A model generated the notes under the pieces. The model was not told the DNA's origin, made no database searches, and saw only the letters and a list, made by a program, of their open reading frames with translations. A program made the translations under genes and the position numbers. Positions 1 to 64,000 of a stretch of DNA of 64,000 nt are shown in pieces. Location of the stretch: the NCBI RefSeq assembly GCF_022808915.1, contig NZ_JAKZFS010000002.1, positions 496,001 to 560,000 on the forward strand, written 5' to 3'. The first letter of the stretch is position 1. Each line of letters begins with the position of its first letter. This DNA is from Fundidesulfovibrio terrae (lineage in GTDB: Bacteria; Desulfobacterota; Desulfovibrionia; Desulfovibrionales; Desulfovibrionaceae).

Positions 1-321
1 CTTTTTCGTGTAGGCCCCGATCTCCAGGTTGTCGGCCACGCTCATGAGCGAGAAGAGCCTGCGGCCCTCGGGCACGTGGACGATGCCTTTCTCCACGATC
101 TTCTCCGGGGGCAGCGCCTCGATGTGCTCGCCCCGGAAGGTGATGACGCCCGAGCGCGCCTGCATGAGCCCCGAGATGGTCTTCAGGAGAGTGGACTTGC
201 CCGCGCCGTTGCCGCCGATGATGGAGACCACCTCGCCCTCGTTCACCACAAGGGAGAGCCCGTTTATGACCTGCACGTCCCCGTAGAAGACGTCGATGTT
301 CTCCACGCTAAGCAGCGCCAT
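1..321 (-). CDS. livF: Branched-chain-type amino acid ABC transporter ATPase LivF (partial)
   Basis: Cytoplasmic ATPase that would power uptake through the LivHM permease encoded just upstream. Only the first 107 codons are inside the window; the gene runs off the left edge. Visible are the Walker A motif GGNGAGKST near residue 40 and the HVPEGRRLFSLMSV Q-loop region typical of LivF, not LivG. The ATG at 321 lies inside the 3' end of livG (14-bp overlap), so translation is probably coupled. Last visible gene of the gabT-livKHMGF operon. The substrate cannot be told from the ATPase. Confidence 0.93.
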   Translation of the reverse strand, partial: MALLSVENIDVFYGDVQVINGLSLVVNEGEVVSIIGGNGAGKSTLLKTISGLMQARSGVITFRGEHIEALPPEKIVEKGIVHVPEGRRLFSLMSVADNLEIGAYTKK

Positions 322-1033
322 ATTCCCTCCCGAGATAGGCCTTGATGACGTTCTCGTCGCGGGTGACGTCCTCGGGCTTGCCCTCGGCGATCTTCTCCCC
401 GAACTGGATGACCACCACGCGGTCGGACAGGGCCATGACCGCGCGCATGATGTGCTCGATGACGAATACGGTCACGCCCCGGTCGCGCAGGCCCTTGATG
501 ATGTCGATCATGTCGTCCACCTCGGTCGGTCGAAGCCCGGCCATGACCTCGTCCAACAGCAGGAGTTCCGGCCCGGTGGCCAGGGCCTTGGCGATCTCCA
601 GGCGCTTGCGGTCGGCGATGGTCAGGTTGCCGGAGAGCTGGTCGGCCCGGTGGTCGAGCTGCAGCTCGGTGAGCACGTCCATGGCGATCTCGCGGGCCTT
701 GGCCGTGGAGCCGGTGCGCAGGAAGGCCCCCACCATCACGTTGTAGAGCACGGTCTTGGAGCCGAAGGGCTTCACGATCTGGAAGGTGCGCGCCAGGCCC
801 ATGGCGCAGAGGTCCCAGGGCTTCTTTCCGGCGATGGACTCGCCCTTGAAGCGGATATCGCCTGTAGAGGGCGGGAACACCCCGGCCACGCAGTTGAACA
901 TGGTGGACTTGCCCGCGCCGTTGGGGCCGATGAGGCCCAGGATTTCGCCCTTGGCGATGTGCAGGTCCAGGTCGTGGATGGCGGTCAGGCCGCCGAAGTG
1001 CTTGGTGAGTCCGGATATTTCGAGGATGTTCAT
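308..1033 (-). CDS. livG: Branched-chain-type amino acid ABC transporter ATPase LivG
   Basis: Second cytoplasmic ATPase of the LivHMGF complex, 241 aa, the family's usual length. It shows Walker A (GPNGAGKST), the LARTFQIVKPFGSKTVL segment characteristic of LivG, Walker B (LLLLDEVMAGL) and the switch histidine (FVIEHIM). The ATG at 1033 starts MNILEISGLTKHFGG and overlaps the livM stop by 4 bp; longer in-frame extensions would run deep into livM and are not used. The signature region reads LSGNLTIADRKRLEIAKAL, close to the relaxed LPYGxQRRLEIARAL of LivG proteins. Confidence 0.95.
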   Translation of the reverse strand: MNILEISGLTKHFGGLTAIHDLDLHIAKGEILGLIGPNGAGKSTMFNCVAGVFPPSTGDIRFKGESIAGKKPWDLCAMGLARTFQIVKPFGSKTVLYNVMVGAFLRTGSTAKAREIAMDVLTELQLDHRADQLSGNLTIADRKRLEIAKALATGPELLLLDEVMAGLRPTEVDDMIDIIKGLRDRGVTVFVIEHIMRAVMALSDRVVVIQFGEKIAEGKPEDVTRDENVIKAYLGREYGAA

Positions 1034-2034
1034 TTTGCGACTCCCTTGCCGATGATCCTGCAGGCCAGTCGGTCGTAGATCCTGGACAGGGGCGCGGTCA
1101 GGCCCTTGGGCTGGTAGAGCATCACCAGGATGAGGATCAGGCCGAAGATGACCAGGTGCAGACCCGGCAGCTGGTCGCTCAGGTAAATGCGGGTGAACTC
1201 GTTCAAGGGGCGAAGCGCCAGGGCGCCCACCAGCGGTCCGGCGATGGTTCCCCGGCCGCCGATCAGGGCGATGAAGGCGATCTCGAAGGAGAGGTCCAGG
1301 CCGAGAAGCCCCTTGGGATAGAAGTAGAGCATGAGCTGAGCGTAGAAGGTGCCCGCCAGGGCGGTCAGAAAGCAGCTCATGGCCATGGCGATGAGCTTGT
1401 AGCGGGCCACGTTGACGCCCAGCGCCTGGGCCGCCTCGGGCTCCTCGCCGCCCGCCGCCAGATAGTAGCCCATGCGCGACCTGGAGATGAACCAGGTGAG
1501 CGCCAGCACCAGCACCAGCATGGTCAGGATGATGTAGTAGTAGGGCTCTTTGTGCATGAACTGGTAGTTCCAGAAGGAGTCGCCCTTGAGGGGGATGAGC
1601 AGGCCCCGGGGGCCGTTCAGCTTGAAAGGCCCCAGGGAGTCGATGTTCTCGATCATCACCCGGATGCCTTCGGCGAAGGCGATGGTGCACAGGGCGAAGT
1701 AGGCTCCACGCATGCGGAAGGTGGGTTTTCCTATGAGCACGCCCACGAGGGCGGCGATGACCCCGCCCACCAGCATGCCGATCCAGGGGGAGATGCCGTA
1801 TTGCAGGGTCATGATTGTGGAGGTGTACGCCCCAAGGCCCACGAACACCGAGTGCCCCATGGGCAAAACGCCCGCGAAGCCGCCCACCAGGTTCCAGGCC
1901 GTGGTCAGGTAGGCGTAGAAGAAGAGCAGGATGAGAATCTGCATGTACGTCGGGCTCTCGATGACCAGGGGGAGCGTGAAGCTCACCACTGCGGCCAGAG
2001 AGAGGAGTATCGTGTCGAGTTGTTTCCGGCTCAC
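1030..2034 (-). CDS. livM: Branched-chain-type amino acid ABC permease LivM
   Basis: Inner-membrane permease subunit, 334 aa, with about eight to ten hydrophobic segments. The family signatures are visible: NLVGGFAGVLPMGHSVFVGLGAY near the N-terminus, the cytoplasmic EEPEAAQALGVNVARYKL coupling-helix region, and IGGRGTIAGPLVGA near the C-terminus. GTG start at 2034 preceded by GGAGG at good spacing. It forms a heterodimer with LivH and couples to LivG and LivF. Overlaps livG by 4 bp, part of the minus-strand operon. Confidence 0.94.
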   Translation of the reverse strand: MSRKQLDTILLSLAAVVSFTLPLVIESPTYMQILILLFFYAYLTTAWNLVGGFAGVLPMGHSVFVGLGAYTSTIMTLQYGISPWIGMLVGGVIAALVGVLIGKPTFRMRGAYFALCTIAFAEGIRVMIENIDSLGPFKLNGPRGLLIPLKGDSFWNYQFMHKEPYYYIILTMLVLVLALTWFISRSRMGYYLAAGGEEPEAAQALGVNVARYKLIAMAMSCFLTALAGTFYAQLMLYFYPKGLLGLDLSFEIAFIALIGGRGTIAGPLVGALALRPLNEFTRIYLSDQLPGLHLVIFGLILILVMLYQPKGLTAPLSRIYDRLACRIIGKGVAK

Positions 2035-2045
2035 GTGCGCGCCTC

Positions 2046-2930
2046 CTACCAGTCCTGTTTATGGCCGAATAAGCCGGAAGGTTTGACGAAGAGGATAACC
2101 AGGAAGATGGCGTAGATGATGGCCTCGGTCCAGGTGGAGGGCATGAATTGGGAGAACACCGACTCGATGAGCCCGATGATCACCCCGCCGAGCATGGCCC
2201 CCTGGATGGAGCCCAGGCCGCCCAGCACCACGATGATGAAGGCCCTGATGTCGAAGACCACGCCCACGGAGGGGTAGACGTAGTAGAAGGGGATGATGAC
2301 GCAGCCGGCGATGCCCGCGATGGCGGTGCCTATGCCGAAGGCCATGTTGTAGATGCGGTACTGGTCGATGCCCATCAGATTGGCGGCCTCGCGGTCCAGG
2401 CTGGTGGCCTGCAGGGCCTTGCCGGTGCGGGTCTTCTTCATGAAGAGCAAAAGGCCAGCCGCCGTGGCCAGCGACACCAGGAATCCGGAAAATTTCGGGA
2501 TGGAGACGATTATTTCCCCAAGGGAGAAGGACGTTCCGGTGATGGCCGTGCGCACGGTGCGGTATTCCGCGCCGAAGAGCATGAGGGCCAGGTTGTCCAG
2601 GACGTACCACACGCCCGTGGTGACGATGATGACCGTCAAGGGTTCGCGCACCTGCTGTTCGGCCTTGAAGACCGGTTTGATGAGCAGGTTCTGCATGGAG
2701 TAGCCGAAGAAAAAGAGCAGCGGCGGAACGAACAGAAGAGCCAGATAGGGATGGATGCCGGTAAGCTTGATCAGCCAGTAGGCCGTGAACATGCCCACCA
2801 TCAGGAGCGAGCCGTGGGCGAAGTTCACCACTTTCATCACCCCGAAGATCAGGGTGAGGCCCAGCGCCGTCAGTCCGTACATGGCCCCCATCATGGTGCC
2901 GTTGATCACCGCCTGTATCACCGCGGTCAT
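2046..2930 (-). CDS. livH: Branched-chain-type amino acid ABC permease LivH
   Basis: Inner-membrane permease subunit, 294 aa. Begins MTAVIQAVINGTMMGAMYGL and carries the typical ALGLTLIFGVMKVVNFAHGS segment, the SLDREAANLMGIDQYRIY coupling helix and the VVLGGLGSIQGAMLGG signature near residue 240. ATG at 2930. Separated from the binding-protein gene livK by a 66-bp gap holding a strong hairpin and from livM by 11 bp. Confidence 0.95.
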   Translation of the reverse strand: MTAVIQAVINGTMMGAMYGLTALGLTLIFGVMKVVNFAHGSLLMVGMFTAYWLIKLTGIHPYLALLFVPPLLFFFGYSMQNLLIKPVFKAEQQVREPLTVIIVTTGVWYVLDNLALMLFGAEYRTVRTAITGTSFSLGEIIVSIPKFSGFLVSLATAAGLLLFMKKTRTGKALQATSLDREAANLMGIDQYRIYNMAFGIGTAIAGIAGCVIIPFYYVYPSVGVVFDIRAFIIVVLGGLGSIQGAMLGGVIIGLIESVFSQFMPSTWTEAIIYAIFLVILFVKPSGLFGHKQDW

Positions 2931-2951
2931 GCGTCGTCTCCGGTGTGTTGT

Positions 2952-2979
2952 CCCCCGGGCCGCCTGTACGGCCCGGGGG
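2952..2979 (-). other. Intercistronic hairpin between livK and livH
   Basis: CCCCCGGGCC (2952-2961) pairs perfectly with GGCCCGGGGG (2970-2979) around an 8-nt loop. No T-run follows on the minus strand, so it is more likely a 3' stabiliser or partial terminator that raises binding-protein mRNA over permease mRNA than a full stop. The second liv operon has a hairpin at the same position (34536-34563). Confidence 0.6.
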
Positions 2980-2996
2980 GTGGCGTTCAGAGGGCT

Positions 2997-4241
2997 TTAT
3001 TTGTTGGCGGGGAACACAGGCTTGTAACCGGCGTGGCGGGCGGCCTTGGGCCACACGGTGACGCGGTCCAGCTTGCCGTCGATCTCGGCCACCTGAACGA
3101 TGACGATGCCGGCGTTCTTGTTCTGGCCGCTCTCGTCGAACTCCACGCCGTCGTAGGAGACGATCATGGCCGGTCCCTTGGTCAGGTTGGTGGCGGCCAG
3201 GGCGTCGCGGACCTTCTTGGGATCGGTGGAGGCGGCGCGCTCGAAGGCGTCGGCGATGACGTACATGGCGGCGTAGGCGTCCACGGATTCTCCGGCCAGG
3301 TCGTAGCCGTACTTGGCCTTGAACTTGGCGTTGGTTTCCTTGGCGCCGGGCTTGTTGACGTCGGTGTTCCACTCCACCTCGTCGAACATGTTGAGGGCGT
3401 TCTTGTTGGTGTTCTCAAGGAACTTGGGGTCGGCGTGGCCGCCGCCGCTGGCGATGGTGACCTTGGGCTTCACCTTCATTTCGGCCAGGGTGTTGGTCAT
3501 GAGGATGGCGTCGGCGGCGTTGGACACCAGCATGAGCACGTCGGGGTTGGCGGACTTGATCTTGGTGACCACGGGGGTCAGGTCGGTGGCGGTGCTGGGA
3601 TAGGGCTCGTCCAGCACGATCTCGTAGCCGTCCTTCTTGGCCAGGTCGCGCCACTTCTCGGCGAAGCCGGTGCCCCAGTCGCCGTTTTCGAAGACGAAGG
3701 CGATGGTCTTCATCTTCACGCCGGTCTCTTCCTGCATGTCCTTCAGGAAGCGGAACTGGTCGCGCACCCACCAGGAGTCCTTGGCGGCGACGCGGAACAC
3801 GTACTTGAAGCCGCGCTCGGTGATGGTGTCGCGCACGGAAACGGGCACCACGAAGGGCACGCCGTAGCGTTCGGCGGTCTGGGTGGCCGGGTAGGTGACG
3901 GCGGAGTTCCAGCAGCCGGTCATGATGTTGACCTTTTCCGTGTTGATCAGGCGCTCGGTTTCGGAGACGCCCACGGTGGGGTCGGACTTGGAGTCGGCGT
4001 AGACCAGCTCGAGCTTGGCCCCGCCCAGGGACTTGATGCCGCCCGCGGCGTTGATCTCTTCGATGGCCATTTCGCGGGCCTGCTTGCCCTGCACCCCTAC
4101 CGAGGCCGACGGGCCGGACATCGGCTCCACGTTGCCGATCTTGATGGTCTTCTGGGCCAGGGCCTGGCCCGAGAGGCCTGCGGTCAGGACGGCCGCCGCG
4201 ATAAGTCCGGTCAGCTTCTTGCCGAAAGACACCTTGTTCAT
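2997..4241 (-). CDS. livK: Periplasmic amino-acid-binding protein of ABC transporter (LivK type)
   Basis: Solute-binding protein, 414 aa, for the LivHMGF permease. Residues 1-29 form a Sec signal peptide (KK, hydrophobic core, cleavage after QALA). The mature part begins KTIKIGNVEPMSGPSASVG and is a type I periplasmic-binding fold (Peripla_BP_6). At 414 aa it is longer than classical LivK/LivJ (about 370 aa), as in many family members for other amino acids, amides or urea, so the ligand is uncertain. It follows gabT in the same operon, which suggests the imported compound is transaminated by that enzyme (inference). Confidence 0.9.
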   Translation of the reverse strand: MNKVSFGKKLTGLIAAAVLTAGLSGQALAQKTIKIGNVEPMSGPSASVGVQGKQAREMAIEEINAAGGIKSLGGAKLELVYADSKSDPTVGVSETERLINTEKVNIMTGCWNSAVTYPATQTAERYGVPFVVPVSVRDTITERGFKYVFRVAAKDSWWVRDQFRFLKDMQEETGVKMKTIAFVFENGDWGTGFAEKWRDLAKKDGYEIVLDEPYPSTATDLTPVVTKIKSANPDVLMLVSNAADAILMTNTLAEMKVKPKVTIASGGGHADPKFLENTNKNALNMFDEVEWNTDVNKPGAKETNAKFKAKYGYDLAGESVDAYAAMYVIADAFERAASTDPKKVRDALAATNLTKGPAMIVSYDGVEFDESGQNKNAGIVIVQVAEIDGKLDRVTVWPKAARHAGYKPVFPANK

Positions 4242-4310
4242 GCGTCGCTCCCTTCGTTGACGGTTGTGCGCGTACGTTTCTCGACCTCGATTCCGGTTGT
4301 GCGAACCTCT

Positions 4311-5630
4311 CTACAGGCGGCCCAGGGAGAGCTCACGGAAGCCCTCCTCCATGATGGCCAGGCCGCGTTCGAGCTGATCGCCGGTGATCACCAGGGGCAT
4401 GAGCGTCCTGATGACGTTGCCGTGTGTTCCGCAGGAGAGCAGCAGGAGCCCCCGGTCCACGCAGAACTTGACCAGGGCCTTGGCCTGGGTGGTGGCGGGG
4501 GTCTTCTTCTCCCGGTCGGTGACCAGTTCCAGGGCGCGCATGGGCCCGAGACCGCGCTGCTCGCCGATGATCTCGTATTTGCCCATCCACTCGGTGAAGC
4601 GCTTCTCCAGTGTCTCGCCAAGGATGCGGCCCTTTTCCAGGAGCTGGTCCTCCTCGAAGGCCTCCAGCACGGCCAGGGCCGCGCGGCAGGACAGCGGGTT
4701 GCCGCCGTAGGTGCCGCCGGTGCCGCCCACCTGGGGGGCGTCCATGATCTCGCGCCGGCCCACCACGCCCGAGATGGGCATGCCGCCGCCCAGGCTCTTG
4801 GCCACGCAGGTGAGGTCAGCTTCGATGCCGTGGTGCTCCATGGCGAAGTATTTACCGGTGCGTCCGAAGCCGGTCTGCACTTCGTCGGCCACGAACACGA
4901 TGCCGTTGTCGGCGCAGATGGCGCGCAACTTCTCGAAGTAGCGGGCGGGCGGGGACACGAATCCGCCCTCGCCCAGCACGGGCTCCACCACCAGGGCGGC
5001 CACGTTCTCGGCTGCGGTGTAGCCGATGAAGAAGTCCTTCAGCAGGTCGGCGCAGGCGGCGTCGCAGGTGGCCCGGTCGCGGCCCATGGGGCAGCGGTAG
5101 CAGTAGGCGTAGGGCATGCGGTAGACTTCGGGGGCGAAGGGGCCGAAGCCGAACTTGTAGGGCTTGACCTTGCTGGTCATGGTCATGGTCAGGAGCGTGC
5201 GGCCGTGGAAGCCGCCGTCGAAGACGATGACGCCCTGGCGGCCCGTGGCGCTACGCGCGATCTTGACCGCGTTCTCCACGGCCTCGGCCCCGGAGTTGGC
5301 GAAGAGGGCCATCTTGTCGAACCCGCCGGGAGCCAGCTGGCAGAGCTTTTCGGCCAGCTTGATGTATGGCTCGTACATGACGATGTGGAAGCAGGTGTGG
5401 ATGAACTTTTCGGCCTGGTCCTTGAGGGCGGCCACGACCTTGGGGTGGCAGTGGCCCACGTTGACCACGCCGATGCCGCCCGCGAAGTCGATGAGTTCGC
5501 GGCCGTCGATGTCGGTGATGAGTGCGCCTTCGGCCTTGGCCGCGATGTAGCGGGAGGCGTTGAAGGGGCCTTTGGGCACGTAGCGGTCGCGCAGAGCCTG
5601 GAGTTCGGCGGAATCAGTTTTTTGTCCCAC
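4311..5630 (-). CDS. gabT: Class III aminotransferase, 4-aminobutyrate aminotransferase type
   Basis: PLP-dependent omega-amino acid transaminase, 439 aa, cytoplasmic. PLP-binding landmarks are present: ANSGAEAVENA near 111, FHGRT near 141, ADEVQTGFGRTG with Asp249, and Schiff-base Lys278 in CVAKSLGGG. A Cys cluster (C177, C180, C189, C193) follows the family segment YCYRCPMG. GTG start at 5630 with AGAGGA 6 nt upstream. First gene of the operon with livKHMGF. The natural substrate could be GABA, beta-alanine, 5-aminovalerate or another amine; sequence alone does not decide. A sigma-54 promoter lies about 75 bp upstream. Confidence 0.87.
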   Translation of the reverse strand: MGQKTDSAELQALRDRYVPKGPFNASRYIAAKAEGALITDIDGRELIDFAGGIGVVNVGHCHPKVVAALKDQAEKFIHTCFHIVMYEPYIKLAEKLCQLAPGGFDKMALFANSGAEAVENAVKIARSATGRQGVIVFDGGFHGRTLLTMTMTSKVKPYKFGFGPFAPEVYRMPYAYCYRCPMGRDRATCDAACADLLKDFFIGYTAAENVAALVVEPVLGEGGFVSPPARYFEKLRAICADNGIVFVADEVQTGFGRTGKYFAMEHHGIEADLTCVAKSLGGGMPISGVVGRREIMDAPQVGGTGGTYGGNPLSCRAALAVLEAFEEDQLLEKGRILGETLEKRFTEWMGKYEIIGEQRGLGPMRALELVTDREKKTPATTQAKALVKFCVDRGLLLLSCGTHGNVIRTLMPLVITGDQLERGLAIMEEGFRELSLGRL

Positions 5631-5703
5631 GGTTTTTCCTCTTGGCGGGAAGGTTTCGGGCTGGGCCTCAGCATTGCCTTTTCACGAAAAGGTCAATGAA
5701 TTG

Positions 5704-5719
5704 AGCAAGAAGCAAGCCA
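5704..5719 (-). promoter_or_regulatory. Sigma-54 promoter of the gabT-liv operon
   Basis: Read on the minus strand, TGGC-TTG-CTTC-TTGCT matches the consensus TGGCACG-N4-TTGCW with GG (5718-5717) and GC (5706-5705) exactly 10 nt apart. Predicted start of transcription is near 5693, leaving a leader of about 60 nt before the GTG of gabT. The adjacent sigma-54 activator gene supports the call. Confidence 0.75.
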
Positions 5720-5850
5720 GAGAGGTGTTCCGTCAGAAAGTATGTTATTGTGAGGTGTTGCGTGTTCTGAGTCCTATTGTGAATTTGTTTCGTGATCTTA
5801 TTCTGAATCAAATGGCAGCGGAAACATCATTATTATAGATAGTTGAGTTT

Positions 5851-5866
5851 GATTCAATTTTGAATC
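5851..5866. promoter_or_regulatory. Probable activator site (UAS), GATTCA palindrome
   Basis: GATTCA-ATTT-TGAATC, an inverted repeat with both 6-bp arms perfect, centred about 140 bp upstream of the -24 element, the usual distance for a sigma-54 enhancer. A degenerate copy with one intact half (TGAATC, 5804-5809) lies closer to the promoter. The surrounding 5631-6048 stretch is AT-rich and non-coding; a 73-codon minus-strand frame in it shows no protein-like features. Confidence 0.6.
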
Positions 5867-6034
5867 GCACTTTGATTGACAATTTAGGAAAAATTCTTCG
5901 GATGATGAAAAGTAGCTCGGACGGAGAAAATAACCGGTGCGGGTGGAAACCACCTGCCCGCGAGGGACTGTCAGTGTTGGATCGGTAGGCGTGGCGGAAA
6001 ATGGCGCACTCTTTCGTTATTGAAAACACGGCTT

Positions 6035-6050
6035 GATTCAGATTTGAATC
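6035..6050. promoter_or_regulatory. Second GATTCA palindrome at the 3' end of the activator gene
   Basis: GATTCA-GATT-TGAATC, with the same arms and spacing as the site at 5851-5866. It touches the stop codon of the activator gene. Centre-to-centre distance to the first palindrome is 184 bp. Two copies of one motif beside a sigma-54 promoter suggest binding sites for the adjacent regulator (inference). Confidence 0.55.
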
Positions 6051-7785
6051 AGTCGGCCTTGATGCCGTACTTGGCCATCTTGCGCACCACCGTGGACTGG
6101 CTCACGCCCAGGAACGTGGCCATCTCCCGCGTGGTGCGGCAGCGCGAGGCGGCCTGCCTGAGCACCCGAATGCTGGCCAGATCTGTGGTCTCTGTGAGGT
6201 TGCGCAGCTGCGCCGCCTGCTGCAACCCGGCGGCCGAGCCAACGCCCAGGGCTTCCTCCACGGCCGAGGTCAGGTCGTCGCCCTCGCTCATGACGAAGGC
6301 CTTCTGGATGATGCCCACCAGTTCGCGCACGTTGCCCGGATAGTCGTAGGCTTCCAGAAGCCGCATGGCCCGGGGCGAGAGGCGCTTGGTTTTCGAGTAG
6401 CGGCTGTTGCAGCCCGCCAGGTAGAACTCGGCCAGCCCGAAGATGTCCTCACGGCGCTCGCGCAGGGGGGCGATGCGCACGATGAAGGTGTTCAGGCGGA
6501 AGAACAGGTCCTTGCGGAAGCGTTTCTGCTCCACCAGGCGCTCCAGGTCGCAGTTAGTGGCGGCCACCACGCCGCACTCCACCGTCTTGGATTCGGAGCC
6601 GCCCAGGCGGCGCAGCTCGTGGTCGTCCAGGTACTTGAGCAGCTTGGCCTGTACGGACAGCGGGATGTCGCCAACCTCATCCAGGAAGAGAGTGCCGCCC
6701 TTGGCCAGCTCGATGAGCCCGGCCTTGCCCTGCTTGAGCGCGCCGGTGAAGGCCCCCTTCTCGTAGCCGAAGAGTTCGGCCTCGAAGAGGTTTTCCGGCA
6801 CGGCCGGGCAGTTGATGGGGATGAAGGGCTTCTTGGCGCGCGGGCTGTTCTGGTGCACGAACTTGGCCAGGAGCCCCTTGCCCGTGCCCGATTCGCCCAG
6901 GATCAGGATGCGCGAGGCGTCCATGTTGGCCAGCTTCAAGAGCGCGTGCAGGCAGTGGCGCATGGCTGGGCTGTCGGCCACGATATCCTTCTGGCGGAGT
7001 TCCAGCATGGAGAGTTCGGCCAGTTCGTTGCGGTACTTCTCCTCCACCTTGCGGGCGTTCTGCAGGCCCTCGCGCAGGGCGTTCAGTTCGGTGACGTCGC
7101 GTTCGTTGGTGACCACCAGGGAGATCGCGCCGCTCTCGTCGAAGACAGGGGAGCCGGTCACCAGGAGCTGCTTGCCGGTCTTGGTGATGCGCTGGATGAT
7201 GCTGGACTGGCGCTTGTAGCGCAGCACGTCCAGGGTCACGGAATGGTCGACCAGACCCTCGTCGATGATGCAGCGGATGCTGCGGCCGATGTAGTCCGTG
7301 GCCGCCACGGAGTTCAGGCGCTGGGATTCGCGGTTGATGTCCAGGATGGTGCCCTCGCCGTCGCAGATCCAGATGCCCTCGGATATGGAGTCCAGGACGG
7401 CGCGAAGGGGTATTTCGGGTGCGGGCAGGGCGGATGGGGGCGGTTCGTCAACCAGCACGGCGACCCCGGCGGTCCTGCCTCGCAGCCTGACCGGGGCGGT
7501 TTCCACCAGGAGGAGCCGCCCCGCCACGTTCAGGATGGCCGGGGGCAGGCCCTGGCCTTCGAGGCAGGCGCGGATGCGTTCGGAGATTTCGCGCAGGTGT
7601 TCGGGCAATGCCTCGCCCGGGGCGGCGTGGAGCCTGAGCAGCAGTTCCGCCCTGGGATTCACGGACTCGACGCGGCCCTCGGAGTCCACGGCCAGGACGC
7701 CCCTGCCAAGGGAGCGCAGCACGTCGTCAGCCAGAAAGGCCGGTTTCCGTGACACTGTCGGGCCAAGTCCGCGCTTGATTGCCAT
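6049..7785 (-). CDS. Sigma-54-dependent transcriptional activator with two PAS-like domains
   Basis: Enhancer-binding protein, 578 aa. Order: PAS-like region about 20-110, second PAS about 126-234, AAA+ sigma-54 interaction domain about 270-500 with Walker A GESGTGKG (297-304), the sigma-54 contact loop GAFTGA (344-349) and Walker B TLFLDEVGD, then a Fis/TyrR-type HTH (TREMATFLGVSQSTVVRK) at 551-574. No receiver domain, so it probably senses a ligand or redox state through PAS. ATG at 7785 is chosen; an upstream TTG at 7863 in the same frame is possible, and neither start has a strong Shine-Dalgarno. Placed upstream of and in line with the gabT operon, whose sigma-54 promoter it probably activates. 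Confidence 0.9.
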   Translation of the reverse strand: MAIKRGLGPTVSRKPAFLADDVLRSLGRGVLAVDSEGRVESVNPRAELLLRLHAAPGEALPEHLREISERIRACLEGQGLPPAILNVAGRLLLVETAPVRLRGRTAGVAVLVDEPPPSALPAPEIPLRAVLDSISEGIWICDGEGTILDINRESQRLNSVAATDYIGRSIRCIIDEGLVDHSVTLDVLRYKRQSSIIQRITKTGKQLLVTGSPVFDESGAISLVVTNERDVTELNALREGLQNARKVEEKYRNELAELSMLELRQKDIVADSPAMRHCLHALLKLANMDASRILILGESGTGKGLLAKFVHQNSPRAKKPFIPINCPAVPENLFEAELFGYEKGAFTGALKQGKAGLIELAKGGTLFLDEVGDIPLSVQAKLLKYLDDHELRRLGGSESKTVECGVVAATNCDLERLVEQKRFRKDLFFRLNTFIVRIAPLRERREDIFGLAEFYLAGCNSRYSKTKRLSPRAMRLLEAYDYPGNVRELVGIIQKAFVMSEGDDLTSAVEEALGVGSAAGLQQAAQLRNLTETTDLASIRVLRQAASRCRTTREMATFLGVSQSTVVRKMAKYGIKAD

Positions 7786-7894
7786 GGATGTAAATAGACT
7801 GGAAAAGTGAGGAGATGCAACCCACAAATGCGTGCCATTCCGGGCCTGCCGCCACAGGGCCAAGTCTGCTCGGGATCAACCGCGCCAAGAAGAC

Positions 7895-8013
7895 GGAATT
7901 CCAAAAGGGACTGCCAATTCCGCTATCCTGCGTAATTGGGCGCTGCTTGCAGAGCCCGCAGGGCGAAGGCCAGGACGACACGAGTCAACCCTTTGGCCGC
8001 CGGAGGCATCTTC
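7895..8013 (+). repeat. Intergenic palindromic repeat, family A copy 1, split by a family B element
   Basis: Left arm GAATTCCAAAAGGGACT (7896-7912) and right arm CCCTTTGGCCGCCGGAGGC (7989-8007) are the two halves of the family A repeat seen intact at 40184, 48967 and 62798, where they are only a few bases apart. Here about 76 bp separate them, including a family B copy. The right part (GCCGGAGG...CCTCCGGC) also forms a hairpin just beyond nuoN and may end the nuo transcript. Confidence 0.7.
7914..7974 (-). repeat. Family B intergenic repeat, copy 1
   Basis: About 61 bp matching the reverse complement of 62278-62339 with few differences. It contains the hairpin CCAATTCCGC-N6-GCGTAATTGG and a GC-rich module (GCGCTGC...GCCCGCAGGGCGAAGGCC). 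It sits inside a family A repeat, which suggests it arrived later. Confidence 0.65.
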
Positions 8014-8042
8014 CTCCTCCGGCCGTTTAACCTCCCTGCGCT

Positions 8043-9464
8043 CTACAGCAGCGTCTTCACCGCCTCGGAGGCAACTTTCACCACGGTGTCCGGGAGCAGG
8101 CCCAGGGCGATGATGATGGCCACCAGGATGACGCTCACCGCCTTGGTGGCCCCGTCCACGTGCAGGAGGGAGGGGTCCTCGGCCTCGCTGGTGTAGGTCA
8201 CGCGCACCACGGACAGATAGTAGTAGATGGAGATGGCGGTGTTGATGGCGGCCAGCACGACCAGCCAGAGGAGCCCGGCGTTGTACGCCTCGGTCAGGAG
8301 CAGGAACTTGCTCATGAAGCCGACGAAGGGCGGAATGCCCGCCATGCCGAACATGCTCACGGCCAGGGTGAAGGCCAGGAGCGGCGAGCGCTTGTAGAGG
8401 CCGCCGAGGTCCGCGATGGAGACGTTCTCGCCGTTTTTGGACACCTTGCAGGCCACCATGAACCCGGCCACGGTCATGGCCAGGTAACCGATGATGTAAT
8501 AGACGGCCATGGCGTAGCCGGACTCGCGCAGGGTGACGATGCCCAGGAGAACGTATCCGGCATGGGCGATGCCGGAGAAGCCCAGCATGCGCTTGAAGTC
8601 GGTCTGCACCAGGGCCACCAGGTTGCCGTAGAACATGGAGCACACCGAGAGCAGGGCCAGAAGAGAGACCACGGCGTGGGAGTCGGACGGGGTCATCATG
8701 GCGATGCGGATGAGCAGCGCCACGGCGGCCACCTTGGGGACCGAGGCGATGAAGGCCGTGGTCTCGTTGGAGGCGCCCTGGTACACGTCCGGGGCCCAGA
8801 AGTGGAAGGGGAACACCGCCAGCTTGAAGAAGAACCCGCCCATGGTCAGGGCCACGGCAATCACCGCGGCGGGGGAGAACTGCATGGCGTGCAGGGCCGG
8901 GACGGCGGCGGCCAGGAAGGTGGTGCCGGTGAGGCCGAAGACGTAGCTCATGCCGAAGAGCATCACGCCCGTGGCCACCACCCCGAAGAGGATGTACTTG
9001 ATGGCCGATTCCATCTGGATGCGCAGCCCCGAGTGGTCGTCGCGCATGGGAACCAGCAGGTAGAGCGAATACGACGACAGTTCGAGCGAGATGAACACGG
9101 TCAGGAGGTCCACGCTGCTCACCAGCATCAGGAGCCCGAGCGTCGAAAGCGTCAGGAACAGGTAGTATTCCGGCCGCACGTCGTCGGCCACGCCCTTGAG
9201 TTCCGTGCCGAAGAGGAGCACCGCGGCGAAGCCGGCGGTCATGGCCAGCTTGAGCATCTGGGAGAAGAGGTCCACCTTGTACGTGTCATAAAACAGCATC
9301 CCCTGGGCGTGCAGGCTGGAGATGCAGACCACCAGGCCGCCGAGGGCCACGGCCAGGGTGATCGCCCGGGCCTTGCGGCCCGAGGCTCCGAAGGAGCCTG
9401 CCAGGAAGAGCACCAGACTTCCCACAAGGAGGAACAGTTCCGGGGCGAACAACGTGAGCTTCAT
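8043..9464 (-). CDS. nuoN: NADH-quinone oxidoreductase subunit N
   Basis: Antiporter-like proton-pumping membrane subunit, 473 aa, about 14 hydrophobic helices. The key charged residues of this superfamily are visible: the TM5 Glu in FISLELSSYSLYLL and the TM7 Lys in ASVPKVAAVALL, preceded by HFWAPDVYQGASN. Begins MKLTLFAPELFLLVG at an ATG (9464). Last gene of the nuo operon, 36 bp after nuoM. Family position (NuoN rather than NuoM) rests on the PDVYQGA segment and on gene order. Confidence 0.92.
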   Translation of the reverse strand: MKLTLFAPELFLLVGSLVLFLAGSFGASGRKARAITLAVALGGLVVCISSLHAQGMLFYDTYKVDLFSQMLKLAMTAGFAAVLLFGTELKGVADDVRPEYYLFLTLSTLGLLMLVSSVDLLTVFISLELSSYSLYLLVPMRDDHSGLRIQMESAIKYILFGVVATGVMLFGMSYVFGLTGTTFLAAAVPALHAMQFSPAAVIAVALTMGGFFFKLAVFPFHFWAPDVYQGASNETTAFIASVPKVAAVALLIRIAMMTPSDSHAVVSLLALLSVCSMFYGNLVALVQTDFKRMLGFSGIAHAGYVLLGIVTLRESGYAMAVYYIIGYLAMTVAGFMVACKVSKNGENVSIADLGGLYKRSPLLAFTLAVSMFGMAGIPPFVGFMSKFLLLTEAYNAGLLWLVVLAAINTAISIYYYLSVVRVTYTSEAEDPSLLHVDGATKAVSVILVAIIIALGLLPDTVVKVASEAVKTLL

Positions 9465-9500
9465 GATGTAGCCTTTGCGTTGGTTCTCGTGCGTTGATTT

Positions 9501-11024
9501 CTACGGAAGCATCAGGCTCGAAAGGGTCACGGCCCCGTTCGACGCCAGTCCGGTCTGCTTGATCAGGTTGGTGACGCTTGCGTGCATCACGTCCATGAAG
9601 GGCTCGGGCGAGAGCCCGATCCAGAACACGAACATCAGAAGCGGGGCCAGGGTCACGATCTCGCGCAGGTTGAGGTCGGTGAGCGCGGACTGGTCGGGGT
9701 TGTCCGTGCCGCCCCAGATGACCCGCTGGAGCATGCGCAGCATGTAGGCCGCGGCCAGCACGGCCCCGGGGATGGCGCAGGCCGAGAGGATCTTGTTCTG
9801 GGCGAAGCTGCCCGCCAGGATCAAAAACTCTCCCACGAAGCTGTTGGTGCCCGGGAAGGCCAGCGACGAGAGCGAGAAGAAGGCCAGGTAGGTGACGTAG
9901 AAGGGCATGTATTTGCCGACTCCGGCGGCCACGGCCAGTTCGCGGCTGTGGGTGCGCTCGTAGATCATGCCCACGCAGAAGAACAGCGCGCCCGTGGTGA
10001 TGCCGTGGTTGATCATCTGCAGGATGGCGCCCTCGATGCCCCGCTGGTTCAGGAGGAAGATGCCCAGGGTCACGAAGCCCATGTGGCCGACGCTCGAGTA
10101 GGCGATGAGCTTCTTCATGTCCTTCTGGGCCAGGGCTGTGAAGCCGCCGTAGAGGATGCCCGCGATGGAGAGCCAGAGCACGTACGGCAGGAAGTACCGG
10201 GTGGCTTCTGGCGTAATGGGCAGGCAGAAGCGCAGGAAGCCATAGGTGCCCATTTTCAGGAGCACCGAGGCCAGGATGACGCTGCCCGCGGTGGGCGCCT
10301 CCACGTGGGCTGCGGGCAGCCAGGTGTGGAAGGGGAACATGGGCACCTTGATGGCGAAGGCCAGGAAGAAAGCCAGGAACACGAGCATCTGGAAGGTGGT
10401 GGAGTAGTCCTGGCCCATGAGCGCCGGGATGGAGAAGGTGCCCTTGCTGACGTAGAGGCCGATGATGGCGACCAGAAGGAGCACCGATCCGGCCAGGGTG
10501 TACAGGAAGAACTTGATGGAGGCATATACCTTGCGCGGCCCGCCCCAGATGGCGATGAGCAGGTACATGGGGATGAGCATGGCCTCCCAGAGCACGTAGA
10601 AGAGCACGAAGTCCAGGGCCATGAACACGCCCAGCATGGATGTCTCCATGACGAGCAGGCAGAACATGAACTCCTTGACGCGCTTGTCGATGTACTTCCA
10701 CGAGCCAAGCACGCACAAAGGCATGAGCAGCGTCGTCATGAGCACCAGGAGGAGCGAGATGCCGTCGATGCCCAGGGTGTAGTTGATGTCCAGGGCCTTG
10801 ATCCAGGGCAGGTGCTCGCCGAACTGGTAGCGCGCGGTGCTGGCGTCGAAGTGCGAGTACAGCGGCAGGGAGATCGCGGCCGTGGCCAGGGTCACCGCAA
10901 GGGCCCAGTATTTCGCCGCCGTGTCGCCGGGGATGCACAGCATGAGGAGCCCCCCGGCGAGCGGCAGGAATATCAGCACGCTCAGGATGGGGAACCCCAG
11001 GTCGTTGAGTATCAGAAAGTCCAT
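9501..11024 (-). CDS. nuoM: NADH-quinone oxidoreductase subunit M
   Basis: Antiporter-like membrane subunit, 507 aa. It carries GIDGISLLLVLMTTLL near the start, the TM5 Glu in YVLWEAMLIPMYLLI, HTWLPAAHVEAPTAGSV, the TM7 Lys in LLKMGTYGFLRF and a further Lys region MKKLIAYSSVGHMGF; all are strongly NuoM-like. ATG at 11024 (MDFLILNDLGFPI) is chosen, because the in-frame extension to 11315 is arginine-rich shadow sequence over the neighbouring gene. Sits 23 bp after the preceding antiporter-like gene. Confidence 0.94.
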   Translation of the reverse strand: MDFLILNDLGFPILSVLIFLPLAGGLLMLCIPGDTAAKYWALAVTLATAAISLPLYSHFDASTARYQFGEHLPWIKALDINYTLGIDGISLLLVLMTTLLMPLCVLGSWKYIDKRVKEFMFCLLVMETSMLGVFMALDFVLFYVLWEAMLIPMYLLIAIWGGPRKVYASIKFFLYTLAGSVLLLVAIIGLYVSKGTFSIPALMGQDYSTTFQMLVFLAFFLAFAIKVPMFPFHTWLPAAHVEAPTAGSVILASVLLKMGTYGFLRFCLPITPEATRYFLPYVLWLSIAGILYGGFTALAQKDMKKLIAYSSVGHMGFVTLGIFLLNQRGIEGAILQMINHGITTGALFFCVGMIYERTHSRELAVAAGVGKYMPFYVTYLAFFSLSSLAFPGTNSFVGEFLILAGSFAQNKILSACAIPGAVLAAAYMLRMLQRVIWGGTDNPDQSALTDLNLREIVTLAPLLMFVFWIGLSPEPFMDVMHASVTNLIKQTGLASNGAVTLSSLMLP

Positions 11025-11047
11025 TCCCTTAAGCCCTCCCGTTTGGA

Positions 11048-12844
11048 TCAGGCAAACACGTAGATGACGAGCACGATGGCCACGAGGGACACGGCGTAGA
11101 AGATGCTGTACTGCAGCTGGCCGCTCTGCACGGTGCGGAGCTTGCCGCCCACGCCGCGCACGGTCCTGGCGATGCCGTCGACCACGCCGTCGATGGCGTT
11201 CCAGTCGAACCAGGACCAGAAGCTGGCCGTAGCCATGAGCGGAATCAGGCCGATGACTCGGTAGGCCTCGTTGACGCAGTTGTCGGCCCACTGGATGGGC
11301 TTGCTGGCGATCCACAAGAAGGCCCGGCCGCCCATGCGGTAGAACCAGTCCATGTCCAGGCTGATCTTGGCCTCGGGCGTGAGCTTTTTTAAGAGCAGGA
11401 AGAAGCCCAGGGCGGTGAACAGCAGGATCTGCAAGGATTCCGAAACGTGGTAGGCCGTGTACGGATGGTATTCACGGGCCACCTCGGGATACGGCAGCAT
11501 GTCGTAGAGGTAGGGCGTGTAGCATCCGATGAAGATGCACAGGAAAGAGGCGATGGCCATGGCCCATTGCATGTTCATGGGCGGGTCTTTGGCCTTCTTG
11601 CATGTTTCCGTGCTGCAGTTGTTCTTGCCGAACCAGATGTAGTAGGGAACCTTGAGGCCGGTGTGCAGGAAGGTACCGGCCGAGGCCACCAGCAGCAGGA
11701 ACGCGGGCAGGTTGCTGTGCGCCTCGAACCCGGCCACAACGATCATGGATTTGCTGACGAAGCCGCTGAACAGGGGGAACGCGGATATGGAGAGACCGCC
11801 GATCAGCGTGAACACGAAGGTCCGGGGCATCCTGTTGAAGAGCGCGCCCAGCTCGCTGAAGTCGCTCTTGCCGGTCATGTGCAGCACCGAGCCGCAGCCC
11901 ATGAAGAGAAGTCCCTTGTAGAGGATGTGGGCGAAGGCGTGCGCGCACGCTCCATTGATGGCCATCTGGGTGCCGATGCCCACGCCCGCCACCATGTATC
12001 CCACCTGGCTGATGATGTGGTAGGCCAGCAGTTTGCGGGTGTTGTTCTCCAGCACCGCGTAGACGACGCCGTAGAGGGCCATGCACACGCCGAGCGGCAC
12101 CAAGATCTCCATGCCCGCGAAGGCCCGGGCCAGGGCGTAGATGGCGGTCTTGGTGGTGAAGGCGCACATGAACACCGCGCCGTTCACCGTGGCTTCCGCG
12201 TAGGCGTCGGGCAGCCAGGCGTGGAAGGGGGGCACGGCGGCGTTCAGGATGAAGCCGATCAGGATGAGGTAGGTGGGCAGGGTGGCGTGCTCCACGCCGA
12301 TGGGCCCGAAGGTCAGGTCTCCCCCGGTGGCCTGGTAGCGCAGCACCAGTCCGGCCAGCAGGAACAGGCCGCCCGCCGTGTGCACCAGAAGGTAGCGGTA
12401 GCCCGCCCCCAGCGACTGTTTGCGTCCCCTGAACCAGATCAGGAACACCGACGAGAAGGCCATCATCTCCCAGAACAGGAACAGCACCAGGTAGTCGCCG
12501 CAGAAGATGACCCCGAGCGATCCGCCCACGTAGAGCCAGGCCGCGATGTGCTGGGAGTCCTGCTCCACGTGCAGGCCGTAGATGGTGCCGATGATGCACA
12601 TGAGGGTCATGATGTGGCCGAACACCAAGCTCAAGCCGTCAACCCGACCGAAGGTCAGGGTCCAGTTCATGTAGTGGACCACGCCGTGGGTGCCGGTGGC
12701 CCCCTGCATGAAGAGCACGTCCATGAAGGCCAGCACCGGAACGACCACCAGGTACGGCTTTTTCAGCTCCCGGGGGATCAGCGGCAAGAGGAAGGCCCCG
12801 ACCAGGTAGATCACGGTCGGATGCAGCCAGAAGTTACCGATCAT
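11048..12844 (-). CDS. Complex I antiporter-like subunit (NuoL/MrpD type) with C-terminal extension
   Basis: Multi-spanning membrane protein, 598 aa, of the NuoL/M/N and MrpA/D superfamily. It retains the TM5 Glu (LFLFWEMMAFSSVF), HAWLPDAYAEATVN and the TM7 Lys (CAFTTKTAIYALARAF). A long C-terminal part (about 480-598) ends in a further helix, SGQLQYSIFYAVSLVAIVL, reminiscent of the NuoL lateral-helix tail, so it is the best candidate for the NuoL position. Two Cys lie in a loop near 410 (NNCSTETCKK). Starts at 12844, overlapping the 83-aa gene by 11 bp. Exact NuoL versus MrpD assignment needs a tree. Confidence 0.82.
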   Translation of the reverse strand: MIGNFWLHPTVIYLVGAFLLPLIPRELKKPYLVVVPVLAFMDVLFMQGATGTHGVVHYMNWTLTFGRVDGLSLVFGHIMTLMCIIGTIYGLHVEQDSQHIAAWLYVGGSLGVIFCGDYLVLFLFWEMMAFSSVFLIWFRGRKQSLGAGYRYLLVHTAGGLFLLAGLVLRYQATGGDLTFGPIGVEHATLPTYLILIGFILNAAVPPFHAWLPDAYAEATVNGAVFMCAFTTKTAIYALARAFAGMEILVPLGVCMALYGVVYAVLENNTRKLLAYHIISQVGYMVAGVGIGTQMAINGACAHAFAHILYKGLLFMGCGSVLHMTGKSDFSELGALFNRMPRTFVFTLIGGLSISAFPLFSGFVSKSMIVVAGFEAHSNLPAFLLLVASAGTFLHTGLKVPYYIWFGKNNCSTETCKKAKDPPMNMQWAMAIASFLCIFIGCYTPYLYDMLPYPEVAREYHPYTAYHVSESLQILLFTALGFFLLLKKLTPEAKISLDMDWFYRMGGRAFLWIASKPIQWADNCVNEAYRVIGLIPLMATASFWSWFDWNAIDGVVDGIARTVRGVGGKLRTVQSGQLQYSIFYAVSLVAIVLVIYVFA

Positions 12845-13085
12845 AGTAGTCCTCGCGGGTCATGATTCCCAGGTGGCCGAACCATTTCGAGAAGAGGATG
12901 ATCACCACGCAGGCCACGAATCCGAACACGGCCCAGAATCCGGGCAGCTTTTCGAACCAGGTGTGGGCGTGTTCCTTGTCCACGAACAGGACGTCCCAGG
13001 CCACGAGCAGCGCCAAAGCCACGTAGCAGAGATGCACGACGCGCTTCAGGTTGTCGCGCAGCAGTTCAATGATCCTGACTATCAT
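12834..13085 (-). CDS. Small two-helix membrane protein inside the nuo operon
   Basis: Function not recognised. An 83-aa protein with two predicted helices, VHLCYVALALLVAWDVLFV (about 17-35) and FWAVFGFVACVVIILFSKW (about 50-68), a positively charged N-terminus (IIELLRDNLKRVV) and an acidic/aromatic tail ending EDYYDR. Its start overlaps the stop of the preceding antiporter gene by 4 bp and its end overlaps the next by 11 bp, so it is translationally coupled to both and probably made in step with them. No family match from memory; it could be an accessory subunit of the complex. Confidence 0.75.
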   Translation of the reverse strand: MIVRIIELLRDNLKRVVHLCYVALALLVAWDVLFVDKEHAHTWFEKLPGFWAVFGFVACVVIILFSKWFGHLGIMTREDYYDR

Positions 13086-14578
13086 CCTGTCACCGCCTTG
13101 ACGAAGGTCATGAAGAAATCCGGGTAGATGCCGATGACCACGGAGATGACCGCCGCGATCATGATAGGAATGACCATGGAGAGCGGAGCTTCCTTGATGC
13201 CCTCATACGCCTCGCCAGCCGGACGCCTGCCGAAGAAGGCCCTGTAGGTGACGGGCGCGAAGTAGGCCACGTTGAGAAGCGTGCTGGCCAGAAGGATGAG
13301 CAGGATGCCCATGGAGTGCGCGGGCATCTCCATGGCCCCGACCAGGAGCTTCCACTTGGTGACGAAGCCCGCCACCGGAGGCGCTCCGATCATGCTGAGC
13401 GAGGCTATGGCGAAGGCCGCGAAGGTGAACGGCATGGTTCGCCCGAGCCCGCTCATCTCGGAGATGGATTTCTTGTGCGTGGCCACGTAGATGGCGCCGG
13501 CGCAGAAGAAGAGCGTGATCTTGGAGAAGGCGTGGTTGGCGATGTGCACCAAGCCGCCCTGGATGCCGTCGATGGTGAGCAGCGACACGCCCAGGATGAT
13601 GTAGGAGAGCTGGCTCACCGTGGAGTAGGCCAGCCGGGCCTTCAGGTTGTCCTTGGAAAGGGCGATGACGGACGCCGTGAGTATGGTGAAGGACACGAAG
13701 TAGGCGGTGGGCACGCCCAGGTTCAGGGCCTGCATGGTGTCCACGCCGAACACGTAGAGCATGACCCTTGTGGTGCAGAACACGCCCACCTTGACCACTG
13801 CCACCGCGTGCAAGAGGGCAGAGACCGGGGTGGGGGCCACCATGGCGCTGGGCAACCAGTTGTGGAAGGGCATGACGCCGTTTTTGGCGAAGCCCAGCAG
13901 GCAGCAGACGTAGAGGATCGTGACCAGGGTGCCGTTGGCGCCCGCGCCGAAGACGCCCTGGTGGATGTCGTGGGCGAAGTCCAGGGTACCGGTCATGACG
14001 TAGATGAGGATCATGGCCGGGAGCACCAGGCCCTTGGCGGTGGTGGTCAGGTAGAGGATGTACTTCTTGCCGCCCTCGTAGCCTTCCTCGTCCTGGTGGT
14101 GTGCGACCAGGGGGTAGGTGCAGACGCTGACGATCTCGTAGAAGAGGTACATGGTGAAGAGGTTGTCGGCGAAGGCCACGCCCGCCGCGCCGAAGAGGGC
14201 CAGGGCGAAGCAGGTGTTGAAGCGGGTCTGGGCGTGTTCGTGCAGGCCCCTCATGTACCCGGCCGAGTAGAACACGGCGATGATCCAGAGGAACGACGCG
14301 GCCACGGCGAAGATCATGGAGAAGGCGTCCGCCCGGAAGGTGACGGACAGGCCGGGCAGCACCTTGAAAATCTGGCACACGAGTGTCTTGCCCTGTCCCA
14401 GCGGCGCGGGGGCCACATCCGGGATCATGGATGCGATGATCCCGAACATGGTCACGGCGGCAATGGCGGACCAGCTCTCGCGCACGTTGGGCTTCTTGCC
14501 CGAAAGCGCCACCAGGATGGATCCCGTGAGCGCCGCCAGCACGGCCAGGAGCGGCTTCGAGGATGCGATGATGTCCAT
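13082..14578 (-). CDS. Complex I antiporter-like subunit (MrpD/NuoM type)
   Basis: Membrane protein of 498 aa, the fourth antiporter-like gene of the operon. The superfamily charges are kept: TM5 Glu in YLFYEIVSVCTYPL, HNWLPSAMVAPTPVSA, TM7 Lys in AVVKVGVFCTTRVMLY and the later KARLAYSTVSQLSYI region. HAVAVVKVGVF and PTPVSALLH resemble MrpD and NuoL more than NuoN. ATG at 14578; 18 bp downstream of nuoK and overlapping the 83-aa gene by 4 bp. A canonical complex I has three such subunits, so this or the 598-aa protein is additional. Confidence 0.85.
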   Translation of the reverse strand: MDIIASSKPLLAVLAALTGSILVALSGKKPNVRESWSAIAAVTMFGIIASMIPDVAPAPLGQGKTLVCQIFKVLPGLSVTFRADAFSMIFAVAASFLWIIAVFYSAGYMRGLHEHAQTRFNTCFALALFGAAGVAFADNLFTMYLFYEIVSVCTYPLVAHHQDEEGYEGGKKYILYLTTTAKGLVLPAMILIYVMTGTLDFAHDIHQGVFGAGANGTLVTILYVCCLLGFAKNGVMPFHNWLPSAMVAPTPVSALLHAVAVVKVGVFCTTRVMLYVFGVDTMQALNLGVPTAYFVSFTILTASVIALSKDNLKARLAYSTVSQLSYIILGVSLLTIDGIQGGLVHIANHAFSKITLFFCAGAIYVATHKKSISEMSGLGRTMPFTFAAFAIASLSMIGAPPVAGFVTKWKLLVGAMEMPAHSMGILLILLASTLLNVAYFAPVTYRAFFGRRPAGEAYEGIKEAPLSMVIPIMIAAVISVVIGIYPDFFMTFVKAVTG

Positions 14579-14596
14579 GCCTGTCTTTTCCTCTCT

Positions 14597-14923
14597 CTAA
14601 CCGTTCAGATCCACGGCGTCTTCGGCCTCGATGGACTTGTAGTTGCGGTACACGGCGATGATGATGGAGAGCGCGATGGCCGTCTCTGCGGCGGCGATGG
14701 CCATGATGAACAGGGTGAATATCTGCCCCACGGCCTGGTCCGGAGCCAGGAAATGGTTGAAGGCCATGAAGTTGACCGAGGCCCCGCCTAGCACCAGTTC
14801 GGCGCAGATGAGCATGCCGATGAAGGATGGGCGCTGCACCATGCCGTAGACGCCGATGCCGAAGAGGAAAGCGCCCACGACCAGGTAGGTCTCCAGGCTT
14901 CCGCTCAAGGCGAGGATGCTCAT
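14597..14923 (-). CDS. nuoK: NADH-quinone oxidoreductase subunit K
   Basis: Small membrane subunit, 108 aa (usual about 100), three predicted helices. The conserved acidic residues are visible in MLICAELVLGGASVNF (TM2 Glu) and AIAAAETAIALSIII (TM3 Glu), which line the proton path. The ATG at 14923 overlaps the nuoJ stop by 4 bp. The C-terminus carries a short polar tail (NYKSIEAEDAVDLNG). Confidence 0.95.
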   Translation of the reverse strand: MSILALSGSLETYLVVGAFLFGIGVYGMVQRPSFIGMLICAELVLGGASVNFMAFNHFLAPDQAVGQIFTLFIMAIAAAETAIALSIIIAVYRNYKSIEAEDAVDLNG

Positions 14924-15444
14924 GACTTGCTCCTTCCGGACCGCGCCAGCACGAGCGACCCGACGATGGCCACCAACAGGACCAGGGAGATGAGTTCGAA
15001 GTTCATCCCGAACGTGGTGAGCAGCGCCCGGCCGACACCCTCCAGCGAGCCGTCGCCGGTCTGGGGCAGCTTCACCCAATCCGTGCGGCAGGCCAGGGCG
15101 GACAGCGCCCAGATGAGCACCACGCTGGCCGGAAGGCCCGCTATCTTCAGGATGGCCTTGCGCTTGGGGTTCGGGCCGTCGTCGTTCTCGGCCAGCATGA
15201 TGGCGAAGACGATGGTCACGCAGACCGCGCCCACGTAGATGAGCAGCTGCATGAGGGCCACGAAGGGGCTGCCCAGGTAGTAGTAGAGCCCGGCCACGCC
15301 CAAAAAGCTCAGCGCAAGCCCGGCGACGCTCCGGATGAGCCTCTGCGCGCCCACGGCGATGAACGCCCCGGCCACGGTGGCGGCCAGGAAGCAGAGGAAG
15401 ACAATGCCCGAGAGCCCTTCGGCCGACAGGATGGAAGGGGTCAT
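14920..15444 (-). CDS. nuoJ: NADH-quinone oxidoreductase subunit J
   Basis: Membrane subunit of the proton-translocating arm, 174 aa, five predicted helices. The segment ALSFLGVAGLYYYLGSPFVA followed by MQLLIYVGAVCVTIVF is the NuoJ hallmark (TM3). ATG at 15444 overlaps nuoI by 4 bp; its stop overlaps nuoK by 4 bp, giving a coupled I-J-K block. Confidence 0.94.
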   Translation of the reverse strand: MTPSILSAEGLSGIVFLCFLAATVAGAFIAVGAQRLIRSVAGLALSFLGVAGLYYYLGSPFVALMQLLIYVGAVCVTIVFAIMLAENDDGPNPKRKAILKIAGLPASVVLIWALSALACRTDWVKLPQTGDGSLEGVGRALLTTFGMNFELISLVLLVAIVGSLVLARSGRSKS

Positions 15445-15884
15445 GAATGGGTCTCCTTCAGTCTCTTCAGGAGGTCATACTTGAACTCGTCCTCGCTGCG
15501 CCCGGCGATGTTGTAGTCCTTGGAGAACTCCAGCGCCTCGGTGGGGCAGACCTCCACGCACAGGCCGCACAGGCTGCAGGTGGTGAAGTTGAGTTCGTAC
15601 TTGGTCAGCGATTTCTGCTTGGCCCCTTCGAGCTTCTCCCCGGCCAGGGAGATGCACCCCGACGGGCAGGTCTTCATGCAGGCGTTGCAGACGATGCACT
15701 TGTCGCCGCCCTTGCGTTCGTCCCACACGAGCTGGGTGTGCCCCCGGTAGCGGGGCGTCATGGGCACGGCTTCGTGGGGGTACTGCAGCGTGACCACCGG
15801 CTGGAAGAAGTACTTGATGGTGATGCCCATCCCGACGAACAGGCTCCACGTGCCGCTTATGATCTCTTTCAGGTAGCGGGTCAT
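15441..15884 (-). CDS. nuoI: NADH-quinone oxidoreductase subunit I (2x[4Fe-4S] ferredoxin)
   Basis: Peripheral-arm iron-sulfur subunit, 147 aa. Two ferredoxin motifs are complete: CIVCNACMKTCPSGC and CSLCGLCVEVCPTEA, which bind clusters N6a and N6b and pass electrons to NuoB. The N-terminal amphipathic/hydrophobic stretch (ISGTWSLFVGMGITIKYFF) attaches it to the membrane arm. ATG at 15884 (MTRYLKEIISG), 2 bp after the nuoH stop; the longer in-frame extension to 16490 is nuoH shadow. Confidence 0.95.
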   Translation of the reverse strand: MTRYLKEIISGTWSLFVGMGITIKYFFQPVVTLQYPHEAVPMTPRYRGHTQLVWDERKGGDKCIVCNACMKTCPSGCISLAGEKLEGAKQKSLTKYELNFTTCSLCGLCVEVCPTEALEFSKDYNIAGRSEDEFKYDLLKRLKETHS

Positions 15885-15886
15885 GG

Positions 15887-16879
15887 CTAGAACACCTTGA
15901 GCAGGGCGCTGGTGAGGATCAGGTTGAAGAAGGACACGGGCACCAGTATTTTCCAGGACAGGTTGAGCAGGCCGTAGAAGGTGGTCCTCGGGAAGGTCCA
16001 GCGTATCCAGATGACCGTGAAGATGAGCAGGTACATCTTGATCAGGAACCAGTGGACCCCGGGGAAGAGGCCGAAGGGGCAGCTCCAGCCGCCCAGGAAG
16101 AGCACCGTGGCGATGCTCGTGCCCACCACGATGTTGGCGTACTCGCCCATGAAGAACACGCCGAAGCCCATGCCGGAGTATTCGGTGAAGACTCCGGCGA
16201 TGAGTTCGCTTTCGGCCTCGGCCATGTCGAAGGGGGCGCGGTTGGTCTCGGCCAGCATGCACACGAAGAAGATCAGGAAGGCCACGGGCATGAGCGGGCT
16301 GACCCCGAGCCGGAAGATGTTCCACTGCCAGAATCCGCCCATCTGCTGGGTGACGATGTCGTGCATGTTCAGGGTGCCCGTGACCATGACCATGGTCACG
16401 ATGACCACCAGCATGGGCACCTCGTAGGCCACGTTCTGCGACACCACGCGCGCCGCCGAGATGACGGCGTACTTGTTGCGCGAGCCCCACGCGCCGAGCA
16501 AGAGGCCCAGCACGTTCACCGAGGCGAAGGCGAACACGGCGAGCAGGCCCACGTCCAGGTTGCGCGGGGCCAGCGTCTCGCTGAACGGGATGGTCACGAA
16601 GCTCATGATGGCCGGGGTCATCACCAGGATGGGGGCGATCTTGAAAAGCACCGGATCGACGCCGTCGGGCACGAGGAGCTGCTTGCTCATGAGCTTCAGG
16701 CCGTCGGCCATGGGCTGCAAGAGGCCGTAGGGGCCCACTTCCTTGGGGCCGATGCGGCGCTGGATGTGCCCGGCTTCCTTGCGCTCGAGCCAGACGAGGT
16801 AGGCGGCGTTCAGGGCCACGAAGCCGATGATGCCCACGATGAACGCGGCCAGGCGGATCACTTCATAATCTATGCTCAT
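15887..16879 (-). CDS. nuoH: NADH-quinone oxidoreductase subunit H
   Basis: Membrane subunit that forms the quinone-entry site with NuoB and NuoD, 330 aa, eight helices. Conserved segments: WLERKEAGHIQRRIGPKEVG (TM1 loop), GLLQPMADGLKLMSKQ, and AETNRAPFDMAEAESELIAG with the quinone-site acidic cluster near residue 215. ATG at 16879 with GAGGAG upstream is preferred to the TTG 24 nt earlier. Gap to nuoD is 13 bp. Confidence 0.96.
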   Translation of the reverse strand: MSIDYEVIRLAAFIVGIIGFVALNAAYLVWLERKEAGHIQRRIGPKEVGPYGLLQPMADGLKLMSKQLLVPDGVDPVLFKIAPILVMTPAIMSFVTIPFSETLAPRNLDVGLLAVFAFASVNVLGLLLGAWGSRNKYAVISAARVVSQNVAYEVPMLVVIVTMVMVTGTLNMHDIVTQQMGGFWQWNIFRLGVSPLMPVAFLIFFVCMLAETNRAPFDMAEAESELIAGVFTEYSGMGFGVFFMGEYANIVVGTSIATVLFLGGWSCPFGLFPGVHWFLIKMYLLIFTVIWIRWTFPRTTFYGLLNLSWKILVPVSFFNLILTSALLKVF

Positions 16880-16892
16880 GTGGACTTGCTCC

Positions 16893-18011
16893 TCACCGGT
16901 CAATCTCGGGGATCACGAGGTCCAGGCTGCCCAAGAGAGCCAGGGCGTCGGGGAGCAGCATGCCCCGGCACGCCTCGCCGAACACGATCAGGTTGGAGTA
17001 GCTCGGGGTGCGCATCTTCAGCCGGTAGGCGGAATTGCTCCCGTCGCTCACGGCCCGGATGCCGAAGGAGCCGCGCGCGGTCTCCACGGCGTGGTAGAAA
17101 TCCCCCTTGGGGGGCTTCAGGCTCTTGGGAACCTTGGGATGCATGACCGGGCCTTCGGGCATCTGGTCCAGAGCCTGCTCGATGATGCGCAGGCTCTGTT
17201 CGATCTCGTCCATGCGCACCATGTAGCGGGCCATGGAGTCGCCCTGGGGGTAGACCGGGATGTCGAAGTCGAAGCGGGGGTAGATCGAATAGGGCTCGTG
17301 CTTGCGCACGTCGAAGTTGATGCCCGCGCCCCTGGCCACCGGCCCGGTGGCCCCGTACTTGCGGCACATCTCGGCCGGGACGAAGCCGATGTCCGTCAGT
17401 CGCTTCATGAGGATGATGTTCTTGGTGACCAGGGCGTGGTACATGGGCATGCGTTCGCGCATGCGGGCCACGAAGGCCCTGGCCCCGGCGGCGAAGTTCT
17501 CATCGATGTCGTTGTAGACCCCGCCGAAGCGGAAGTAACAGTAGGTGAGGCGCGATCCGGTCACGCTCTCCAGCAGGTCCAGGATCATTTCCCTGTCGTC
17601 GAAGGCGTAGAGCAGGGGGGAGAAACCGCCCAGGTCCAGGATGAAGGCCCCGAACCAGAGCAGGTGGCTGGAGATGCGGTTGAGCTCCGCCGTGACCACC
17701 CGGATGTACTCGGCCCGCTCCGGCACCTCGAGGCCCATCATCCTTTCCACAAGCCCGACGTAGTTGTGGTTGTAGGCCAGGGCGTGCAGGTAATCCATGC
17801 GCGCGGTGTTGGGCAGGAACTGGATCCAGTTGCGGTTCTCGCCCATCTTTTCGTGCATGCGGTGGGCGTATCCCAGCACGGGCTCGGCCTCGACGATGTA
17901 CTCTCCGTCCATGACGAGCTTCACGCGCAAGACGCCGTGCGTGGCCGGATGCTGCGGCCCCAGGTTCAGGACGAAGGTCTCGTTGTTTGAGCTTTGGGCG
18001 AAGGCTTTCAT
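16893..18011 (-). CDS. nuoD: NADH-quinone oxidoreductase subunit D (49 kDa)
   Basis: Peripheral-arm subunit, 372 aa, related to [NiFe]-hydrogenase large subunits and forming the quinone pocket with NuoB. N-terminal LNLGPQHPATHGVLRVKL, YAHRMHEKMGENRNW and the C-terminal SLDLVIPEIDR (typical end of NuoD) are present. It is a separate gene, not fused to nuoC as in E. coli, although the two overlap by 4 bp. Confidence 0.96.
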   Translation of the reverse strand: MKAFAQSSNNETFVLNLGPQHPATHGVLRVKLVMDGEYIVEAEPVLGYAHRMHEKMGENRNWIQFLPNTARMDYLHALAYNHNYVGLVERMMGLEVPERAEYIRVVTAELNRISSHLLWFGAFILDLGGFSPLLYAFDDREMILDLLESVTGSRLTYCYFRFGGVYNDIDENFAAGARAFVARMRERMPMYHALVTKNIILMKRLTDIGFVPAEMCRKYGATGPVARGAGINFDVRKHEPYSIYPRFDFDIPVYPQGDSMARYMVRMDEIEQSLRIIEQALDQMPEGPVMHPKVPKSLKPPKGDFYHAVETARGSFGIRAVSDGSNSAYRLKMRTPSYSNLIVFGEACRGMLLPDALALLGSLDLVIPEIDR

Positions 18012-18628
18012 GCTTTGAAATCCTTGAGCAGCGGGTGGAAATCGGCGTCCTCGGGCAGGAGCAGGGGCACCAGGTAGGGGTGCCCGGTGAAGACCACACC
18101 GAAGAAGTCGTGGGTCTCGCGCTCGTGCCAGTGAGCGGCGGGGTAGATGTCCGCGATGGTGGGCACGCGCGGGTTGTCGCGCGGGGTTCTGGTGCGGACC
18201 ACCACGCGGCAGAGCTCGTCGTAGCGGTTGAAGTCGAAGACCACTTCCAGGTCGTCTGGGCCCGAAGGTTCGGGGATGGGTTCCGGGATGGGCTCGGCAA
18301 CGGGTTCGGGAGCGGGAGCTTCGGCGGGGGCGGCGTCTTCGCCTTCTGCCGCGGCGGCGGCTTCTGCGGCCTTGGCTGCGCGGGCCTTGGCCAGGGCTGC
18401 GGCCTTGGCCAGGGCGTCCTTATGCTTTTCGGCTTTCTCGCCCAGCCAGTCCACGCCGGTGATGGTTTCGATGAAGAATCCCAGCCGGTCGAGGACGTTT
18501 ACCGCGTCGAGCAGGCGGTCCGGCGTCACCGAGACGTCCAGGTGGTATCCCGTTTTCGAGTGCTCCGTTTCTGCCATGGCCAGGGGAGCGGCCTGTGCCA
18601 TGGCTTGCCTGACTTCGTCGAGCTTCAT
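18008..18628 (-). CDS. nuoC: NADH-quinone oxidoreductase subunit C with Ala/Pro/Glu-rich insertion
   Basis: 30-kDa peripheral-arm subunit, 206 aa. The conserved fold is split: residues 25-62 end FFIETITGVDWLG and residues 126-206 start LEVVFDFNRYDELCRVVV and contain the signature HWHERETHDFFGVVFTGH. Between them, residues about 63-125 are low-complexity: a Lys/Ala helix-like stretch, then (A/P/E)-rich repeats with EPIPEPIPEP. Typical NuoC has only a short loop there. The reading frame is intact. ATG at 18628, 2 bp after the nuoB stop. Confidence 0.93.
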   Translation of the reverse strand: MKLDEVRQAMAQAAPLAMAETEHSKTGYHLDVSVTPDRLLDAVNVLDRLGFFIETITGVDWLGEKAEKHKDALAKAAALAKARAAKAAEAAAAAEGEDAAPAEAPAPEPVAEPIPEPIPEPSGPDDLEVVFDFNRYDELCRVVVRTRTPRDNPRVPTIADIYPAAHWHERETHDFFGVVFTGHPYLVPLLLPEDADFHPLLKDFKA

Positions 18629-18630
18629 GG

Positions 18631-19128
18631 TCAACCTGCCTTCACCCGGGGCCACCTGCGCGTCCCGGTCATTTTTTCCTCCAGCTCCAGGATGCCTTCG
18701 ATGAGGGCCTCGGGCCTGGGCGGGCATCCGGGGATGACCACGTCCACGGGGAAGAGCTTGGAGGCGCCTTCCACGATGCCGTACTGGCCCTCGAACACGA
18801 AGGGGCCGCCGGATATGGCGCAGTTGCCCATGGCGATGACCCATTTGGGCTCGGGCATCTGGTCGTAGAGGGTCTCGACGGCGGGGGCCATCTTCTTGCT
18901 GATGGTGCCGCTGACGATCATGACGTCGCTCTGCCTGGGGGAGGGCCGGAAGACTTCCGCGCCGAAGCGGGCCAGGTCGAAGCGCGAGGCTCCGGTGGCC
19001 ATCATCTCGATGGCGCAGCAGGCCAGGCCGAAGGTCATGGGCCACAGGGAGTTGGCCCGGCACAGCTCAAGAAGTTTCTCGAGCCGTGAAAAATGGACTA
19101 TCGGTTGTACGAGATCTTGCGTTCCCAC
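18631..19128 (-). CDS. nuoB: NADH-quinone oxidoreductase subunit B
   Basis: Carries terminal cluster N2 that reduces quinone, 165 aa. All four Cys ligands are visible: the tandem Cys in [19 protein letters not shown] and [14 protein letters not shown] start at 19128 gives [11 protein letters not shown]; this makes a 31-bp overlap with nuoA, longer than other junctions in the operon, so a later start cannot be excluded, but conserved sequence begins early. Confidence 0.95.
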
Positions 19129-19508
19129 TTAAAAACTCCCTTTTTCCAAGCATAGAGAATGATCAGCGAGAGGATTGCGACGAAAAGCAGAATTTCAAGA
19201 AACGCGGTGAGGCCGTCCACGACTCCCGGCTTGTTGTAGACCAGGGCTGCAGGGAAGAGGAACAGGATGTCCACTGCGAAGGCCACGAACATCAGCGCGT
19301 ACAGGTAGTAGACCACGCCGAACTTGATCCAGGCGTCACCAATGGGCGGGATGCCGCATTCGATTAGTTGCGTGGTCTTTTCTTGCGTGTTTCTTGTGGA
19401 GCGTGGCGCAAGCAGGAGCGCGATAATGAACGGTCCCACGGCGAACCCAAGTCCGCCAAGGAAAAAACCTGCCACATAGAGAATGTCGATCGTTGCGTTT
19501 TGTGCCAC
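19098..19508 (-). CDS. nuoA: NADH-quinone oxidoreductase subunit A
   Basis: Membrane subunit, 136 aa, three helices. The loop YECG-type signature appears as [20 protein letters not shown] and the acidic [12 protein letters not shown] segment is typical of NuoA. GTG start at 19508, with AAGGAG 9 nt upstream on the minus strand. First gene of the operon nuoABCDHIJK-antiporter-83aa-antiporter-MN. No nuoE, F or G accompany it, so the electron donor is not NADH by this operon alone. Confidence 0.94.
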
Positions 19509-19578
19509 GAGACCAACTCCTTCGCAGTCGCAGAATTGCTACTTAATGCGTAAAATACAGTAGAGGCTCGAAAAGAAT

Positions 19579-19607
19579 ATCGTATTGTCTGGTAACTGAG
19601 CACTCAA
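19579..19607 (-). promoter_or_regulatory. Candidate sigma-70 promoter of the nuo operon
   Basis: On the minus strand TTGAGT (19607-19602) and TACGAT (19584-19579) are 17 bp apart, each 4/6 to consensus, about 70 bp upstream of the nuoA GTG and within an AT-rich stretch. A moderate match only. Confidence 0.4.
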
Positions 19608-20160
19608 TAACGGCCGTAATGCAGGCGACGACCACATAAATGCACTCAATATATTCAACGAGACGGATAACTAGCTCGGTTCAAGAACCGGCCATGAGTT
19701 TCCTGTTTGGGAGGTTCACATACATTGCACGATGGCGCAAAGTTATGCAAGCCCTATTTCTCGCTTCACACTCATTTTCCACGGTTTTTTCCCGCACGCC
19801 TTATCCGGTCTGGGTGGCCCGCTTGAGCAGCGAGGCTCATCCTGTTCCTCTCGGACGGGGTTGACCCTGCGTTGCCCGGGTTGGCGCGCGCGGGGACGGC
19901 GCTTGAGAACAAGTTCCATGCCAAAATTAAAATCCAGTTATTTCATCGTAATAGCGAATAATATGGTCCCGATGGGATGCGGCAATGGGGCATTTCGGAA
20001 GAGCCTTGGGCGCCCATGGTGCGGCAAGCGTTCCTGTCTTTCGTGCATATAATTGGAATAGCGGAGATATTTCCTGTGGCCTGAGCTCTGGGTCATATTT
20101 GGATACGCGAAAGGGGGGTGGTGGGTCAGTCTGGGCTGGGGCGCATGACCGCGGAAACGC
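19608..20160. other. Non-coding stretch upstream of nuoA, nothing recognised
   Basis: About 550 bp of lower GC than its surroundings between the nuo promoter and the ttuC terminator. Short open frames exist on both strands but none has a plausible ribosome site, protein-like composition or a recognisable family. No tRNA, riboswitch or IS end was seen. It may hold upstream regulatory sites for nuo or a small RNA. Confidence 0.4.
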
Positions 20161-20199
20161 AGAAGGCCCCCGAAGCGATCGCTCCGGGGGCCTTCTTTC
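20161..20199. terminator. Strong stem-loop terminator after the tartrate operon
   Basis: GAAGGCCCCCGAAGCGA pairs with TCGCTCCGGGGGCCTTC around a near-absent loop, followed by T-rich TTTCT on the plus strand and by a weaker T-tract on the minus strand. It lies about 175 bp beyond the ttuC/dmlA stop and would end the minus-strand tartrate operon. Confidence 0.7.
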
Positions 20200-20257
20200 T
20201 CGCCGTTCAGTCTTTGGGCTGGGTTTACCGTTTCGCCGCTCGCCGCGAGAGCTACAG

Positions 20258-20304
20258 GGAATTCCAAAGGGACTGGCCCCTAAGGCCTAAGGAGGCTTCT
20301 TCCT
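20258..20304 (+). repeat. Family A intergenic repeat, copy 2 (degenerate)
   Basis: ATTCCAAAGGGACTGGCCCC followed by TAAGGCCTAAGGAGGCTTCTTCC; the left arm is intact and the right arm has diverged from CCCTTTGGCCGCCGGAGGC. Lies between the terminator and the end of ttuC. Confidence 0.55.
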
Positions 20305-20374
20305 CTCCGGCGCTGATAAAAACCGGTAAAGTCGATTTTGAAAAACACATTCGTGTTTTTTCAAAATCTCGGTG

Positions 20375-21445
20375 CTACTTGGTGATCTTCTCAATCAGGG
20401 CGTCGGCCACCTGGGTGGTGGTGGCGGTGCCGCCGAGGTCCGGCGTCAGCGTCTTTCCCTCGGCGGTGACGGCCTTGATGGCCTCTTCGATGAGGGCCGC
20501 CGCGCGTTTCTCGCCCAGGAAATCCAGCATCATGGCTCCGCTCCAGGCCATGGCGATGGGGTTGGCGATGCCCTTGCCGTAGATGTCCGGGGCCGAGCCG
20601 TGCACGGGCTCGAACATGGACGGGTAGCGGCGCTCGGGGTCGATGTTGGCGCTGGCCGAGAGGCCCAGGCTTCCGGTGATGGCTCCGCCGATGTCGGTGA
20701 GGATGTCCCCGAACAGGTTGGAGGCCACCACCACGTCCAGGGACTCGGGCTTGAGCACGAAGCGGGCGGCCATGGCGTCCACCAGCACGCGTTCGGTCTT
20801 CACGTCCGGATACTCCTTGGCCACCTCGTCGAAGATCTGGTCCCAGAAGGTGAGGGTGTGCTTCTGGGCGTTGGACTTGGTGGCGTGGGACAGGAGCTTG
20901 CGCGGGCGCGACCGGGCCAGCTCGAAGGCGTAGCGGATGACGCGCTCAACGCCCACGCGGGTGAACACAGAGGTTTCGATGGCCAGCTCCATGGGCTGTC
21001 CGGGGTGCATGCGCCCGCCAGCGCCGGCGTATTCGCCCTCGGTGTTTTCGCGCACGGTGATGAAGTTGATGTCGCCGGGCTTCTTGCCGGAGAGCGGCGT
21101 GGGCACGCCCGGCAGCAGGGAGCAGGGGCGCAGGCAGATGTACTGGTCGAAGCCCAGGCGGATCTTGATGAGCAGCCCGTGCAGGGAGATGTCGTCGGGC
21201 ACCAGCTCTGGGTAGCCAACGGCGCCGAAGTAGATGGCGTCGAAGGGTTTCAGGATGTCCAGGCCATTGGCGGGCATCATCTCCTTGTGCTCGACGTAAT
21301 ACTCGCAGCCCCAGGGGAAGTATTCGTACTTCAGGCCGAAGTTGCCGCAGGCCGCTGCTGCGGCGTCGAGGACGCGCACGCCGTGGGGGGCCAGTTCCTT
21401 GCCGATGCCGTCGCCGGGAATGACCGCGATGCTGTACTGCTTCAT
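20375..21445 (-). CDS. ttuC: Tartrate dehydrogenase/decarboxylase or D-malate dehydrogenase (TtuC/DmlA type)
   Basis: NAD-dependent beta-hydroxyacid oxidative decarboxylase, 356 aa. It belongs to the isocitrate/isopropylmalate dehydrogenase superfamily, but its details match the tartrate/D-malate branch: [91 protein letters not shown]. The enzyme acts on tartrate isomers and D-malate, yielding hydroxypyruvate/glycerate or pyruvate. ATG at 21445, 21 bp after ttdB. Its place behind ttdAB favours a tartrate role over leucine synthesis. Last gene of the operon. Confidence 0.83.
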
Positions 21446-21466
21446 GATGTTTTTCCTTGCCGGGGG

Positions 21467-22072
21467 CTATTTTATGAACCGCACCTGGCGGTTGATGTCC
21501 TCGATGACCGGTCCTTTCTTCTCGTTGAATTGGGCCTTGTTCTTCTCGAAGAGGTTGTTTCCCTGGGTGTCGATGGAGATGATCAGCGGGCCGAACTCCT
21601 TGACCCGGCACACCCAGAGGGCTTCGGGCATGCCCAGGTCCAGCCATTCCACCCGTTCGATCTCCTCCACCTCGACTGCGGCCAGCACGGCGCAGCCCCC
21701 AGGAAACACGGCGTGCACGGCCTTGTGGCGCTTGCAGGCCTCGGCGGTGTCCCCGGCCATGCCGCCCTTGCCCACGATGAGCTTGACCCCGGTCTGCTCG
21801 ATGAAGTCCTTTTCGAAGCGCTCCATGCGCATGCTGGTGGTGGGGCCGATGGAGATCATCTTCCAGGCGTCGCCGTCCTTGGCCACGATGGGCCCGGCGT
21901 GGAAGATGGCAAGGCCCGTAAGATTCACGGGCAGCTCGCGGCCAAGTTCGATGAGCCTGCGGTGGCCCACGTCGCGGCAGGTGACCAGCAGGCCGTCGAG
22001 GTACACCACGTCGCCCGCGCGCAAGGATTCCAGGTCCTCGTCTTGTATTGGTGTGGTCAGGACCTTTTTCAC
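21467..22072 (-). CDS. ttdB: L(+)-tartrate dehydratase beta subunit
   Basis: Small subunit of a class-I-fumarase-type dehydratase, 201 aa, exactly the E. coli TtdB length. It begins [17 protein letters not shown] and carries [41 protein letters not shown] and [17 protein letters not shown]. These agree with TtdB as I recall it, more closely than with the fused fumarase C-terminal domain. GTG start at 22072 overlaps the ttdA stop (GTGA). With TtdA it converts L-tartrate to oxaloacetate. A fumarase role cannot be wholly excluded without assay. Confidence 0.87.
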
Positions 22073-22968
22073 AGCACGGCCTCCTTGTGCGAGAGAATTT
22101 CGTAGGACAGGTCCGGGGCGATGCGGATGGTGCCTCGCCTGTGGGCCCAGCAGCCCACGGACACGCCCACGCCGATGGTGGAGGGGTGCCTGGCCGAGGA
22201 TTCGATGTGCACCCCGAGCACCGTGGAATTGCCGGACAGTCCCTGGGGGCCGAGGCCCACTTCGTTCAGGCCCTTTTCCAGCAGAAGCTCCATCTCGGCG
22301 GCCTGGGGCTTGGGGTTGCGGGTGCCGATGGGGCGCAGGATGGCCTTCTTGGAAAGCATGGCCGCCGTCTCGACGGACGTGGACACTCCCACGCCCACCA
22401 GCAAGGGCGGGCAGGCGTTCACGCCGTAGGAGGTGATGACGTCGAACACGAACTGCACGATGCCCTCGTATCCGGCTGCAGGCATGAGCACCTTGGCCGC
22501 GCCTGGCAGGCTGCAGCCGCCGCCCGCCATGTAGACCTCTATCTCGGCCGAGTCGCTGTCCGGGACGATGTCCCATTCGATCCAGGGCACGCGGGTGCCG
22601 GTGTTGTCGCCGGTGTTTTTTTCCACGAAGGTTTCCACCGCGTTGTGGCGAAGGGGCGTTTCGCGGGTGGCCTCGCGCACGGCGTCCCCCAGGATTTCCC
22701 TGAGTTCGCCGAGCAGCGGAAACCCGGCTCCGGCCCGGATGAAATACTGGATCACGCCGGTGTCCTGGCAGCAGGGGCGGTCCAGGCGGTCGGCGGCCTC
22801 GAGGTTCTCGAACATGGAATCGTAAACCACCCGCGACAGGGGGCTGTCCTCGCCTTCGCGGAGCTGGGCCAGCTTGTCCAGCACGTCCTGGGGAAGGCGC
22901 TTCCCCACGTAGCCGGTGAACCTGGCCATGATGTCCGTCAGGGATTTTTTCGCCTCGCGCTTGTCCAT
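22069..22968 (-). CDS. ttdA: L(+)-tartrate dehydratase alpha subunit
   Basis: [4Fe-4S] dehydratase large subunit, 299 aa (E. coli TtdA 303). The three cluster Cys are in [16 protein letters not shown] and [10 protein letters not shown]. Long stretches such as [31 protein letters not shown] and [16 protein letters not shown] follow TtdA. The oxygen-labile cluster suits an anaerobe. ATG at 22968 ([14 protein letters not shown]) has AAAGGAG at good spacing; an upstream ATG at 23013 lacks one. Together with TtdB it dehydrates L-tartrate to oxaloacetate. Confidence 0.88.
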
Positions 22969-23023
22969 TCGCAAGCTCCTTTGTCGTCTGTATGCCGCGT
23001 GCGGCATGTTCATTCCGGTTCGG

Positions 23024-23956
23024 TCAGCAGCTCTCGCCGATGAGCGCCAGCTGCTTCTTGATCTTGTCGGCGCTGGCGTGCAGGGCCGTGCGCTCCTGGT
23101 CGGTGAGTTCGATCTCCTTGATCTCCTCCACGCCGTTGGCCCCGAGCTTCACCGGCACGCCCACGAACGCGCCGTCGATGCCGTATTCGCCGGTGAGGTA
23201 GGCGGTGCAGGGCAGGATCTTCTTCTTGTCCATGACCACCGCGGCCACCATCTGGATCACGGCCGAGGCCGGGGCGTAGAATGCGCTGGTGTGCATGAGC
23301 CGGATGATCTCGGCCCCTCCGTCGCGGGTGCGGGCGATGAGCTCGTCGATCTTTCCGGGAGGCATCATTTCCGTGACCGGGATGCCCGCCACCGTGGAGT
23401 AGCGGGGCACGGGCACCATGTCCTCCCCGTGCTCGCCCAGCACCATGGCCTGCACGTTCTCCACCGAGATGTTGAGCTCCTTGGAGAGGAAGTACTGGAA
23501 GCGCGAGGCGTCCAGGATTCCGGCCATGCCGGAGATGCGGGTGCGCGGTATCTGGCCCGCGCGCATGGCCACGTGGCACATGAGGTTCAGCGGATTGCTT
23601 ACGATGATGTAGAAGGCGTAAGGGCTGTACAGGGCGGCCTTGGACACGCACTGGCGCACGATGTCCGCATTGATCTTGAGGAGGTCGTCGCGGGTCATGC
23701 CCTCCTTGCGGGTGGCCCCGGCGGTGATGACCACTATCTCGGAGTTGCGGGTCTGTTCCAGGTCGTCACCCGAGACGCAGACCGGCTCCAGAAGGTCCAC
23801 TGGGCTGGCCTCCAGGATGTCCAGGGCGATGCCTTCGGCCTTGCCGGGACTGCGGTCCACCAGGACCACCTTCTTGCAGAGCTTACGCTCGATGAGCCTG
23901 CGGGTCACGGCCCCGCCTACGTTTCCGGCTCCGAATACGGTGATTTTTCCATTCAT
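23024..23956 (-). CDS. mdh: Malate dehydrogenase (LDH-like type)
   Basis: NAD-dependent enzyme, 310 aa, interconverting oxaloacetate and malate. Rossmann motif [13 protein letters not shown] at the N-terminus, Asp in [15 protein letters not shown], substrate Arg region in [16 protein letters not shown], and the catalytic His in [11 protein letters not shown]. It belongs to the tetrameric LDH-like MDH group. In this operon it would reduce the oxaloacetate made by TtdAB to malate, feeding fumarate/succinate and re-oxidising NADH (inference). ATG at 23956, 36 bp after the transporter gene. Confidence 0.93.
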
Positions 23957-23992
23957 GTGGTCGAACCTCTTTTCAAATGGCCTTGCGGGCGC

Positions 23993-25426
23993 CTAGTGCG
24001 AGATCGTCATCATGTAGGGGAAGTCTATTCCCACCAGGGCGGCGATGAAGATCACCCCGAAGATGAAGCCCAGGGTCCAGAATTCCTTGCGGGTGATGTA
24101 GCCGCACCCGTAGTACACGGGGCTCGGGCCCGTGGCGTAGGGGGTCAGGATGCCCATGAGGCCCAAGGTCGCGCAGATGAGGATGGAGAAGGTCTTGAGC
24201 GGGATTCCGGGGATGCCCATGGCCGTGGCCAGGATCACCGGCAGGAGCGCCGTGGTGTGGGCGGTGAGGCTCGCGAACATGTAGTGGATGAAGAAGAACA
24301 GAAGGATGAGCGCCACCATGAGGGCGTTCACCGAGAAGCCGGACATGGCTCCGGCGGCCAGGGCGGCGAACCACTTGAGGAAGCCCACCTTGCTCAGCCC
24401 GTCGGCCAGGGCCACCAGGGTGCCGAACCAGCAGAGCACGTTCCAGGCGGTCTTATGGCTGATGATGTCCTCCCAGCTGACCACCTTGGTGAGGATCATG
24501 AGCGACAGGGCCATGAGGGCCACGACGGTGGCGTCGAAGAGCTTGCCTCCGAAAATCCACAGCACCAGGGCGAACACGGCGAGCCCGGCCATGGTGAGCT
24601 CCCTGGCGGTGATGGAGCCCATCTTGGCCAGTTCCGCGCCGGCCCACTTGGGAGCGTCCTCGCTGCGTTTGATTTCGGGCGGATAGATTATGTAGATCAG
24701 GTAGGGCAGGGCCAGAAACAGCAGGATGCAGGCCGGCGCCAGGGAGACGAACCATTCGGTCCAGCCGATGGTGAGCTTGGTGGTCTTTTCCAAGAGCGAC
24801 AGGGCCAGCAGGTTGGGGGCCAGGGCCGTCAGGAACATGGTGCTGGTGACGCAGGTGGTGGCCAGGGCGGTCCACATGAGGTAGCCGCCGATCTTGCGCG
24901 CGCCGCTCTCGGGCGTGGAGCCGTAGAGAGGCGGGATGTTCTTGATGATGGGGAAGATCACGCCGCCGCTCCGGGCGGTGTTGGACGGGGTGAAGGGGGC
25001 CAGGGCCAGGTCGGCCAGGGCCACGGCGTAGCCCAGGCCCAGGGTGCTCTTGCCCAGCGTCTTGATGAGGAACAAGGCGATGCGCTTGCCCAGGCCCGTC
25101 TTTTCGTAGCCCATGGCGAACATGAAGGCCACGAAGATGAGCCACACCGTGCTGTTGGAGAATCCGGACAGGGCCCAGCGCACGGCGTCGGCCGGAAGGG
25201 GGGCCTTGTCGGCCTGGGCGGGCACCAGGTTGAGGGCCGCAGCCAGGGTGACGCCGATCAAGCCCGCGGCGGCGGCCGGGATGGGCTCGATGACCAAGGC
25301 CGCGATCACGGCGACGAACAGGGCGAAATAGTGCCAGGCGTAGGGCTGCAGTCCCTGGGGCGTGGGAATGAACCAGAGGATTGCCCCGATGGCCAGTGGG
25401 AGTATGGCCTTCCAGTCGAGTTTCAT
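23993..25426 (-). CDS. ttdT: DASS-family dicarboxylate transporter, tartrate/succinate antiporter type
   Basis: Inner-membrane carrier, 477 aa, about 12 helices, of the divalent anion:sodium symporter family (CitT/TtdT branch). It matches TtdT features such as ALSGFSNSTVWLIFVAFMF, GYEKTGLGKRIALFLIK, LAPFTPSNTARSGGVIFPI, and ILTPYATGPSPVYYG near the C-terminus; the latter two are the substrate-binding SNT-like hairpin regions. ATG at 25426 with AAAGGAG upstream. First gene of the operon, so expression starts with uptake. Exchange of tartrate for succinate is the E. coli precedent; the exact substrate here is inferred from ttdAB. Confidence 0.85.
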   Translation of the reverse strand: MKLDWKAILPLAIGAILWFIPTPQGLQPYAWHYFALFVAVIAALVIEPIPAAAAGLIGVTLAAALNLVPAQADKAPLPADAVRWALSGFSNSTVWLIFVAFMFAMGYEKTGLGKRIALFLIKTLGKSTLGLGYAVALADLALAPFTPSNTARSGGVIFPIIKNIPPLYGSTPESGARKIGGYLMWTALATTCVTSTMFLTALAPNLLALSLLEKTTKLTIGWTEWFVSLAPACILLFLALPYLIYIIYPPEIKRSEDAPKWAGAELAKMGSITARELTMAGLAVFALVLWIFGGKLFDATVVALMALSLMILTKVVSWEDIISHKTAWNVLCWFGTLVALADGLSKVGFLKWFAALAAGAMSGFSVNALMVALILLFFFIHYMFASLTAHTTALLPVILATAMGIPGIPLKTFSILICATLGLMGILTPYATGPSPVYYGCGYITRKEFWTLGFIFGVIFIAALVGIDFPYMMTISH

Positions 25427-25510
25427 GCGGCTTGCTCCTTTGCGTTTGGCTGCCCGATTCCTTTGAACCGGACGAAAATTGATCGGCCTCCGTTGCTTTC
25501 AATTTTGAAA

Positions 25511-25526
25511 AGCAGAAAACGTTCCA
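25511..25526 (-). promoter_or_regulatory. Sigma-54 promoter of the tartrate operon
   Basis: On the minus strand TTGGAACG-TTTT-CTGCT: GG (25525-25524) and GC (25513-25512) are exactly 10 nt apart, with one mismatch in the -24 heptamer (TGGaACG). Located about 85 bp upstream of the transporter ATG and just downstream of the operator array. The divergent sigma-54 activator gene supports it. Confidence 0.75.
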
Positions 25527-25574
25527 AAAATAACACTTAATTATATCGATATGTTAACAAGTTGTGTTGTTCGT

Positions 25575-25635
25575 GTGAAACGAATATGTTTCACCATGTC
25601 TCAAATGGTTTCATCATGTTTCATTGTGTCGCATA
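25575..25635. promoter_or_regulatory. Operator/enhancer array: 20-bp palindrome plus 10-bp phased repeats
   Basis: A perfect palindrome GTGAAAC-N6-GTTTCAC spans 25575-25594. From 25586 a 10-bp unit repeats in register: ATGTTTCACC, ATGTCTCAAA, TGGTTTCATC, ATGTTTCATT, and a weak fifth GTGTCGCATA. One helical turn per unit puts all GTTTCA half-sites on the same face of the DNA. The array is 50-110 bp upstream of the sigma-54 -24 box and ends 13 bp before the activator's ATG, so it could serve activation of the operon and autoregulation. Confidence 0.6.
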
Positions 25636-25648
25636 CAAGGAGTTCCTG

Positions 25649-27505
25649 ATGACCTCCATTGCCTTCATGGCCTTGAACGAAACCATGTTCGAGTGTGCCC
25701 GCGATGTGCTCAAAGGCGCTCACGATGATGTCCGGCTGGCTGTGGGCCTCATGGGCGGGGCCGTGGACGTGGCGCGCAACTTCGCAGCGGCGGGGGTGGA
25801 GGTCGTCATTTCGCGCGGGGCCACGGCCCGGTGCGTCCAGGCCGCCTTGCCGGACCTCTCCGTGGTGGACATGTCCACATCCAGCCTGGACCTCCTTTCG
25901 GCCATCCACAAGGCCCAGGCCAAGGCGGAGCGCGTGGCCGTGGTGGCCTTCCCTCCCATGTCCGACGGGGCGCGCGAGATCGGGGACATGCTCGGCGCGG
26001 ACGTGGGCGTCTACCAGTGGGACCGGGAGGAGGACATCGCCCGGGCCGTGCTCGAGGCCCGGGCCGACGGGGCCGGGATCGTGGTGGGCGGCTACATCAT
26101 GGCCCTTATCGCCAGACGGCTCGGCGTGCCCTGCCAGCCCGTGGAGAGCAGCCCCCAGTCCATCCTGGCCGCCGTGCGCGAGGCCAAGCGCATCGCCCAC
26201 GGCAGGGGCGTGGAGAAGGCCAAGAGTTCGCTCATGCGGGCCGTGCTCACCTCCACGGACAACGGCATCGTGGCCGTGGACCGGCGCGGCCAGGTCACGG
26301 TGTTCAACCCCGTGGCGGGCAGGCTCCTGCGCATGACCGAGGCCGACGCGCTGGGGCGTCCGGTGTCGGACGTGTGGCACCGCTCGGGCCTGCCCCGGGT
26401 GTTGGAGTCGGGGCAGGGCGAGGCCGGGCGCATCGAGCGGGTCTTCGACCAGGAGATCATGTGCTCCATGACCCCTGTCTCCGTGGGGGGCGAAACGGTG
26501 GGGGCCGTGGCCACCTTCCACGACGTGCGCCAGATCCAGAAGATGGAGGCCACGGTGCGCAAGCGCATTCTGGCCTCGGGCCACGTGGCCGCCTCCCGCT
26601 TCCAGGACATCCTGGGAGCGAGCCCGGCCGTGCGCCAGGCCATCGCCATGGGCATGGACTACGCCCGCACCTCGGCCACGGTGCTTATCCACGGCGAAAC
26701 CGGCACCGGCAAGGAGCTCTTCGCCCAGGGCATCCACAACGCCAGCGCCCGGCGGGCCGGGCCGTTCGTGGCCGTGAACTGCGCCGCGCTGCCCGCCCAG
26801 ATCCTGGAGAGCGAGCTCTTCGGCTACGTGCCCGGGGCCTTCACCGGGGCCAGCCAGAAGGGCAAGCCGGGCCTTTTCGAGCTGGCCCACGGCGGCACCA
26901 TCTTTCTGGACGAGATCGCCGAGATGGACCCCCCGACACAGGGCAAGCTCCTGCGCGTCCTGCAGGAGAAGCGGGTCATGCGCCTGGGCAGCGATCAGGT
27001 GATCCCGGTGGACGTGCGCGTGGTGGCCGCCACCAACAAGGACCTCGGAGCGCTCGTGGCCTCGGGGGCCTTCCGCGACGACCTCTACTACCGCCTGAAC
27101 GTGCTGCGCCTGGGCCTGCCTCCCCTGCGCCAGCGCCTGGAGGACATCCCGGCCCTGGCCGCCCGGTTCCTGGCCCAGGCCGCCACGCGCCCGGGCGGGC
27201 ATACGCTCTCGGGCGCGGCCCTCAAGGAGCTGCGCGCCCACCAGTGGCCTGGCAACGTGCGCGAGCTCCAGAACGCCATGGCCCGCGTGGCCGCGCTGCT
27301 CAGGGAGGAGGAGGTGCCCGGCGGGCTGGTGCGCCAACTGCTGGCCGACTCGCCCCCGGCCCGGGTGAAATCCGCCGCGCCCGGCGAGAAAGAGCGCGTC
27401 GTCGATGCGCTGGCTCGAGCGAACGGGCGCATGGCCGATGCCGCGAAGCTGCTCGGGGTGAGCCGGTCGACCCTGTGGCGCAGGATGAAGGCGGTTCGGC
27501 CCTGA
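25649..27505 (+). CDS. PrpR-type sigma-54-dependent transcriptional activator
   Basis: Enhancer-binding protein, 618 aa. N-terminal PrpR_N-like ligand domain (about 10-180; [37 protein letters not shown]), PAS about 195-300, AAA+ sigma-54 domain with Walker A GETGTGKE (349-356), GAFTGA (396-401), [14 protein letters not shown], and a Fis-type HTH ([17 protein letters not shown]) at the end. ATG at 25649 has AAGGAG 6 nt upstream; the frame extends further 5' only through the operator repeats. Divergent from the tartrate operon, which it probably activates on sensing a C4-dicarboxylate or tartrate. Confidence 0.92.
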
Positions 27506-27534
27506 CAGGCCAGGCGCGGGGGCGTGGCGGGGAA

Positions 27535-27580
27535 GAAGCCTCCGGCGGCCAAAGGGAGTGCCTCCCTTTGGAATCCCATA
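27535..27580 (-). repeat. Family A intergenic repeat, copy 3
   Basis: GAAGCCTCCGGCGGCCAAAG then GGAGTGCCTCCCTTTGGAAT, the reverse orientation of copies 6, 7 and 9. The arms CCAAAGGGAG and CTCCCTTTGG form a hairpin downstream of the activator gene. Confidence 0.7.
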
Positions 27581-27682
27581 GAGGCTTCGCCGAGCTTTGC
27601 CGAACGTGGCGATGTTGGCGCGCGGGGCTTCACAAACCCGGACAAAGGGAGCACAGTGCGCCCTTTTTCACCGGGTGCAACC

Positions 27683-28585
27683 ATGAAGCAAGAAAGTTCC
27701 GCATCGGGAGTCCTGGCCGCCGCTTCGGCATTCGTGTGCTGGGGGCTCCTGCCCCTCTACTGGAAGGCCATCTCCGGCGTCCCTGCCCTGGAGATCATCT
27801 GCCACCGCGTGGTCTGGTCCCTGGCCTGCACGGGCCTTCTCCTGGCCTTCGCCGGAGGCTTCGCCAGCATCAGGCAGGCCCTGCGCACCCCGCGCACGCT
27901 CCTGCTCCTGGCCTGCTCCAGCAGCTTGATCGGCATCAACTGGTTCCTCTACGTCTGGTCCGTCAACGCGGGCCACGTGCTGGAGGCCAGCCTCGGCTAC
28001 TACCTGAACCCCCTGGTCAACGTGGTGCTGGGCATGGCCGTGTTCGGCGACCGCTTGGGCCGCACCCAGGGAGTCGCCGTGGCCCTGGCCGCCGCAGGCG
28101 TGGCCGTGCAGCTTGCCGCCCAGGGACGGCTCCCCTGGATCGCCCTGGCTCTGGCCGTGACCTTTGGGCTCTACGGCATGGTGCGCAAGCTCATGTCCCT
28201 GGAGTCGTTGCCGGGCCTCTTCGTTGAGACCCTGGTGCTGGCGGTCCCGGCCGGAGGCTGGCTGGGCTGGCTGGCGTTTACGGGCGAGGGGAGCCTGGGC
28301 CGCGCGGGACTGGGCACGGACGTGCTCCTGACCGGGGCGGGAGTGGTCACCACGCTGCCGCTCCTGGCCTTCGCCTTCGGCGCCCGGCGCATCACCATGA
28401 CCACTCTGGGGGTGCTGCAGTACCTCGGCCCAACGGGCATGCTGTTTCTCGGCGTCATGGTCTACGGCGAGCCCTTCGGCCCGGACCGGCTGGCCACCTT
28501 CGGGCTCATCTGGGCGGGCGTGGCCCTCTATACCGTGGACGGCCTGCGCAAGCTGCGTTGGTTCAAGCCGGGCAAGGCGGGATAG
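27683..28585 (+). CDS. rarD: RarD-type EamA/DMT superfamily transporter
   Basis: Inner-membrane drug/metabolite-type exporter, 300 aa, about ten helices arranged as two EamA repeats. RarD features: GVLAAASAFVCWGLLPLYWK, EIICHRVVWSL, INWFLYVWSVNAGHVLEASL, GYYLNPLVNVVLG, and LGVLQYLGPTGMLFLGV. ATG at 27683; no strong ribosome site is visible. Family members are poorly characterised (chloramphenicol-sensitive phenotype), so the substrate is unknown. It stands alone between a family A repeat and kbl. Confidence 0.88.
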   Translation: MKQESSASGVLAAASAFVCWGLLPLYWKAISGVPALEIICHRVVWSLACTGLLLAFAGGFASIRQALRTPRTLLLLACSSSLIGINWFLYVWSVNAGHVLEASLGYYLNPLVNVVLGMAVFGDRLGRTQGVAVALAAAGVAVQLAAQGRLPWIALALAVTFGLYGMVRKLMSLESLPGLFVETLVLAVPAGGWLGWLAFTGEGSLGRAGLGTDVLLTGAGVVTTLPLLAFAFGARRITMTTLGVLQYLGPTGMLFLGVMVYGEPFGPDRLATFGLIWAGVALYTVDGLRKLRWFKPGKAG

Positions 28586-28593
28586 CGTAGGAG

Positions 28594-28612
28594 CGTTCCT
28601 GCGAAAGGAACG
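28594..28612 (+). other. Small hairpin between rarD and kbl
   Basis: CGTTCCT-GCGAA-AGGAACG directly after the rarD stop. There is no T-run, so it is at most a weak 3' stabilising or processing structure. Confidence 0.35.
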
Positions 28613-28722
28613 GACGTGACGCCGCGTGAACGCTCGCTCGCGTGAGGGGAGTTGCCACTGCGGACCGACAGGGATACACGATGGGGCTTGCGAGGGCCTC
28701 CCGGCCCCGAAAGGAGCCTTCC

Positions 28723-29925
28723 ATGAGAGAAAAATTCCTGTCCCACCTGCGCGAGACCGTCGAACAGGTCCGTGCGGACGGATTCTACAAGGCCGAGCGG
28801 GTCATCGCCAGCCCGCAGTCGTCCCGCATCCACCTGTCCGCCGGACAGGACGTGCTCAACTTCTGCGCCAACAACTATCTGGGCCTGGCCGACGATCCCC
28901 GCTTGATCCAGGCGGCCAAGGACGGCCTGGACCGCTACGGCTTCGGCATGGCCTCCGTACGCTTCATCTGCGGCACCCAGACCATCCACAAGGACCTCGA
29001 AGCCGCCGTCTCCTCCTTCCTGGGCACCGAGGATACCATCCTCTACACCAGCTGCTTCGACGCCAACGGCGGGCTCTTCGAGACCATTCTGTCCGCCGAG
29101 GACGCCGTCATCTCCGACGAACTCAACCACGCCTCCATCATCGACGGTGTGCGCCTGTGCAAGGCCAAGCGCTTCCGCTACAAAAACAACGATATGGCCG
29201 ACCTGGAGGCCAAGCTCAAGGAAGCCGACGCGGAAGGGGCGCGCTTCAAGCTCATCGCCACCGACGGCGTCTTCTCCATGGACGGCATCATCGCCGACCT
29301 GAAGGGCATCTGCGACCTGGCCGACAAGTACGGAGCCCTGGTCATGGTGGACGACTCCCACGCCGTGGGCTTCATCGGCCAGGGCGGGCGTGGCACCCCG
29401 GAGCACTGCGGAGTGCAGGGCAGGGTGGACATCATCACCGGCACCCTGGGCAAGGCCCTGGGCGGCGCGTCCGGCGGCTACACCTCCGGGCGCCGGGAGA
29501 TCGTGGAGATTCTGCGCCAGCGCTCGCGCCCGTACCTCTTCTCCAACACCCTGGCCCCCAACATCGCTGCGGCCTCGGTCAAGGTGCTGGAGCTGCTCTC
29601 TGGCGAGGAGGGCGCGGATCTGCGTTCACGCGTCCGCGAGAACGCAGCGCGCTTCCGCTCCCAGATGGCTGCCCACGGCTTCACCCTGGCGGGAAGCGAC
29701 CACCCCATCATCCCGGTGATGCTGGGCGACGCCGTGCTGGCCGGGCGCATGGCCGAGGAGCTCCTGAAGGAAGGCGTCTACGTCATCGGGTTCTCCTTCC
29801 CCGTGGTGCCCAAGGGCAAGGCCCGCATCCGTACCCAGATGAGCGCGGCCCACACCCCCGAACAGATCGACCGTTGCGTCGCGGCCTTCGCCAAGGTCGG
29901 CAAGGCCCTGGGCGCGATCGCATAA
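28723..29925 (+). CDS. kbl: 2-amino-3-ketobutyrate CoA ligase (glycine C-acetyltransferase)
   Basis: PLP enzyme of the alpha-oxoamine synthase family, 400 aa (E. coli Kbl 398). It cleaves 2-amino-3-ketobutyrate with CoA to glycine and acetyl-CoA, the second step of threonine degradation. Landmarks: [52 protein letters not shown] and the Schiff-base Lys in [17 protein letters not shown] at 28723 with AAAGGAG at good spacing. tdh follows after 20 bp, so both steps are co-transcribed. Confidence 0.96.
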
Positions 29926-29945
29926 CCATAAGGCGACAGACACAC

Positions 29946-30974
29946 ATGAAAGCGCTGGCAAAAACCGAACGCGGCCCCGGGCTCAAGCTCATCGACACGC
30001 CAAAGCCCGAGGTCGGGCACAACGACGTGCTCATCAAGATCAAGAAGACCGCCATCTGCGGCACCGATATCCACATCTGGAAATGGGACGAATGGGCCCA
30101 GAAGACCATCCCCGTGCCCATGCACGTGGGACACGAATACGTGGGCGAGATCGTGGAGATCGGCCAGGAGGTGCGCGGCTTCGAAATCGGAGACCGCGTC
30201 TCCGGCGAGGGCCACGTCACCTGCGGCTTCTGCCGCAACTGCCGCGCCGGGCGCAGGCACCTGTGCCGCAACACCTTCGGCGTGGGCGTGAACCGCCCAG
30301 GCTCCTTCGCCGAGTACCTGTCCATCCCGGCCTTCAACGCTTTCAAGATCCCCGACGACATTTCGGATGATCTGGCCTCCATCTTCGACCCCTTCGGCAA
30401 CGCCGTGCACACCGCCCTGTCCTTCGACCTGACCGGCGAGGACGTGCTCATCACCGGGGCCGGTCCCATCGGCATCATGGCCGTGGCCATCTGCCGCCAT
30501 GTGGGCGCGCGCCATGTGGTGATCACCGACGTCAACGACTACCGCCTGGACCTGGCCCGCAAGATGGGGGCCACCCGGGCCGTGAACGTCTCCCGCGAGG
30601 ACCTGAAGGACGTCATGGCCGACCTGCGCATGACCGAAGGCTTCGACGTGGGGCTGGAGATGTCCGGCGCTCCCGTGGCCTTCACGGACATGCTCGCCCA
30701 CATGAACCACGGCGGCCGCGTCGCGCTTTTGGGGATTCCGCCCTCCGGCACCTGCGTGGACTGGAACCACGTCATCTTCAAGGGGCTGGTGATCAAGGGC
30801 ATCTACGGCCGCGAGATGTTCGAGACCTGGTACAAGATGACCGCCATGCTCCAGAGCGGCCTGGACATAAGCCCCGTCATCACCCACCACTTCCCGGTGG
30901 AGGAGTTCGAAAAGGGCTTCGAGGTGATGATCGGCGGCCAGAGCGGGAAAGTCATCCTGGACTGGACGAAGTAG
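29946..30974 (+). CDS. tdh: L-threonine 3-dehydrogenase
   Basis: Zinc-dependent medium-chain dehydrogenase, 342 aa (E. coli 341), oxidising threonine to 2-amino-3-ketobutyrate with NAD. Catalytic zinc residues in [12 protein letters not shown] and GHEYVGEI; structural zinc Cys in [18 protein letters not shown] motif [17 protein letters not shown]. The substrate signature [17 protein letters not shown] matches Tdh rather than alcohol dehydrogenases. Operon partner of kbl. Confidence 0.96.
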
Positions 30975-30976
30975 AG

Positions 30977-31080
30977 GAAGATGCCTCCGGCGGCCAGAGA
31001 GGGTGCCGCCCACTCTGGACTCTCCCACCAGGGAACGAAGTTCCCTGGACCCGTTACCGCTTCGCGGGATTCGTGAGCCG
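30977..31080 (-). repeat. Family A intergenic repeat, copy 4 (extended)
   Basis: GAAGATGCCTCCGGCGGCCA, diverged inner arms, then a second hairpin (CCAGGGAACGAAGTTCCCTGG) and the tail GCTTCGCGGGATTCGTGAGC. The same tail occurs in copy 8 (49087-49105), showing that the repeat unit is longer than its core. Confidence 0.6.
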
Positions 31081-31103
31081 AAGGGGCTCGTTGCCGGCCC
31101 TGC

Positions 31104-31157
31104 AAATAAGCGCCGCCCCGGCGACCGGATATCCGGTCGCCGGGGCGGCGCTTATTT
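31104..31157. terminator. Perfect 54-bp palindromic bidirectional terminator
   Basis: The two 27-nt halves around 31130/31131 are exact reverse complements; the ends are AAATAAG and CTTATTT, so both strands give a GC-rich stem flanked by A/T tracts. It lies between the convergent tdh and PEP-CTERM genes and would stop transcription from both sides. Confidence 0.85.
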
Positions 31158-31173
31158 GAATGCAACTGCTCCG

Positions 31174-31956
31174 CTACTTCCTGGCGCGTCTGCGCATGAA
31201 AGCCATGCCCGCCGCGCCCAGGCCCATCAGACCCATGGTGCAGGGCTCGGGAGTGGCCACCGTGTTCGACCAATGGACGCTGTACTGCTCGGGGTTGGCG
31301 CCGGCCAGGGCGGGATCAAAGAAATTGTAGGCCTGCATGATCGTGCCCTTGAACTTGGTGCTGCCGCCGAGAGTCGTGTCGGTGTAGACGGTGGTTCCAT
31401 TGATCGAGTAGATGTAGGACGATCCCGTGAAGTCGATGGCGAAGTCGTTCCAGGCGTCGTACTGCACGGGGGTGTTGATATCCACCCATCCGTTGATGGT
31501 GTCCTGGTCCCAGATCCGGTATCGCGCCGCACCGCCGTAGTTGGTGAAGCCGATGATCGGGTAATCGGTGACGGCCGAACCGTCGGACATGACGGCCCAC
31601 ATGTCCGTGCGCACGTTGCCGGCCGTCGCGGCATCCGACCAGTCCTCGGAAATCCACAGGGCGGCCGAAAGGATCGAGCCGGAACCCGCGTTAAGCTCGT
31701 GATTTTCTCCCTGGGTGTTGTAGAACATGCTCTGATAGGCTGCGGGCCGGGCGGTCAACCCGTCGGCGCGGCTGATACCGATTTCCAGCACGTTGTCCCT
31801 TCCCTGATATATGCCGATGTTGGCGAAAGTCGCGGGGGCATACCTGTCGGTGGTCCAGCCGGTTGGGACATCCGCGAAGTCGGGCATGATCGAGGCAGCG
31901 AAACTGACGCCGGGAAGGCAGAAGAGCAATGCCAGAAGGAGAAATGCTTTTTTCAT
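31174..31956 (-). CDS. Exported PEP-CTERM domain protein
   Basis: Secreted protein of 260 aa, specific function not recognised. Residues 1-20 are a Sec signal peptide (KKAFLLLALLFCLPGVSFA). The last 26 residues form a PEP-CTERM sorting signal: TPEP near 235, a short hydrophobic helix (MGLMGLGAAGMAFM) and RRRARK. The middle (about 25-230) is rich in Gly, Asn, Thr and Tyr, resembling a beta-sandwich. Such proteins are cut by an exosortase and usually belong with exopolysaccharide export; no exosortase is in the window. Convergent with tdh across a strong terminator. Confidence 0.82.
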   Translation of the reverse strand: MKKAFLLLALLFCLPGVSFAASIMPDFADVPTGWTTDRYAPATFANIGIYQGRDNVLEIGISRADGLTARPAAYQSMFYNTQGENHELNAGSGSILSAALWISEDWSDAATAGNVRTDMWAVMSDGSAVTDYPIIGFTNYGGAARYRIWDQDTINGWVDINTPVQYDAWNDFAIDFTGSSYIYSINGTTVYTDTTLGGSTKFKGTIMQAYNFFDPALAGANPEQYSVHWSNTVATPEPCTMGLMGLGAAGMAFMRRRARK

Positions 31957-32407
31957 CTGAGACTCCGGTGATATGTTGTGGTCCTAACGATATTTTCAGG
32001 GGCATGAGATAGCAAAATATATTCCAGCCTTATAAAATTGCGTTGATAAATGAATGGCGCGGGTCGCCAGCCGTTGGACTGGAAGAAATGTGTTTCAAAT
32101 CAGATGAGTGTAAAGAATGCCATTACTTATAGTGTAATGATTTCCGACAGGTTTGAATATCGGGGATGGTCGGTCTTGCGGGATGCGCAGGGAGGGGCGA
32201 GGAGTTGGCGTGATGAGGGTTTCAGATGCTAAATGGCGAGATCGTTTAGCAGAATTGTAAATTTTATTAATGTTGACAATCACACTCTGAAAGCATAGAT
32301 CGTTCCTGCCTCGAATGAAACGTTTCTCTGAGCGAAACGGACAGGGCGACCAGCCCGCGAGGCATCTGCATACCAGACAGACAACACCCGGCTTCAGGAG
32401 CGTGCCC
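31957..32407. promoter_or_regulatory. Divergent AT-rich control region with candidate IclR promoter and operator
   Basis: A TTGACA box (32273-32278) is 17 bp from TAGATC (32296-32301), a candidate plus-strand promoter for the IclR gene. Just downstream, CGTTTC-N7-GAAACG (32321-32339) is an inverted repeat that could be an autoregulatory operator. Another inverted repeat, CATTAC-N7-GTAATG (32121-32139), lies nearer the PEP-CTERM gene. No gene is seen here. Confidence 0.4.
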
Positions 32408-33175
32408 GTGAAGGGGAAGGACAACGCCTCGGAAACTCTCGCCAAGGGCTTGCGGATACTGGACATCTTCGGGGTCGAGGATGCCGGATTCACGCTGAGC
32501 CAGATCTCCGGCCGGGTGGGCCTCAACAAGACTTCCGTCTACCGCTACGTCAACACGTTCCGCGAGCTGGGATACCTCCGCCGCGACGAGCGCACCGGGC
32601 TCTACCACCTGGGCGTACGCTCGTTGTCGCTCGCACACGCCATCATGGAAAAAAGCGAGATGGTGCAGCAGGTCAAACCCTTCGTGGAAGAGGCCTACCG
32701 CAAGCATGGGGTCCACGTTGACGTGGGCATCGTGGCGGGCGACGCCATCTATCTCATCTACCGGCACGAATCCAAGGACACCCAGGTCTTCCGTTCCTTC
32801 AGCTATTCCTCCGAGCCCTACTATCTGGCCACCGGCAAGGCCGCCATGGCCTTCATGGATTCCGGGGAACTGCGCCAGCTGCTCGACCGCCTCGACCTCT
32901 CCGCCAAGACCGAAAAGACCATCGTGGACAGGGAAGAGCTGCTCGCGGAACTCAAGAGAGCCCAGGAAAAGGGCTATTCGGTGAACAACGAGGAATTCGT
33001 GCCCGGGCTCATCGCCATCGGCGCGCCCCTTTTCTCCCTGCGCACCGGCAGGGTCGTCGGCGGAGTCAGCTTCGACTCCACCACGGACCAGTACTCCATG
33101 AAGGAATTCGAAGCCCGCTTTTCGGGCTATCTGGTGGAGCTGGCCAAGAAGATTTCGGCGGTCGTCTCGTTGTAG
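32408..33175 (+). CDS. IclR-family transcriptional regulator
   Basis: DNA-binding regulator, 255 aa. N-terminal winged HTH (about 5-65: AKGLRILDIFG, LSQISGRVGLNKTSVYRYVN) followed by an IclR effector domain (about 80-250: GVRSLSLAHAIM, YYLATGKAAMAFM, GYSVNNEEFVPGLIAIGAPL). GTG at 32408 is chosen because AGGAG ends 7 nt before it; the frame remains open to 32315. Lies directly upstream of, and in line with, the liv2-aspA-asparaginase operon and is its likely controller. Confidence 0.9.
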   Translation: MKGKDNASETLAKGLRILDIFGVEDAGFTLSQISGRVGLNKTSVYRYVNTFRELGYLRRDERTGLYHLGVRSLSLAHAIMEKSEMVQQVKPFVEEAYRKHGVHVDVGIVAGDAIYLIYRHESKDTQVFRSFSYSSEPYYLATGKAAMAFMDSGELRQLLDRLDLSAKTEKTIVDREELLAELKRAQEKGYSVNNEEFVPGLIAIGAPLFSLRTGRVVGGVSFDSTTDQYSMKEFEARFSGYLVELAKKISAVVSL

Positions 33176-33364
33176 CATCCGCGCCGTTCAAATTTGTCGA
33201 TGTGTCGATTGGGCCGGTTCGCGAACAGGACGCGGGCCGGTCCTCTCGGCGACAGGTATGATGGGCGCGGGCCCGCCCGCGCCGCAAGCAGCCAGGCCCC
33301 GGTTGTCATGTAACCCGTCCGGCTCCGATGGGCCGGAAACAACGCACAACGTGGAGGGATGTCG

Positions 33365-34501
33365 ATGAAAAGGATTCTAGCACTGTGCATGGCCATGATC
33401 TTCGCTTTCGCGGGCATGGCTTGGGCCGCGGACGACACCGTCCGCATCGGCGTGTTCCTGCCCCTGACCGGACAGAACGCCTTCGGCGGCCAGCTTGAGC
33501 TCGAGGGCGTGCAGATGGCTCACAAGGAAGCCGGCACCGTTCTCGGCAAGAAGGTCGAGCTCTTCGTGGTGGACAACAAGTCCGACAAGGTCGAGTCCGC
33601 CAACGCCACCAAGCGCCTGATCGAGAAAGAGAAGGTCCAGGCCATCATCGGCACCTACGGCTCCTCCCTGGCCATGGCCGGCGGCGAAGTCTCCGAGAAG
33701 GCCGGCATCCCCCAGGTCGGCACCAGCTGCACCAACCCCCTCGTGACCCAGGGCAAGAAGTACATCTTCCGCGTGTGCTTCATCGACCCCCTGCAGGGCG
33801 CCGGCGCGGCCACCTACGCCGCCAAGACCCTGGGCTTCAAGAAGGCCGCCATGCTGGTTGACGTGGCCAACGACTACTCCGTGGGCCTGTCCAACTTCTT
33901 CAAGAAGTCCTTCACCAAGATGGGCGGCCAGGTCGTGGCCACCCTGAACTACCAGTCCGGCGACCAGGACTTCACCGCCCAGCTGACCAAGATCATCGCC
34001 GAGAAGCCCGACGTCCTGTTCATCCCCTCCTACTTCGCCGAAGGCGCCATCATCATGAAGCAGGCCCGCGAGCTCGGCGCCACCTTCAAGATCATGGGCG
34101 GCGACGCCATGGACAACCCCGAGATCACCAAGATCGGCGGCAAGGCCGTGGAAGGCTTCGTGCAGACCACCTTCCCCTACGACCCGTCCATGAAGAACAT
34201 GAACCCCACCGCCAAGAAGTTCACCGACGAGTGGAAGAAGACCCACGCCGCCGACAAGGATCCCAACGTCAACGCGGCCCTGGGCTACGACGCCTACATG
34301 ATCATCATCGACGCCATCAAGCGCGCCGGCAAGGCCGAGCCCGAAGCCATCACCAAGGCCCTGGCCGAGACCAAGGGCTTCCAGGGCGTGACCGGCGACA
34401 CCACCATCAACGAGACCCACGACGCGGTGAAGCCCATCGGCCTCATCGAGATCAAGGACGGCAAGAAGGTCTACGAAGGCGAAGTCGCTCCTGAGCTGTA
34501 A
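33365..34501 (+). CDS. Amino-acid-binding protein of ABC transporter (second LivK type)
   Basis: Periplasmic solute-binding protein, 378 aa. Signal peptide MKRILALCMAMIFAFAGMA with cleavage near AWA-ADD. The mature part starts TVRIGVFLPLTGQNAFGGQL, and the Peripla_BP_6 fold signatures QVGTSCTNPLVTQGKKYIFR and YDAYMIIIDAIKRAGK are present. ATG at 33365 has GGAGGG 6 nt upstream; the ATG two codons earlier is too close to it. Codon use is strongly biased to C-ending codons, as expected for a highly expressed gene. Ligand unknown; the aspA and asparaginase neighbours suggest Asp/Asn. Confidence 0.9.
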   Translation: MKRILALCMAMIFAFAGMAWAADDTVRIGVFLPLTGQNAFGGQLELEGVQMAHKEAGTVLGKKVELFVVDNKSDKVESANATKRLIEKEKVQAIIGTYGSSLAMAGGEVSEKAGIPQVGTSCTNPLVTQGKKYIFRVCFIDPLQGAGAATYAAKTLGFKKAAMLVDVANDYSVGLSNFFKKSFTKMGGQVVATLNYQSGDQDFTAQLTKIIAEKPDVLFIPSYFAEGAIIMKQARELGATFKIMGGDAMDNPEITKIGGKAVEGFVQTTFPYDPSMKNMNPTAKKFTDEWKKTHAADKDPNVNAALGYDAYMIIIDAIKRAGKAEPEAITKALAETKGFQGVTGDTTINETHDAVKPIGLIEIKDGKKVYEGEVAPEL

Positions 34502-34535
34502 TCAGGTGCGCTCACCGCGCCGTTGACGAGCATCC

Positions 34536-34563
34536 GGGCGGGGAGGCGAAAGCCTCCCCGCCC
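34536..34563 (+). other. Intercistronic GNRA hairpin after the second livK
   Basis: GGGCGGGGAGGC and GCCTCCCCGCCC form a perfect 12-bp stem with a GAAA tetraloop. No T-run follows. It occupies the same place as the hairpin at 2952-2979 in the other liv operon and probably sets the ratio of binding protein to permease. Confidence 0.65.
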
Positions 34564-34593
34564 ACTTACGGCACCACAAAAGGACTTTCCCAA

Positions 34594-35487
34594 ATGAATG
34601 TCGAAACGTTCATCCAGCACGCGCTCAACAGCCTGACCCTGGGCAGCCTCTACGCGCTCATCGCCATCGGCTACACCATGGTCTACGGCATCCTGCGCCT
34701 GATCAACTTCGCCCACAGCGAGATATTCATGCTGGGCGCCTATTTCGTCTTCTGGGGCTTCACGGTGCTCCACTTGCCCTGGCCCGTGGCCATCGCGGTC
34801 TCCATCGTCTTCACCGCCCTCTTGGGCATCGCAGTGGACCGCGTGGCCTACAAGCCCCTGCGGGACGCGCCACGCATATCCGCGCTCATCAGCGCCATCG
34901 GCGTGTCGTTCTTCCTGCAGAACGTGACTATCGTGTTCTTCCAGGCCATTCCCCGCGCGGTCTACCGCCCCGAATGGATGGAGAGCCCCATCCTCATGGG
35001 CAATGTGCGCGTTCTGCCCATCACGCTTTTCGTGCCCGTGCTCTCGGTGCTCCTGATGCTGGGCCTTCTCTACATCGTCTACCGCACCAAGACCGGCCTT
35101 GGCATGCGGGCCATCAGCAAGGACATCGAGACCAGCTACCTCATGGGCGTGCCGGTCAACCGGGTCATCGCCATCACCTTCGGCATCGGATCGGGCCTGG
35201 CGGCGGCCAGCGGCATCATGTGGGCCCTCAGGTACCCGCAGCTGCAGCCCATCATGGGCGCGATCCCCGGCTTCAAGGCGTTCATCGCGGCGGTGTTCGG
35301 CGGCATCGGCTCCATCCAGGGCGCCGTGGTGGGCGGCATCGTGCTTGGCTTCGTGGAGATCATGACCGTGGCCTTCTTCCCTGACCTGGCGGGCTACCGC
35401 GACGCCTTCGCCTTCGTCATCCTTATCGTGGTCCTGATGTACAAGCCCACGGGCCTGTTCGGCGAAAGAATGGAGGTGAAGGTCTAA
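34594..35487 (+). CDS. livH: ABC permease LivH type (second operon)
   Basis: Inner-membrane permease, 297 aa. Begins VETFIQHALNSLTLGSLYAL and shows AIGYTMVYGILRLINFAHSE, the coupling helix SKDIETSYLMGVPVNRVIAI and FGGIGSIQGAVVGGIVLG. Partner of the LivM directly following. Only about 30 percent of residues look shared with the first LivH by eye, so the two operons are not recent duplicates. Confidence 0.94.
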   Translation: MNVETFIQHALNSLTLGSLYALIAIGYTMVYGILRLINFAHSEIFMLGAYFVFWGFTVLHLPWPVAIAVSIVFTALLGIAVDRVAYKPLRDAPRISALISAIGVSFFLQNVTIVFFQAIPRAVYRPEWMESPILMGNVRVLPITLFVPVLSVLLMLGLLYIVYRTKTGLGMRAISKDIETSYLMGVPVNRVIAITFGIGSGLAAASGIMWALRYPQLQPIMGAIPGFKAFIAAVFGGIGSIQGAVVGGIVLGFVEIMTVAFFPDLAGYRDAFAFVILIVVLMYKPTGLFGERMEVKV

Positions 35488-36522
35488 ATGAGCAAGACAA
35501 CCCTGCTCCTGTTTAACGTCCTGGCCCTTGGGGTCCTGGGGCTCTTCATCTGGTGGGCCGGTGGGTCGCTGGACGGCTACAAGATCCAGATCCTGAACCT
35601 CATCGCCGTCAACATCATCCTGGCCCTGTCCCTGAACCTCATCTACGGCTTCACGGGCATGTTCAGCCTGGGCCACGCCGGGTTCATGTGCATCGGGGCC
35701 TACGTGTGCTCGCTGCTTATCCTCACCCCGGATCAGAAGGACACCCTGTTCATCCTGGGCGGGGCCTTCGACTGGGTCCAGAACGCCCAGGCCCCGTTTT
35801 TGGTGGCGGTAGTGGCGGGCGGCCTTGTGGCGGCCCTGTTCGGGCTTCTCGTCGGCATACCGCTTCTGCGCCTGGGAGACGACTACCTGGGCATCGCCAC
35901 CCTCGGATTCGCCGAGATCGTGCGTATCCTGGCCACCAACTTCACCTCCATCACCAACGGGTCACTGGGCCTCAAGGGCATCCCGGACCACGCCAACCTC
36001 TGGTGGAACTTCGGCTGGTGCGTGGTGACGCTCTACGTCATCGTGCGCCTGCTCAAGTCCAACACCGGCAGCGTGCTCAAGGCCATCCGCGACGACGAGT
36101 ACGCGGCCAAGGCCATGGGCATCGACGTGTTCCGCTACAAGCTGTTGTCCTTCACGGTGGGGTCCTTCTTCGCGGGCATCGGCGGCGCGCTTCTGGCGAG
36201 CCTGCTCACCACCATCGACCCCAAGATGTTCCTGTTCACCCTGACCTTCAACGTGCTCATGATCGTGGTCACGGGCGGGCTCGGGTCCATCACCGGCTCG
36301 GTGCTGGCGGGCATCGGCATCACGGTGCTGCTGGAGTGGCTGCGCGTGGTGGAGAACCCCATCGAGTTCGGCGGGTTCGAGATCGCGGGCATCCCGGGCA
36401 TGCGCATGGTGGTGTTCTCGCTGGCGCTCATCTTCGTGATCCTCTTTAGGCGCGAAGGGCTCATGGGCATGCGCGAGTTTTCCTGGAGCGCGCTGGCCGC
36501 AAAGATGGGGAAGTCCAAATGA
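35488..36522 (+). CDS. livM: ABC permease LivM type (second operon)
   Basis: Inner-membrane permease, 344 aa. Signature blocks: LSLNLIYGFTGMFSLGHAGF, RLGDDYLGIATLGFAEI, KAIRDDEYAAKAMGIDVFRY and VTGGLGSITGSVLAGIGI. The ATG directly abuts the livH stop; GGAGGTGAAGG lies within the 3' end of livH. A hydrophobic loop insertion near 85-110 (LFILGGAFDWVQNAQAPF) precedes the conserved core. Confidence 0.93.
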   Translation: MSKTTLLLFNVLALGVLGLFIWWAGGSLDGYKIQILNLIAVNIILALSLNLIYGFTGMFSLGHAGFMCIGAYVCSLLILTPDQKDTLFILGGAFDWVQNAQAPFLVAVVAGGLVAALFGLLVGIPLLRLGDDYLGIATLGFAEIVRILATNFTSITNGSLGLKGIPDHANLWWNFGWCVVTLYVIVRLLKSNTGSVLKAIRDDEYAAKAMGIDVFRYKLLSFTVGSFFAGIGGALLASLLTTIDPKMFLFTLTFNVLMIVVTGGLGSITGSVLAGIGITVLLEWLRVVENPIEFGGFEIAGIPGMRMVVFSLALIFVILFRREGLMGMREFSWSALAAKMGKSK

Positions 36523-37304
36523 ACAAAGACCACGTCCTCGAAGTGAACGGCCTGACCATGCGTTTCGGTGGCCTCACCGCCGTTTCCCAGTTCAGCGCCA
36601 GCCTGCCCGCCGGGAGCATCACCGGGCTCATCGGCCCCAACGGGGCGGGCAAGACTACCTGCTTCAACATGATCACCGGCTTCTACAAGCCCACTGAAGG
36701 GAGCCTCTCCTTCATGGGCCGCGACATCACGGGGCTGCCCCCGCACATGAACTGCCGCTCCGGCATCGCGCGCACCTTCCAGAACATCCGGCTTTTCGGC
36801 AACGAGACCGTGCTGGAAAACGTGATGATCGGCGGGCACGTGCGCCAGAAGACCAACTGGATGCAGGCCGTGTTCTTCACTCCGGCCTACCTCAAGGAAG
36901 ACCGTGAGATGCGCGCGCGCTCCCTGGAGCTTCTCGACGTGGTGGGACTCAAGCACCTGGCGGGCGAGAAGGCCGCGAGCCTTCCGTACGGAGCCCAGCG
37001 TCGCCTTGAGATCGCCCGCGCCCTGGCCACCAAGCCCGGGCTTCTCCTGCTCGACGAGCCCGCCGCGGGCATGAACCCCCAGGAAACCCAGGACCTCATC
37101 CGCTTCATCCGCGACATCCGCGATCAGTTCGGGCTCACCGTGTTCCTCATCGAGCACGACATGAAGCTGGTCATGGAGATCTGCGAGCACATGTGGGTGC
37201 TGGACTACGGCGTGACCATCGCCGACGGGAACCCCGAGGCCATCAAGTCCAACCCCAAGGTCATCGAGGCGTACCTCGGCGAGGAGGCCCACTGCGATGC
37301 TTAA
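36519..37304 (+). CDS. livG: ABC transporter ATPase LivG type (second operon)
   Basis: Cytoplasmic ATPase, 261 aa. Walker A GPNGAGKTT, the LivG-specific GIARTFQNIRLFGNETVLEN, signature LPYGAQRRLEIARAL, Walker B LLLLDEPAAGMNP and switch FLIEHDM are all visible. The ATG overlaps the livM stop by 4 bp; its own stop overlaps livF by 8 bp. Confidence 0.95.
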   Translation: MNKDHVLEVNGLTMRFGGLTAVSQFSASLPAGSITGLIGPNGAGKTTCFNMITGFYKPTEGSLSFMGRDITGLPPHMNCRSGIARTFQNIRLFGNETVLENVMIGGHVRQKTNWMQAVFFTPAYLKEDREMRARSLELLDVVGLKHLAGEKAASLPYGAQRRLEIARALATKPGLLLLDEPAAGMNPQETQDLIRFIRDIRDQFGLTVFLIEHDMKLVMEICEHMWVLDYGVTIADGNPEAIKSNPKVIEAYLGEEAHCDA

Positions 37305-38001
37305 GATCACGGACCTCCACGTGCACTACGGGGGCATCCACGCCCTGAAGGGCGTCTCCCTGGAAGTGCCCCAGGGCAAGATCGTCACCCTCATCGGGGC
37401 CAACGGCGCGGGCAAGTCGAGCACGCTACGGGCCATCGCCGGGCTCATCAAGAACAAGTCCGGCTCCATCACCTACAACGGCAAGGACATCGGGGCCATG
37501 AACCCGGTGGAGATCGTCAAGTCCGGAGTGGTCATGTCTCCGGAGGGGCGGCGCATCTTCCCCCACCTGTCGGTGTACGAGAACCTCATGCTCGGGGCCT
37601 ACAGCCGCTCCGACAAGGAAGGCATCGAGAAGGACCTGGCCTGGGTGTACGAGCTCTTCCCGCGCATGCGCGAACGCCAGCAGCAGCGGGGCGGCACCCT
37701 TTCCGGCGGTGAGCAGCAGATGCTGGCCGTGGGGCGCGCCCTCATGAGCGCCCCCGAGGTGGTCATGCTCGACGAGCCGAGCCTCGGCCTCGCGCCGCTA
37801 CTGGTGCGCGACGTGTTCGAGATCATCAAGACCATCAACGCCAAGGGCATGACCGTGCTGCTCGTCGAGCAGAACGCCTACGCCGCGCTCAAGGTGGCCC
37901 ACCACGCCTACGTGCTGGAGACCGGCGCCATCGTGCTCCAGGGCTCGGGCGAGGAACTCATCGCGGACAAGCGCGTCTGCGAAGCCTACCTGGGAGGATA
38001 A
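37297..38001 (+). CDS. livF: ABC transporter ATPase LivF type (second operon)
   Basis: Cytoplasmic ATPase, 234 aa. Walker A GANGAGKSS, VVMSPEGRRIFPHLSVYEN, signature LSGGEQQMLAVGRALM, Walker B VVMLDEPSLGLAPLL and the LLVEQNA switch region are classical LivF. Translationally coupled to livG (8-bp overlap) and only 3 bp ahead of aspA, which ties transport to aspartate metabolism in one transcript. Confidence 0.95.
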   Translation: MLKITDLHVHYGGIHALKGVSLEVPQGKIVTLIGANGAGKSSTLRAIAGLIKNKSGSITYNGKDIGAMNPVEIVKSGVVMSPEGRRIFPHLSVYENLMLGAYSRSDKEGIEKDLAWVYELFPRMRERQQQRGGTLSGGEQQMLAVGRALMSAPEVVMLDEPSLGLAPLLVRDVFEIIKTINAKGMTVLLVEQNAYAALKVAHHAYVLETGAIVLQGSGEELIADKRVCEAYLGG

Positions 38002-38004
38002 AGC

Positions 38005-39498
38005 GTGGATACCCTCGCGTTCGTCGCGCCCTCCGGGCCCGTGCGCATGGAGTCCGACTCGCTGGGCGAGATGGCCGTGCCCGCCGGGGCCCTCTACGGC
38101 ATCCAGACCCTGCGCGCGGTGTACAACTTCCCCATCACCGGGGTGCGCATCTCCCATTACCCCGAGTTCGTGAAGGCCCTGGCCGCCATCAAGAAGGCGG
38201 CGGCCATGGCCAACGAGCGCATGGACCTCCTGGACTCCACCAGGGCCAAGGCCATCCGCGAGGCCTGCGATCTCCTTCTGGCGGGCAAGCATCGGGGCCA
38301 TTTCCGCGTTGACGTGATCCAGGGCGGGGCGGGCACCTCGAGCAACATGAACGCCAATGAGGTGATCGCCAACCTGGCCCTGGAAATCCTGGGCCGCAAG
38401 CGCGGCGACTACGCCTTTCTGCACCCCAACAACCACGTCAACCTGTCCCAGTCCACCAACGACGTCTATCCTTCGGCCATCCGCCTGACGCTCATCACCA
38501 TGGGCCAGGCCCTGCACAAGGCCATGGGGCGCCTGAGCGCCGCCTTCGACGCTAAGGCCACTGAGTTCGCCCACGTCATCAAGATCGGGCGCACCCAGAT
38601 GCAGGACGCCGTGCCCATGACCCTGGGCCAGGAGTTCAAGGCATGGGCGGTCATGGTGGAGGAGGACCGGCAGCGCCTGCTGGAGGCCCTGGACCTGGTG
38701 CGCGAGATCAACCTGGGCGGCACGGCCATCGGCACGGGCATCAACGCCCCGCCCGAGTACGCCCCCCTGGTAGTGGCCATCCTTAACCAGGTGAGCGGAC
38801 AGCGCATGGTCCTGGCCGAAAACCTCGTGGAGGCCACCCAGGACGCCGGAGCCTACGTGCAGTTCTCGGGCGTGCTCAAGCGCACGGCGGTCAAGCTCTC
38901 CAAGATCTGCAACGACCTGCGCCTTCTCTCCTCGGGGCCGCGCTGCGGCCTGGGCGAGATACGCCTGCCCAAGATGGCTCCCGGCTCGTCCATCATGCCC
39001 GGCAAGGTCAACCCGGTGATCCCCGAGGTGGTCAACCAGATCGCCTTCCAGGTGATCGGCTCGGACCTCACCGTCACCATGGCCGCCGAGGCAGGACAGC
39101 TGGAGCTCAACGCCATGGAGCCGGTGCTGGCCCACAATCTGTTCAACTCGCTGATGCTTCTGCGTCGCGGGTGCGTGGTGCTGGCCGAGAAGTGCGTCAA
39201 GGGCATCGAGGCCGACGAGGAACAGTGCCGCCGCTACGTGGAGCAGAGCCTTGGCCTGGCCACGGCCCTGTGCCCCCAAGTGGGCTACGACATGGCCGCC
39301 AAGGTTGCCCAGCACGCCGCGCGCACGGGCGCCACGGTGCGGGGCGCGGCCAGGGAGCTGCTGGGCTGGGACGAGGCGCGCCTGGAAGACGTTCTCGATC
39401 CCAGACACATGCTGCGGCCCAGCGAACCCAGGCGTGAATACGTCTGTTTCACCCCCGAGCGCCTGGACGATTGCGAAGGCGTGGACGGCAAGGAATAA
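38005..39498 (+). CDS. aspA: Aspartate ammonia-lyase
   Basis: Fumarase C/aspartase superfamily enzyme, 497 aa, deaminating aspartate to fumarate. Signatures: GGAGTSSNMNANEV, HPNNHVNLSQSTNDVYPSAI, IKIGRTQMQDAVPMTLGQEF, LGGTAIGTG, and the catalytic-loop motif GSSIMPGKVNP. TNDVYPSA and the GTSSNMNANEV form favour aspartase over fumarase C. GTG start at 38005 with GGGAGG upstream; an ATG at 38047 is the alternative. Fumarate produced can serve as electron acceptor. Operon partner of the liv2 transporter and of the asparaginase. Confidence 0.92.
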   Translation: MDTLAFVAPSGPVRMESDSLGEMAVPAGALYGIQTLRAVYNFPITGVRISHYPEFVKALAAIKKAAAMANERMDLLDSTRAKAIREACDLLLAGKHRGHFRVDVIQGGAGTSSNMNANEVIANLALEILGRKRGDYAFLHPNNHVNLSQSTNDVYPSAIRLTLITMGQALHKAMGRLSAAFDAKATEFAHVIKIGRTQMQDAVPMTLGQEFKAWAVMVEEDRQRLLEALDLVREINLGGTAIGTGINAPPEYAPLVVAILNQVSGQRMVLAENLVEATQDAGAYVQFSGVLKRTAVKLSKICNDLRLLSSGPRCGLGEIRLPKMAPGSSIMPGKVNPVIPEVVNQIAFQVIGSDLTVTMAAEAGQLELNAMEPVLAHNLFNSLMLLRRGCVVLAEKCVKGIEADEEQCRRYVEQSLGLATALCPQVGYDMAAKVAQHAARTGATVRGAARELLGWDEARLEDVLDPRHMLRPSEPRREYVCFTPERLDDCEGVDGKE

Positions 39499-39502
39499 GA
39501 CC

Positions 39503-39988
39503 GTGAAGATATCGATCTATACGATGGGCGGAACCATCGACAAAATCTACTTCGACGACCTCTCGGACTACACGGTGGGTTCGCCCCAGGTGGGCGAGAT
39601 CCTCAAAGAGGCCCACGGCGCCTTCGATTTCGAGGTCCACGAGGTGCTGCGCAAGGACAGCCTTCACCTGACCGACGAGGACCGGGCCATGCTGCGCGCC
39701 CGCATCGAGGCCGACCCCTGCCCGTTCATCCTGGTCACCCACGGCACCGACACCATGGCCGACACCGCCAAGGCCCTGATGGGCCTGCCGGGCAAGACCA
39801 TCGTGTTCACCGGGGCGCTCAGCCCGGCCCGCTTCAAGGGCTCGGACGCCGGGTTCAACGTGGGCTGCGCCGTGGGCGCGGTGCAGTCGCTTGCGTCCGG
39901 CGTGTACATCTGCATGAACGGGGTGGTGTTCGAGGCGGGCAAGGTCCGCAAGAATCGCGACGCCGGACGCTTCGAGACCGTGGAGTAG
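39503..39988 (+). CDS. Single-domain asparaginase-like protein
   Basis: 161 aa, corresponding only to the N-terminal domain of L-asparaginase (full enzymes are about 330 aa). Visible active-site regions: YTMGGTIDKIYFDD (nucleophile Thr in GGT) and the THGTDTMADTAKAL block (Thr-Asp pair), then VFTGALSPARFKGSDAGFN. The C-terminal domain is absent; the frame ends at a TAG and the following 270 bp hold repeats, so it is not a simple frameshift. GTG start 39503, 4 bp after aspA. It may supply aspartate to AspA from asparagine, but activity of the short form is uncertain. Confidence 0.78.
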   Translation: MKISIYTMGGTIDKIYFDDLSDYTVGSPQVGEILKEAHGAFDFEVHEVLRKDSLHLTDEDRAMLRARIEADPCPFILVTHGTDTMADTAKALMGLPGKTIVFTGALSPARFKGSDAGFNVGCAVGAVQSLASGVYICMNGVVFEAGKVRKNRDAGRFETVE

Positions 39989-40005
39989 GGCGCAGGCCGG
40001 GCAGG

Positions 40006-40066
40006 AGGAAACCTCCGGCGGCCAAAGGGCTTCGCCCTCTGGACACCCTTTCGGCTTCGCGGAGGC
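40006..40066 (-). repeat. Family A intergenic repeat, copy 5
   Basis: GGAAACCTCCGGCGGCCAAAG, then GGCTTCGCCCTCTGGACACC and the GCTTCGCGGAGGC tail. Points away from copy 6 at 40184, so copies 5 and 6 form an inverted pair around about 120 bp. Confidence 0.65.
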
Positions 40067-40183
40067 GCGGTCCTTTCGCGCCCGGGCTCGGCATTGCCAA
40101 TACGGCGAAAGTAGTTCACATCACTGCCGCGTGCGTCCAGGCCCCGACCATCCACGGGGTGGCGCTTCAATCAAAACAGAATA

Positions 40184-40231
40184 GGGGATTCCAAAGGGAC
40201 GAAGTCCCTTTGGCCGCCGGAGGCTTCTTTC
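40184..40231 (+). repeat. Family A intergenic repeat, copy 6
   Basis: GGATTCCAAAGGGAC-GAA-GTCCCTTTGG followed by CCGCCGGAGGCTTCTTT: an intact core with a perfect CCAAAGGGAC/GTCCCTTTGG stem and a 3-nt loop, just ahead of the epimerase gene. Confidence 0.75.
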
Positions 40232-40270
40232 CACCGAGCCCTCCGGCTTAAGCCCAAGGAGGCTCTTCCC

Positions 40271-41296
40271 GTGTACGAACAGGCAGCATCGTCCCTTCAG
40301 TCTTCTTCCTGCAAATGGGTCGTGACCGGCGCGGCCGGATTCATCGGCTCCAACCTGGTGGAACGCCTGCTCTCCCTCGGCCAGACGGTCACCGCCCTGG
40401 ACAGCTTCGCCACCGGTCACCGCTCCAACCTGGAGTCCGTGCGCGCGTCCGTGGGCGAGGACGCCTGGAAGCGCTTCACCTTCATCGAGGGCGACATCCA
40501 GGATCCGGCCGCCTGCCGCGACGCCTGCGCCGGAGCGGACTACGTGCTGCACCAGGCGGCGCTTGGCAGCGTGCCGCGCTCCCTGGCCGATCCGGTCACC
40601 ACCAATGCGGTCAACGTGGGCGGTTTCGTGACCATGCTCACCGCGGCCAAGGGCGCCGGGGTGAAGCGTTTCGTGTACGCCTCCTCCAGTTCGGTCTACG
40701 GCGACCATCCGGCCCTGCCCAAGGTCGAAGACACCATCGGCAACCAACTCTCCCCCTACGCAGTGTCCAAGAACGCCAACGAGCTCTACGCCCGCGTGTT
40801 CGCCGCCTGCTACAAGCTGGAGGTGGCGGGACTGCGCTACTTCAACATCTTCGGCCCCCGCCAGGACCCCAACGGGGCCTACGCGGCGGTCATCCCCAAG
40901 TGGTTCGCCTCGCTTCTGAACGGCGAGCCGGTGTTCATCAACGGCGACGGCGAGACCAGCCGCGACTTCTGCTTCGTGGAGAACGCCGTGCGGGCCAACC
41001 TGCTGGCCGCGCTCTCGCAGCATCCCGAAGCGTCCGGCAAGGCGTACAACGTGGCCTGCGGGCAGCGCACCACCTTGAATGAGCTCTACGGCTTCATCCG
41101 CGACCTGGTGGCCAGGCGCAGGCCCGAGGCCGCCAAGGCCCAGCCGACCTACCGCGAGGAGCGCCCTGGCGACGTGCGGCACTCCCTGGCGAACATCTCG
41201 CGCGCCGAGACGCTGCTCGGCTACAAGCCGGCGGTCATGATCGGCGAGGGGCTCGAGCGGGCGGCTGACTGGTATTTCGCCACGGCCGCCAAGTAA
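40271..41296 (+). CDS. UDP-N-acetylglucosamine 4-epimerase (WbpP/TviC type)
   Basis: Short-chain dehydrogenase/reductase sugar epimerase, 341 aa. NAD motif GAAGFIGSN, catalytic Ser/Tyr-Lys in [19 protein letters not shown] and [15 protein letters not shown], and family blocks [54 protein letters not shown]. These agree with Pseudomonas WbpP and Salmonella TviC, which interconvert UDP-GlcNAc and UDP-GalNAc (and their uronic forms) for surface polysaccharide. GTG start 40271 with AAGGAGG upstream. It stands alone, bounded by repeats and a terminator. Confidence 0.87.
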
Positions 41297-41376
41297 AGTT
41301 GGGGGCGTGGGCGGGGGCTTCCCGCCTCGACCGTGTTTCGTTGCCCGGACCGAACGTCCGGGCGTGCGTCATGATG

Positions 41377-41411
41377 GGGCGGCGGAGGAATCCGCCGCCC
41401 TTCATGCTTTT
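41377..41411 (+). terminator. Intrinsic terminator after the epimerase gene
   Basis: GGGCGGCGGA-GGAA-TCCGCCGCCC followed by TTCATGCTTTT. A smaller hairpin (CCCGGAC...GTCCGGG, 41344-41362) precedes it. Ends the monocistronic epimerase transcript. Confidence 0.7.
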
Positions 41412-41423
41412 CCGCGACCGAGA

Positions 41424-41437
41424 GATAAAATTTTATC
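41424..41437. promoter_or_regulatory. Perfect 14-bp palindrome GATAAAATTTTATC upstream of katG
   Basis: A perfect AT palindrome in an otherwise GC-rich 330-bp gap, about 190 bp upstream of the catalase-fragment start. Its form resembles Fur/PerR-type operators, which would suit a peroxide-defence operon, but the motif is not a full PerR box. The rest of 41412-41629 holds only a TAAAAT -10-like hexamer (41569-41574) without a clear -35. Confidence 0.35.
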
Positions 41438-41629
41438 CATCTTTCTTCCGTATTCTCCCCCAAAAATCGCAGCATCCCGAAAACCCCCATCTTTTCGGCG
41501 TCCTGGCCGACTCGTTCTCGATCGGGCCCATAGTTCTCCTCCTGCGCATGTTCGTGTATAGGCTGCGGTAAAATCCTTGCCGGCCGGGCGCTTTTCCGTT
41601 CGGCCCGGTCAGGAACAGAGGGGGCGACC

Positions 41630-44003
<2,374 letters not shown>

Positions 44004-44084
44004 ACGCACGGGTGGCGAAGGAGGCATTCAGTCTTGGGTTTGCCGTGAAGATCGTGTATTGGATTCAGGAATCCGAAACCTCGT

Positions 44085-44114
44085 GCCCCACGCGCCTTCC
44101 CGGGCGCGTGGGGC
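44085..44114 (+). other. Stem-loop between katG and bfr
   Basis: GCCCCACGCGCC and GGCGCGTGGGGC form a 12-bp perfect stem with a 6-nt loop. No T-run follows, so read-through into the ferritin gene, or processing that separates the two messages, is likely. Confidence 0.5.
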
Positions 44115-44143
44115 CCTGAAATGAAGCAACAAGGAGAACGACG

Positions 44144-44677
44144 ATGCCGGACAAGGAAGCGCGTAAGCAGAAGGTGATCGAGGCGCTGAACACCGCCAGG
44201 GGAATGGAGCTCTTCGCCATCAGCCAGTACATGAACCAGCACTACAACCTGGACAACAAGGACTATGGCGAGCTGGCCAAGAACATGAAGCTCATCGCCA
44301 TCGACGAGATGCGCCACGCCGAAATGTTCGCCGACCGCATCAAGGAGCTGGGCGGCGAACCCACCACCACCCTGGTGGGCACGGTGGTGAAGGGCCAGGA
44401 CGTCCGGGCCGTCTTCCCCTATGACAGCGCTGTGGAAGACGACACCATCGACAAGTACAACCAGTTCCTGGGCATGTGCCGCGAAATGGGCGACAACATC
44501 AGCGCGAAGCTCCTTGAGACAATCATTGATGAAGAGCAGGCGCACTTCAATCATTTCGACAACGTGGACGAACACATCAAAACTCTCGGCGACACGTACC
44601 TCTCCAAGATCGCCGGGACTCCGTCCAGCACGGGCGGCTTCTCCAAGGGCTTTGCCCTCGGCGGCGGAGCGGCCTAG
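44144..44677 (+). CDS. bfr: Bacterioferritin
   Basis: Haem-containing ferritin that oxidises and stores iron as a 24-mer shell, 177 aa. All ferroxidase ligands are present: Glu22, Glu55, His58, Glu98, Glu131, His134, and the haem-ligand Met56 (DEMRHAE). It closely follows the D. desulfuricans Bfr, known for its Fe-coproporphyrin III cofactor, including IAIDEMRHAE, RIKELGGEPTT and the C-terminal AKIAGTPSSTG-like tail. ATG at 44144 with AAGGAGA upstream. Probably co-expressed with katG to keep Fe(II) away from peroxide. Confidence 0.95.
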   Translation: MPDKEARKQKVIEALNTARGMELFAISQYMNQHYNLDNKDYGELAKNMKLIAIDEMRHAEMFADRIKELGGEPTTTLVGTVVKGQDVRAVFPYDSAVEDDTIDKYNQFLGMCREMGDNISAKLLETIIDEEQAHFNHFDNVDEHIKTLGDTYLSKIAGTPSSTGGFSKGFALGGGAA

Positions 44678-44686
44678 CCTGTTCAC

Positions 44687-44724
44687 GCCTCCCCCGGCCG
44701 GGATGGTTTCCGGCCGGGGGAGGC
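44687..44724. terminator. Strong stem-loop after bfr
   Basis: GCCTCCCCCGGCCGG and CCGGCCGGGGGAGGC, a perfect 15-bp stem with an 8-nt loop, begins 10 bp past the bfr stop. No T-run, but the stem is among the strongest in the window and probably ends the katG-bfr message. Confidence 0.6.
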
Positions 44725-45146
44725 CTCAAGCGGCGCTCCGATCCATGGCGAATCGCGGCCCTTGCCCTGGCCGTGGCTTGTCCGGACGGCATGCTGGCGA
44801 CCTCCTCGCCGTCTTCCATCCTCGAAAGCGTGTGCCGGTAAACCGGTTCACAGATGCGCAGGAAGTTCCTTCTGGCGATTGTCAGGATGCGGCAAATGCC
44901 GTATTGATCCAGCCCGGAAGTGATTCCGGGATCAAGATGTTCCATGCCCGGGGGGGTTATCCCAACACGAGGCGGTTGCCTGATGCGGCGTGGTTTTATC
45001 CTGGGCGGGTTGTCCCCCTCCGAGACCGTGCAGGCTCAGTGTGGCACGTTCGGCCTGGACCGGTGCGGTGATGCGGTCCCGGACCACTTCAGCGTCACCA
45101 TCCGCAACGGCCGTTTCAAGACCGTACTCAACTCGTCGGATTCACA
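44725..45146. other. Non-coding stretch with small tandem hairpins upstream of the kinase gene
   Basis: About 420 bp without a convincing gene. It contains CGGCAAATGCCG (44890-44901) and CCCGGAAGTGATTCCGGG (44913-44930) in tandem, a possible structured leader or small RNA. A perfect TGGCACG (45042-45048) lacks the matching -12 GC and is not called a sigma-54 promoter. Confidence 0.35.
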
Positions 45147-46775
45147 ATGAATTTCAAGCCCATCGCGACCATCATCCGCAATGGACTCGTTCTGCGCTCC
45201 ATGGTTCCGGCCGTGGTCTGCCTGGCGGTCCTGACCCTGGTGTTGGGCGCGGAGCGCAAGCGCTCCGTGGAACGGCGCAACCAGGACTTCGCCGCGACTC
45301 TGGCCACGTTCACCCAAGGCTACATGGACGGAGTGTGGCATTCCCTGGAGCATTTCACGGACGATCCCACCCACAAGTCGCTCGAGGATATGCTCGTGGT
45401 CATGCCCATGATCGACCGCCTGCTCCAGGTCGACGCGGGCAACACCGTGGTGGCGGCCGCGCCGCCGGGCGGCAAGGGGCTTAACTTCACCACCGGTTTT
45501 GACAGCTCTTCCGAGCGCAGGCTTCTTTTGTCGCGGCCGCTTCCTTCCCCCCAGTCCGGGGACACCGCGGTGCTCATCGGCGTCAGGGGGGCCGGGGGCT
45601 CCACCCTGGCCGCCGAGCTCAACCTGAAGGAGCTGGCCGGGCACATCGCGGCCATGTCGAAAACCCGCATCGGAGACGTCATCCTGTGCGACGCTTTCGG
45701 CAACGTCATCATCCATCCCGATCCCGGCATGGTGGCCACCCATGGCAACATCGGGGATTCGCCCCTTTTCCTGGCGGCCATGTCGGGGATGCGCTCCTGC
45801 GTGCACGACGAGGACGGGACGCTGTACCTGGGGGCGTACGCCCGGGTTCCCGGCACGGGCTGGTTCGTGCTGGTGCGCACCGGCGCTGTGGACGCCTTCG
45901 CCCCGGCCATAGCACCCGTGGCCGTGGCCACCGGCCTCATGGCCGTGGTGTTCATCGCCCTGACACTCTCGCTGCGGCGCGAACTGAACAACTCCATAGC
46001 CCGGCCCATGGCCGAGGCGGTGAAAAAACTCGAGGCGATGCCCTCTTTGGACGGTTTTTCCCGCCGGGAGACCCCCGTCTTCGAAGAACTCGCCAGCCTC
46101 GAGAAGGCCGTGGAGGAGATGGCCGGGCGCATCGCCGCGAGCGAGGTCAGGCTTCGCGAATCCCTGCACGAAAAGGATGTCCTGCTGCGTGAGATCCACC
46201 ACCGGGTCAAGAACAACCTGCAGATCATATCGAGCCTGCTCTACCTCCAGGCCGATCGCGTGTCCGATAAGCAGTACCTGGACATGTTCGTGGAGAGCCG
46301 CAACCGTATCTCCACCATGGCCCTGGTGCATGAGGAGCTGTACCGGTCCGAGGGCATGTCCCGGGTGCGCATCCGCGAATACGTGAACAAGCTCGTGCCG
46401 AGGCTGGCGTCGGCCTTCAGCTGCGGCCGGGACATGCGCTGCTCCGTGGACGTGCAGGACACGTCCCTGTCCATCGAGCAGGCCATTCCGTTCGGGCTCG
46501 TCCTCAACGAACTGGTGACCAATTCGGTGAAGCACGCCTTTATCGGCCTGGAGTCCGGGGTCATCACGGTATTTGTCCGGCGTGTTGACGGAGCCCTGGA
46601 AGCGGGTGTATCCGATAACGGCGTAGGGTTGCCTGAAAGTTTCGACGTTCAGGATACGCCGACACTGGGCATGCAATTGGTTGTGCAGTTGACAAGGCAG
46701 TTGCGGGGCTCCCTGTCGATCGGGAAAGGTCCGGGCACGTCGTTCATTGTAACTTTTCCGGTCAAGGAGGCGTAG
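45147..46775 (+). CDS. Membrane sensor histidine kinase (HisKA_2 type)
   Basis: Two-component sensor, 542 aa. TM1 about 17-34, a periplasmic sensing region about 40-250 resembling a Cache domain ([38 protein letters not shown]), TM2 about 253-275, a HAMP-like linker, then a HisKA_2 dimerisation helix with the phospho-accepting His in [20 protein letters not shown], and an ATPase domain with [14 protein letters not shown] and [10 protein letters not shown]. HisKA_2 kinases typically signal to stand-alone receivers, and one follows 4 bp later. The Cache-like domain suggests a small organic ligand. Confidence 0.9.
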
Positions 46776-46779
46776 CTCA

Positions 46780-47154
46780 ATGGGAGCTGCCAAGGCAATG
46801 ATAGTAGAGGACGAGGTCATCGCGGCCATGGCCACGGAGCGGATGCTCAAGAAGCTCGGCTTCGAGGTCTGCGGCAACGTCACGTCCGGCGAGGAAGCCT
46901 TGGAGACCATGGATGAGGAGTGCCCCGATTTGGTCATCATGGACATCCGCCTGGACGGCGAACTCGACGGCATCGAAACCTCCATGCTCATGAAGCAGAA
47001 CCGCGACGTGCCGGTGATATTCGTCACCGCCTATTCCGACGACTCCACCGTAAGCCGCGCCAGTGCGGCCAAGCCCCTGGCCTTCATCAACAAGCCCCTG
47101 GACATCACCCTGCTCCAGAAGGTCCTTTCCGGCATCACCGCAGGCGGCAACTAA
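46780..47154 (+). CDS. Single-domain response regulator
   Basis: CheY-like receiver, 124 aa, no output domain. Acidic pocket Glu10/Asp11 (IVEDEV), phospho-acceptor Asp55 (VIMDIRLDG), Thr/Ser switch in FVTAYSDD, and Lys in FINKPLD. ATG at 46780, 4 bp after the kinase stop. It relays the kinase signal, perhaps to another protein or a phosphorelay; the target is not in the window. Confidence 0.92.
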   Translation: MGAAKAMIVEDEVIAAMATERMLKKLGFEVCGNVTSGEEALETMDEECPDLVIMDIRLDGELDGIETSMLMKQNRDVPVIFVTAYSDDSTVSRASAAKPLAFINKPLDITLLQKVLSGITAGGN

Positions 47155-47238
47155 ACCCCGTCGTCCGCGCTCGCGGACCTTGGCTTGACGGCTCAAGTGC
47201 CGTACAAGACCCTCAAACCATATGAGGAGTCTTAGCCA

Positions 47239-48960
47239 ATGTCCGAGCACGTCGTGATCGTCGGGGCGGTAGCGCTTGGCCCCAAGGCCGCCTGCCGCTT
47301 CAAACGCCTGCGCCCAGGCGCACAAGTAACCATGATCGACCGCGACCGCATCGTGTCCTACGGCGGCTGCGGCATTCCCTATTTCATCTCCGGCGACGTC
47401 TCAGACTTGAAGGAGCTGCGCACCACCAGCTTCAAGCTGGTGCGCGACGAGGCTTTCTTCCACGGCTGCAAGGACATCGACGTCCTCACCCGCACCGAGG
47501 CCGTGCGAGTCGACCGCAAGCGCAAGGTCGTGGCAACGCGCAACCTGGATACCGGAGTCGAGACCGAAATCCCCTACGACAAGCTGGTGCTGGCCACCGG
47601 CGCGTCCCCCCGCAAGCTGGACATCCCGGGCGTGGACCTTCCCGGCGTGCACGCCGTGGCCAACCTCCACGACGCCGAGGCCGTGCGCGGCCTCATCAGC
47701 ACCGGCAAGGCCGGGCGGGCCGTGGTGGTGGGCTCGGGCTTCATCGGCCTGGAAGTGGCCGAGGCCCTGGCCGAGATGTGGGGCCTGGAAGTGGCCGTGG
47801 TCGAGCTCATGGACCACCTGCTGCCGCGAAACTTAAGCCCGCTCCTGGCGCGCATGGCTTCCCACCATCTGCAGGAGAAGGGCGTCGAGCTCTATTTCGG
47901 CGAGAAGGTCCTCTCCATCGAGGGCGACGGCAAGGCCGAGCGCGTGGTCACGGACAAGCGCGTCCTTGAGGCCGATCTGGTCGTCCTGGCCGCGGGCGTG
48001 GTGCCGAACGGCGAGCTGGCCCGGGATGCCGGTCTGGCCGTGTCCCCTCGCGGGGGCGTGCAGGTGGACGAAACCATGCGCACCTCCGACCCGGACATCT
48101 TCTCCGGCGGCGACTGCGTGGAAATCAAAAACGTGATCACCGGCGGCTCGATGCACCTGCCCCTCGGTTCCATGGCCAACCGCCAGGGCCGGGTGATCGG
48201 CACCAACCTGGCCGGCGGGGACGCCGTGTTCCCTGGCGCGGTGGGATCGTTCGCGGTGAAGCTCTTCGAGAGAAACATCGCCGGCGCCGGGCTCACCCCC
48301 GAGCAGGCCAAGCAGGCCGGGTTCGACGCCGTCAGCGCCCTGGTCATCCAGTTCGACCGGGCCCACTTCTTCCCCGGCAAGGAGCTCATGAGCCTGGAAG
48401 TCACCGTGGACCGCGCCACCCGGAAGGTGCTGGGCATCCAGGGCTTCGGGCCCTCCGGCGACGCCCTGGTGGGGCGCGTCGGGGCCGTGGCCGCCCTCAT
48501 GCAGAAGGGCTGCAGGGCGGAGGACCTCTCCGTGCTGGAATACCCGTATTCGCCGCCGTTCTCCTCGGCCATGGACATCGTCAACACCGTGGGCACCGTG
48601 GCCGAGAACATGCTGGCGGGCCTGAACCAGGGCATCAGCGCCGAACAGTTCGAGGCGTACTTCGAGGGCAAACAGGACTCCTGCTTCTTCCTGGACTGCC
48701 GCGAACCCGACAACGCCGGACCATACCTGACGCGCCACCCCGGCAAATGGCACAACATCCCCCAGGGGCAGCTGCGCGACCGCCTGGACGAGATTCCCCG
48801 CGACAAGACCGTGGTGCTCATCTGCAACACGGGCATCCGCTCCTATGAGGGCCAGATCACCCTGGAACAGGCCGGGTTCAAGGACGTGCTCAACGTTCAC
48901 GGCGGCATGGCCGGGCTCAAGCAGAGCGGGCTGGACCCCCTGAAGCAGGAAGAGGCTTAA
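47239..48960 (+). CDS. NAD(P)H-dependent persulfide/CoA-disulfide reductase with rhodanese domain
   Basis: Flavoprotein, 573 aa. FAD motif VIVGAVALGPKAACRFKRL, active-site Cys44 in SYGGCGIPYFISG, second dinucleotide motif VVVGSGFIGLEVAEAL, and FSGGDCVEIKN for FAD. The last 110 residues form a rhodanese domain with catalytic Cys529 in LICNTGIRSYEG. The fusion matches the Shewanella Npsr / CoA-disulfide reductase-rhodanese group, which reduces CoA or glutathione persulfides and polysulfide. In a sulfate reducer it could act in sulfur metabolism or thiol defence. ATG at 47239 with AGGAG upstream. The first motif reads GAVALG rather than GGVAGG. Confidence 0.88.
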   Translation: MSEHVVIVGAVALGPKAACRFKRLRPGAQVTMIDRDRIVSYGGCGIPYFISGDVSDLKELRTTSFKLVRDEAFFHGCKDIDVLTRTEAVRVDRKRKVVATRNLDTGVETEIPYDKLVLATGASPRKLDIPGVDLPGVHAVANLHDAEAVRGLISTGKAGRAVVVGSGFIGLEVAEALAEMWGLEVAVVELMDHLLPRNLSPLLARMASHHLQEKGVELYFGEKVLSIEGDGKAERVVTDKRVLEADLVVLAAGVVPNGELARDAGLAVSPRGGVQVDETMRTSDPDIFSGGDCVEIKNVITGGSMHLPLGSMANRQGRVIGTNLAGGDAVFPGAVGSFAVKLFERNIAGAGLTPEQAKQAGFDAVSALVIQFDRAHFFPGKELMSLEVTVDRATRKVLGIQGFGPSGDALVGRVGAVAALMQKGCRAEDLSVLEYPYSPPFSSAMDIVNTVGTVAENMLAGLNQGISAEQFEAYFEGKQDSCFFLDCREPDNAGPYLTRHPGKWHNIPQGQLRDRLDEIPRDKTVVLICNTGIRSYEGQITLEQAGFKDVLNVHGGMAGLKQSGLDPLKQEEA

Positions 48961-48966
48961 TTATAC

Positions 48967-49012
48967 GGGATTCCAATGGGACTTGTCCCTTTGGCCGCCG
49001 GAGGCTTCTCCC
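48967..49012 (+). repeat. Family A intergenic repeat, copy 7
   Basis: GGATTCCAATGGGACTTGTC then CCTTTGGCCGCCGGAGGCTT. Directly after the flavoprotein stop and in inverted orientation to copy 8. Confidence 0.7.
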
Positions 49013-49034
49013 CCGCAAGATCAAGAGAAGAGTA

Positions 49035-49105
49035 AGACGCCTCCGGCGGCCAGGGGGAGAAGCCTCCCCCTGGACCCGGCCGTTAGCTTCGCGGGATTCG
49101 TGAGC
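49035..49105 (-). repeat. Family A intergenic repeat, copy 8 (extended)
   Basis: AGACGCCTCCGGCGGCCAGG, the inner hairpin GGGGGAG/CTCCCCC, then CTGGACCC and the tail TTCGCGGGATTCGTGAGC shared with copy 4. Copies 7 and 8 lie between the convergent flavoprotein and ion-transporter genes and could pair as a bidirectional stop. Confidence 0.7.
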
Positions 49106-49114
49106 GGGCAGGGG

Positions 49115-50452
49115 CTAGAGCGTTTTGGAGAGCATCCAGACGTAGGCCGCCGAGGCCGCCAGCTGGCAGCACGCGACGGGCACGCCGTAGCGCAAGAACT
49201 CCACGAAGCGCACCGGACGTCCGTTGGCCCCGCAGATGCCCACGCTCACCAGGTTGGCCGACGAACCTATGAGCGTGGCGTTTCCGCCCAGCGTCCCCCC
49301 GAACATCATGGCCACGAACACCGGCAGCGACGTGTCCGGCCAGTCCGTGAAGGACGCGCCAAGAGCCTCCTCCGGCACCATGTTCAGCAGCACGAAATAG
49401 CCCTTGGTCATGAGCACCGCCGCGGCCACCACCGGGATGTTGGCCAAGAATCCCGATGCGAGCCCGATGCACCCCAGCAGCACGAATCCGGCCAGCAGCA
49501 GGTTGTCCCCGAACGCCCCGTGCAGGGACCGGGAGAATCCCGCCAGGATGCCGGTCTTGGTGATCTCCTCCACGTAGCACATCATGCAGAAGATGAAGAT
49601 GAGCGTCTTCCAGTCGATGTCCTTGAACACGTTCTCCATGGGCTCCACCTTTGACGACTGGATGGCCAGGAGCGCCAGGCTCGCCCCCATGATGGCCGCC
49701 GCCGGGGGAATCACCGGGGTCGGCATGCTCTCCCCCACCAGGAACATGCCCACCATGAAGGCCAGGGCCAGGACGGCGAAGGCGCAGAAGGACGGGCGTT
49801 CGATGGGGGCCGGGGCCAGTCCGGGGGGCAGTTCCCGCCTGGTTCGCCACACCTTGCCGAAAAGCAGCGGCATCAGCGGCACCAGCACGGCGATGGCCAG
49901 CACGCCCCCCAGGCTGACCTTCCCGAGATATTCAGTGAAGCTTAGGCCCACGGCCTGGCCCACCAGGAATGTGGCCGGGTCCCCCACCAGGGTGAGCAGC
50001 CCCGCTGCGTTGCTGAGCATGGCCGTCAGGATCATCGGGCCCGCGATGTCCACGTCCAGCTCCCGGCAGACCCGGATGATGATGGGGGCGACGAGAATCA
50101 CCGCCGTGGCGTTGGGCAGGATGGCGCACACCACGGAGACGAGCACCGTGAGATACAGGAGGAACCTCCTGCCGCTGCCCCGGGTCAGGATGAGCATGCG
50201 CGTCCCGGCGTTTTCGAAGATGCCCGTGGGCGCGAGCACCCGCGCCACCACCATGCCGCCGAAGAGAAGCGAGAGGGCCCCCTCGGAAGCGGCCACGGCG
50301 CGCATGACGTCCGGCTGGTTGACGATGCCGAGCAGGGTCAGCGCGCAAAGCCCCAAGAGAGCGGCCAGGGTCATGTCCATCAGGTTTAGGGCGATGCACG
50401 CGATGACCGCTCCGAAGACTGCGTAGATGGCATAGGCGTGTATCTCGGGCAT
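49115..50452 (-). CDS. ArsB/NhaD/P-protein family ion transporter (IT superfamily)
   Basis: Inner-membrane transporter, 445 aa, 11-12 helices. Two inverted repeats each contain a re-entrant hairpin: AILPNATAVILVAPIIIR with LLTLVGDPATFLVG in the first half, and FLANIPVVAAAVLM with GTLGGNATLIGSSANLV in the second, the pattern of the OCA2/P-protein branch. Possible substrates include Na+/H+, arsenite or dicarboxylates; no ars genes are nearby, so arsenite is not favoured. ATG at 50452. Minus strand, 39 bp from the binding-protein gene. Confidence 0.82.
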   Translation of the reverse strand: MPEIHAYAIYAVFGAVIACIALNLMDMTLAALLGLCALTLLGIVNQPDVMRAVAASEGALSLLFGGMVVARVLAPTGIFENAGTRMLILTRGSGRRFLLYLTVLVSVVCAILPNATAVILVAPIIIRVCRELDVDIAGPMILTAMLSNAAGLLTLVGDPATFLVGQAVGLSFTEYLGKVSLGGVLAIAVLVPLMPLLFGKVWRTRRELPPGLAPAPIERPSFCAFAVLALAFMVGMFLVGESMPTPVIPPAAAIMGASLALLAIQSSKVEPMENVFKDIDWKTLIFIFCMMCYVEEITKTGILAGFSRSLHGAFGDNLLLAGFVLLGCIGLASGFLANIPVVAAAVLMTKGYFVLLNMVPEEALGASFTDWPDTSLPVFVAMMFGGTLGGNATLIGSSANLVSVGICGANGRPVRFVEFLRYGVPVACCQLAASAAYVWMLSKTL

Positions 50453-50491
50453 GGGATGTCCCCCTGCGGGCTTGGGGTTCGGGGAATACTT

Positions 50492-51505
50492 CTAGAAGGG
50501 CGGGGCGAACAGAAGGCCCCCCCGGCTCCACAGCCTGTTCACGCCGCGCTCGAGCTTGAGCGGGCTCCCTGACCCCAGGTTGCGCTCGTATATTTCGCCG
50601 TAGTTGCCCACGGCCCGGATGGCCCTGAGCGCCCAGCCGGGCTCCAGCCCAAGAGGCTTGGCCAGGGCGTCGGCGCGTCGCAAAAACAGCGCCCCGGCCG
50701 GATTGGACGAGGGGGTGACGCCGTTCGCCGCCGCCTCCCTGGTGATGGCGCATTCCTCGGCGGTTATCAGGGCAGCCAGCACGCACTTGACGGTCAGGCT
50801 CCACTGGGCGTCGCCGCGCAGCACCGCCGGGGATATGGGCTCCTTGGAGAGACGCTCGGGCAGGATGGTGTATTCGTCAGGGCCTCCGGGGGCCTGGGAG
50901 CGAAAGGCCGCCAGCAGCACGGCGTCCTCGGACAATGCCTGGCACTGGCCGGCGAAGAAGGCGTCGCGGGCCTGCTCCACGGAGTCGTAGAGCACGATCT
51001 TGAAGCGCATCCCATGGGTCACGGCCATTTCGTCCAGGTTCTGGACGTGCGTCGTTCCCCTGACCGCGCCCACCGTGGCCCCGTCCAGCCCTTTGAGCCC
51101 GCCGCCCGCCGCCATGGCCGGGACCATGAAAGCCAGTCCGGTGAAGAGCATGGGGCCGGAGAATTCCACCCCCAGCATGGCCTCGCGGCTCAGGCTCCAG
51201 GTGGTGTTGCGCGAGAGCAGGTCCACCTCCCGGGCCATGAGCGCCGTGAACCGGGCGGACGTAGCCAGGGGCAGGAAGGAGACCTTGGCCGGGTCGCCCA
51301 GGACGGCCGCGGCCACGGCGTGGCAGAAATCCACATCCAAACCCGCCCAACGCCCGGATGCGTCCCGGACTGCGAAGCCCGGGACATCGCTGGCCACTCC
51401 GCAGCGCACGAGCCCCCGGCTCTTGACGGTGGTGGACGTGTCGCCAGCCAGGCACGGCGAGGCCGCGAGAAGCAGCGCGCAGGCGATCAGGCTGAAAAGG
51501 CGCAT
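50492..51505 (-). CDS. Amino-acid ABC transporter binding protein, AapJ/BztA type (orphan)
   Basis: Periplasmic binding protein, 337 aa. Signal peptide MRLFSLIACALLLAASPCLA. The mature region shows AapJ/BztA hallmarks: GLVRCGVASDVPGFAVRD, WAGLDVDFCHAVAAAVLGD, LLSRNTTWSLSRE, and CQALSEDAVLLAAF, with Cys residues likely forming a disulfide. The family binds general L-amino acids (Glu, Gln, Asp, Asn). No permease or ATPase gene is adjacent, so it must share a membrane complex encoded elsewhere or act as a sensor. Confidence 0.87.
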   Translation of the reverse strand: MRLFSLIACALLLAASPCLAGDTSTTVKSRGLVRCGVASDVPGFAVRDASGRWAGLDVDFCHAVAAAVLGDPAKVSFLPLATSARFTALMAREVDLLSRNTTWSLSREAMLGVEFSGPMLFTGLAFMVPAMAAGGGLKGLDGATVGAVRGTTHVQNLDEMAVTHGMRFKIVLYDSVEQARDAFFAGQCQALSEDAVLLAAFRSQAPGGPDEYTILPERLSKEPISPAVLRGDAQWSLTVKCVLAALITAEECAITREAAANGVTPSSNPAGALFLRRADALAKPLGLEPGWALRAIRAVGNYGEIYERNLGSGSPLKLERGVNRLWSRGGLLFAPPF

Positions 51506-51580
51506 ATCGGAGCTCCTCCTGTCGAAGGATGAGATGATATGTAATGCCTAATGCATGCGCAGCGTTCTGGGCAACGTATT

Positions 51581-52486
51581 TTAACCGGAAGAGGGCAGGC
51601 GGGAATGTTGCCGGGAGTCATCCGCCTGCAGATTCAGGCCGTGCTCCCAGGCCAACAGGGCTGTTTTGCGTTCGATGCCCCAGCGGTACTGGTTGAAATC
51701 GCCGCTTTCGCGGATCACCCTGTGGCAGGGAATGAGAAAGGCCACGGGATTCTTCGCCACTGCTCCGGCCACGGCCCGGTGCGAGGAGGCCATGCCCATG
51801 GCCGAGGCCAGCCCGGAGTAGGAGGTCACCTGCCCCGGGGCGATGCGCAGGAGCGCCTCCCACACCTTGATCTGGAAGTTGGTGCCCTTGAGGAGCACCC
51901 GCAGGGGAGAACGCTGGGCGTCACCGGTTCCGGGCATGTCCCCGAACATCTCGCCGGAAAGCGCGCGGGCCTGGGCGTCGTCGCGGATGAACGCGGCACG
52001 CGGCCACTCGGCGCGAAGCTCCGCTTCGGCGGCCTCATCCTCCCCCTGCGCGACGAAGCGCAGGTGGCACACGCCGCGCGGGGTCGCCCCAGCCAAAAAG
52101 CGCCCGAACGGGGATTCCGAGAATCCGTACGCGATGGCGGTGCCCGCTCCGAGAGCCCCGACCTCGCCCGGGGTCATGGCCTCGCAGGAGACCATCAGGT
52201 CGTGCAGCCGCCCGGGCCCGGACAGGCCGGTTTCCGTCGAGACGCGCAGCACGTCGCGGGAGGCTCGCAAGAGCTCCCTGGCGCTCTGCTTGGTCAGGAA
52301 CTGTAGGAACCGCTTGGGGGAGATGCCCGCCCAAGCGGAGAAGACCCGCTGCAGGTGGTGGGGGCTGAGGCTCACGTGGGCGGCCACGTCCTCGAGGGTG
52401 GGCTGGACCCGGGCGTGGCCGCGCACGTAGCGGATGGCCTCGGCCACGGTTTCGTAGGCTTTGGACTGCTGTTCCGGCGTCGTCAT
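51581..52486 (-). CDS. AraC-type HTH fused to O6-methylguanine-DNA methyltransferase
   Basis: 301 aa. Residues about 5-100 are an AraC-type HTH (TLEDVAAHVSLSPHHLQRVF, GISPKRFLQFL). Residues about 125-290 are the alkyltransferase: FQIKVWEALLRIAPGQVTSY (HTH for DNA) and the acceptor Cys254 in AFLIPCHRV. The layout is Ada without its N-terminal zinc/phosphotriester-repair domain, so methyl transfer to Cys254 could repair DNA, but the classical Ada switch residue is missing. ATG at 52486 (MTTPEQQSKAYE) is preferred to the upstream frame extension. Confidence 0.9.
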   Translation of the reverse strand: MTTPEQQSKAYETVAEAIRYVRGHARVQPTLEDVAAHVSLSPHHLQRVFSAWAGISPKRFLQFLTKQSARELLRASRDVLRVSTETGLSGPGRLHDLMVSCEAMTPGEVGALGAGTAIAYGFSESPFGRFLAGATPRGVCHLRFVAQGEDEAAEAELRAEWPRAAFIRDDAQARALSGEMFGDMPGTGDAQRSPLRVLLKGTNFQIKVWEALLRIAPGQVTSYSGLASAMGMASSHRAVAGAVAKNPVAFLIPCHRVIRESGDFNQYRWGIERKTALLAWEHGLNLQADDSRQHSRLPSSG

Positions 52487-52653
52487 GGCGTTTCTCCCGC
52501 AAGCGCGGCCTGCGAGGACCGCGCTTGCGCAAGAGAATAGGACGCGCCGGGGCCGCAAGCCACCCGATTCTTGCGGCCTCGGCGAAAAAGCGCTTTCACG
52601 CCTAGTCTGGTCATGCGCGATGCCGGACAGGCTGCAGCGGGCGGCCGCGCCGG

Positions 52654-53367
52654 TCAGGGCCGGCCGGGAGCGGGGGGCGGCAGCTCAAGCTCGTAGCGCG
52701 TCGATGACATCCAGGCCGCGTCTCCTTCGATGCCTTCCGCGTTCAACACGTGCCCGCCGGTCTTGCCGTCGGCGCTCACGAAGTGGAAGTGCCAGCCCGG
52801 CACCCATACGCCCGTGGGCTGCGCCGGGCCGCGAAGCCCGACGATGGTGCCCGTGGCGTCCGTCAGGTCCCGGATGTTCATGGATTTCAGGGCATCGCCC
52901 AGGGCCGGGTAGGGGGGCGTGAACCCGGCCACGCTGCGGATCTTGAGGTGCTTGATGGTGGCCTTGACGCGCACGGCGGCGAAGCTCCCCTCGGGGAGTC
53001 TGGCGTTCAGCCATTTGCCCAGCGCGGCCGAGTCGCCGGGCATGGAGATGGAGGACGACGCCTCGGGCTTGAAGAAGACCAGCTCCGCGAAGGGGGAGAG
53101 GGTGGCGGGATCCGGACGGGTGAGCGTGCAGTCCGCTTGGGCGCGGTAGATGGTCCCGTCCAGCACGATCATCTCGCCGTCCAGGCCGCTAAAGGTGCCC
53201 AGGCCGAAGTCGCCGTGGGTTTTCAAGGCCGAAAGGGGGATGCTCCCGGCGTACTGCCCGGCCGCGAAATCGTCGAACGCGGCGTACTGGTAGACGGCCG
53301 GGGCCGGGTGCCGGGCGCAGGCGGCGAGAAGGGCCAGAAGGCAGCCAAGGATGAAACGTGTGCGCAC
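52654..53367 (-). CDS. Alpha-acetolactate decarboxylase, lipoprotein form
   Basis: 237 aa. It decarboxylates acetolactate to acetoin. Family blocks: GTFSGLDGEMIVLDG, RSVAGFTPPYPALGDAL, GTIVGLRGPAQPTGVWVPGW and the zinc-binding HFHFVSADGKTGGHVL with its three His. Unusually, the N-terminus is a lipoprotein signal with lipobox LAAC (Cys17), so it should be exported and lipid-anchored, whereas most BudA/AlsD enzymes are cytoplasmic. No acetolactate synthase is adjacent. Ends in a Pro-rich tail (PPPAPGRP). Alone between the Ada-like and MBL genes. Confidence 0.87.
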   Translation of the reverse strand: MRTRFILGCLLALLAACARHPAPAVYQYAAFDDFAAGQYAGSIPLSALKTHGDFGLGTFSGLDGEMIVLDGTIYRAQADCTLTRPDPATLSPFAELVFFKPEASSSISMPGDSAALGKWLNARLPEGSFAAVRVKATIKHLKIRSVAGFTPPYPALGDALKSMNIRDLTDATGTIVGLRGPAQPTGVWVPGWHFHFVSADGKTGGHVLNAEGIEGDAAWMSSTRYELELPPPAPGRP

Positions 53368-53445
53368 GGTGGTGTCCTCCTCAAGGCTTCACACTTTGAA
53401 ACGGCCCGGCCGGGCGCATGTCCGGCCCGTGTCCTTTGGTATGGA

Positions 53446-53469
53446 AACGGCCGGGTCTCCCCGGCCGTT
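53446..53469 (-). terminator. Stem-loop after the MBL-fold gene
   Basis: AACGGCCGGG-TCTC-CCCGGCCGTT, a 10-bp perfect stem with a tetraloop, 43 bp past the stop at 53512. On the minus strand the stem ends in GTT and is followed by a short TCC. Likely terminator of the MBL-fold gene. Confidence 0.55.
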
Positions 53470-53511
53470 CGAATGTTTGCGGTATGCAGCCGATCCCGGT
53501 TCCGGCGGCGG

Positions 53512-54261
53512 CTACCCGATCTGCCCTTCACGGGCGAATTTCGGCTCGTGGATGGGGATGATGATGTCCGCCATGTCCCGGCACTTGAGCACGATGTCGT
53601 AGGCCTGCTTGATGTCCAGGCAGGTGGAGGGCGGGATCACTTCCATGCCCAACCCCTTGACTTCCTTGGGCGGGTAGAAGTTCTCCAGGATGCAGCAGAA
53701 CCCGGTGATGAGGGCCTTGCCCTTGGCTGTGTCCACCAGCACGCTCATGGTGCCCTCGGTGTGGGCCGGGGTGTGGATCATCTTGATGCCCGGGACCACC
53801 TCGGTGTCTCCGGTCAAGGCAACGATCTGCCCGCTCTCCTCCACGTCCAGGATGAAGTCCTCCTGGTAGCGGTAGTCCATGGGGTGCGGGTCGTGGACCA
53901 CCTCCAGCTCCTTCTCGTGCACGTAGAACTTGGCGTTGACGAACTTGTAGTCGTTCTCGCAGTGGTCGCGATGCAGATGGGTGTGGATGACGATGTCTAT
54001 GTCTTCCGGGGTCAGGCCGAAGCGCCCCAGCCCTTCCTCGATGGTCTCGATTTTGGCCCCGATGAACTCCTCGCGGTCCGGGCTGACGATGGGCTTAAGC
54101 TCCCCGGTGTCCACCAGGATCTTCTTGTCGCCGCCAAGGATCAGCCAGGCGTACAGGGGGATCACATAGGGCGTGCCCATCTGCTGCTGATAGGTCATGA
54201 AGCCTTTGTCGAAGCGCTTGGAACCGGCCACGATGGGGTGGATGGTGTAGGTCTGGGACAT
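53512..54261 (-). CDS. MBL-fold hydrolase, N-acyl-homoserine-lactonase-like
   Basis: Metallo-beta-lactamase-fold hydrolase, 249 aa. Metal motif HTHLHRDHCEND near 93-104, a second His in HTPAHTEGTMSVLV and Asp/His in the terminal IIPIHEPKF. The HTHLHRDH form and the overall size match the AttM/AiiA-like lactonase group (cd07729-like), whose members open lactone rings; true AHL activity is unproven, and other lactones or thioesters are possible. No signal peptide. ATG at 54261. Confidence 0.82.
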   Translation of the reverse strand: MSQTYTIHPIVAGSKRFDKGFMTYQQQMGTPYVIPLYAWLILGGDKKILVDTGELKPIVSPDREEFIGAKIETIEEGLGRFGLTPEDIDIVIHTHLHRDHCENDYKFVNAKFYVHEKELEVVHDPHPMDYRYQEDFILDVEESGQIVALTGDTEVVPGIKMIHTPAHTEGTMSVLVDTAKGKALITGFCCILENFYPPKEVKGLGMEVIPPSTCLDIKQAYDIVLKCRDMADIIIPIHEPKFAREGQIG

Positions 54262-54343
54262 GTTCTCTCCGGGATTTTGCGAAGTACCGGAAGCAGATAG
54301 CCATCCGGGCGGCTTTCGGCAAGTCCGACCGCAACGGGAGGAA

Positions 54344-57300
54344 TCAGATCAGGTCCAGCTGCTTTTCCTTGCGCACGGTGCGGGCCACCAAGTGGGAGCG
54401 CCGGGCCTCGTCCAGGTCGAGCTTCTTCAAAAACCGTGAGGGCTTGAGCATGAGCAGCCTGCCGTAGAGCTCGCGCTTCTCGGCGTGGCTCAAGTACAGG
54501 CGCGACTTGGCCCGGGTGAGCCCCACGTAGAACAGGCGCTCCTCCTCGGCCTCGTCGGGCGGGGCCTCGGCCGGGGAGAGCTTTCCCGTGAGCATGCCCA
54601 TGCCCGCGAAAGGCAGGATGCCGTCCTCCAGCGACGGCAAAAACACCACCTCGAACTCCAACCCCTTGGCCGCGTGCAGGCTCATGATGCGCACCTTCTC
54701 GGACCTGCGCCCCACGAGCTCGAGCTCGCTCTGGGCGTTGACGAAGGTCAGGAGCCCTGCCCAGCCGCCGTGCCTGGAGTAGCCGTCCACCAGTTCGCCG
54801 AATTCGGGGCTCTGCCAGAAGAGGTGGTCGAAGGGCGGCACGTCGCGAAGGTAGAAGGCGATCTCCTTGGGGCCCTTGGCCAGCACCCGGTCCGGGCAGG
54901 CCAGGGTGAGCGCGCCCTCCATGCCGGCCATGCCCAGGAAGCGCCCGGCGGCGTTCAGGATGGCCTTCACCCGCGAATCCGCCCAGAAGGCTTCGGCCTC
55001 GGGCACGGAGCAGGGCACGCCGTAGCGGTTGAGCGCCTTCTGGATGGGGTCCATGAGCCCTTTGAAACGCACCAGGATGGCGATGTCTCCGGGCGAAAGA
55101 ACGGGTCCGTGGCCCTTGGTCAGGGTGAGCGACGTGGGGCCGAGCAGCTGCCTGATCTTTTCCCCCATCCAGGAGACCTCGCGCAACGCCTGGGGCGCGG
55201 TGAACTCCATGATCTCGCCCTGGTCCCGGACGCGCCTGGCGGTGAGGCGCGTCGAGCGCGGGAACAGGCCGTGGGCCAAGTCCAGCACGGCCTGGGTGGA
55301 GCGGTAGTTCTCGTCCAGGGTGACGATGACGAGCTCGCGCCAGAATCCCTGGAGCTCGCGGGCCACGTCGCTGACCGCGCCCCGGAAGCCGTAGATGGAC
55401 TGGTTGGGGTCGCCGATGCCGAAGAAGGTGCGCAGGGGGCCGTCGGACAGGGCCCGGATGATGGACAGCTGCAGGGGCGAGAGGTCCTGCACCTCGTCCA
55501 CCAGCACGTGCTTGAACCCGGATTCGTAGATGCCCGCCTCGATCTTCTCCAGCCAGAATTCCAGCAGGTCGGTGTAGTCGGCCAGGTTCCAGGAGGCCTT
55601 CTGCTTGGCGTAACGCGCGGCGTGATCCTCGGGAGTGGGGGGCTGGGCCGGGGTGGCCCCTGTCCCGGTGCCGCTTCCGGGCTGGCCTGAAGTTCCGGCG
55701 GATGTTCCGGGAGATGCGGCCGGAAGCGGGGCGGACGGAGTCCCGGACCGGATGTTCGGCGCGGAGGCAGCGCCCAAGGCCCCGCCGCGCGTTTTGTCGG
55801 CCGCCTCTCCCGGGATGTCCCGGGCCTCCCCGGGGGCTTTGGGCCACACGGGCAGGGGGCGGCGGCGCATGCGCTCGCGGTCCAGGGTGAGCTGCTGCCA
55901 GGCCTGTTTGAGCTTGGGGCCGGTGAGTTCCGGGTTGACCTCGGCGAAGAGCCTGCGGGCGGCCTCCTCGGAGAGCAGCACCGGTTTCTCCCCGTAGGCT
56001 TCGGTCCAGTACTCGTGGGCCAGGGCGTGCAGGGTGTCGGCGCGCACCGGAGCCTCGCCCAGGCGTTCTTGGAGTTCCTGGGCGGCGCGCCGGGTGAAGG
56101 TGACCACCAGCAGGCTGCGCGGGTCGGCTCCTGTGTCGAGCAGGTGGCGGATGCGGGCCATGAGGGTGTGGGTCTTGCCCGTGCCGGGACCGGCCAGCAC
56201 AAGTAGACGCGGGTCCTTGGAGGTGGCCGCATGGTGCTGGCGGCCGTTGAGCGCGGCCAGGGCAACGACCGGTGCGACGGCCGGTGGCGCGCCCGCCCCG
56301 GTATCCCCCGAAATATCCGCCGGTTCGGCTGTGTTCCCGGCTGCCTTCGCCTTTCCGGCCTTTTTCGAGCCCGGGGAGTTCCGGGAACCCGCCGGGGAAC
56401 TCACCAGGGCCGTGCCGCGCGTAAGCCGCGTCAGCTCCTCAGGGCTGAACACCCGGATGCGCCCGTACTGCCCGTCGAATCCGGGTTGGCGGAACACCTC
56501 GCCCCGGCGCATGCGCCCCACGGCCTCGGCCAGCACGGCGGACTCCTTGGCGATGTCCTCCAGCGGCGCATCCGATAGGATGTGCAACTCCGGCCCGAGC
56601 TTGCCGAGCAGCCGGGCCATGGACGCCTGGACCTTCTTGGAGCCGGCGCCGACGCCGTGGATCTCGCCCAGTACTTCGCTCAAGGGTATGAGCGAGACGA
56701 ATCCCGGCTGGCCCTGGGGCCGCACGGGCTGCTCGCGGTCGGCCAGGTCCAGCACCCGGTGCAGCACGCCCACGGTGAGGGGCTTGCCGCACACCGGGCA
56801 GATGCCGCGTTTGGCCTTGGTTTCGTGGGGGTCCATGACCACGCCGCAGGCCAGGTGGCCGTCCATGTGGTATTTGCCTTCCTCGGGGAAGAACTCCACG
56901 GTGCCCAGGAAATCGTGCCCCACGCCCTCGCCCCGGAGGGCCCGGTAGATGCCCTCGTAGGAGACCGGGCCGGAGAACAGGTTGGCCTCGCGCCCCAGCT
57001 TCTCCCCCGAGTGCGCGTCGGAGTTGGAGATGAGCCGGTAGCGGTCCAGGCTCGAGTTGAGCCAGTTCATCTCCGGGTCGGAGGAGAGCCCCGTCTCCAG
57101 GGCGAAGATGTGCTGGGCGTAGCTGCCGAAGCACTCTTCCACCGAGTCGAAGCCCGACTTGGAGCCGAAGATGGAGAACCAGGGGGTCCAGATGTGGGCG
57201 GGCACCAGGAAGGCCAGCGGATCGGTCTCTAGCACCATCTCCAGCAGGTGGCGGCTGTCCAGGCCCAGGATGGGGCGGCCGTCGGAGGCCAGGTTGCCCA

Positions 57301-57694
57301 CGCGCGAAAGTTTTTCGTTGAGTTTTTCGGCCGCCTCGAAGGTGGGCACGTAGACCAGGTTGTGGACTTTGCGGACCTTGCCGCCGCGCTTGTAGATGGA
57401 GCTGATCTCGGCCGAGAGGATGAACTTGGCGCGCCCCGGCAGGGGGTAGTCGGTGAGCCAGGGGATTTCCGGCTCCAGGCCCGTGGGGTCCTTGAGGTGC
57501 AGCAGGCCCTGGCCGTCGGGGGCCAGCAGGTCCTTGAGCTCCTCGAGCCAGGCGGGATGGGTGAAGTCCCCGGTGGCCACCACATCGATGCCCTTGGCCC
57601 TGGCCCACGCGGCCAGATGCCTCGGGGTCAGGCCCTTGCTGGTGGCCCTGGAGAAACGCGAATGTACGTGGAGGTCGGCCCGGTATTGATCCAT
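54344..57694 (-). CDS. EndoQ-like PHP endonuclease fused to UvrD/Rep-family helicase
   Basis: 1116 aa. Residues 1-330 match endonuclease Q: PHP metal residues in DLHVHSRFSRATSKGL (H9, H11), TGDFTHPAWL (D43), SAEIS (E96), H111, PAHIWTPWFS (H167) and SNSDAHSG (D226, H228), plus a Cys/His site (C283, C299, C302, H312). A helix-hairpin-like region follows (about 335-420), then a low-complexity linker (430-475). From 490 on it is a UvrD-type helicase: Walker A GPGTGKT (502-508), DEVQD (733-737), GDPNQSIYGFRG, LDENYRST, SLHAAKGLEFEVVFLP and LFYVGLTRAK. A Gly/Pro/Ser/Thr-rich insertion spans 620-690. Predicted to nick DNA at deaminated bases and unwind from the nick (inference). ATG at 57694. Confidence 0.9.
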   Translation of the reverse strand: MDQYRADLHVHSRFSRATSKGLTPRHLAAWARAKGIDVVATGDFTHPAWLEELKDLLAPDGQGLLHLKDPTGLEPEIPWLTDYPLPGRAKFILSAEISSIYKRGGKVRKVHNLVYVPTFEAAEKLNEKLSRVGNLASDGRPILGLDSRHLLEMVLETDPLAFLVPAHIWTPWFSIFGSKSGFDSVEECFGSYAQHIFALETGLSSDPEMNWLNSSLDRYRLISNSDAHSGEKLGREANLFSGPVSYEGIYRALRGEGVGHDFLGTVEFFPEEGKYHMDGHLACGVVMDPHETKAKRGICPVCGKPLTVGVLHRVLDLADREQPVRPQGQPGFVSLIPLSEVLGEIHGVGAGSKKVQASMARLLGKLGPELHILSDAPLEDIAKESAVLAEAVGRMRRGEVFRQPGFDGQYGRIRVFSPEELTRLTRGTALVSSPAGSRNSPGSKKAGKAKAAGNTAEPADISGDTGAGAPPAVAPVVALAALNGRQHHAATSKDPRLLVLAGPGTGKTHTLMARIRHLLDTGADPRSLLVVTFTRRAAQELQERLGEAPVRADTLHALAHEYWTEAYGEKPVLLSEEAARRLFAEVNPELTGPKLKQAWQQLTLDRERMRRRPLPVWPKAPGEARDIPGEAADKTRGGALGAASAPNIRSGTPSAPLPAASPGTSAGTSGQPGSGTGTGATPAQPPTPEDHAARYAKQKASWNLADYTDLLEFWLEKIEAGIYESGFKHVLVDEVQDLSPLQLSIIRALSDGPLRTFFGIGDPNQSIYGFRGAVSDVARELQGFWRELVIVTLDENYRSTQAVLDLAHGLFPRSTRLTARRVRDQGEIMEFTAPQALREVSWMGEKIRQLLGPTSLTLTKGHGPVLSPGDIAILVRFKGLMDPIQKALNRYGVPCSVPEAEAFWADSRVKAILNAAGRFLGMAGMEGALTLACPDRVLAKGPKEIAFYLRDVPPFDHLFWQSPEFGELVDGYSRHGGWAGLLTFVNAQSELELVGRRSEKVRIMSLHAAKGLEFEVVFLPSLEDGILPFAGMGMLTGKLSPAEAPPDEAEEERLFYVGLTRAKSRLYLSHAEKRELYGRLLMLKPSRFLKKLDLDEARRSHLVARTVRKEKQLDLI

Positions 57695-57738
57695 GTCGCC
57701 CCGCTCAAGATGATGGGGACAACCTAGCGTCTTCGGCC

Positions 57739-58989
57739 CTAGGGGGCAAGAGTCCCGGAGAAGTGATCGAAATCTTTGAGGGCTTGCGCCTGGGCGTGGC
57801 GCCGGATCCCGTCCAGATCGTGACGTCTGGCGGACACAGTGCTGACCACGTCGGGATCCAGGGCCTTGCGGTCGGCCAGTTCCTGGAGGGACTCGACGAT
57901 CTTGTGCAGCTCGATGCCCGCGCGGTAGGGGCGGTCCTCGCCCATGGCGGTGAACACGTCCGACACGGCCAGCACCCGCGAGGCCAGCCCGATCCTTGCG
58001 CCCTTGAGCCCGTGCGGATAGCCCGTGCCGTCCAGGCGCTCGTGGTGCTGTCCCACCAGCTCGGCCACTTCCTCAAGCCCCGGCGCGGCGCTTAAGGCGT
58101 TGTAGCCGTGCTCGGCGTGGCGCTGCATGGTGGCCGTCTCCTTCTCGTCCAGGGCGGCGGGTTTCATGATGATCTCGTTGGGGACGCCCAGCTTGCCCAG
58201 GTCGTGCAGCTCGCTGGCCACCTCAAGGGCGTCGCGGTTGTCGCCGCTCATGCGCAGCTCGTGGGCGATGGCCATGGACGTGGCCGAGACGCCGCGCGAA
58301 TGGGTGGCGGTGAAACGGCAGCGGAAGTCGATCACCTGGCTGAAGAGCCGCGCCAGGCGGGAGACGTCCTTGCCCCCGAGCAACGGGTTGTTCTCGTCTG
58401 GGATGGTCATGCGCAGGTCGATGGCGTCGGACTCCGACACCTGCTCGAGAAAGCCGGTGTCCACCAACTCTTCCAGGGCGTCCACCCACCAGGGGTTGAA
58501 CATGCGGCCCGTGCCCGAGCGTATCCTGGCCAGGATGAAGTCGCGGTCCACGCTTTCGCCGGGAGACCTGGGCAGCAGCGTCTCCACGCGGTCGGCCAGG
58601 CAGAGCAGGTTGCCCAGCTCCAGGTCGGGCAGGAAGACGGTCTTGGGCCGGCTGTCGTTGTTCCAGGCGGCGTGGTGGCTGCGCACCAGCCCGGCGGCGC
58701 TGGCGAATTCGGGATAGCTGAGAAGCAGGCGGTAGCCGATCTCGGGGTGGGTCTGGTCGTCGGATTCGAAGGCCAGGGTGGAGAGGCGGTCCTTGAGGGC
58801 GAAGGCGCCCATGTCGTGAAGCATGCCCGCCAGGGCAAGATCGGCGCAACGCTGGCCCGGCAGGCCCACGGTCTCGCCGAGCTTGAAGGCCACGGCCCCC
58901 ACGCGGATGTGGTGCCCGGCCACTTCGGGGCTGACCAGGTCCATGGCGCTGGACAGACACCCGACCATATCGAAAAGACGCATGCTCAC
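57739..58989 (-). CDS. Double HD-domain protein with C-terminal HD-GYP
   Basis: 416 aa, cytoplasmic, no receiver or membrane part. The N-terminal half (about 20-170) has an HD-type core, GMLHDMGAFALKD and RSHHAAWNND; the C-terminal half (about 225-400) is an HD-GYP domain with SELHDLGKLGVPNEII and HHERLDGTGYPHGL, the signature of cyclic-di-GMP phosphodiesterases. It may degrade c-di-GMP or sense it. GTG start 58989 with TGGAG upstream, ATG 6 nt later as alternative. The long inverted repeat at 59122-59157 lies upstream. Confidence 0.87.
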   Translation of the reverse strand: MSMRLFDMVGCLSSAMDLVSPEVAGHHIRVGAVAFKLGETVGLPGQRCADLALAGMLHDMGAFALKDRLSTLAFESDDQTHPEIGYRLLLSYPEFASAAGLVRSHHAAWNNDSRPKTVFLPDLELGNLLCLADRVETLLPRSPGESVDRDFILARIRSGTGRMFNPWWVDALEELVDTGFLEQVSESDAIDLRMTIPDENNPLLGGKDVSRLARLFSQVIDFRCRFTATHSRGVSATSMAIAHELRMSGDNRDALEVASELHDLGKLGVPNEIIMKPAALDEKETATMQRHAEHGYNALSAAPGLEEVAELVGQHHERLDGTGYPHGLKGARIGLASRVLAVSDVFTAMGEDRPYRAGIELHKIVESLQELADRKALDPDVVSTVSARRHDLDGIRRHAQAQALKDFDHFSGTLAP

Positions 58990-59121
58990 AACGACTACTC
59001 CAGAACAGCTCGCTCTGGGTAATCATTTATGCGTGAAGTGGCAAGTTTTCCGACAGTGGGGGCAGGACCAGGAAAACGGCTCTCCAAGCGGAAACGCGAA
59101 ACTCGCGCGAACATGGCGGCT

Positions 59122-59157
59122 TGTTTCCGGAAAACAGGTTCATGTTTTCCGGAAACA
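59122..59157. promoter_or_regulatory. Perfect 15-bp inverted repeat, tandem TTTCCGGAAA sites
   Basis: TGTTTCCGGAAAACA-N6-TGTTTTCCGGAAACA: the arms are exact reverse complements, and each arm itself contains the palindrome TTTCCGGAAA, the two centres 22 bp (two helical turns) apart. Half-site-like GTTTTCC (59045-59051) and GGAAAAC (59072-59078) lie nearer the HD gene. Could be a terminator for the MogA-type gene or, more likely from the nested symmetry, a tandem operator for the HD-GYP gene. Confidence 0.5.
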
Positions 59158-59218
59158 CCAGAAATGATTGAAGCCTGATGGCGCTTGAAACGTATTCCCG
59201 GAGGGCCCGGGGGCGACG

Positions 59219-60019
59219 CTAGCCCGCGCCGCAGTCGGACTGGTCCCCGTGGCATTTCTCCAGGGCATGCTCCATGGCCGGAAGGATGGCGGCCAGCGTC
59301 TCGCGCACGCCCTTGGGGGAACCGGGCAGGTTGACCACCAGGCAGCCGCCCAGAAAGCCCGCCACCGCCCGGGAGATCACCGCCCTGGGCGTGGATTGTA
59401 TCCCAGCCAGGGTCATGGCCGCCTCGAAGCCGGGCAGGCGCTTCTCGATCACCGCCTGGGTGGCCTCGGGGGTGATGTCGCGCGGGCCCACCCCCGTGCC
59501 GCCGGTGGTGACCACGATGTCGAAGCGCTGGGTCAGGGCCAGGTCCATGAGCAGCGCCTTCAGGCGGCGCTGGTCGTCGGGCAGGATGTGCCCCTGGATC
59601 ACCGAAAGCCCCAGCTCCGCCGCCACCATGTCGCCGATGAGCGGCCCCGAGGAGTCGTCGCGCAGGCCCGCCGAGCCCTTGTCGGAGAGCGTCACCCAGG
59701 CCAGGCTGTAGCCGCCCGTCCAGGCCTTGAAGCTAGCCGCGCCGGTGGGCAGGTAGACCTCGTCCAGGGCGTCGGCCAGGATCACGTCCATGGCCGGGGC
59801 CGCGCCGCCCTCGGGCCAGCGCATGCGCCCGGCCACCTGGAAGAGCGGAATGGCGTCCTGCCTGCCCAGGTAGGTCCCCGCGCCGAGCTCCGGCAGCGCG
59901 CCCACGGCGGGCAGAACAGGCGCGAGGCCCCCCGAGGGAGCCCCCGAAGAGATGAAGACGCGCTGGCCCGGAAGGATGGTCGTATCCTGGGTCACGGCGA
60001 GAAGCATCGAGGCGTTCAT
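59219..60019 (-). CDS. MogA/MoaB-type molybdenum cofactor protein with extra N-terminal domain
   Basis: 266 aa. Residues about 105-255 are a MoCF_biosynth domain: LAWVTLSDKGSAGLRDDSSG, VTTGGTGVGPRDITPEAT, and NLPGSPKGVRETL, the molybdopterin-adenylylation fold. The first 100 residues (GQRVFISSGAPSGG, GAGTYLGRQDAIPLFQVAG) are not part of MogA and are not recognised. Length is about 100 more than MogA/MoaB. ATG at 60019 with AGGTGG upstream. No other moa/moe gene is adjacent. Divergent from rfbA. Confidence 0.85.
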   Translation of the reverse strand: MNASMLLAVTQDTTILPGQRVFISSGAPSGGLAPVLPAVGALPELGAGTYLGRQDAIPLFQVAGRMRWPEGGAAPAMDVILADALDEVYLPTGAASFKAWTGGYSLAWVTLSDKGSAGLRDDSSGPLIGDMVAAELGLSVIQGHILPDDQRRLKALLMDLALTQRFDIVVTTGGTGVGPRDITPEATQAVIEKRLPGFEAAMTLAGIQSTPRAVISRAVAGFLGGCLVVNLPGSPKGVRETLAAILPAMEHALEKCHGDQSDCGAG

Positions 60020-60103
60020 GTGAAACCACCTTGACTGTTGCAAATTTGGCGGGCATGGGCCACAAGCCCACTACTGAAAAAAAACGCACATGCGAGGACA
60101 TGC

Positions 60104-60985
60104 ATGAAAGGCATCATCCTGGCCGGCGGCTCCGGCACCAGGCTTTATCCTATTACCAGAGTCGTCAGCAAGCAGCTCCTGCCCATCTACGACAAGCCCA
60201 TGATCTACTATCCCCTGTCCGTGCTCATGCTGGCCGGCATCCGGGATATCCTGATCATCTCCACCCCCCACGACCTGCCCCGCTTCGAGGAGATGCTGGG
60301 CGACGGATCGTGGCTGGGACTGCGCCTGCAGTACAAGGTCCAGCCCAAGCCCGAGGGACTGGCCCAGGCGTTCATCCTGGGCGAGGAGTTCATCGGCGGC
60401 GACAAGGTCTGCCTGGTGCTCGGCGACAACATCTTCTACGGCCAGGGCATGGCCAAGGTGCTGCAGCGCTGCGCCCAACTGGACCAGGGCGGCGTGGTCT
60501 TCGGCTACAAGGTGCGCGACCCCGAGCGCTACGGCGTGGTGGAGTTCGACCAGGACAAGAAGGTCATTTCCATCGAGGAGAAGCCGTCCAAGCCCAAGAG
60601 CAAGTACGCGGTCACCGGCCTCTACTTCTACGACAACCAGGTGGTGGAGATCGCCAAGAACTTGAAGCCGTCCCCGCGCGGCGAGTTGGAGATCACCGAC
60701 GTCAACAACGTCTATCTGAAACGCGGCCAGCTCAAGGTGGAATTCCTCGGGCGGGGATTCGCCTGGCTCGACACCGGCACCCACGAGTCCCTGCACCAGG
60801 CCGCCGGGTTCGTGCAGGCCATCCAGGACCGCCAGGGCCTCAAGGTCTCCTGCCTGGAGGAAATCGCCTTCCGCATGGGCTACATTTCCGATTCCGAACT
60901 CGAACACCTGGCCCAGGACATGCTCAAGAACTCCTACGGCCAGTACCTCATGGACGTCGTCCGTGAGTCCAGGGGGGAGGACTAA
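60104..60985 (+). CDS. rfbA: Glucose-1-phosphate thymidylyltransferase
   Basis: Nucleotidyltransferase, 293 aa, making dTDP-glucose for rhamnose and related sugars. Motifs: [70 protein letters not shown] and [15 protein letters not shown] at 60104 with GAGG upstream. rfbB, C and D are not nearby. Its stop is directly followed by argJ (1-bp gap), an unusual pairing of sugar and arginine genes in one transcript. Confidence 0.96.
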
Positions 60986-60986
60986 C

Positions 60987-62180
60987 ATGGACCATATCGT
61001 CCCCGTGCCCAAGGGATTCTCTTTCGCAGCCCACGCCGCGGGCTTCCGCTACCAGGGCCGCGACGACGTGGCGCTCATCGTCTCCGACCGTCCGGCGGCC
61101 GGGGCGGGCGTGTTCACCAAAAATCTCTTCCAGGCCGCGCCCGTGGTGGTCTCGAAGGAAAATCTCAAGAAGTCCGGCGTGATCCGGGCCTTCCTGGCCA
61201 ACGCCGGGCAGGCCAACGCCTGCACCGGGGCCGAGGGCGAGGCCAACTGCCGCGAGACCCTGGCCCTTGCCGCAGAACGCCTGGGCCTTGCCGCCTCCGA
61301 GATTCTTCCGGCCTCAACCGGGGTCATCGGCCCGCAGCTCAAGATGGACATCTGGCGCGCCGAAATGCCCGAACTGGCCGCCAAGCTCGGCCAGTCCAGC
61401 CCTCTGGACGCGGCCAAGGCCATCACGACCACCGACGCCTTCCCCAAGATGGCCTGGGGCGCGGTGGAGATCGAAGGGCGCGAGGTGCGCCTTCTGGGCA
61501 TGGCCAAGGGCGCGGGCATGATCTGCCCCAACATGGCCACCATGCTTTCCTTCATCGTCTGCGACGCCGACGTGGAGAAGGCCCGCTGGCAGGCCATGCT
61601 GGCCGCCGCCGTGGACGCCAGCTTCAACGCCGTCACCGTGGACGGCGACACCTCCACCAACGACTGCGTGCTGGCCATGGCCAACGGCGCCTCCGGCGTG
61701 AAGGTGCGCTCCGACGAGGAGTTGGCCGCCCTGGCCGCCGCCCTGAACGAGCTCTGCCAAGCTCTGGCCTACATGGTCGTGGAGGACGCCGAAGGCGGCA
61801 CCAAGATCATCCGCGTGTGCGTCACCGGGGCCGAGGACAACATGCAGGCCGAGGTCTGCGCCCGCGCCGTGGGACACTCCCCGCTGGTGAAGACCGCCAT
61901 GTTCGGCCGCGACGCCAACTGGGGCCGCATCGTGGCCGCCGTGGGCCGCAGCGGCGCGGAGTTCGACCCGGCAAACGTCAGCGTCTCCATCGGGGGCATT
62001 CCGGTTTTCATGAACGGCACGCCCGTGGCCGGGGACCTGGACAGCTTGCTCGCCCCGCACATGCGCCGCGCCGAGATCGCCGTGGACATCGACCTGGGAG
62101 CGGGCAACGGCGAATACGTGCTGCTGGCCGCGGACCTGACGTACGACTACGTGAAGATCAACGGGGACTACAGGTCATAG
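60987..62180 (+). CDS. argJ: Glutamate N-acetyltransferase / amino-acid acetyltransferase ArgJ
   Basis: Ornithine acetyltransferase, 397 aa, recycling the acetyl group in arginine synthesis. The self-cleaving site is visible in AKGAGMICPNMATMLSFI, where Thr of ATML becomes the nucleophile of the beta chain. Other blocks: FLANAGQANACTGAEG, ASTGVIGPQLKM, TVDGDTSTNDCVLAMANG, and AMFGRDANWGRIVAAVGRSG. ATG at 60987 with GGGGGGAGG. Whether it is mono- or bifunctional (also using acetyl-CoA) cannot be read from sequence. Confidence 0.96.
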   Translation: MDHIVPVPKGFSFAAHAAGFRYQGRDDVALIVSDRPAAGAGVFTKNLFQAAPVVVSKENLKKSGVIRAFLANAGQANACTGAEGEANCRETLALAAERLGLAASEILPASTGVIGPQLKMDIWRAEMPELAAKLGQSSPLDAAKAITTTDAFPKMAWGAVEIEGREVRLLGMAKGAGMICPNMATMLSFIVCDADVEKARWQAMLAAAVDASFNAVTVDGDTSTNDCVLAMANGASGVKVRSDEELAALAAALNELCQALAYMVVEDAEGGTKIIRVCVTGAEDNMQAEVCARAVGHSPLVKTAMFGRDANWGRIVAAVGRSGAEFDPANVSVSIGGIPVFMNGTPVAGDLDSLLAPHMRRAEIAVDIDLGAGNGEYVLLAADLTYDYVKINGDYRS

Positions 62181-62277
62181 AAGAACCGGGGCGCTGCCCC
62201 GGACCCGGCAGGGCGCTGCCCTGCACCCGCCAGGGGGGAGGCCCCCCTGGCCCCGCCAATTGCTAGACTCGGGCCAT

Positions 62278-62339
62278 CCTGGCCCTCGCCCTTCGGGCGC
62301 TGCTACGCAGCGTCCAATTCCGCTGTCCTGCGGAATTGG
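62278..62339 (+). repeat. Family B intergenic repeat, copy 2
   Basis: GC-rich module CCTGGCCCTCGCCCTTCGGG with GCTGCTACGCAGC, followed by the hairpin CCAATTCCGC-N6-GCGGAATTGG (perfect 10-bp stem). Matches the reverse complement of 7914-7974. Two further stem-loops (GGCAGGGCGCTGCC and CCAGGGGGGAGGCCCCCCTGG) lie upstream at 62207-62250. Confidence 0.65.
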
Positions 62340-62381
62340 CGCGGGATTCGGATGGAAATATCGCACGATGTGTGAGAATTG

Positions 62382-62415
62382 AAAGGGAAGCGCGCAAGGC
62401 CGCGCTTCCCTTTTT
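62382..62415 (+). terminator. Intrinsic terminator directly upstream of the ybjQ ribosome site
   Basis: AAAGGGAAGCGCG and CGCGCTTCCCTTT pair in a 13-bp stem with a 6-nt loop, running into TTTTT. It ends 5 nt before the GGAGG of the next gene. It either ends argJ transcription or acts as an attenuator for the YbjQ gene. Confidence 0.8.
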
Positions 62416-62433
62416 CATTTGGAGGATACGGGG

Positions 62434-62763
62434 ATGAAGAGCGCGTTCGTGACCACGGCGTTCGGGTTGGAGGGCTACCGCGTGGTGGAAAACCTGGGCG
62501 TGGTGCGCGGCATCATCGTGCGTTCAAGGAGCATCATCGGGAACGTCGTCGCCGGGCTCGAAGCCATCTTCGGAGGCAGGATCAACGTGTACACCGAGCT
62601 GTGCGAACGCACCCGCCAGGAATCCTTTGACCTCATGAGGGAACACGCCATGGAACTGGGAGCCAACGCCGTCATCGGCATGCGCTACGACGCCAACGAA
62701 GTGGCGGCGGGGATTACGGAAGTGTTGTGTTATGGGACGGCGGTGAAGATCGAAAAGATTTGA
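62434..62763 (+). CDS. YbjQ/UPF0145 family protein
   Basis: 109 aa, small cytoplasmic protein of unknown biochemical role; the family forms ring-like pentamers and is sometimes linked to heavy metals. Signatures: VRGIIVRSRSIIGNVVAGLE, YTELCERTRQESFDLM and ELGANAVIGMRYDANEV. ATG at 62434 with GGAGG 8 nt upstream is chosen over an ATG five codons earlier that overlaps it. Preceded immediately by an intrinsic terminator, so it needs its own promoter or read-through. Confidence 0.88.
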   Translation: MKSAFVTTAFGLEGYRVVENLGVVRGIIVRSRSIIGNVVAGLEAIFGGRINVYTELCERTRQESFDLMREHAMELGANAVIGMRYDANEVAAGITEVLCYGTAVKIEKI

Positions 62764-62797
62764 GTCCGGCCTGCCGCTTATACCCGCGAAGCCGTAT

Positions 62798-62845
62798 GGG
62801 ATTCCAAAGGGACTTGTCCCTTTGGCCGCCGGAGGCTTCCCCCTT
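62798..62845 (+). repeat. Family A intergenic repeat, copy 9
   Basis: GGGATTCCAAAGGGACTTGT then CCCTTTGGCCGCCGGAGGCT: the cleanest copy, with a perfect CCAAAGGGAC/GTCCCTTTGG-type stem (loop TT). Lies between the convergent YbjQ and glycosyltransferase genes. Confidence 0.75.
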
Positions 62846-62850
62846 CGCTC

Positions 62851-63513
62851 TCACGAACCGAGGCCGAGCCCCCGCGCGATCGCAAGCGTCCTTTTCGCCA
62901 CGCCTTCCGGGCAGCCCGCCGCCAGCCGCCTCAAATCCTCCACCGTGTCCATGTCCATAAGTTCCGGCAGCAGCGCCGGTTGCAGCGGCGCAAGCACGTC
63001 CATGGTCAACCCGAAGAGTTCCGACGTGCTCCAGGGCATGCCCTCGAATACTTGCGGCAGGTAGCTTGCGCTCTGAAATCCGATGGTCCAATAGCCGCCG
63101 TCCGGGCTCGGGCCTACGAGCGCGGGCTCCGAGCGCATCAGGCGCGTGAGCGACCGGGCTAGTTTCGGCGTGAGCCCTGGCACGTCCGACCCCAGGGCCG
63201 CCGCCGACACATACCCTTGTGCGAAGGCCCAGCCGAAGGCGTGCTCCATCTTGTGGCCAAGGTCGCCCTCAGGCTGCGGCAAATAGAAGCGATCGCCTCC
63301 CAGCCAGTGGCGCACCATGCCCACATCCCCGCCGGGCGACACCCAGAGCGCCACGTCCGCTCCGCAACCGGCGAGCGAGTCCAGCATGTCCTCCACGAAC
63401 GCCTTGTACAGGGCCAGGGCGGCCTCGTCGCCCAGGTCCCTGGCCAGGCGGGTCTTCACCCGGCCCAGGCGCGGCGCGCGCAGGAAATACAGTATGCAGG
63501 CGCTGCTGGTCAT
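62851..63513 (-). CDS. rSAM/selenodomain-associated transferase 1 family (TIGR04282/DUF2064)
   Basis: Glycosyltransferase-A-like fold, 220 aa, of the DUF2064 family. Motifs: ILYFLRAPRLGRVKTRLAR (nucleotide site with the KTRLA signature), ALGSDVPGLTPKLA (metal DxD-like Asp) and GPSPDGGYWTIGF. The family is linked to arsenosugar or selenium-related gene sets by association, but its reaction is not settled. ATG at 63513. The type 2 partner lies upstream in the same orientation. Confidence 0.85.
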   Translation of the reverse strand: MTSSACILYFLRAPRLGRVKTRLARDLGDEAALALYKAFVEDMLDSLAGCGADVALWVSPGGDVGMVRHWLGGDRFYLPQPEGDLGHKMEHAFGWAFAQGYVSAAALGSDVPGLTPKLARSLTRLMRSEPALVGPSPDGGYWTIGFQSASYLPQVFEGMPWSTSELFGLTMDVLAPLQPALLPELMDMDTVEDLRRLAAGCPEGVAKRTLAIARGLGLGS

Positions 63514-63639
63514 GCGGTCCTCATGGGAAATGCTTGTGACAGGATGTTCCGGCTGGGAAAAGGGTACGATCGGAATATCGGCGGAAGAATCTTCCCGCCG
63601 GAAGATCCCGTTCGCGGAGCGCGGTTGAGCATGGCCGAT

Positions 63640-64000
63640 TCACGGCTTGCACCGTCCCGCCCCTTCTCCGGTCGATCTCGCCGGGCGGTGCAGGCACGCG
63701 AGCCGCTCCGGATCGACCCCCAGCAGGTACAGCGCGATGATGGCCCAGTTGGCCAGCGTGCGCCGCCAGACGCCTTCCGACTCCCAGCGCCTGGGCGAGG
63801 TTACGGCCCGCCCTTTGGCGAAACCGATGCGCATCCCGGCGTGCTTCAGCCGCCGCATGAGGTCCACCTCCTCCAGGATGGGCATGTCCTGGTAGCCGCC
63901 CAGCGCCTGGAACGCCTCGCGGGTGAGGAAGATGGCCTGGTCGCCGTAGGGGATGCGGGTCATGCGCGACCGAAGCGACGCCACCCGCGCGATCAGGGCC
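63640..64000 (-). CDS. rSAM/selenodomain-associated transferase 2 family glycosyltransferase (partial)
   Basis: C-terminal 120 codons of a family 2 glycosyltransferase; the start lies beyond the right edge. Visible are RIPYGDQAIFLTREAFQALG, GGYQDMPILEEVDLMRRLK (the ED-type catalytic region) and SPRRWESEGVWRRTLANW, matching the TIGR04283 group that pairs with TIGR04282. It ends with a hydrophobic helix (WAIIALYLLGVDP). Spacing to the type 1 gene is 126 bp. Confidence 0.8.
   Translation of the reverse strand, partial: ALIARVASLRSRMTRIPYGDQAIFLTREAFQALGGYQDMPILEEVDLMRRLKHAGMRIGFAKGRAVTSPRRWESEGVWRRTLANWAIIALYLLGVDPERLACLHRPARSTGEGAGRCKP

Follow-up and report, generated by a model that had tools for sequence, protein, structure and literature searches.

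An EndoQ-like nuclease fused to a UvrD-type helicase in Fundidesulfovibrio terrae and other bacteria: a candidate clamp-recruited incision-and-unwinding enzyme for deaminated bases

Background

Incision followed by unwinding with a UvrD-type helicase is the logic of both UvrABC with UvrD and excision by UvrD from a MutL nick; UvrD-type motors move 3'-5'. The protein described here shares this logic and differs in being a single polypeptide that includes a putative lesion-specific incision enzyme. To our knowledge, UDG is generally taken to be almost universal among bacteria, and repair by direct incision has so far been known from archaea, where the enzyme has no motor of its own.

The archaeal EndoQ enzymes (PfuEndoQ and TkoEndoQ) are stand-alone proteins of about 400-424 amino acid residues, whereas the present protein has a helicase between the nuclease and the tail. 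The hallmarks of EndoQ are the PHP metal ligands, the SDAH motif, and conserved E/H residues, and the published pathway model (NAR 2015) has two cuts followed by 'removal by helicase activity' of the excised piece (PMC4357722). The C-terminal PIP box of archaeal EndoQ binds PCNA, and PCNA stimulates nicking (PMC4858679). In bacteria, the EndoQ of Bacillus pumilus is active, as cited in PMC6202378, and EndoQ homologs from Desulfovibrio have already been published (PMC4357722). A clamp motif in bacterial EndoQ homologs was reported by Shiraishi et al. in 2016 (PMC4858679), which rules it out as a discovery of the present analysis; Q-L-x-L-F has been published as the consensus of beta-clamp motifs (PMC4549789).

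In the present study, we examined a gene of Fundidesulfovibrio terrae in which EndoQ is joined to a UvrD-type helicase. We found no text on such a fusion in open-access papers (mention in subscription papers is possible), and the fusion looks unstudied.

Results and Discussion

The ORF check of the window (the whole 64,000-nucleotide stretch of F. terrae DNA that was analysed) gave a frame on the (-) strand, with an ATG start, at exactly 54344-57694, encoding 1116 residues plus a stop codon. The frame is far beyond chance because it is open in nearly all relatives, where orthologous fused frames occur, and in a same-genus copy with 78% identity. Dozens of genomes carry the same fused frame, which rules out a frameshift or an assembly chimera. 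A sequence-only reading had proposed an EndoQ-like nuclease and a UvrD helicase in this one ORF, and profiles, phmmer, the predicted fold, and fused relatives confirmed it.

The EndoQ domain (PHP, zinc, and C-terminal parts; residues 4-424, 56423..57685, (-) strand), assigned by phmmer, BLASTP, Foldseek, and ligands, is followed by a linker (residues 425-480, 56255..56422, (-)) in which RGTALV is what is left of a decayed internal Q..LF motif. The UvrD/PcrA-type SF1A helicase (residues 481-1100, 54395..56254, (-)) was assigned by PF00580, PF13361, and Foldseek. Motif counts in homologs defined the beta-clamp-type motif QLDLI (residues 1112-1116, 54347..54361, (-)). In the AlphaFold model of the protein (45 homologs, mean pLDDT of 79), residues 429-473 of the linker and a Pro/Gly/Ser-rich insert in the helicase (residues 619-681, 55652..55840, (-)) had pLDDT values below 50 and are disordered; the tail (residues 1103-1116) was of low confidence.

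EndoQ had been placed in the N-terminal 330 residues. Its identity held, and its length was revised to about 420 residues: phmmer matched residues 6-422 to the PfuEndoQ chains 5zb8/7k30 over the whole EndoQ length (E values from 7e-53 to 3.5e-52). BLASTP gave 33% identity between PfuEndoQ and the N-terminal half over 419 columns, and the AlphaFold model of this half matched 5zb8 with a TM by target of 0.89 and an rmsd of 2.5 (Foldseek), i.e., it has the EndoQ fold. The full-length match and the fold ruled out another PHP family, such as the polymerase or histidinol phosphatase families. The window protein has lost none of the metal ligands; in an alignment of 95 fused homologs, H11, E96, H111, H167, and H228 were present in all 95, and H9 and D226 in 94. 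The window protein also has E200 and the SDAH motif (S225-D226-A227-H228). Both the PHP metal site and the Cys/His site of the sequence-only reading are present with their ligands, and the latter is now corrected to a zinc site of the form H280-x2-C283 ... C299-x2-C302 (56789..56857, (-)), conserved in 94, 95, 95, and 95 of the 95 homologs, respectively. It aligns to the C-x2-C ... C-x2-C of PfuEndoQ, with position, spacing, and CPVCG kept. The archaeal enzymes and the fusion are therefore alike in the full-length PHP, zinc, and C-terminal fold and in the ligands, and differ in one zinc residue, since the site is His-Cys-Cys-Cys here and four Cys in Pyrococcus (the first Cys is replaced by His).

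The EndoQ half scored 163.8 bits against TIGR00375 (NCBIfam), below the curated cut-off of 326.6 bits. This cut-off was reached by none of the 296 genomes of the phylum sample, stand-alone EndoQ forms included; it thus mirrors the narrower set of the model, and we did not take it as EndoQ-defining. A homolog from the same family (L026:4664-7783, (-)) has D226N in its SDAH motif (NSNAHS), as in the PfuEndoQ PDB chain 7k31. The nuclease of this homolog may be dead while its helicase stays, judging from the substitution.

The UvrD/Rep motifs that had been noted in the C-terminal part were fully borne out. Residues 482-1100 scored 130.5 bits against PF00580 and 111.7 bits against PF13361, both above the gathering scores, and motifs I-VI are present, with motif residues kept in 93-95 of the 95 fused homologs. 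K507 and T508 of the Walker A motif AGPGTGKT (residues 501-508, 56171..56194, (-)) and D733 and E734 of motif II, DEVQD (residues 733-737, 55484..55498, (-)), were found in 95 of 95. The helicase half, which carries all SF1A motifs as UvrD, PcrA, and Rep do, also has the UvrD fold (TM by target up to 0.72, Foldseek). Its score against the PcrA equivalog model was 192 bits, far below the cut-off of 911; thus, the fused helicase forms its own subfamily. A separate housekeeping UvrD/PcrA is also present, which makes the motor of the fusion additional to it and dedicated. By analogy with other members of the family, it would unwind in the 3'-5' direction.

The helicase half also scores against the GajB models of PADLOC, as would be expected of an anti-phage, Gabija-like nuclease-helicase acting against uracil-containing or modified invading DNA. 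We consider this reading very improbable: the GajB matches reflect the similarity shared by UvrD helicases in general, and nearly all members of the order Desulfovibrionales have the gene, which lies there in conserved housekeeping neighbourhoods and is not island-like. Neither GajA or another defence component in the protein nor an island setting was found; the EndoQ half matched no PADLOC model, and the distribution is that of a core gene. The PADLOC result rules out an anti-phage system as the main reading.

The motif QLDLI is the extreme C-terminus of the window protein; other fused proteins have QLxLF, and the last residue here is I, not F. Defined strictly as Q[LM]x[LM][FLIM] inside the last 12 residues, the tail motif was found in 75 of 93 complete fused proteins, compared with background levels of 0.15% for internal 12-mers and 5 in 874 for the ends of other long ORFs. 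In the other 18 of the 93, the tail was degenerate or missing. Q1112 was conserved in 86 of the 95 fused homologs. The housekeeping UvrD/PcrA of the same genome group ends in a VNFPGFGxK..-type sequence instead, and the clamp-type motif was found in 0 of 11 of these paralogs, a count that leaves out locus L162 (an antisense frame). In 42 of the 95 fused proteins, the linker also has a Q..LF-type motif just where the EndoQ part stops, which is the position of the C-terminus in the stand-alone enzymes; this figure includes several close relatives and is not a count of events. Clamp-type tails are common to the fusion and the archaeal enzymes, of the QLxLF type in the former and a PIP box in the latter. 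By its sequence, the tail should bind the beta sliding clamp (DnaN). The sequence-only reading was silent on this tail, as it was on two points described below: how widely the fusion is distributed, and that many relatives lack UDG and EndoV.

The suggestion that relatives might carry the same fusion proved right. EndoQ was matched in 56 of 59 relatives, and in all 51 near-complete genomes of the order. Open frames of 996-1406 residues accounted for 54 of the 56 matches; the other two had 686 and 499 residues. EndoQ occurred in 197 of the 296 phylum-sample genomes, in two main size classes of about 415-580 and 890-1270 residues. A scan of named genomes gave at least 591 relatives, and among the best 80 of these the fusion occurred in at least ten phyla. 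By record titles, the fused forms among these 80 are from Desulfobacterota, Myxococcota, Gemmatimonadota, Latescibacterota, KSB1, Fibrobacterota, Chloroflexota, Binatota, Planctomycetota, Bacillota (Neglectibacter), Actinomycetota (Actinopolyspora and Saccharopolyspora), Elusimicrobiota, Melainabacteria, and Pseudomonadota; single phylum assignments may be wrong because many of the records are metagenome bins.

A quick tree of 122 EndoQ domains, with its root on the very long Pyrococcus branch, placed all 103 fused rows in one clade with an SH-aLRT of 98, together with seven stand-alone rows; the remaining stand-alone EndoQs lay outside. Judged from this tree, the fusion is of a single old origin, nested within stand-alone bacterial EndoQs. 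The stand-alone bacterial enzymes (Bacillus type and Desulfobacterota) are related to the fusion by the tree, in which the Desulfobacterota ones were tested, and many end in Q..LF; they differ in having no helicase fused or adjoining. Indeed, no helicase was found next door to the stand-alone EndoQs outside the fused clade at L054-L058, L060, L061, L104, L108, and L134. Of the seven stand-alone rows within the clade, four are directly followed by the helicase on the same strand; an in-frame stop (L059) or a frame change (L093) separates the halves, or they are two genes (L099 and L137, Omnitrophota). At L059, a stop codon alone (5030-5032, (+)) separates EndoQ from the helicase, and the frame is shared. 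Both split products have clamp-type ends at L099 (QLTLF and QLKLF) and L137 (QLTLF and QMTLF).

That each split product has its own clamp motif, and that the linker is long and disordered, would suit two independent enzymes whose joining in one chain serves only to co-express them or to bring both to the clamp, with EndoQ working as in archaea and the helicase acting elsewhere, e.g., at stalled forks. The split genes nevertheless remain adjacent on the same strand, and the fusion has been maintained in many phyla; we regard such independence as unlikely.

In most of 20 loci from the order, the fusion heads a same-strand run of genes for a CbiR-like TIM barrel, CobU, a DHH phosphoesterase, and polA. 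DHH was present in 16 of the 20 loci and polA in 12-15, depending on the test. 'CbiR-like' is our guess from the setting, as the Pfam match of this gene is a weak TIM-barrel match only. At L033 (8026-12902, (+)), the run downstream of the fusion comprises the TIM-barrel gene, CobU, the DHH phosphoesterase, and polA, i.e., a cobamide gene lies between repair genes. In F. terrae itself, the run is broken, and polA is about 340 kb away. Just downstream of the fusion in the window (53512-54261, (-)) is a metallo-beta-lactamase-fold protein like AHL lactonases (85.9 bits against the AiiA model, with a cut-off of 375), and just upstream (57739-58989, (-)) is an HD-domain protein (HD_5, in two stretches). 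Further upstream, a MoCF-type gene (59219-60043) is common to nine other loci. The Desulfobacterales copies of the fusion are oriented divergently to dnaN and gyrB (e.g., L064:759-4312, (-), and L065:627-4881, (-)); at several loci, an RdgC-like gene lies between them, along with a companion gene that matches no Pfam family. Antisense frames of the fusion gene made up part of the automatic neighbour clusters; thus, we used individually checked clusters. The polA and dnaN/gyrB settings fit, and do not prove, a role of the fusion in replication or repair.

These neighbourhoods, together with the clamp-type tail and the UvrD-type motor, would also suit a replication-linked role resembling mismatch repair, in which EndoQ nicks at misincorporated dUMP (or dIMP) and the clamp-tethered helicase excises a long patch of the new strand, by analogy with MutL nicking and UvrD. 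The lesion pocket of EndoQ points, by homology, to deaminated bases whatever their origin, and we give this alternative a low probability.

All 51 near-complete genomes of the order had EndoQ, whereas 19 of them had a UDG-superfamily match and one had EndoV. Absence of UDG means no PF03167 match at an E value of 0.001 and is not proof of absent activity. In the phylum sample, 272 of the 296 genomes had UDG, and the 12 other genomes of the family Desulfovibrionaceae (99-100% complete) all had EndoQ and no UDG match. That many genomes of this family have no UDG match, and nearly the whole order sample no EndoV, is unusual for bacteria. EndoQ as a phylum-wide substitute for UDG was ruled out: outside the family, UDG was nearly always present and usually coexisted with EndoQ in the phylum sample. 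UDG was missing less often in EndoQ-positive than in EndoQ-negative genomes of the sample, the latter being mostly fragmented. F. terrae and five of six other sampled members of its genus have a UDG-superfamily gene. The F. terrae gene (L142:683-1303, (+)) is divergent, with 39 bits against PF03167, far under the family-4 cut-off. An adenylate-kinase-like gene adjoins it.

Conclusions

We suggest that the fusion probably acts on deaminated bases as an incision-and-unwinding enzyme recruited by the clamp. The direct basis of this mechanism is the domain identity, the intact catalytic residues in both halves, the single old origin, and the tail conservation; from these we infer lesion-specific nicking, clamp binding, the helicase direction, and all downstream steps. 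The C-terminal QLxLF-type tail would dock onto the beta sliding clamp, and the EndoQ half would nick the DNA immediately 5' to a uracil, a hypoxanthine, or an AP site to give 3'-OH and 5'-P ends. The UvrD-type motor, on its flexible linker, would then load at the nick and travel 3'-5' along the undamaged strand. In doing so it would displace the strand with the lesion, beginning at the 5' end created by the nick. We place the motor on the opposite strand because a 3'-5' motor must, by this reasoning, peel the lesion strand from the 5' end. Finally, a polymerase would extend the 3'-OH, the flap would be cut away by a nuclease acting from the 5' end or on single strands, and a ligase would seal the strand. 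The 'nick-and-unwind machine' of the sequence-only reading, drawn from the domains, would act in this way.

We favour the clamp-recruited reading because the EndoQ homology is full-length with all ligands and the UvrD motifs are conserved, and because the clamp-type tail is strongly enriched and absent from the paralogous UvrDs of the same genome group. It is also favoured by the split halves, adjacent on the same strand and both ending in the motif at two loci; by the single fused clade within stand-alone EndoQs, many of which end in Q..LF; and by the universal EndoQ of the order set against its patchy UDG and rare EndoV. The separate housekeeping UvrD/PcrA, which makes the fused motor a dedicated extra, and the DHH/polA cluster of the order and the dnaN/gyrB neighbourhood of Desulfobacterales argue in the same direction. 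The score below the TIGR00375 cut-off and the UDG gene in F. terrae and most members of its genus count against it, as do the coexistence of EndoQ and UDG outside the family, where EndoQ is no general UDG substitute, the cobamide genes in the polA cluster, the break of this cluster in F. terrae, and the degenerate or missing tails of some fused members.

If the clamp-recruited reading is true, those Desulfovibrionaceae that have EndoQ and no UDG match repair cytosine deamination by direct incision and helicase excision; the published EndoQ model invoked a helicase, and in the fusion it is built in. Tentatively, a distinct bacterial excision pathway for deaminated bases, with lesion recognition, nicking, and unwinding by a single clamp-bound protein, may have replaced UDG and EndoV in most members of this family and may work across many phyla.
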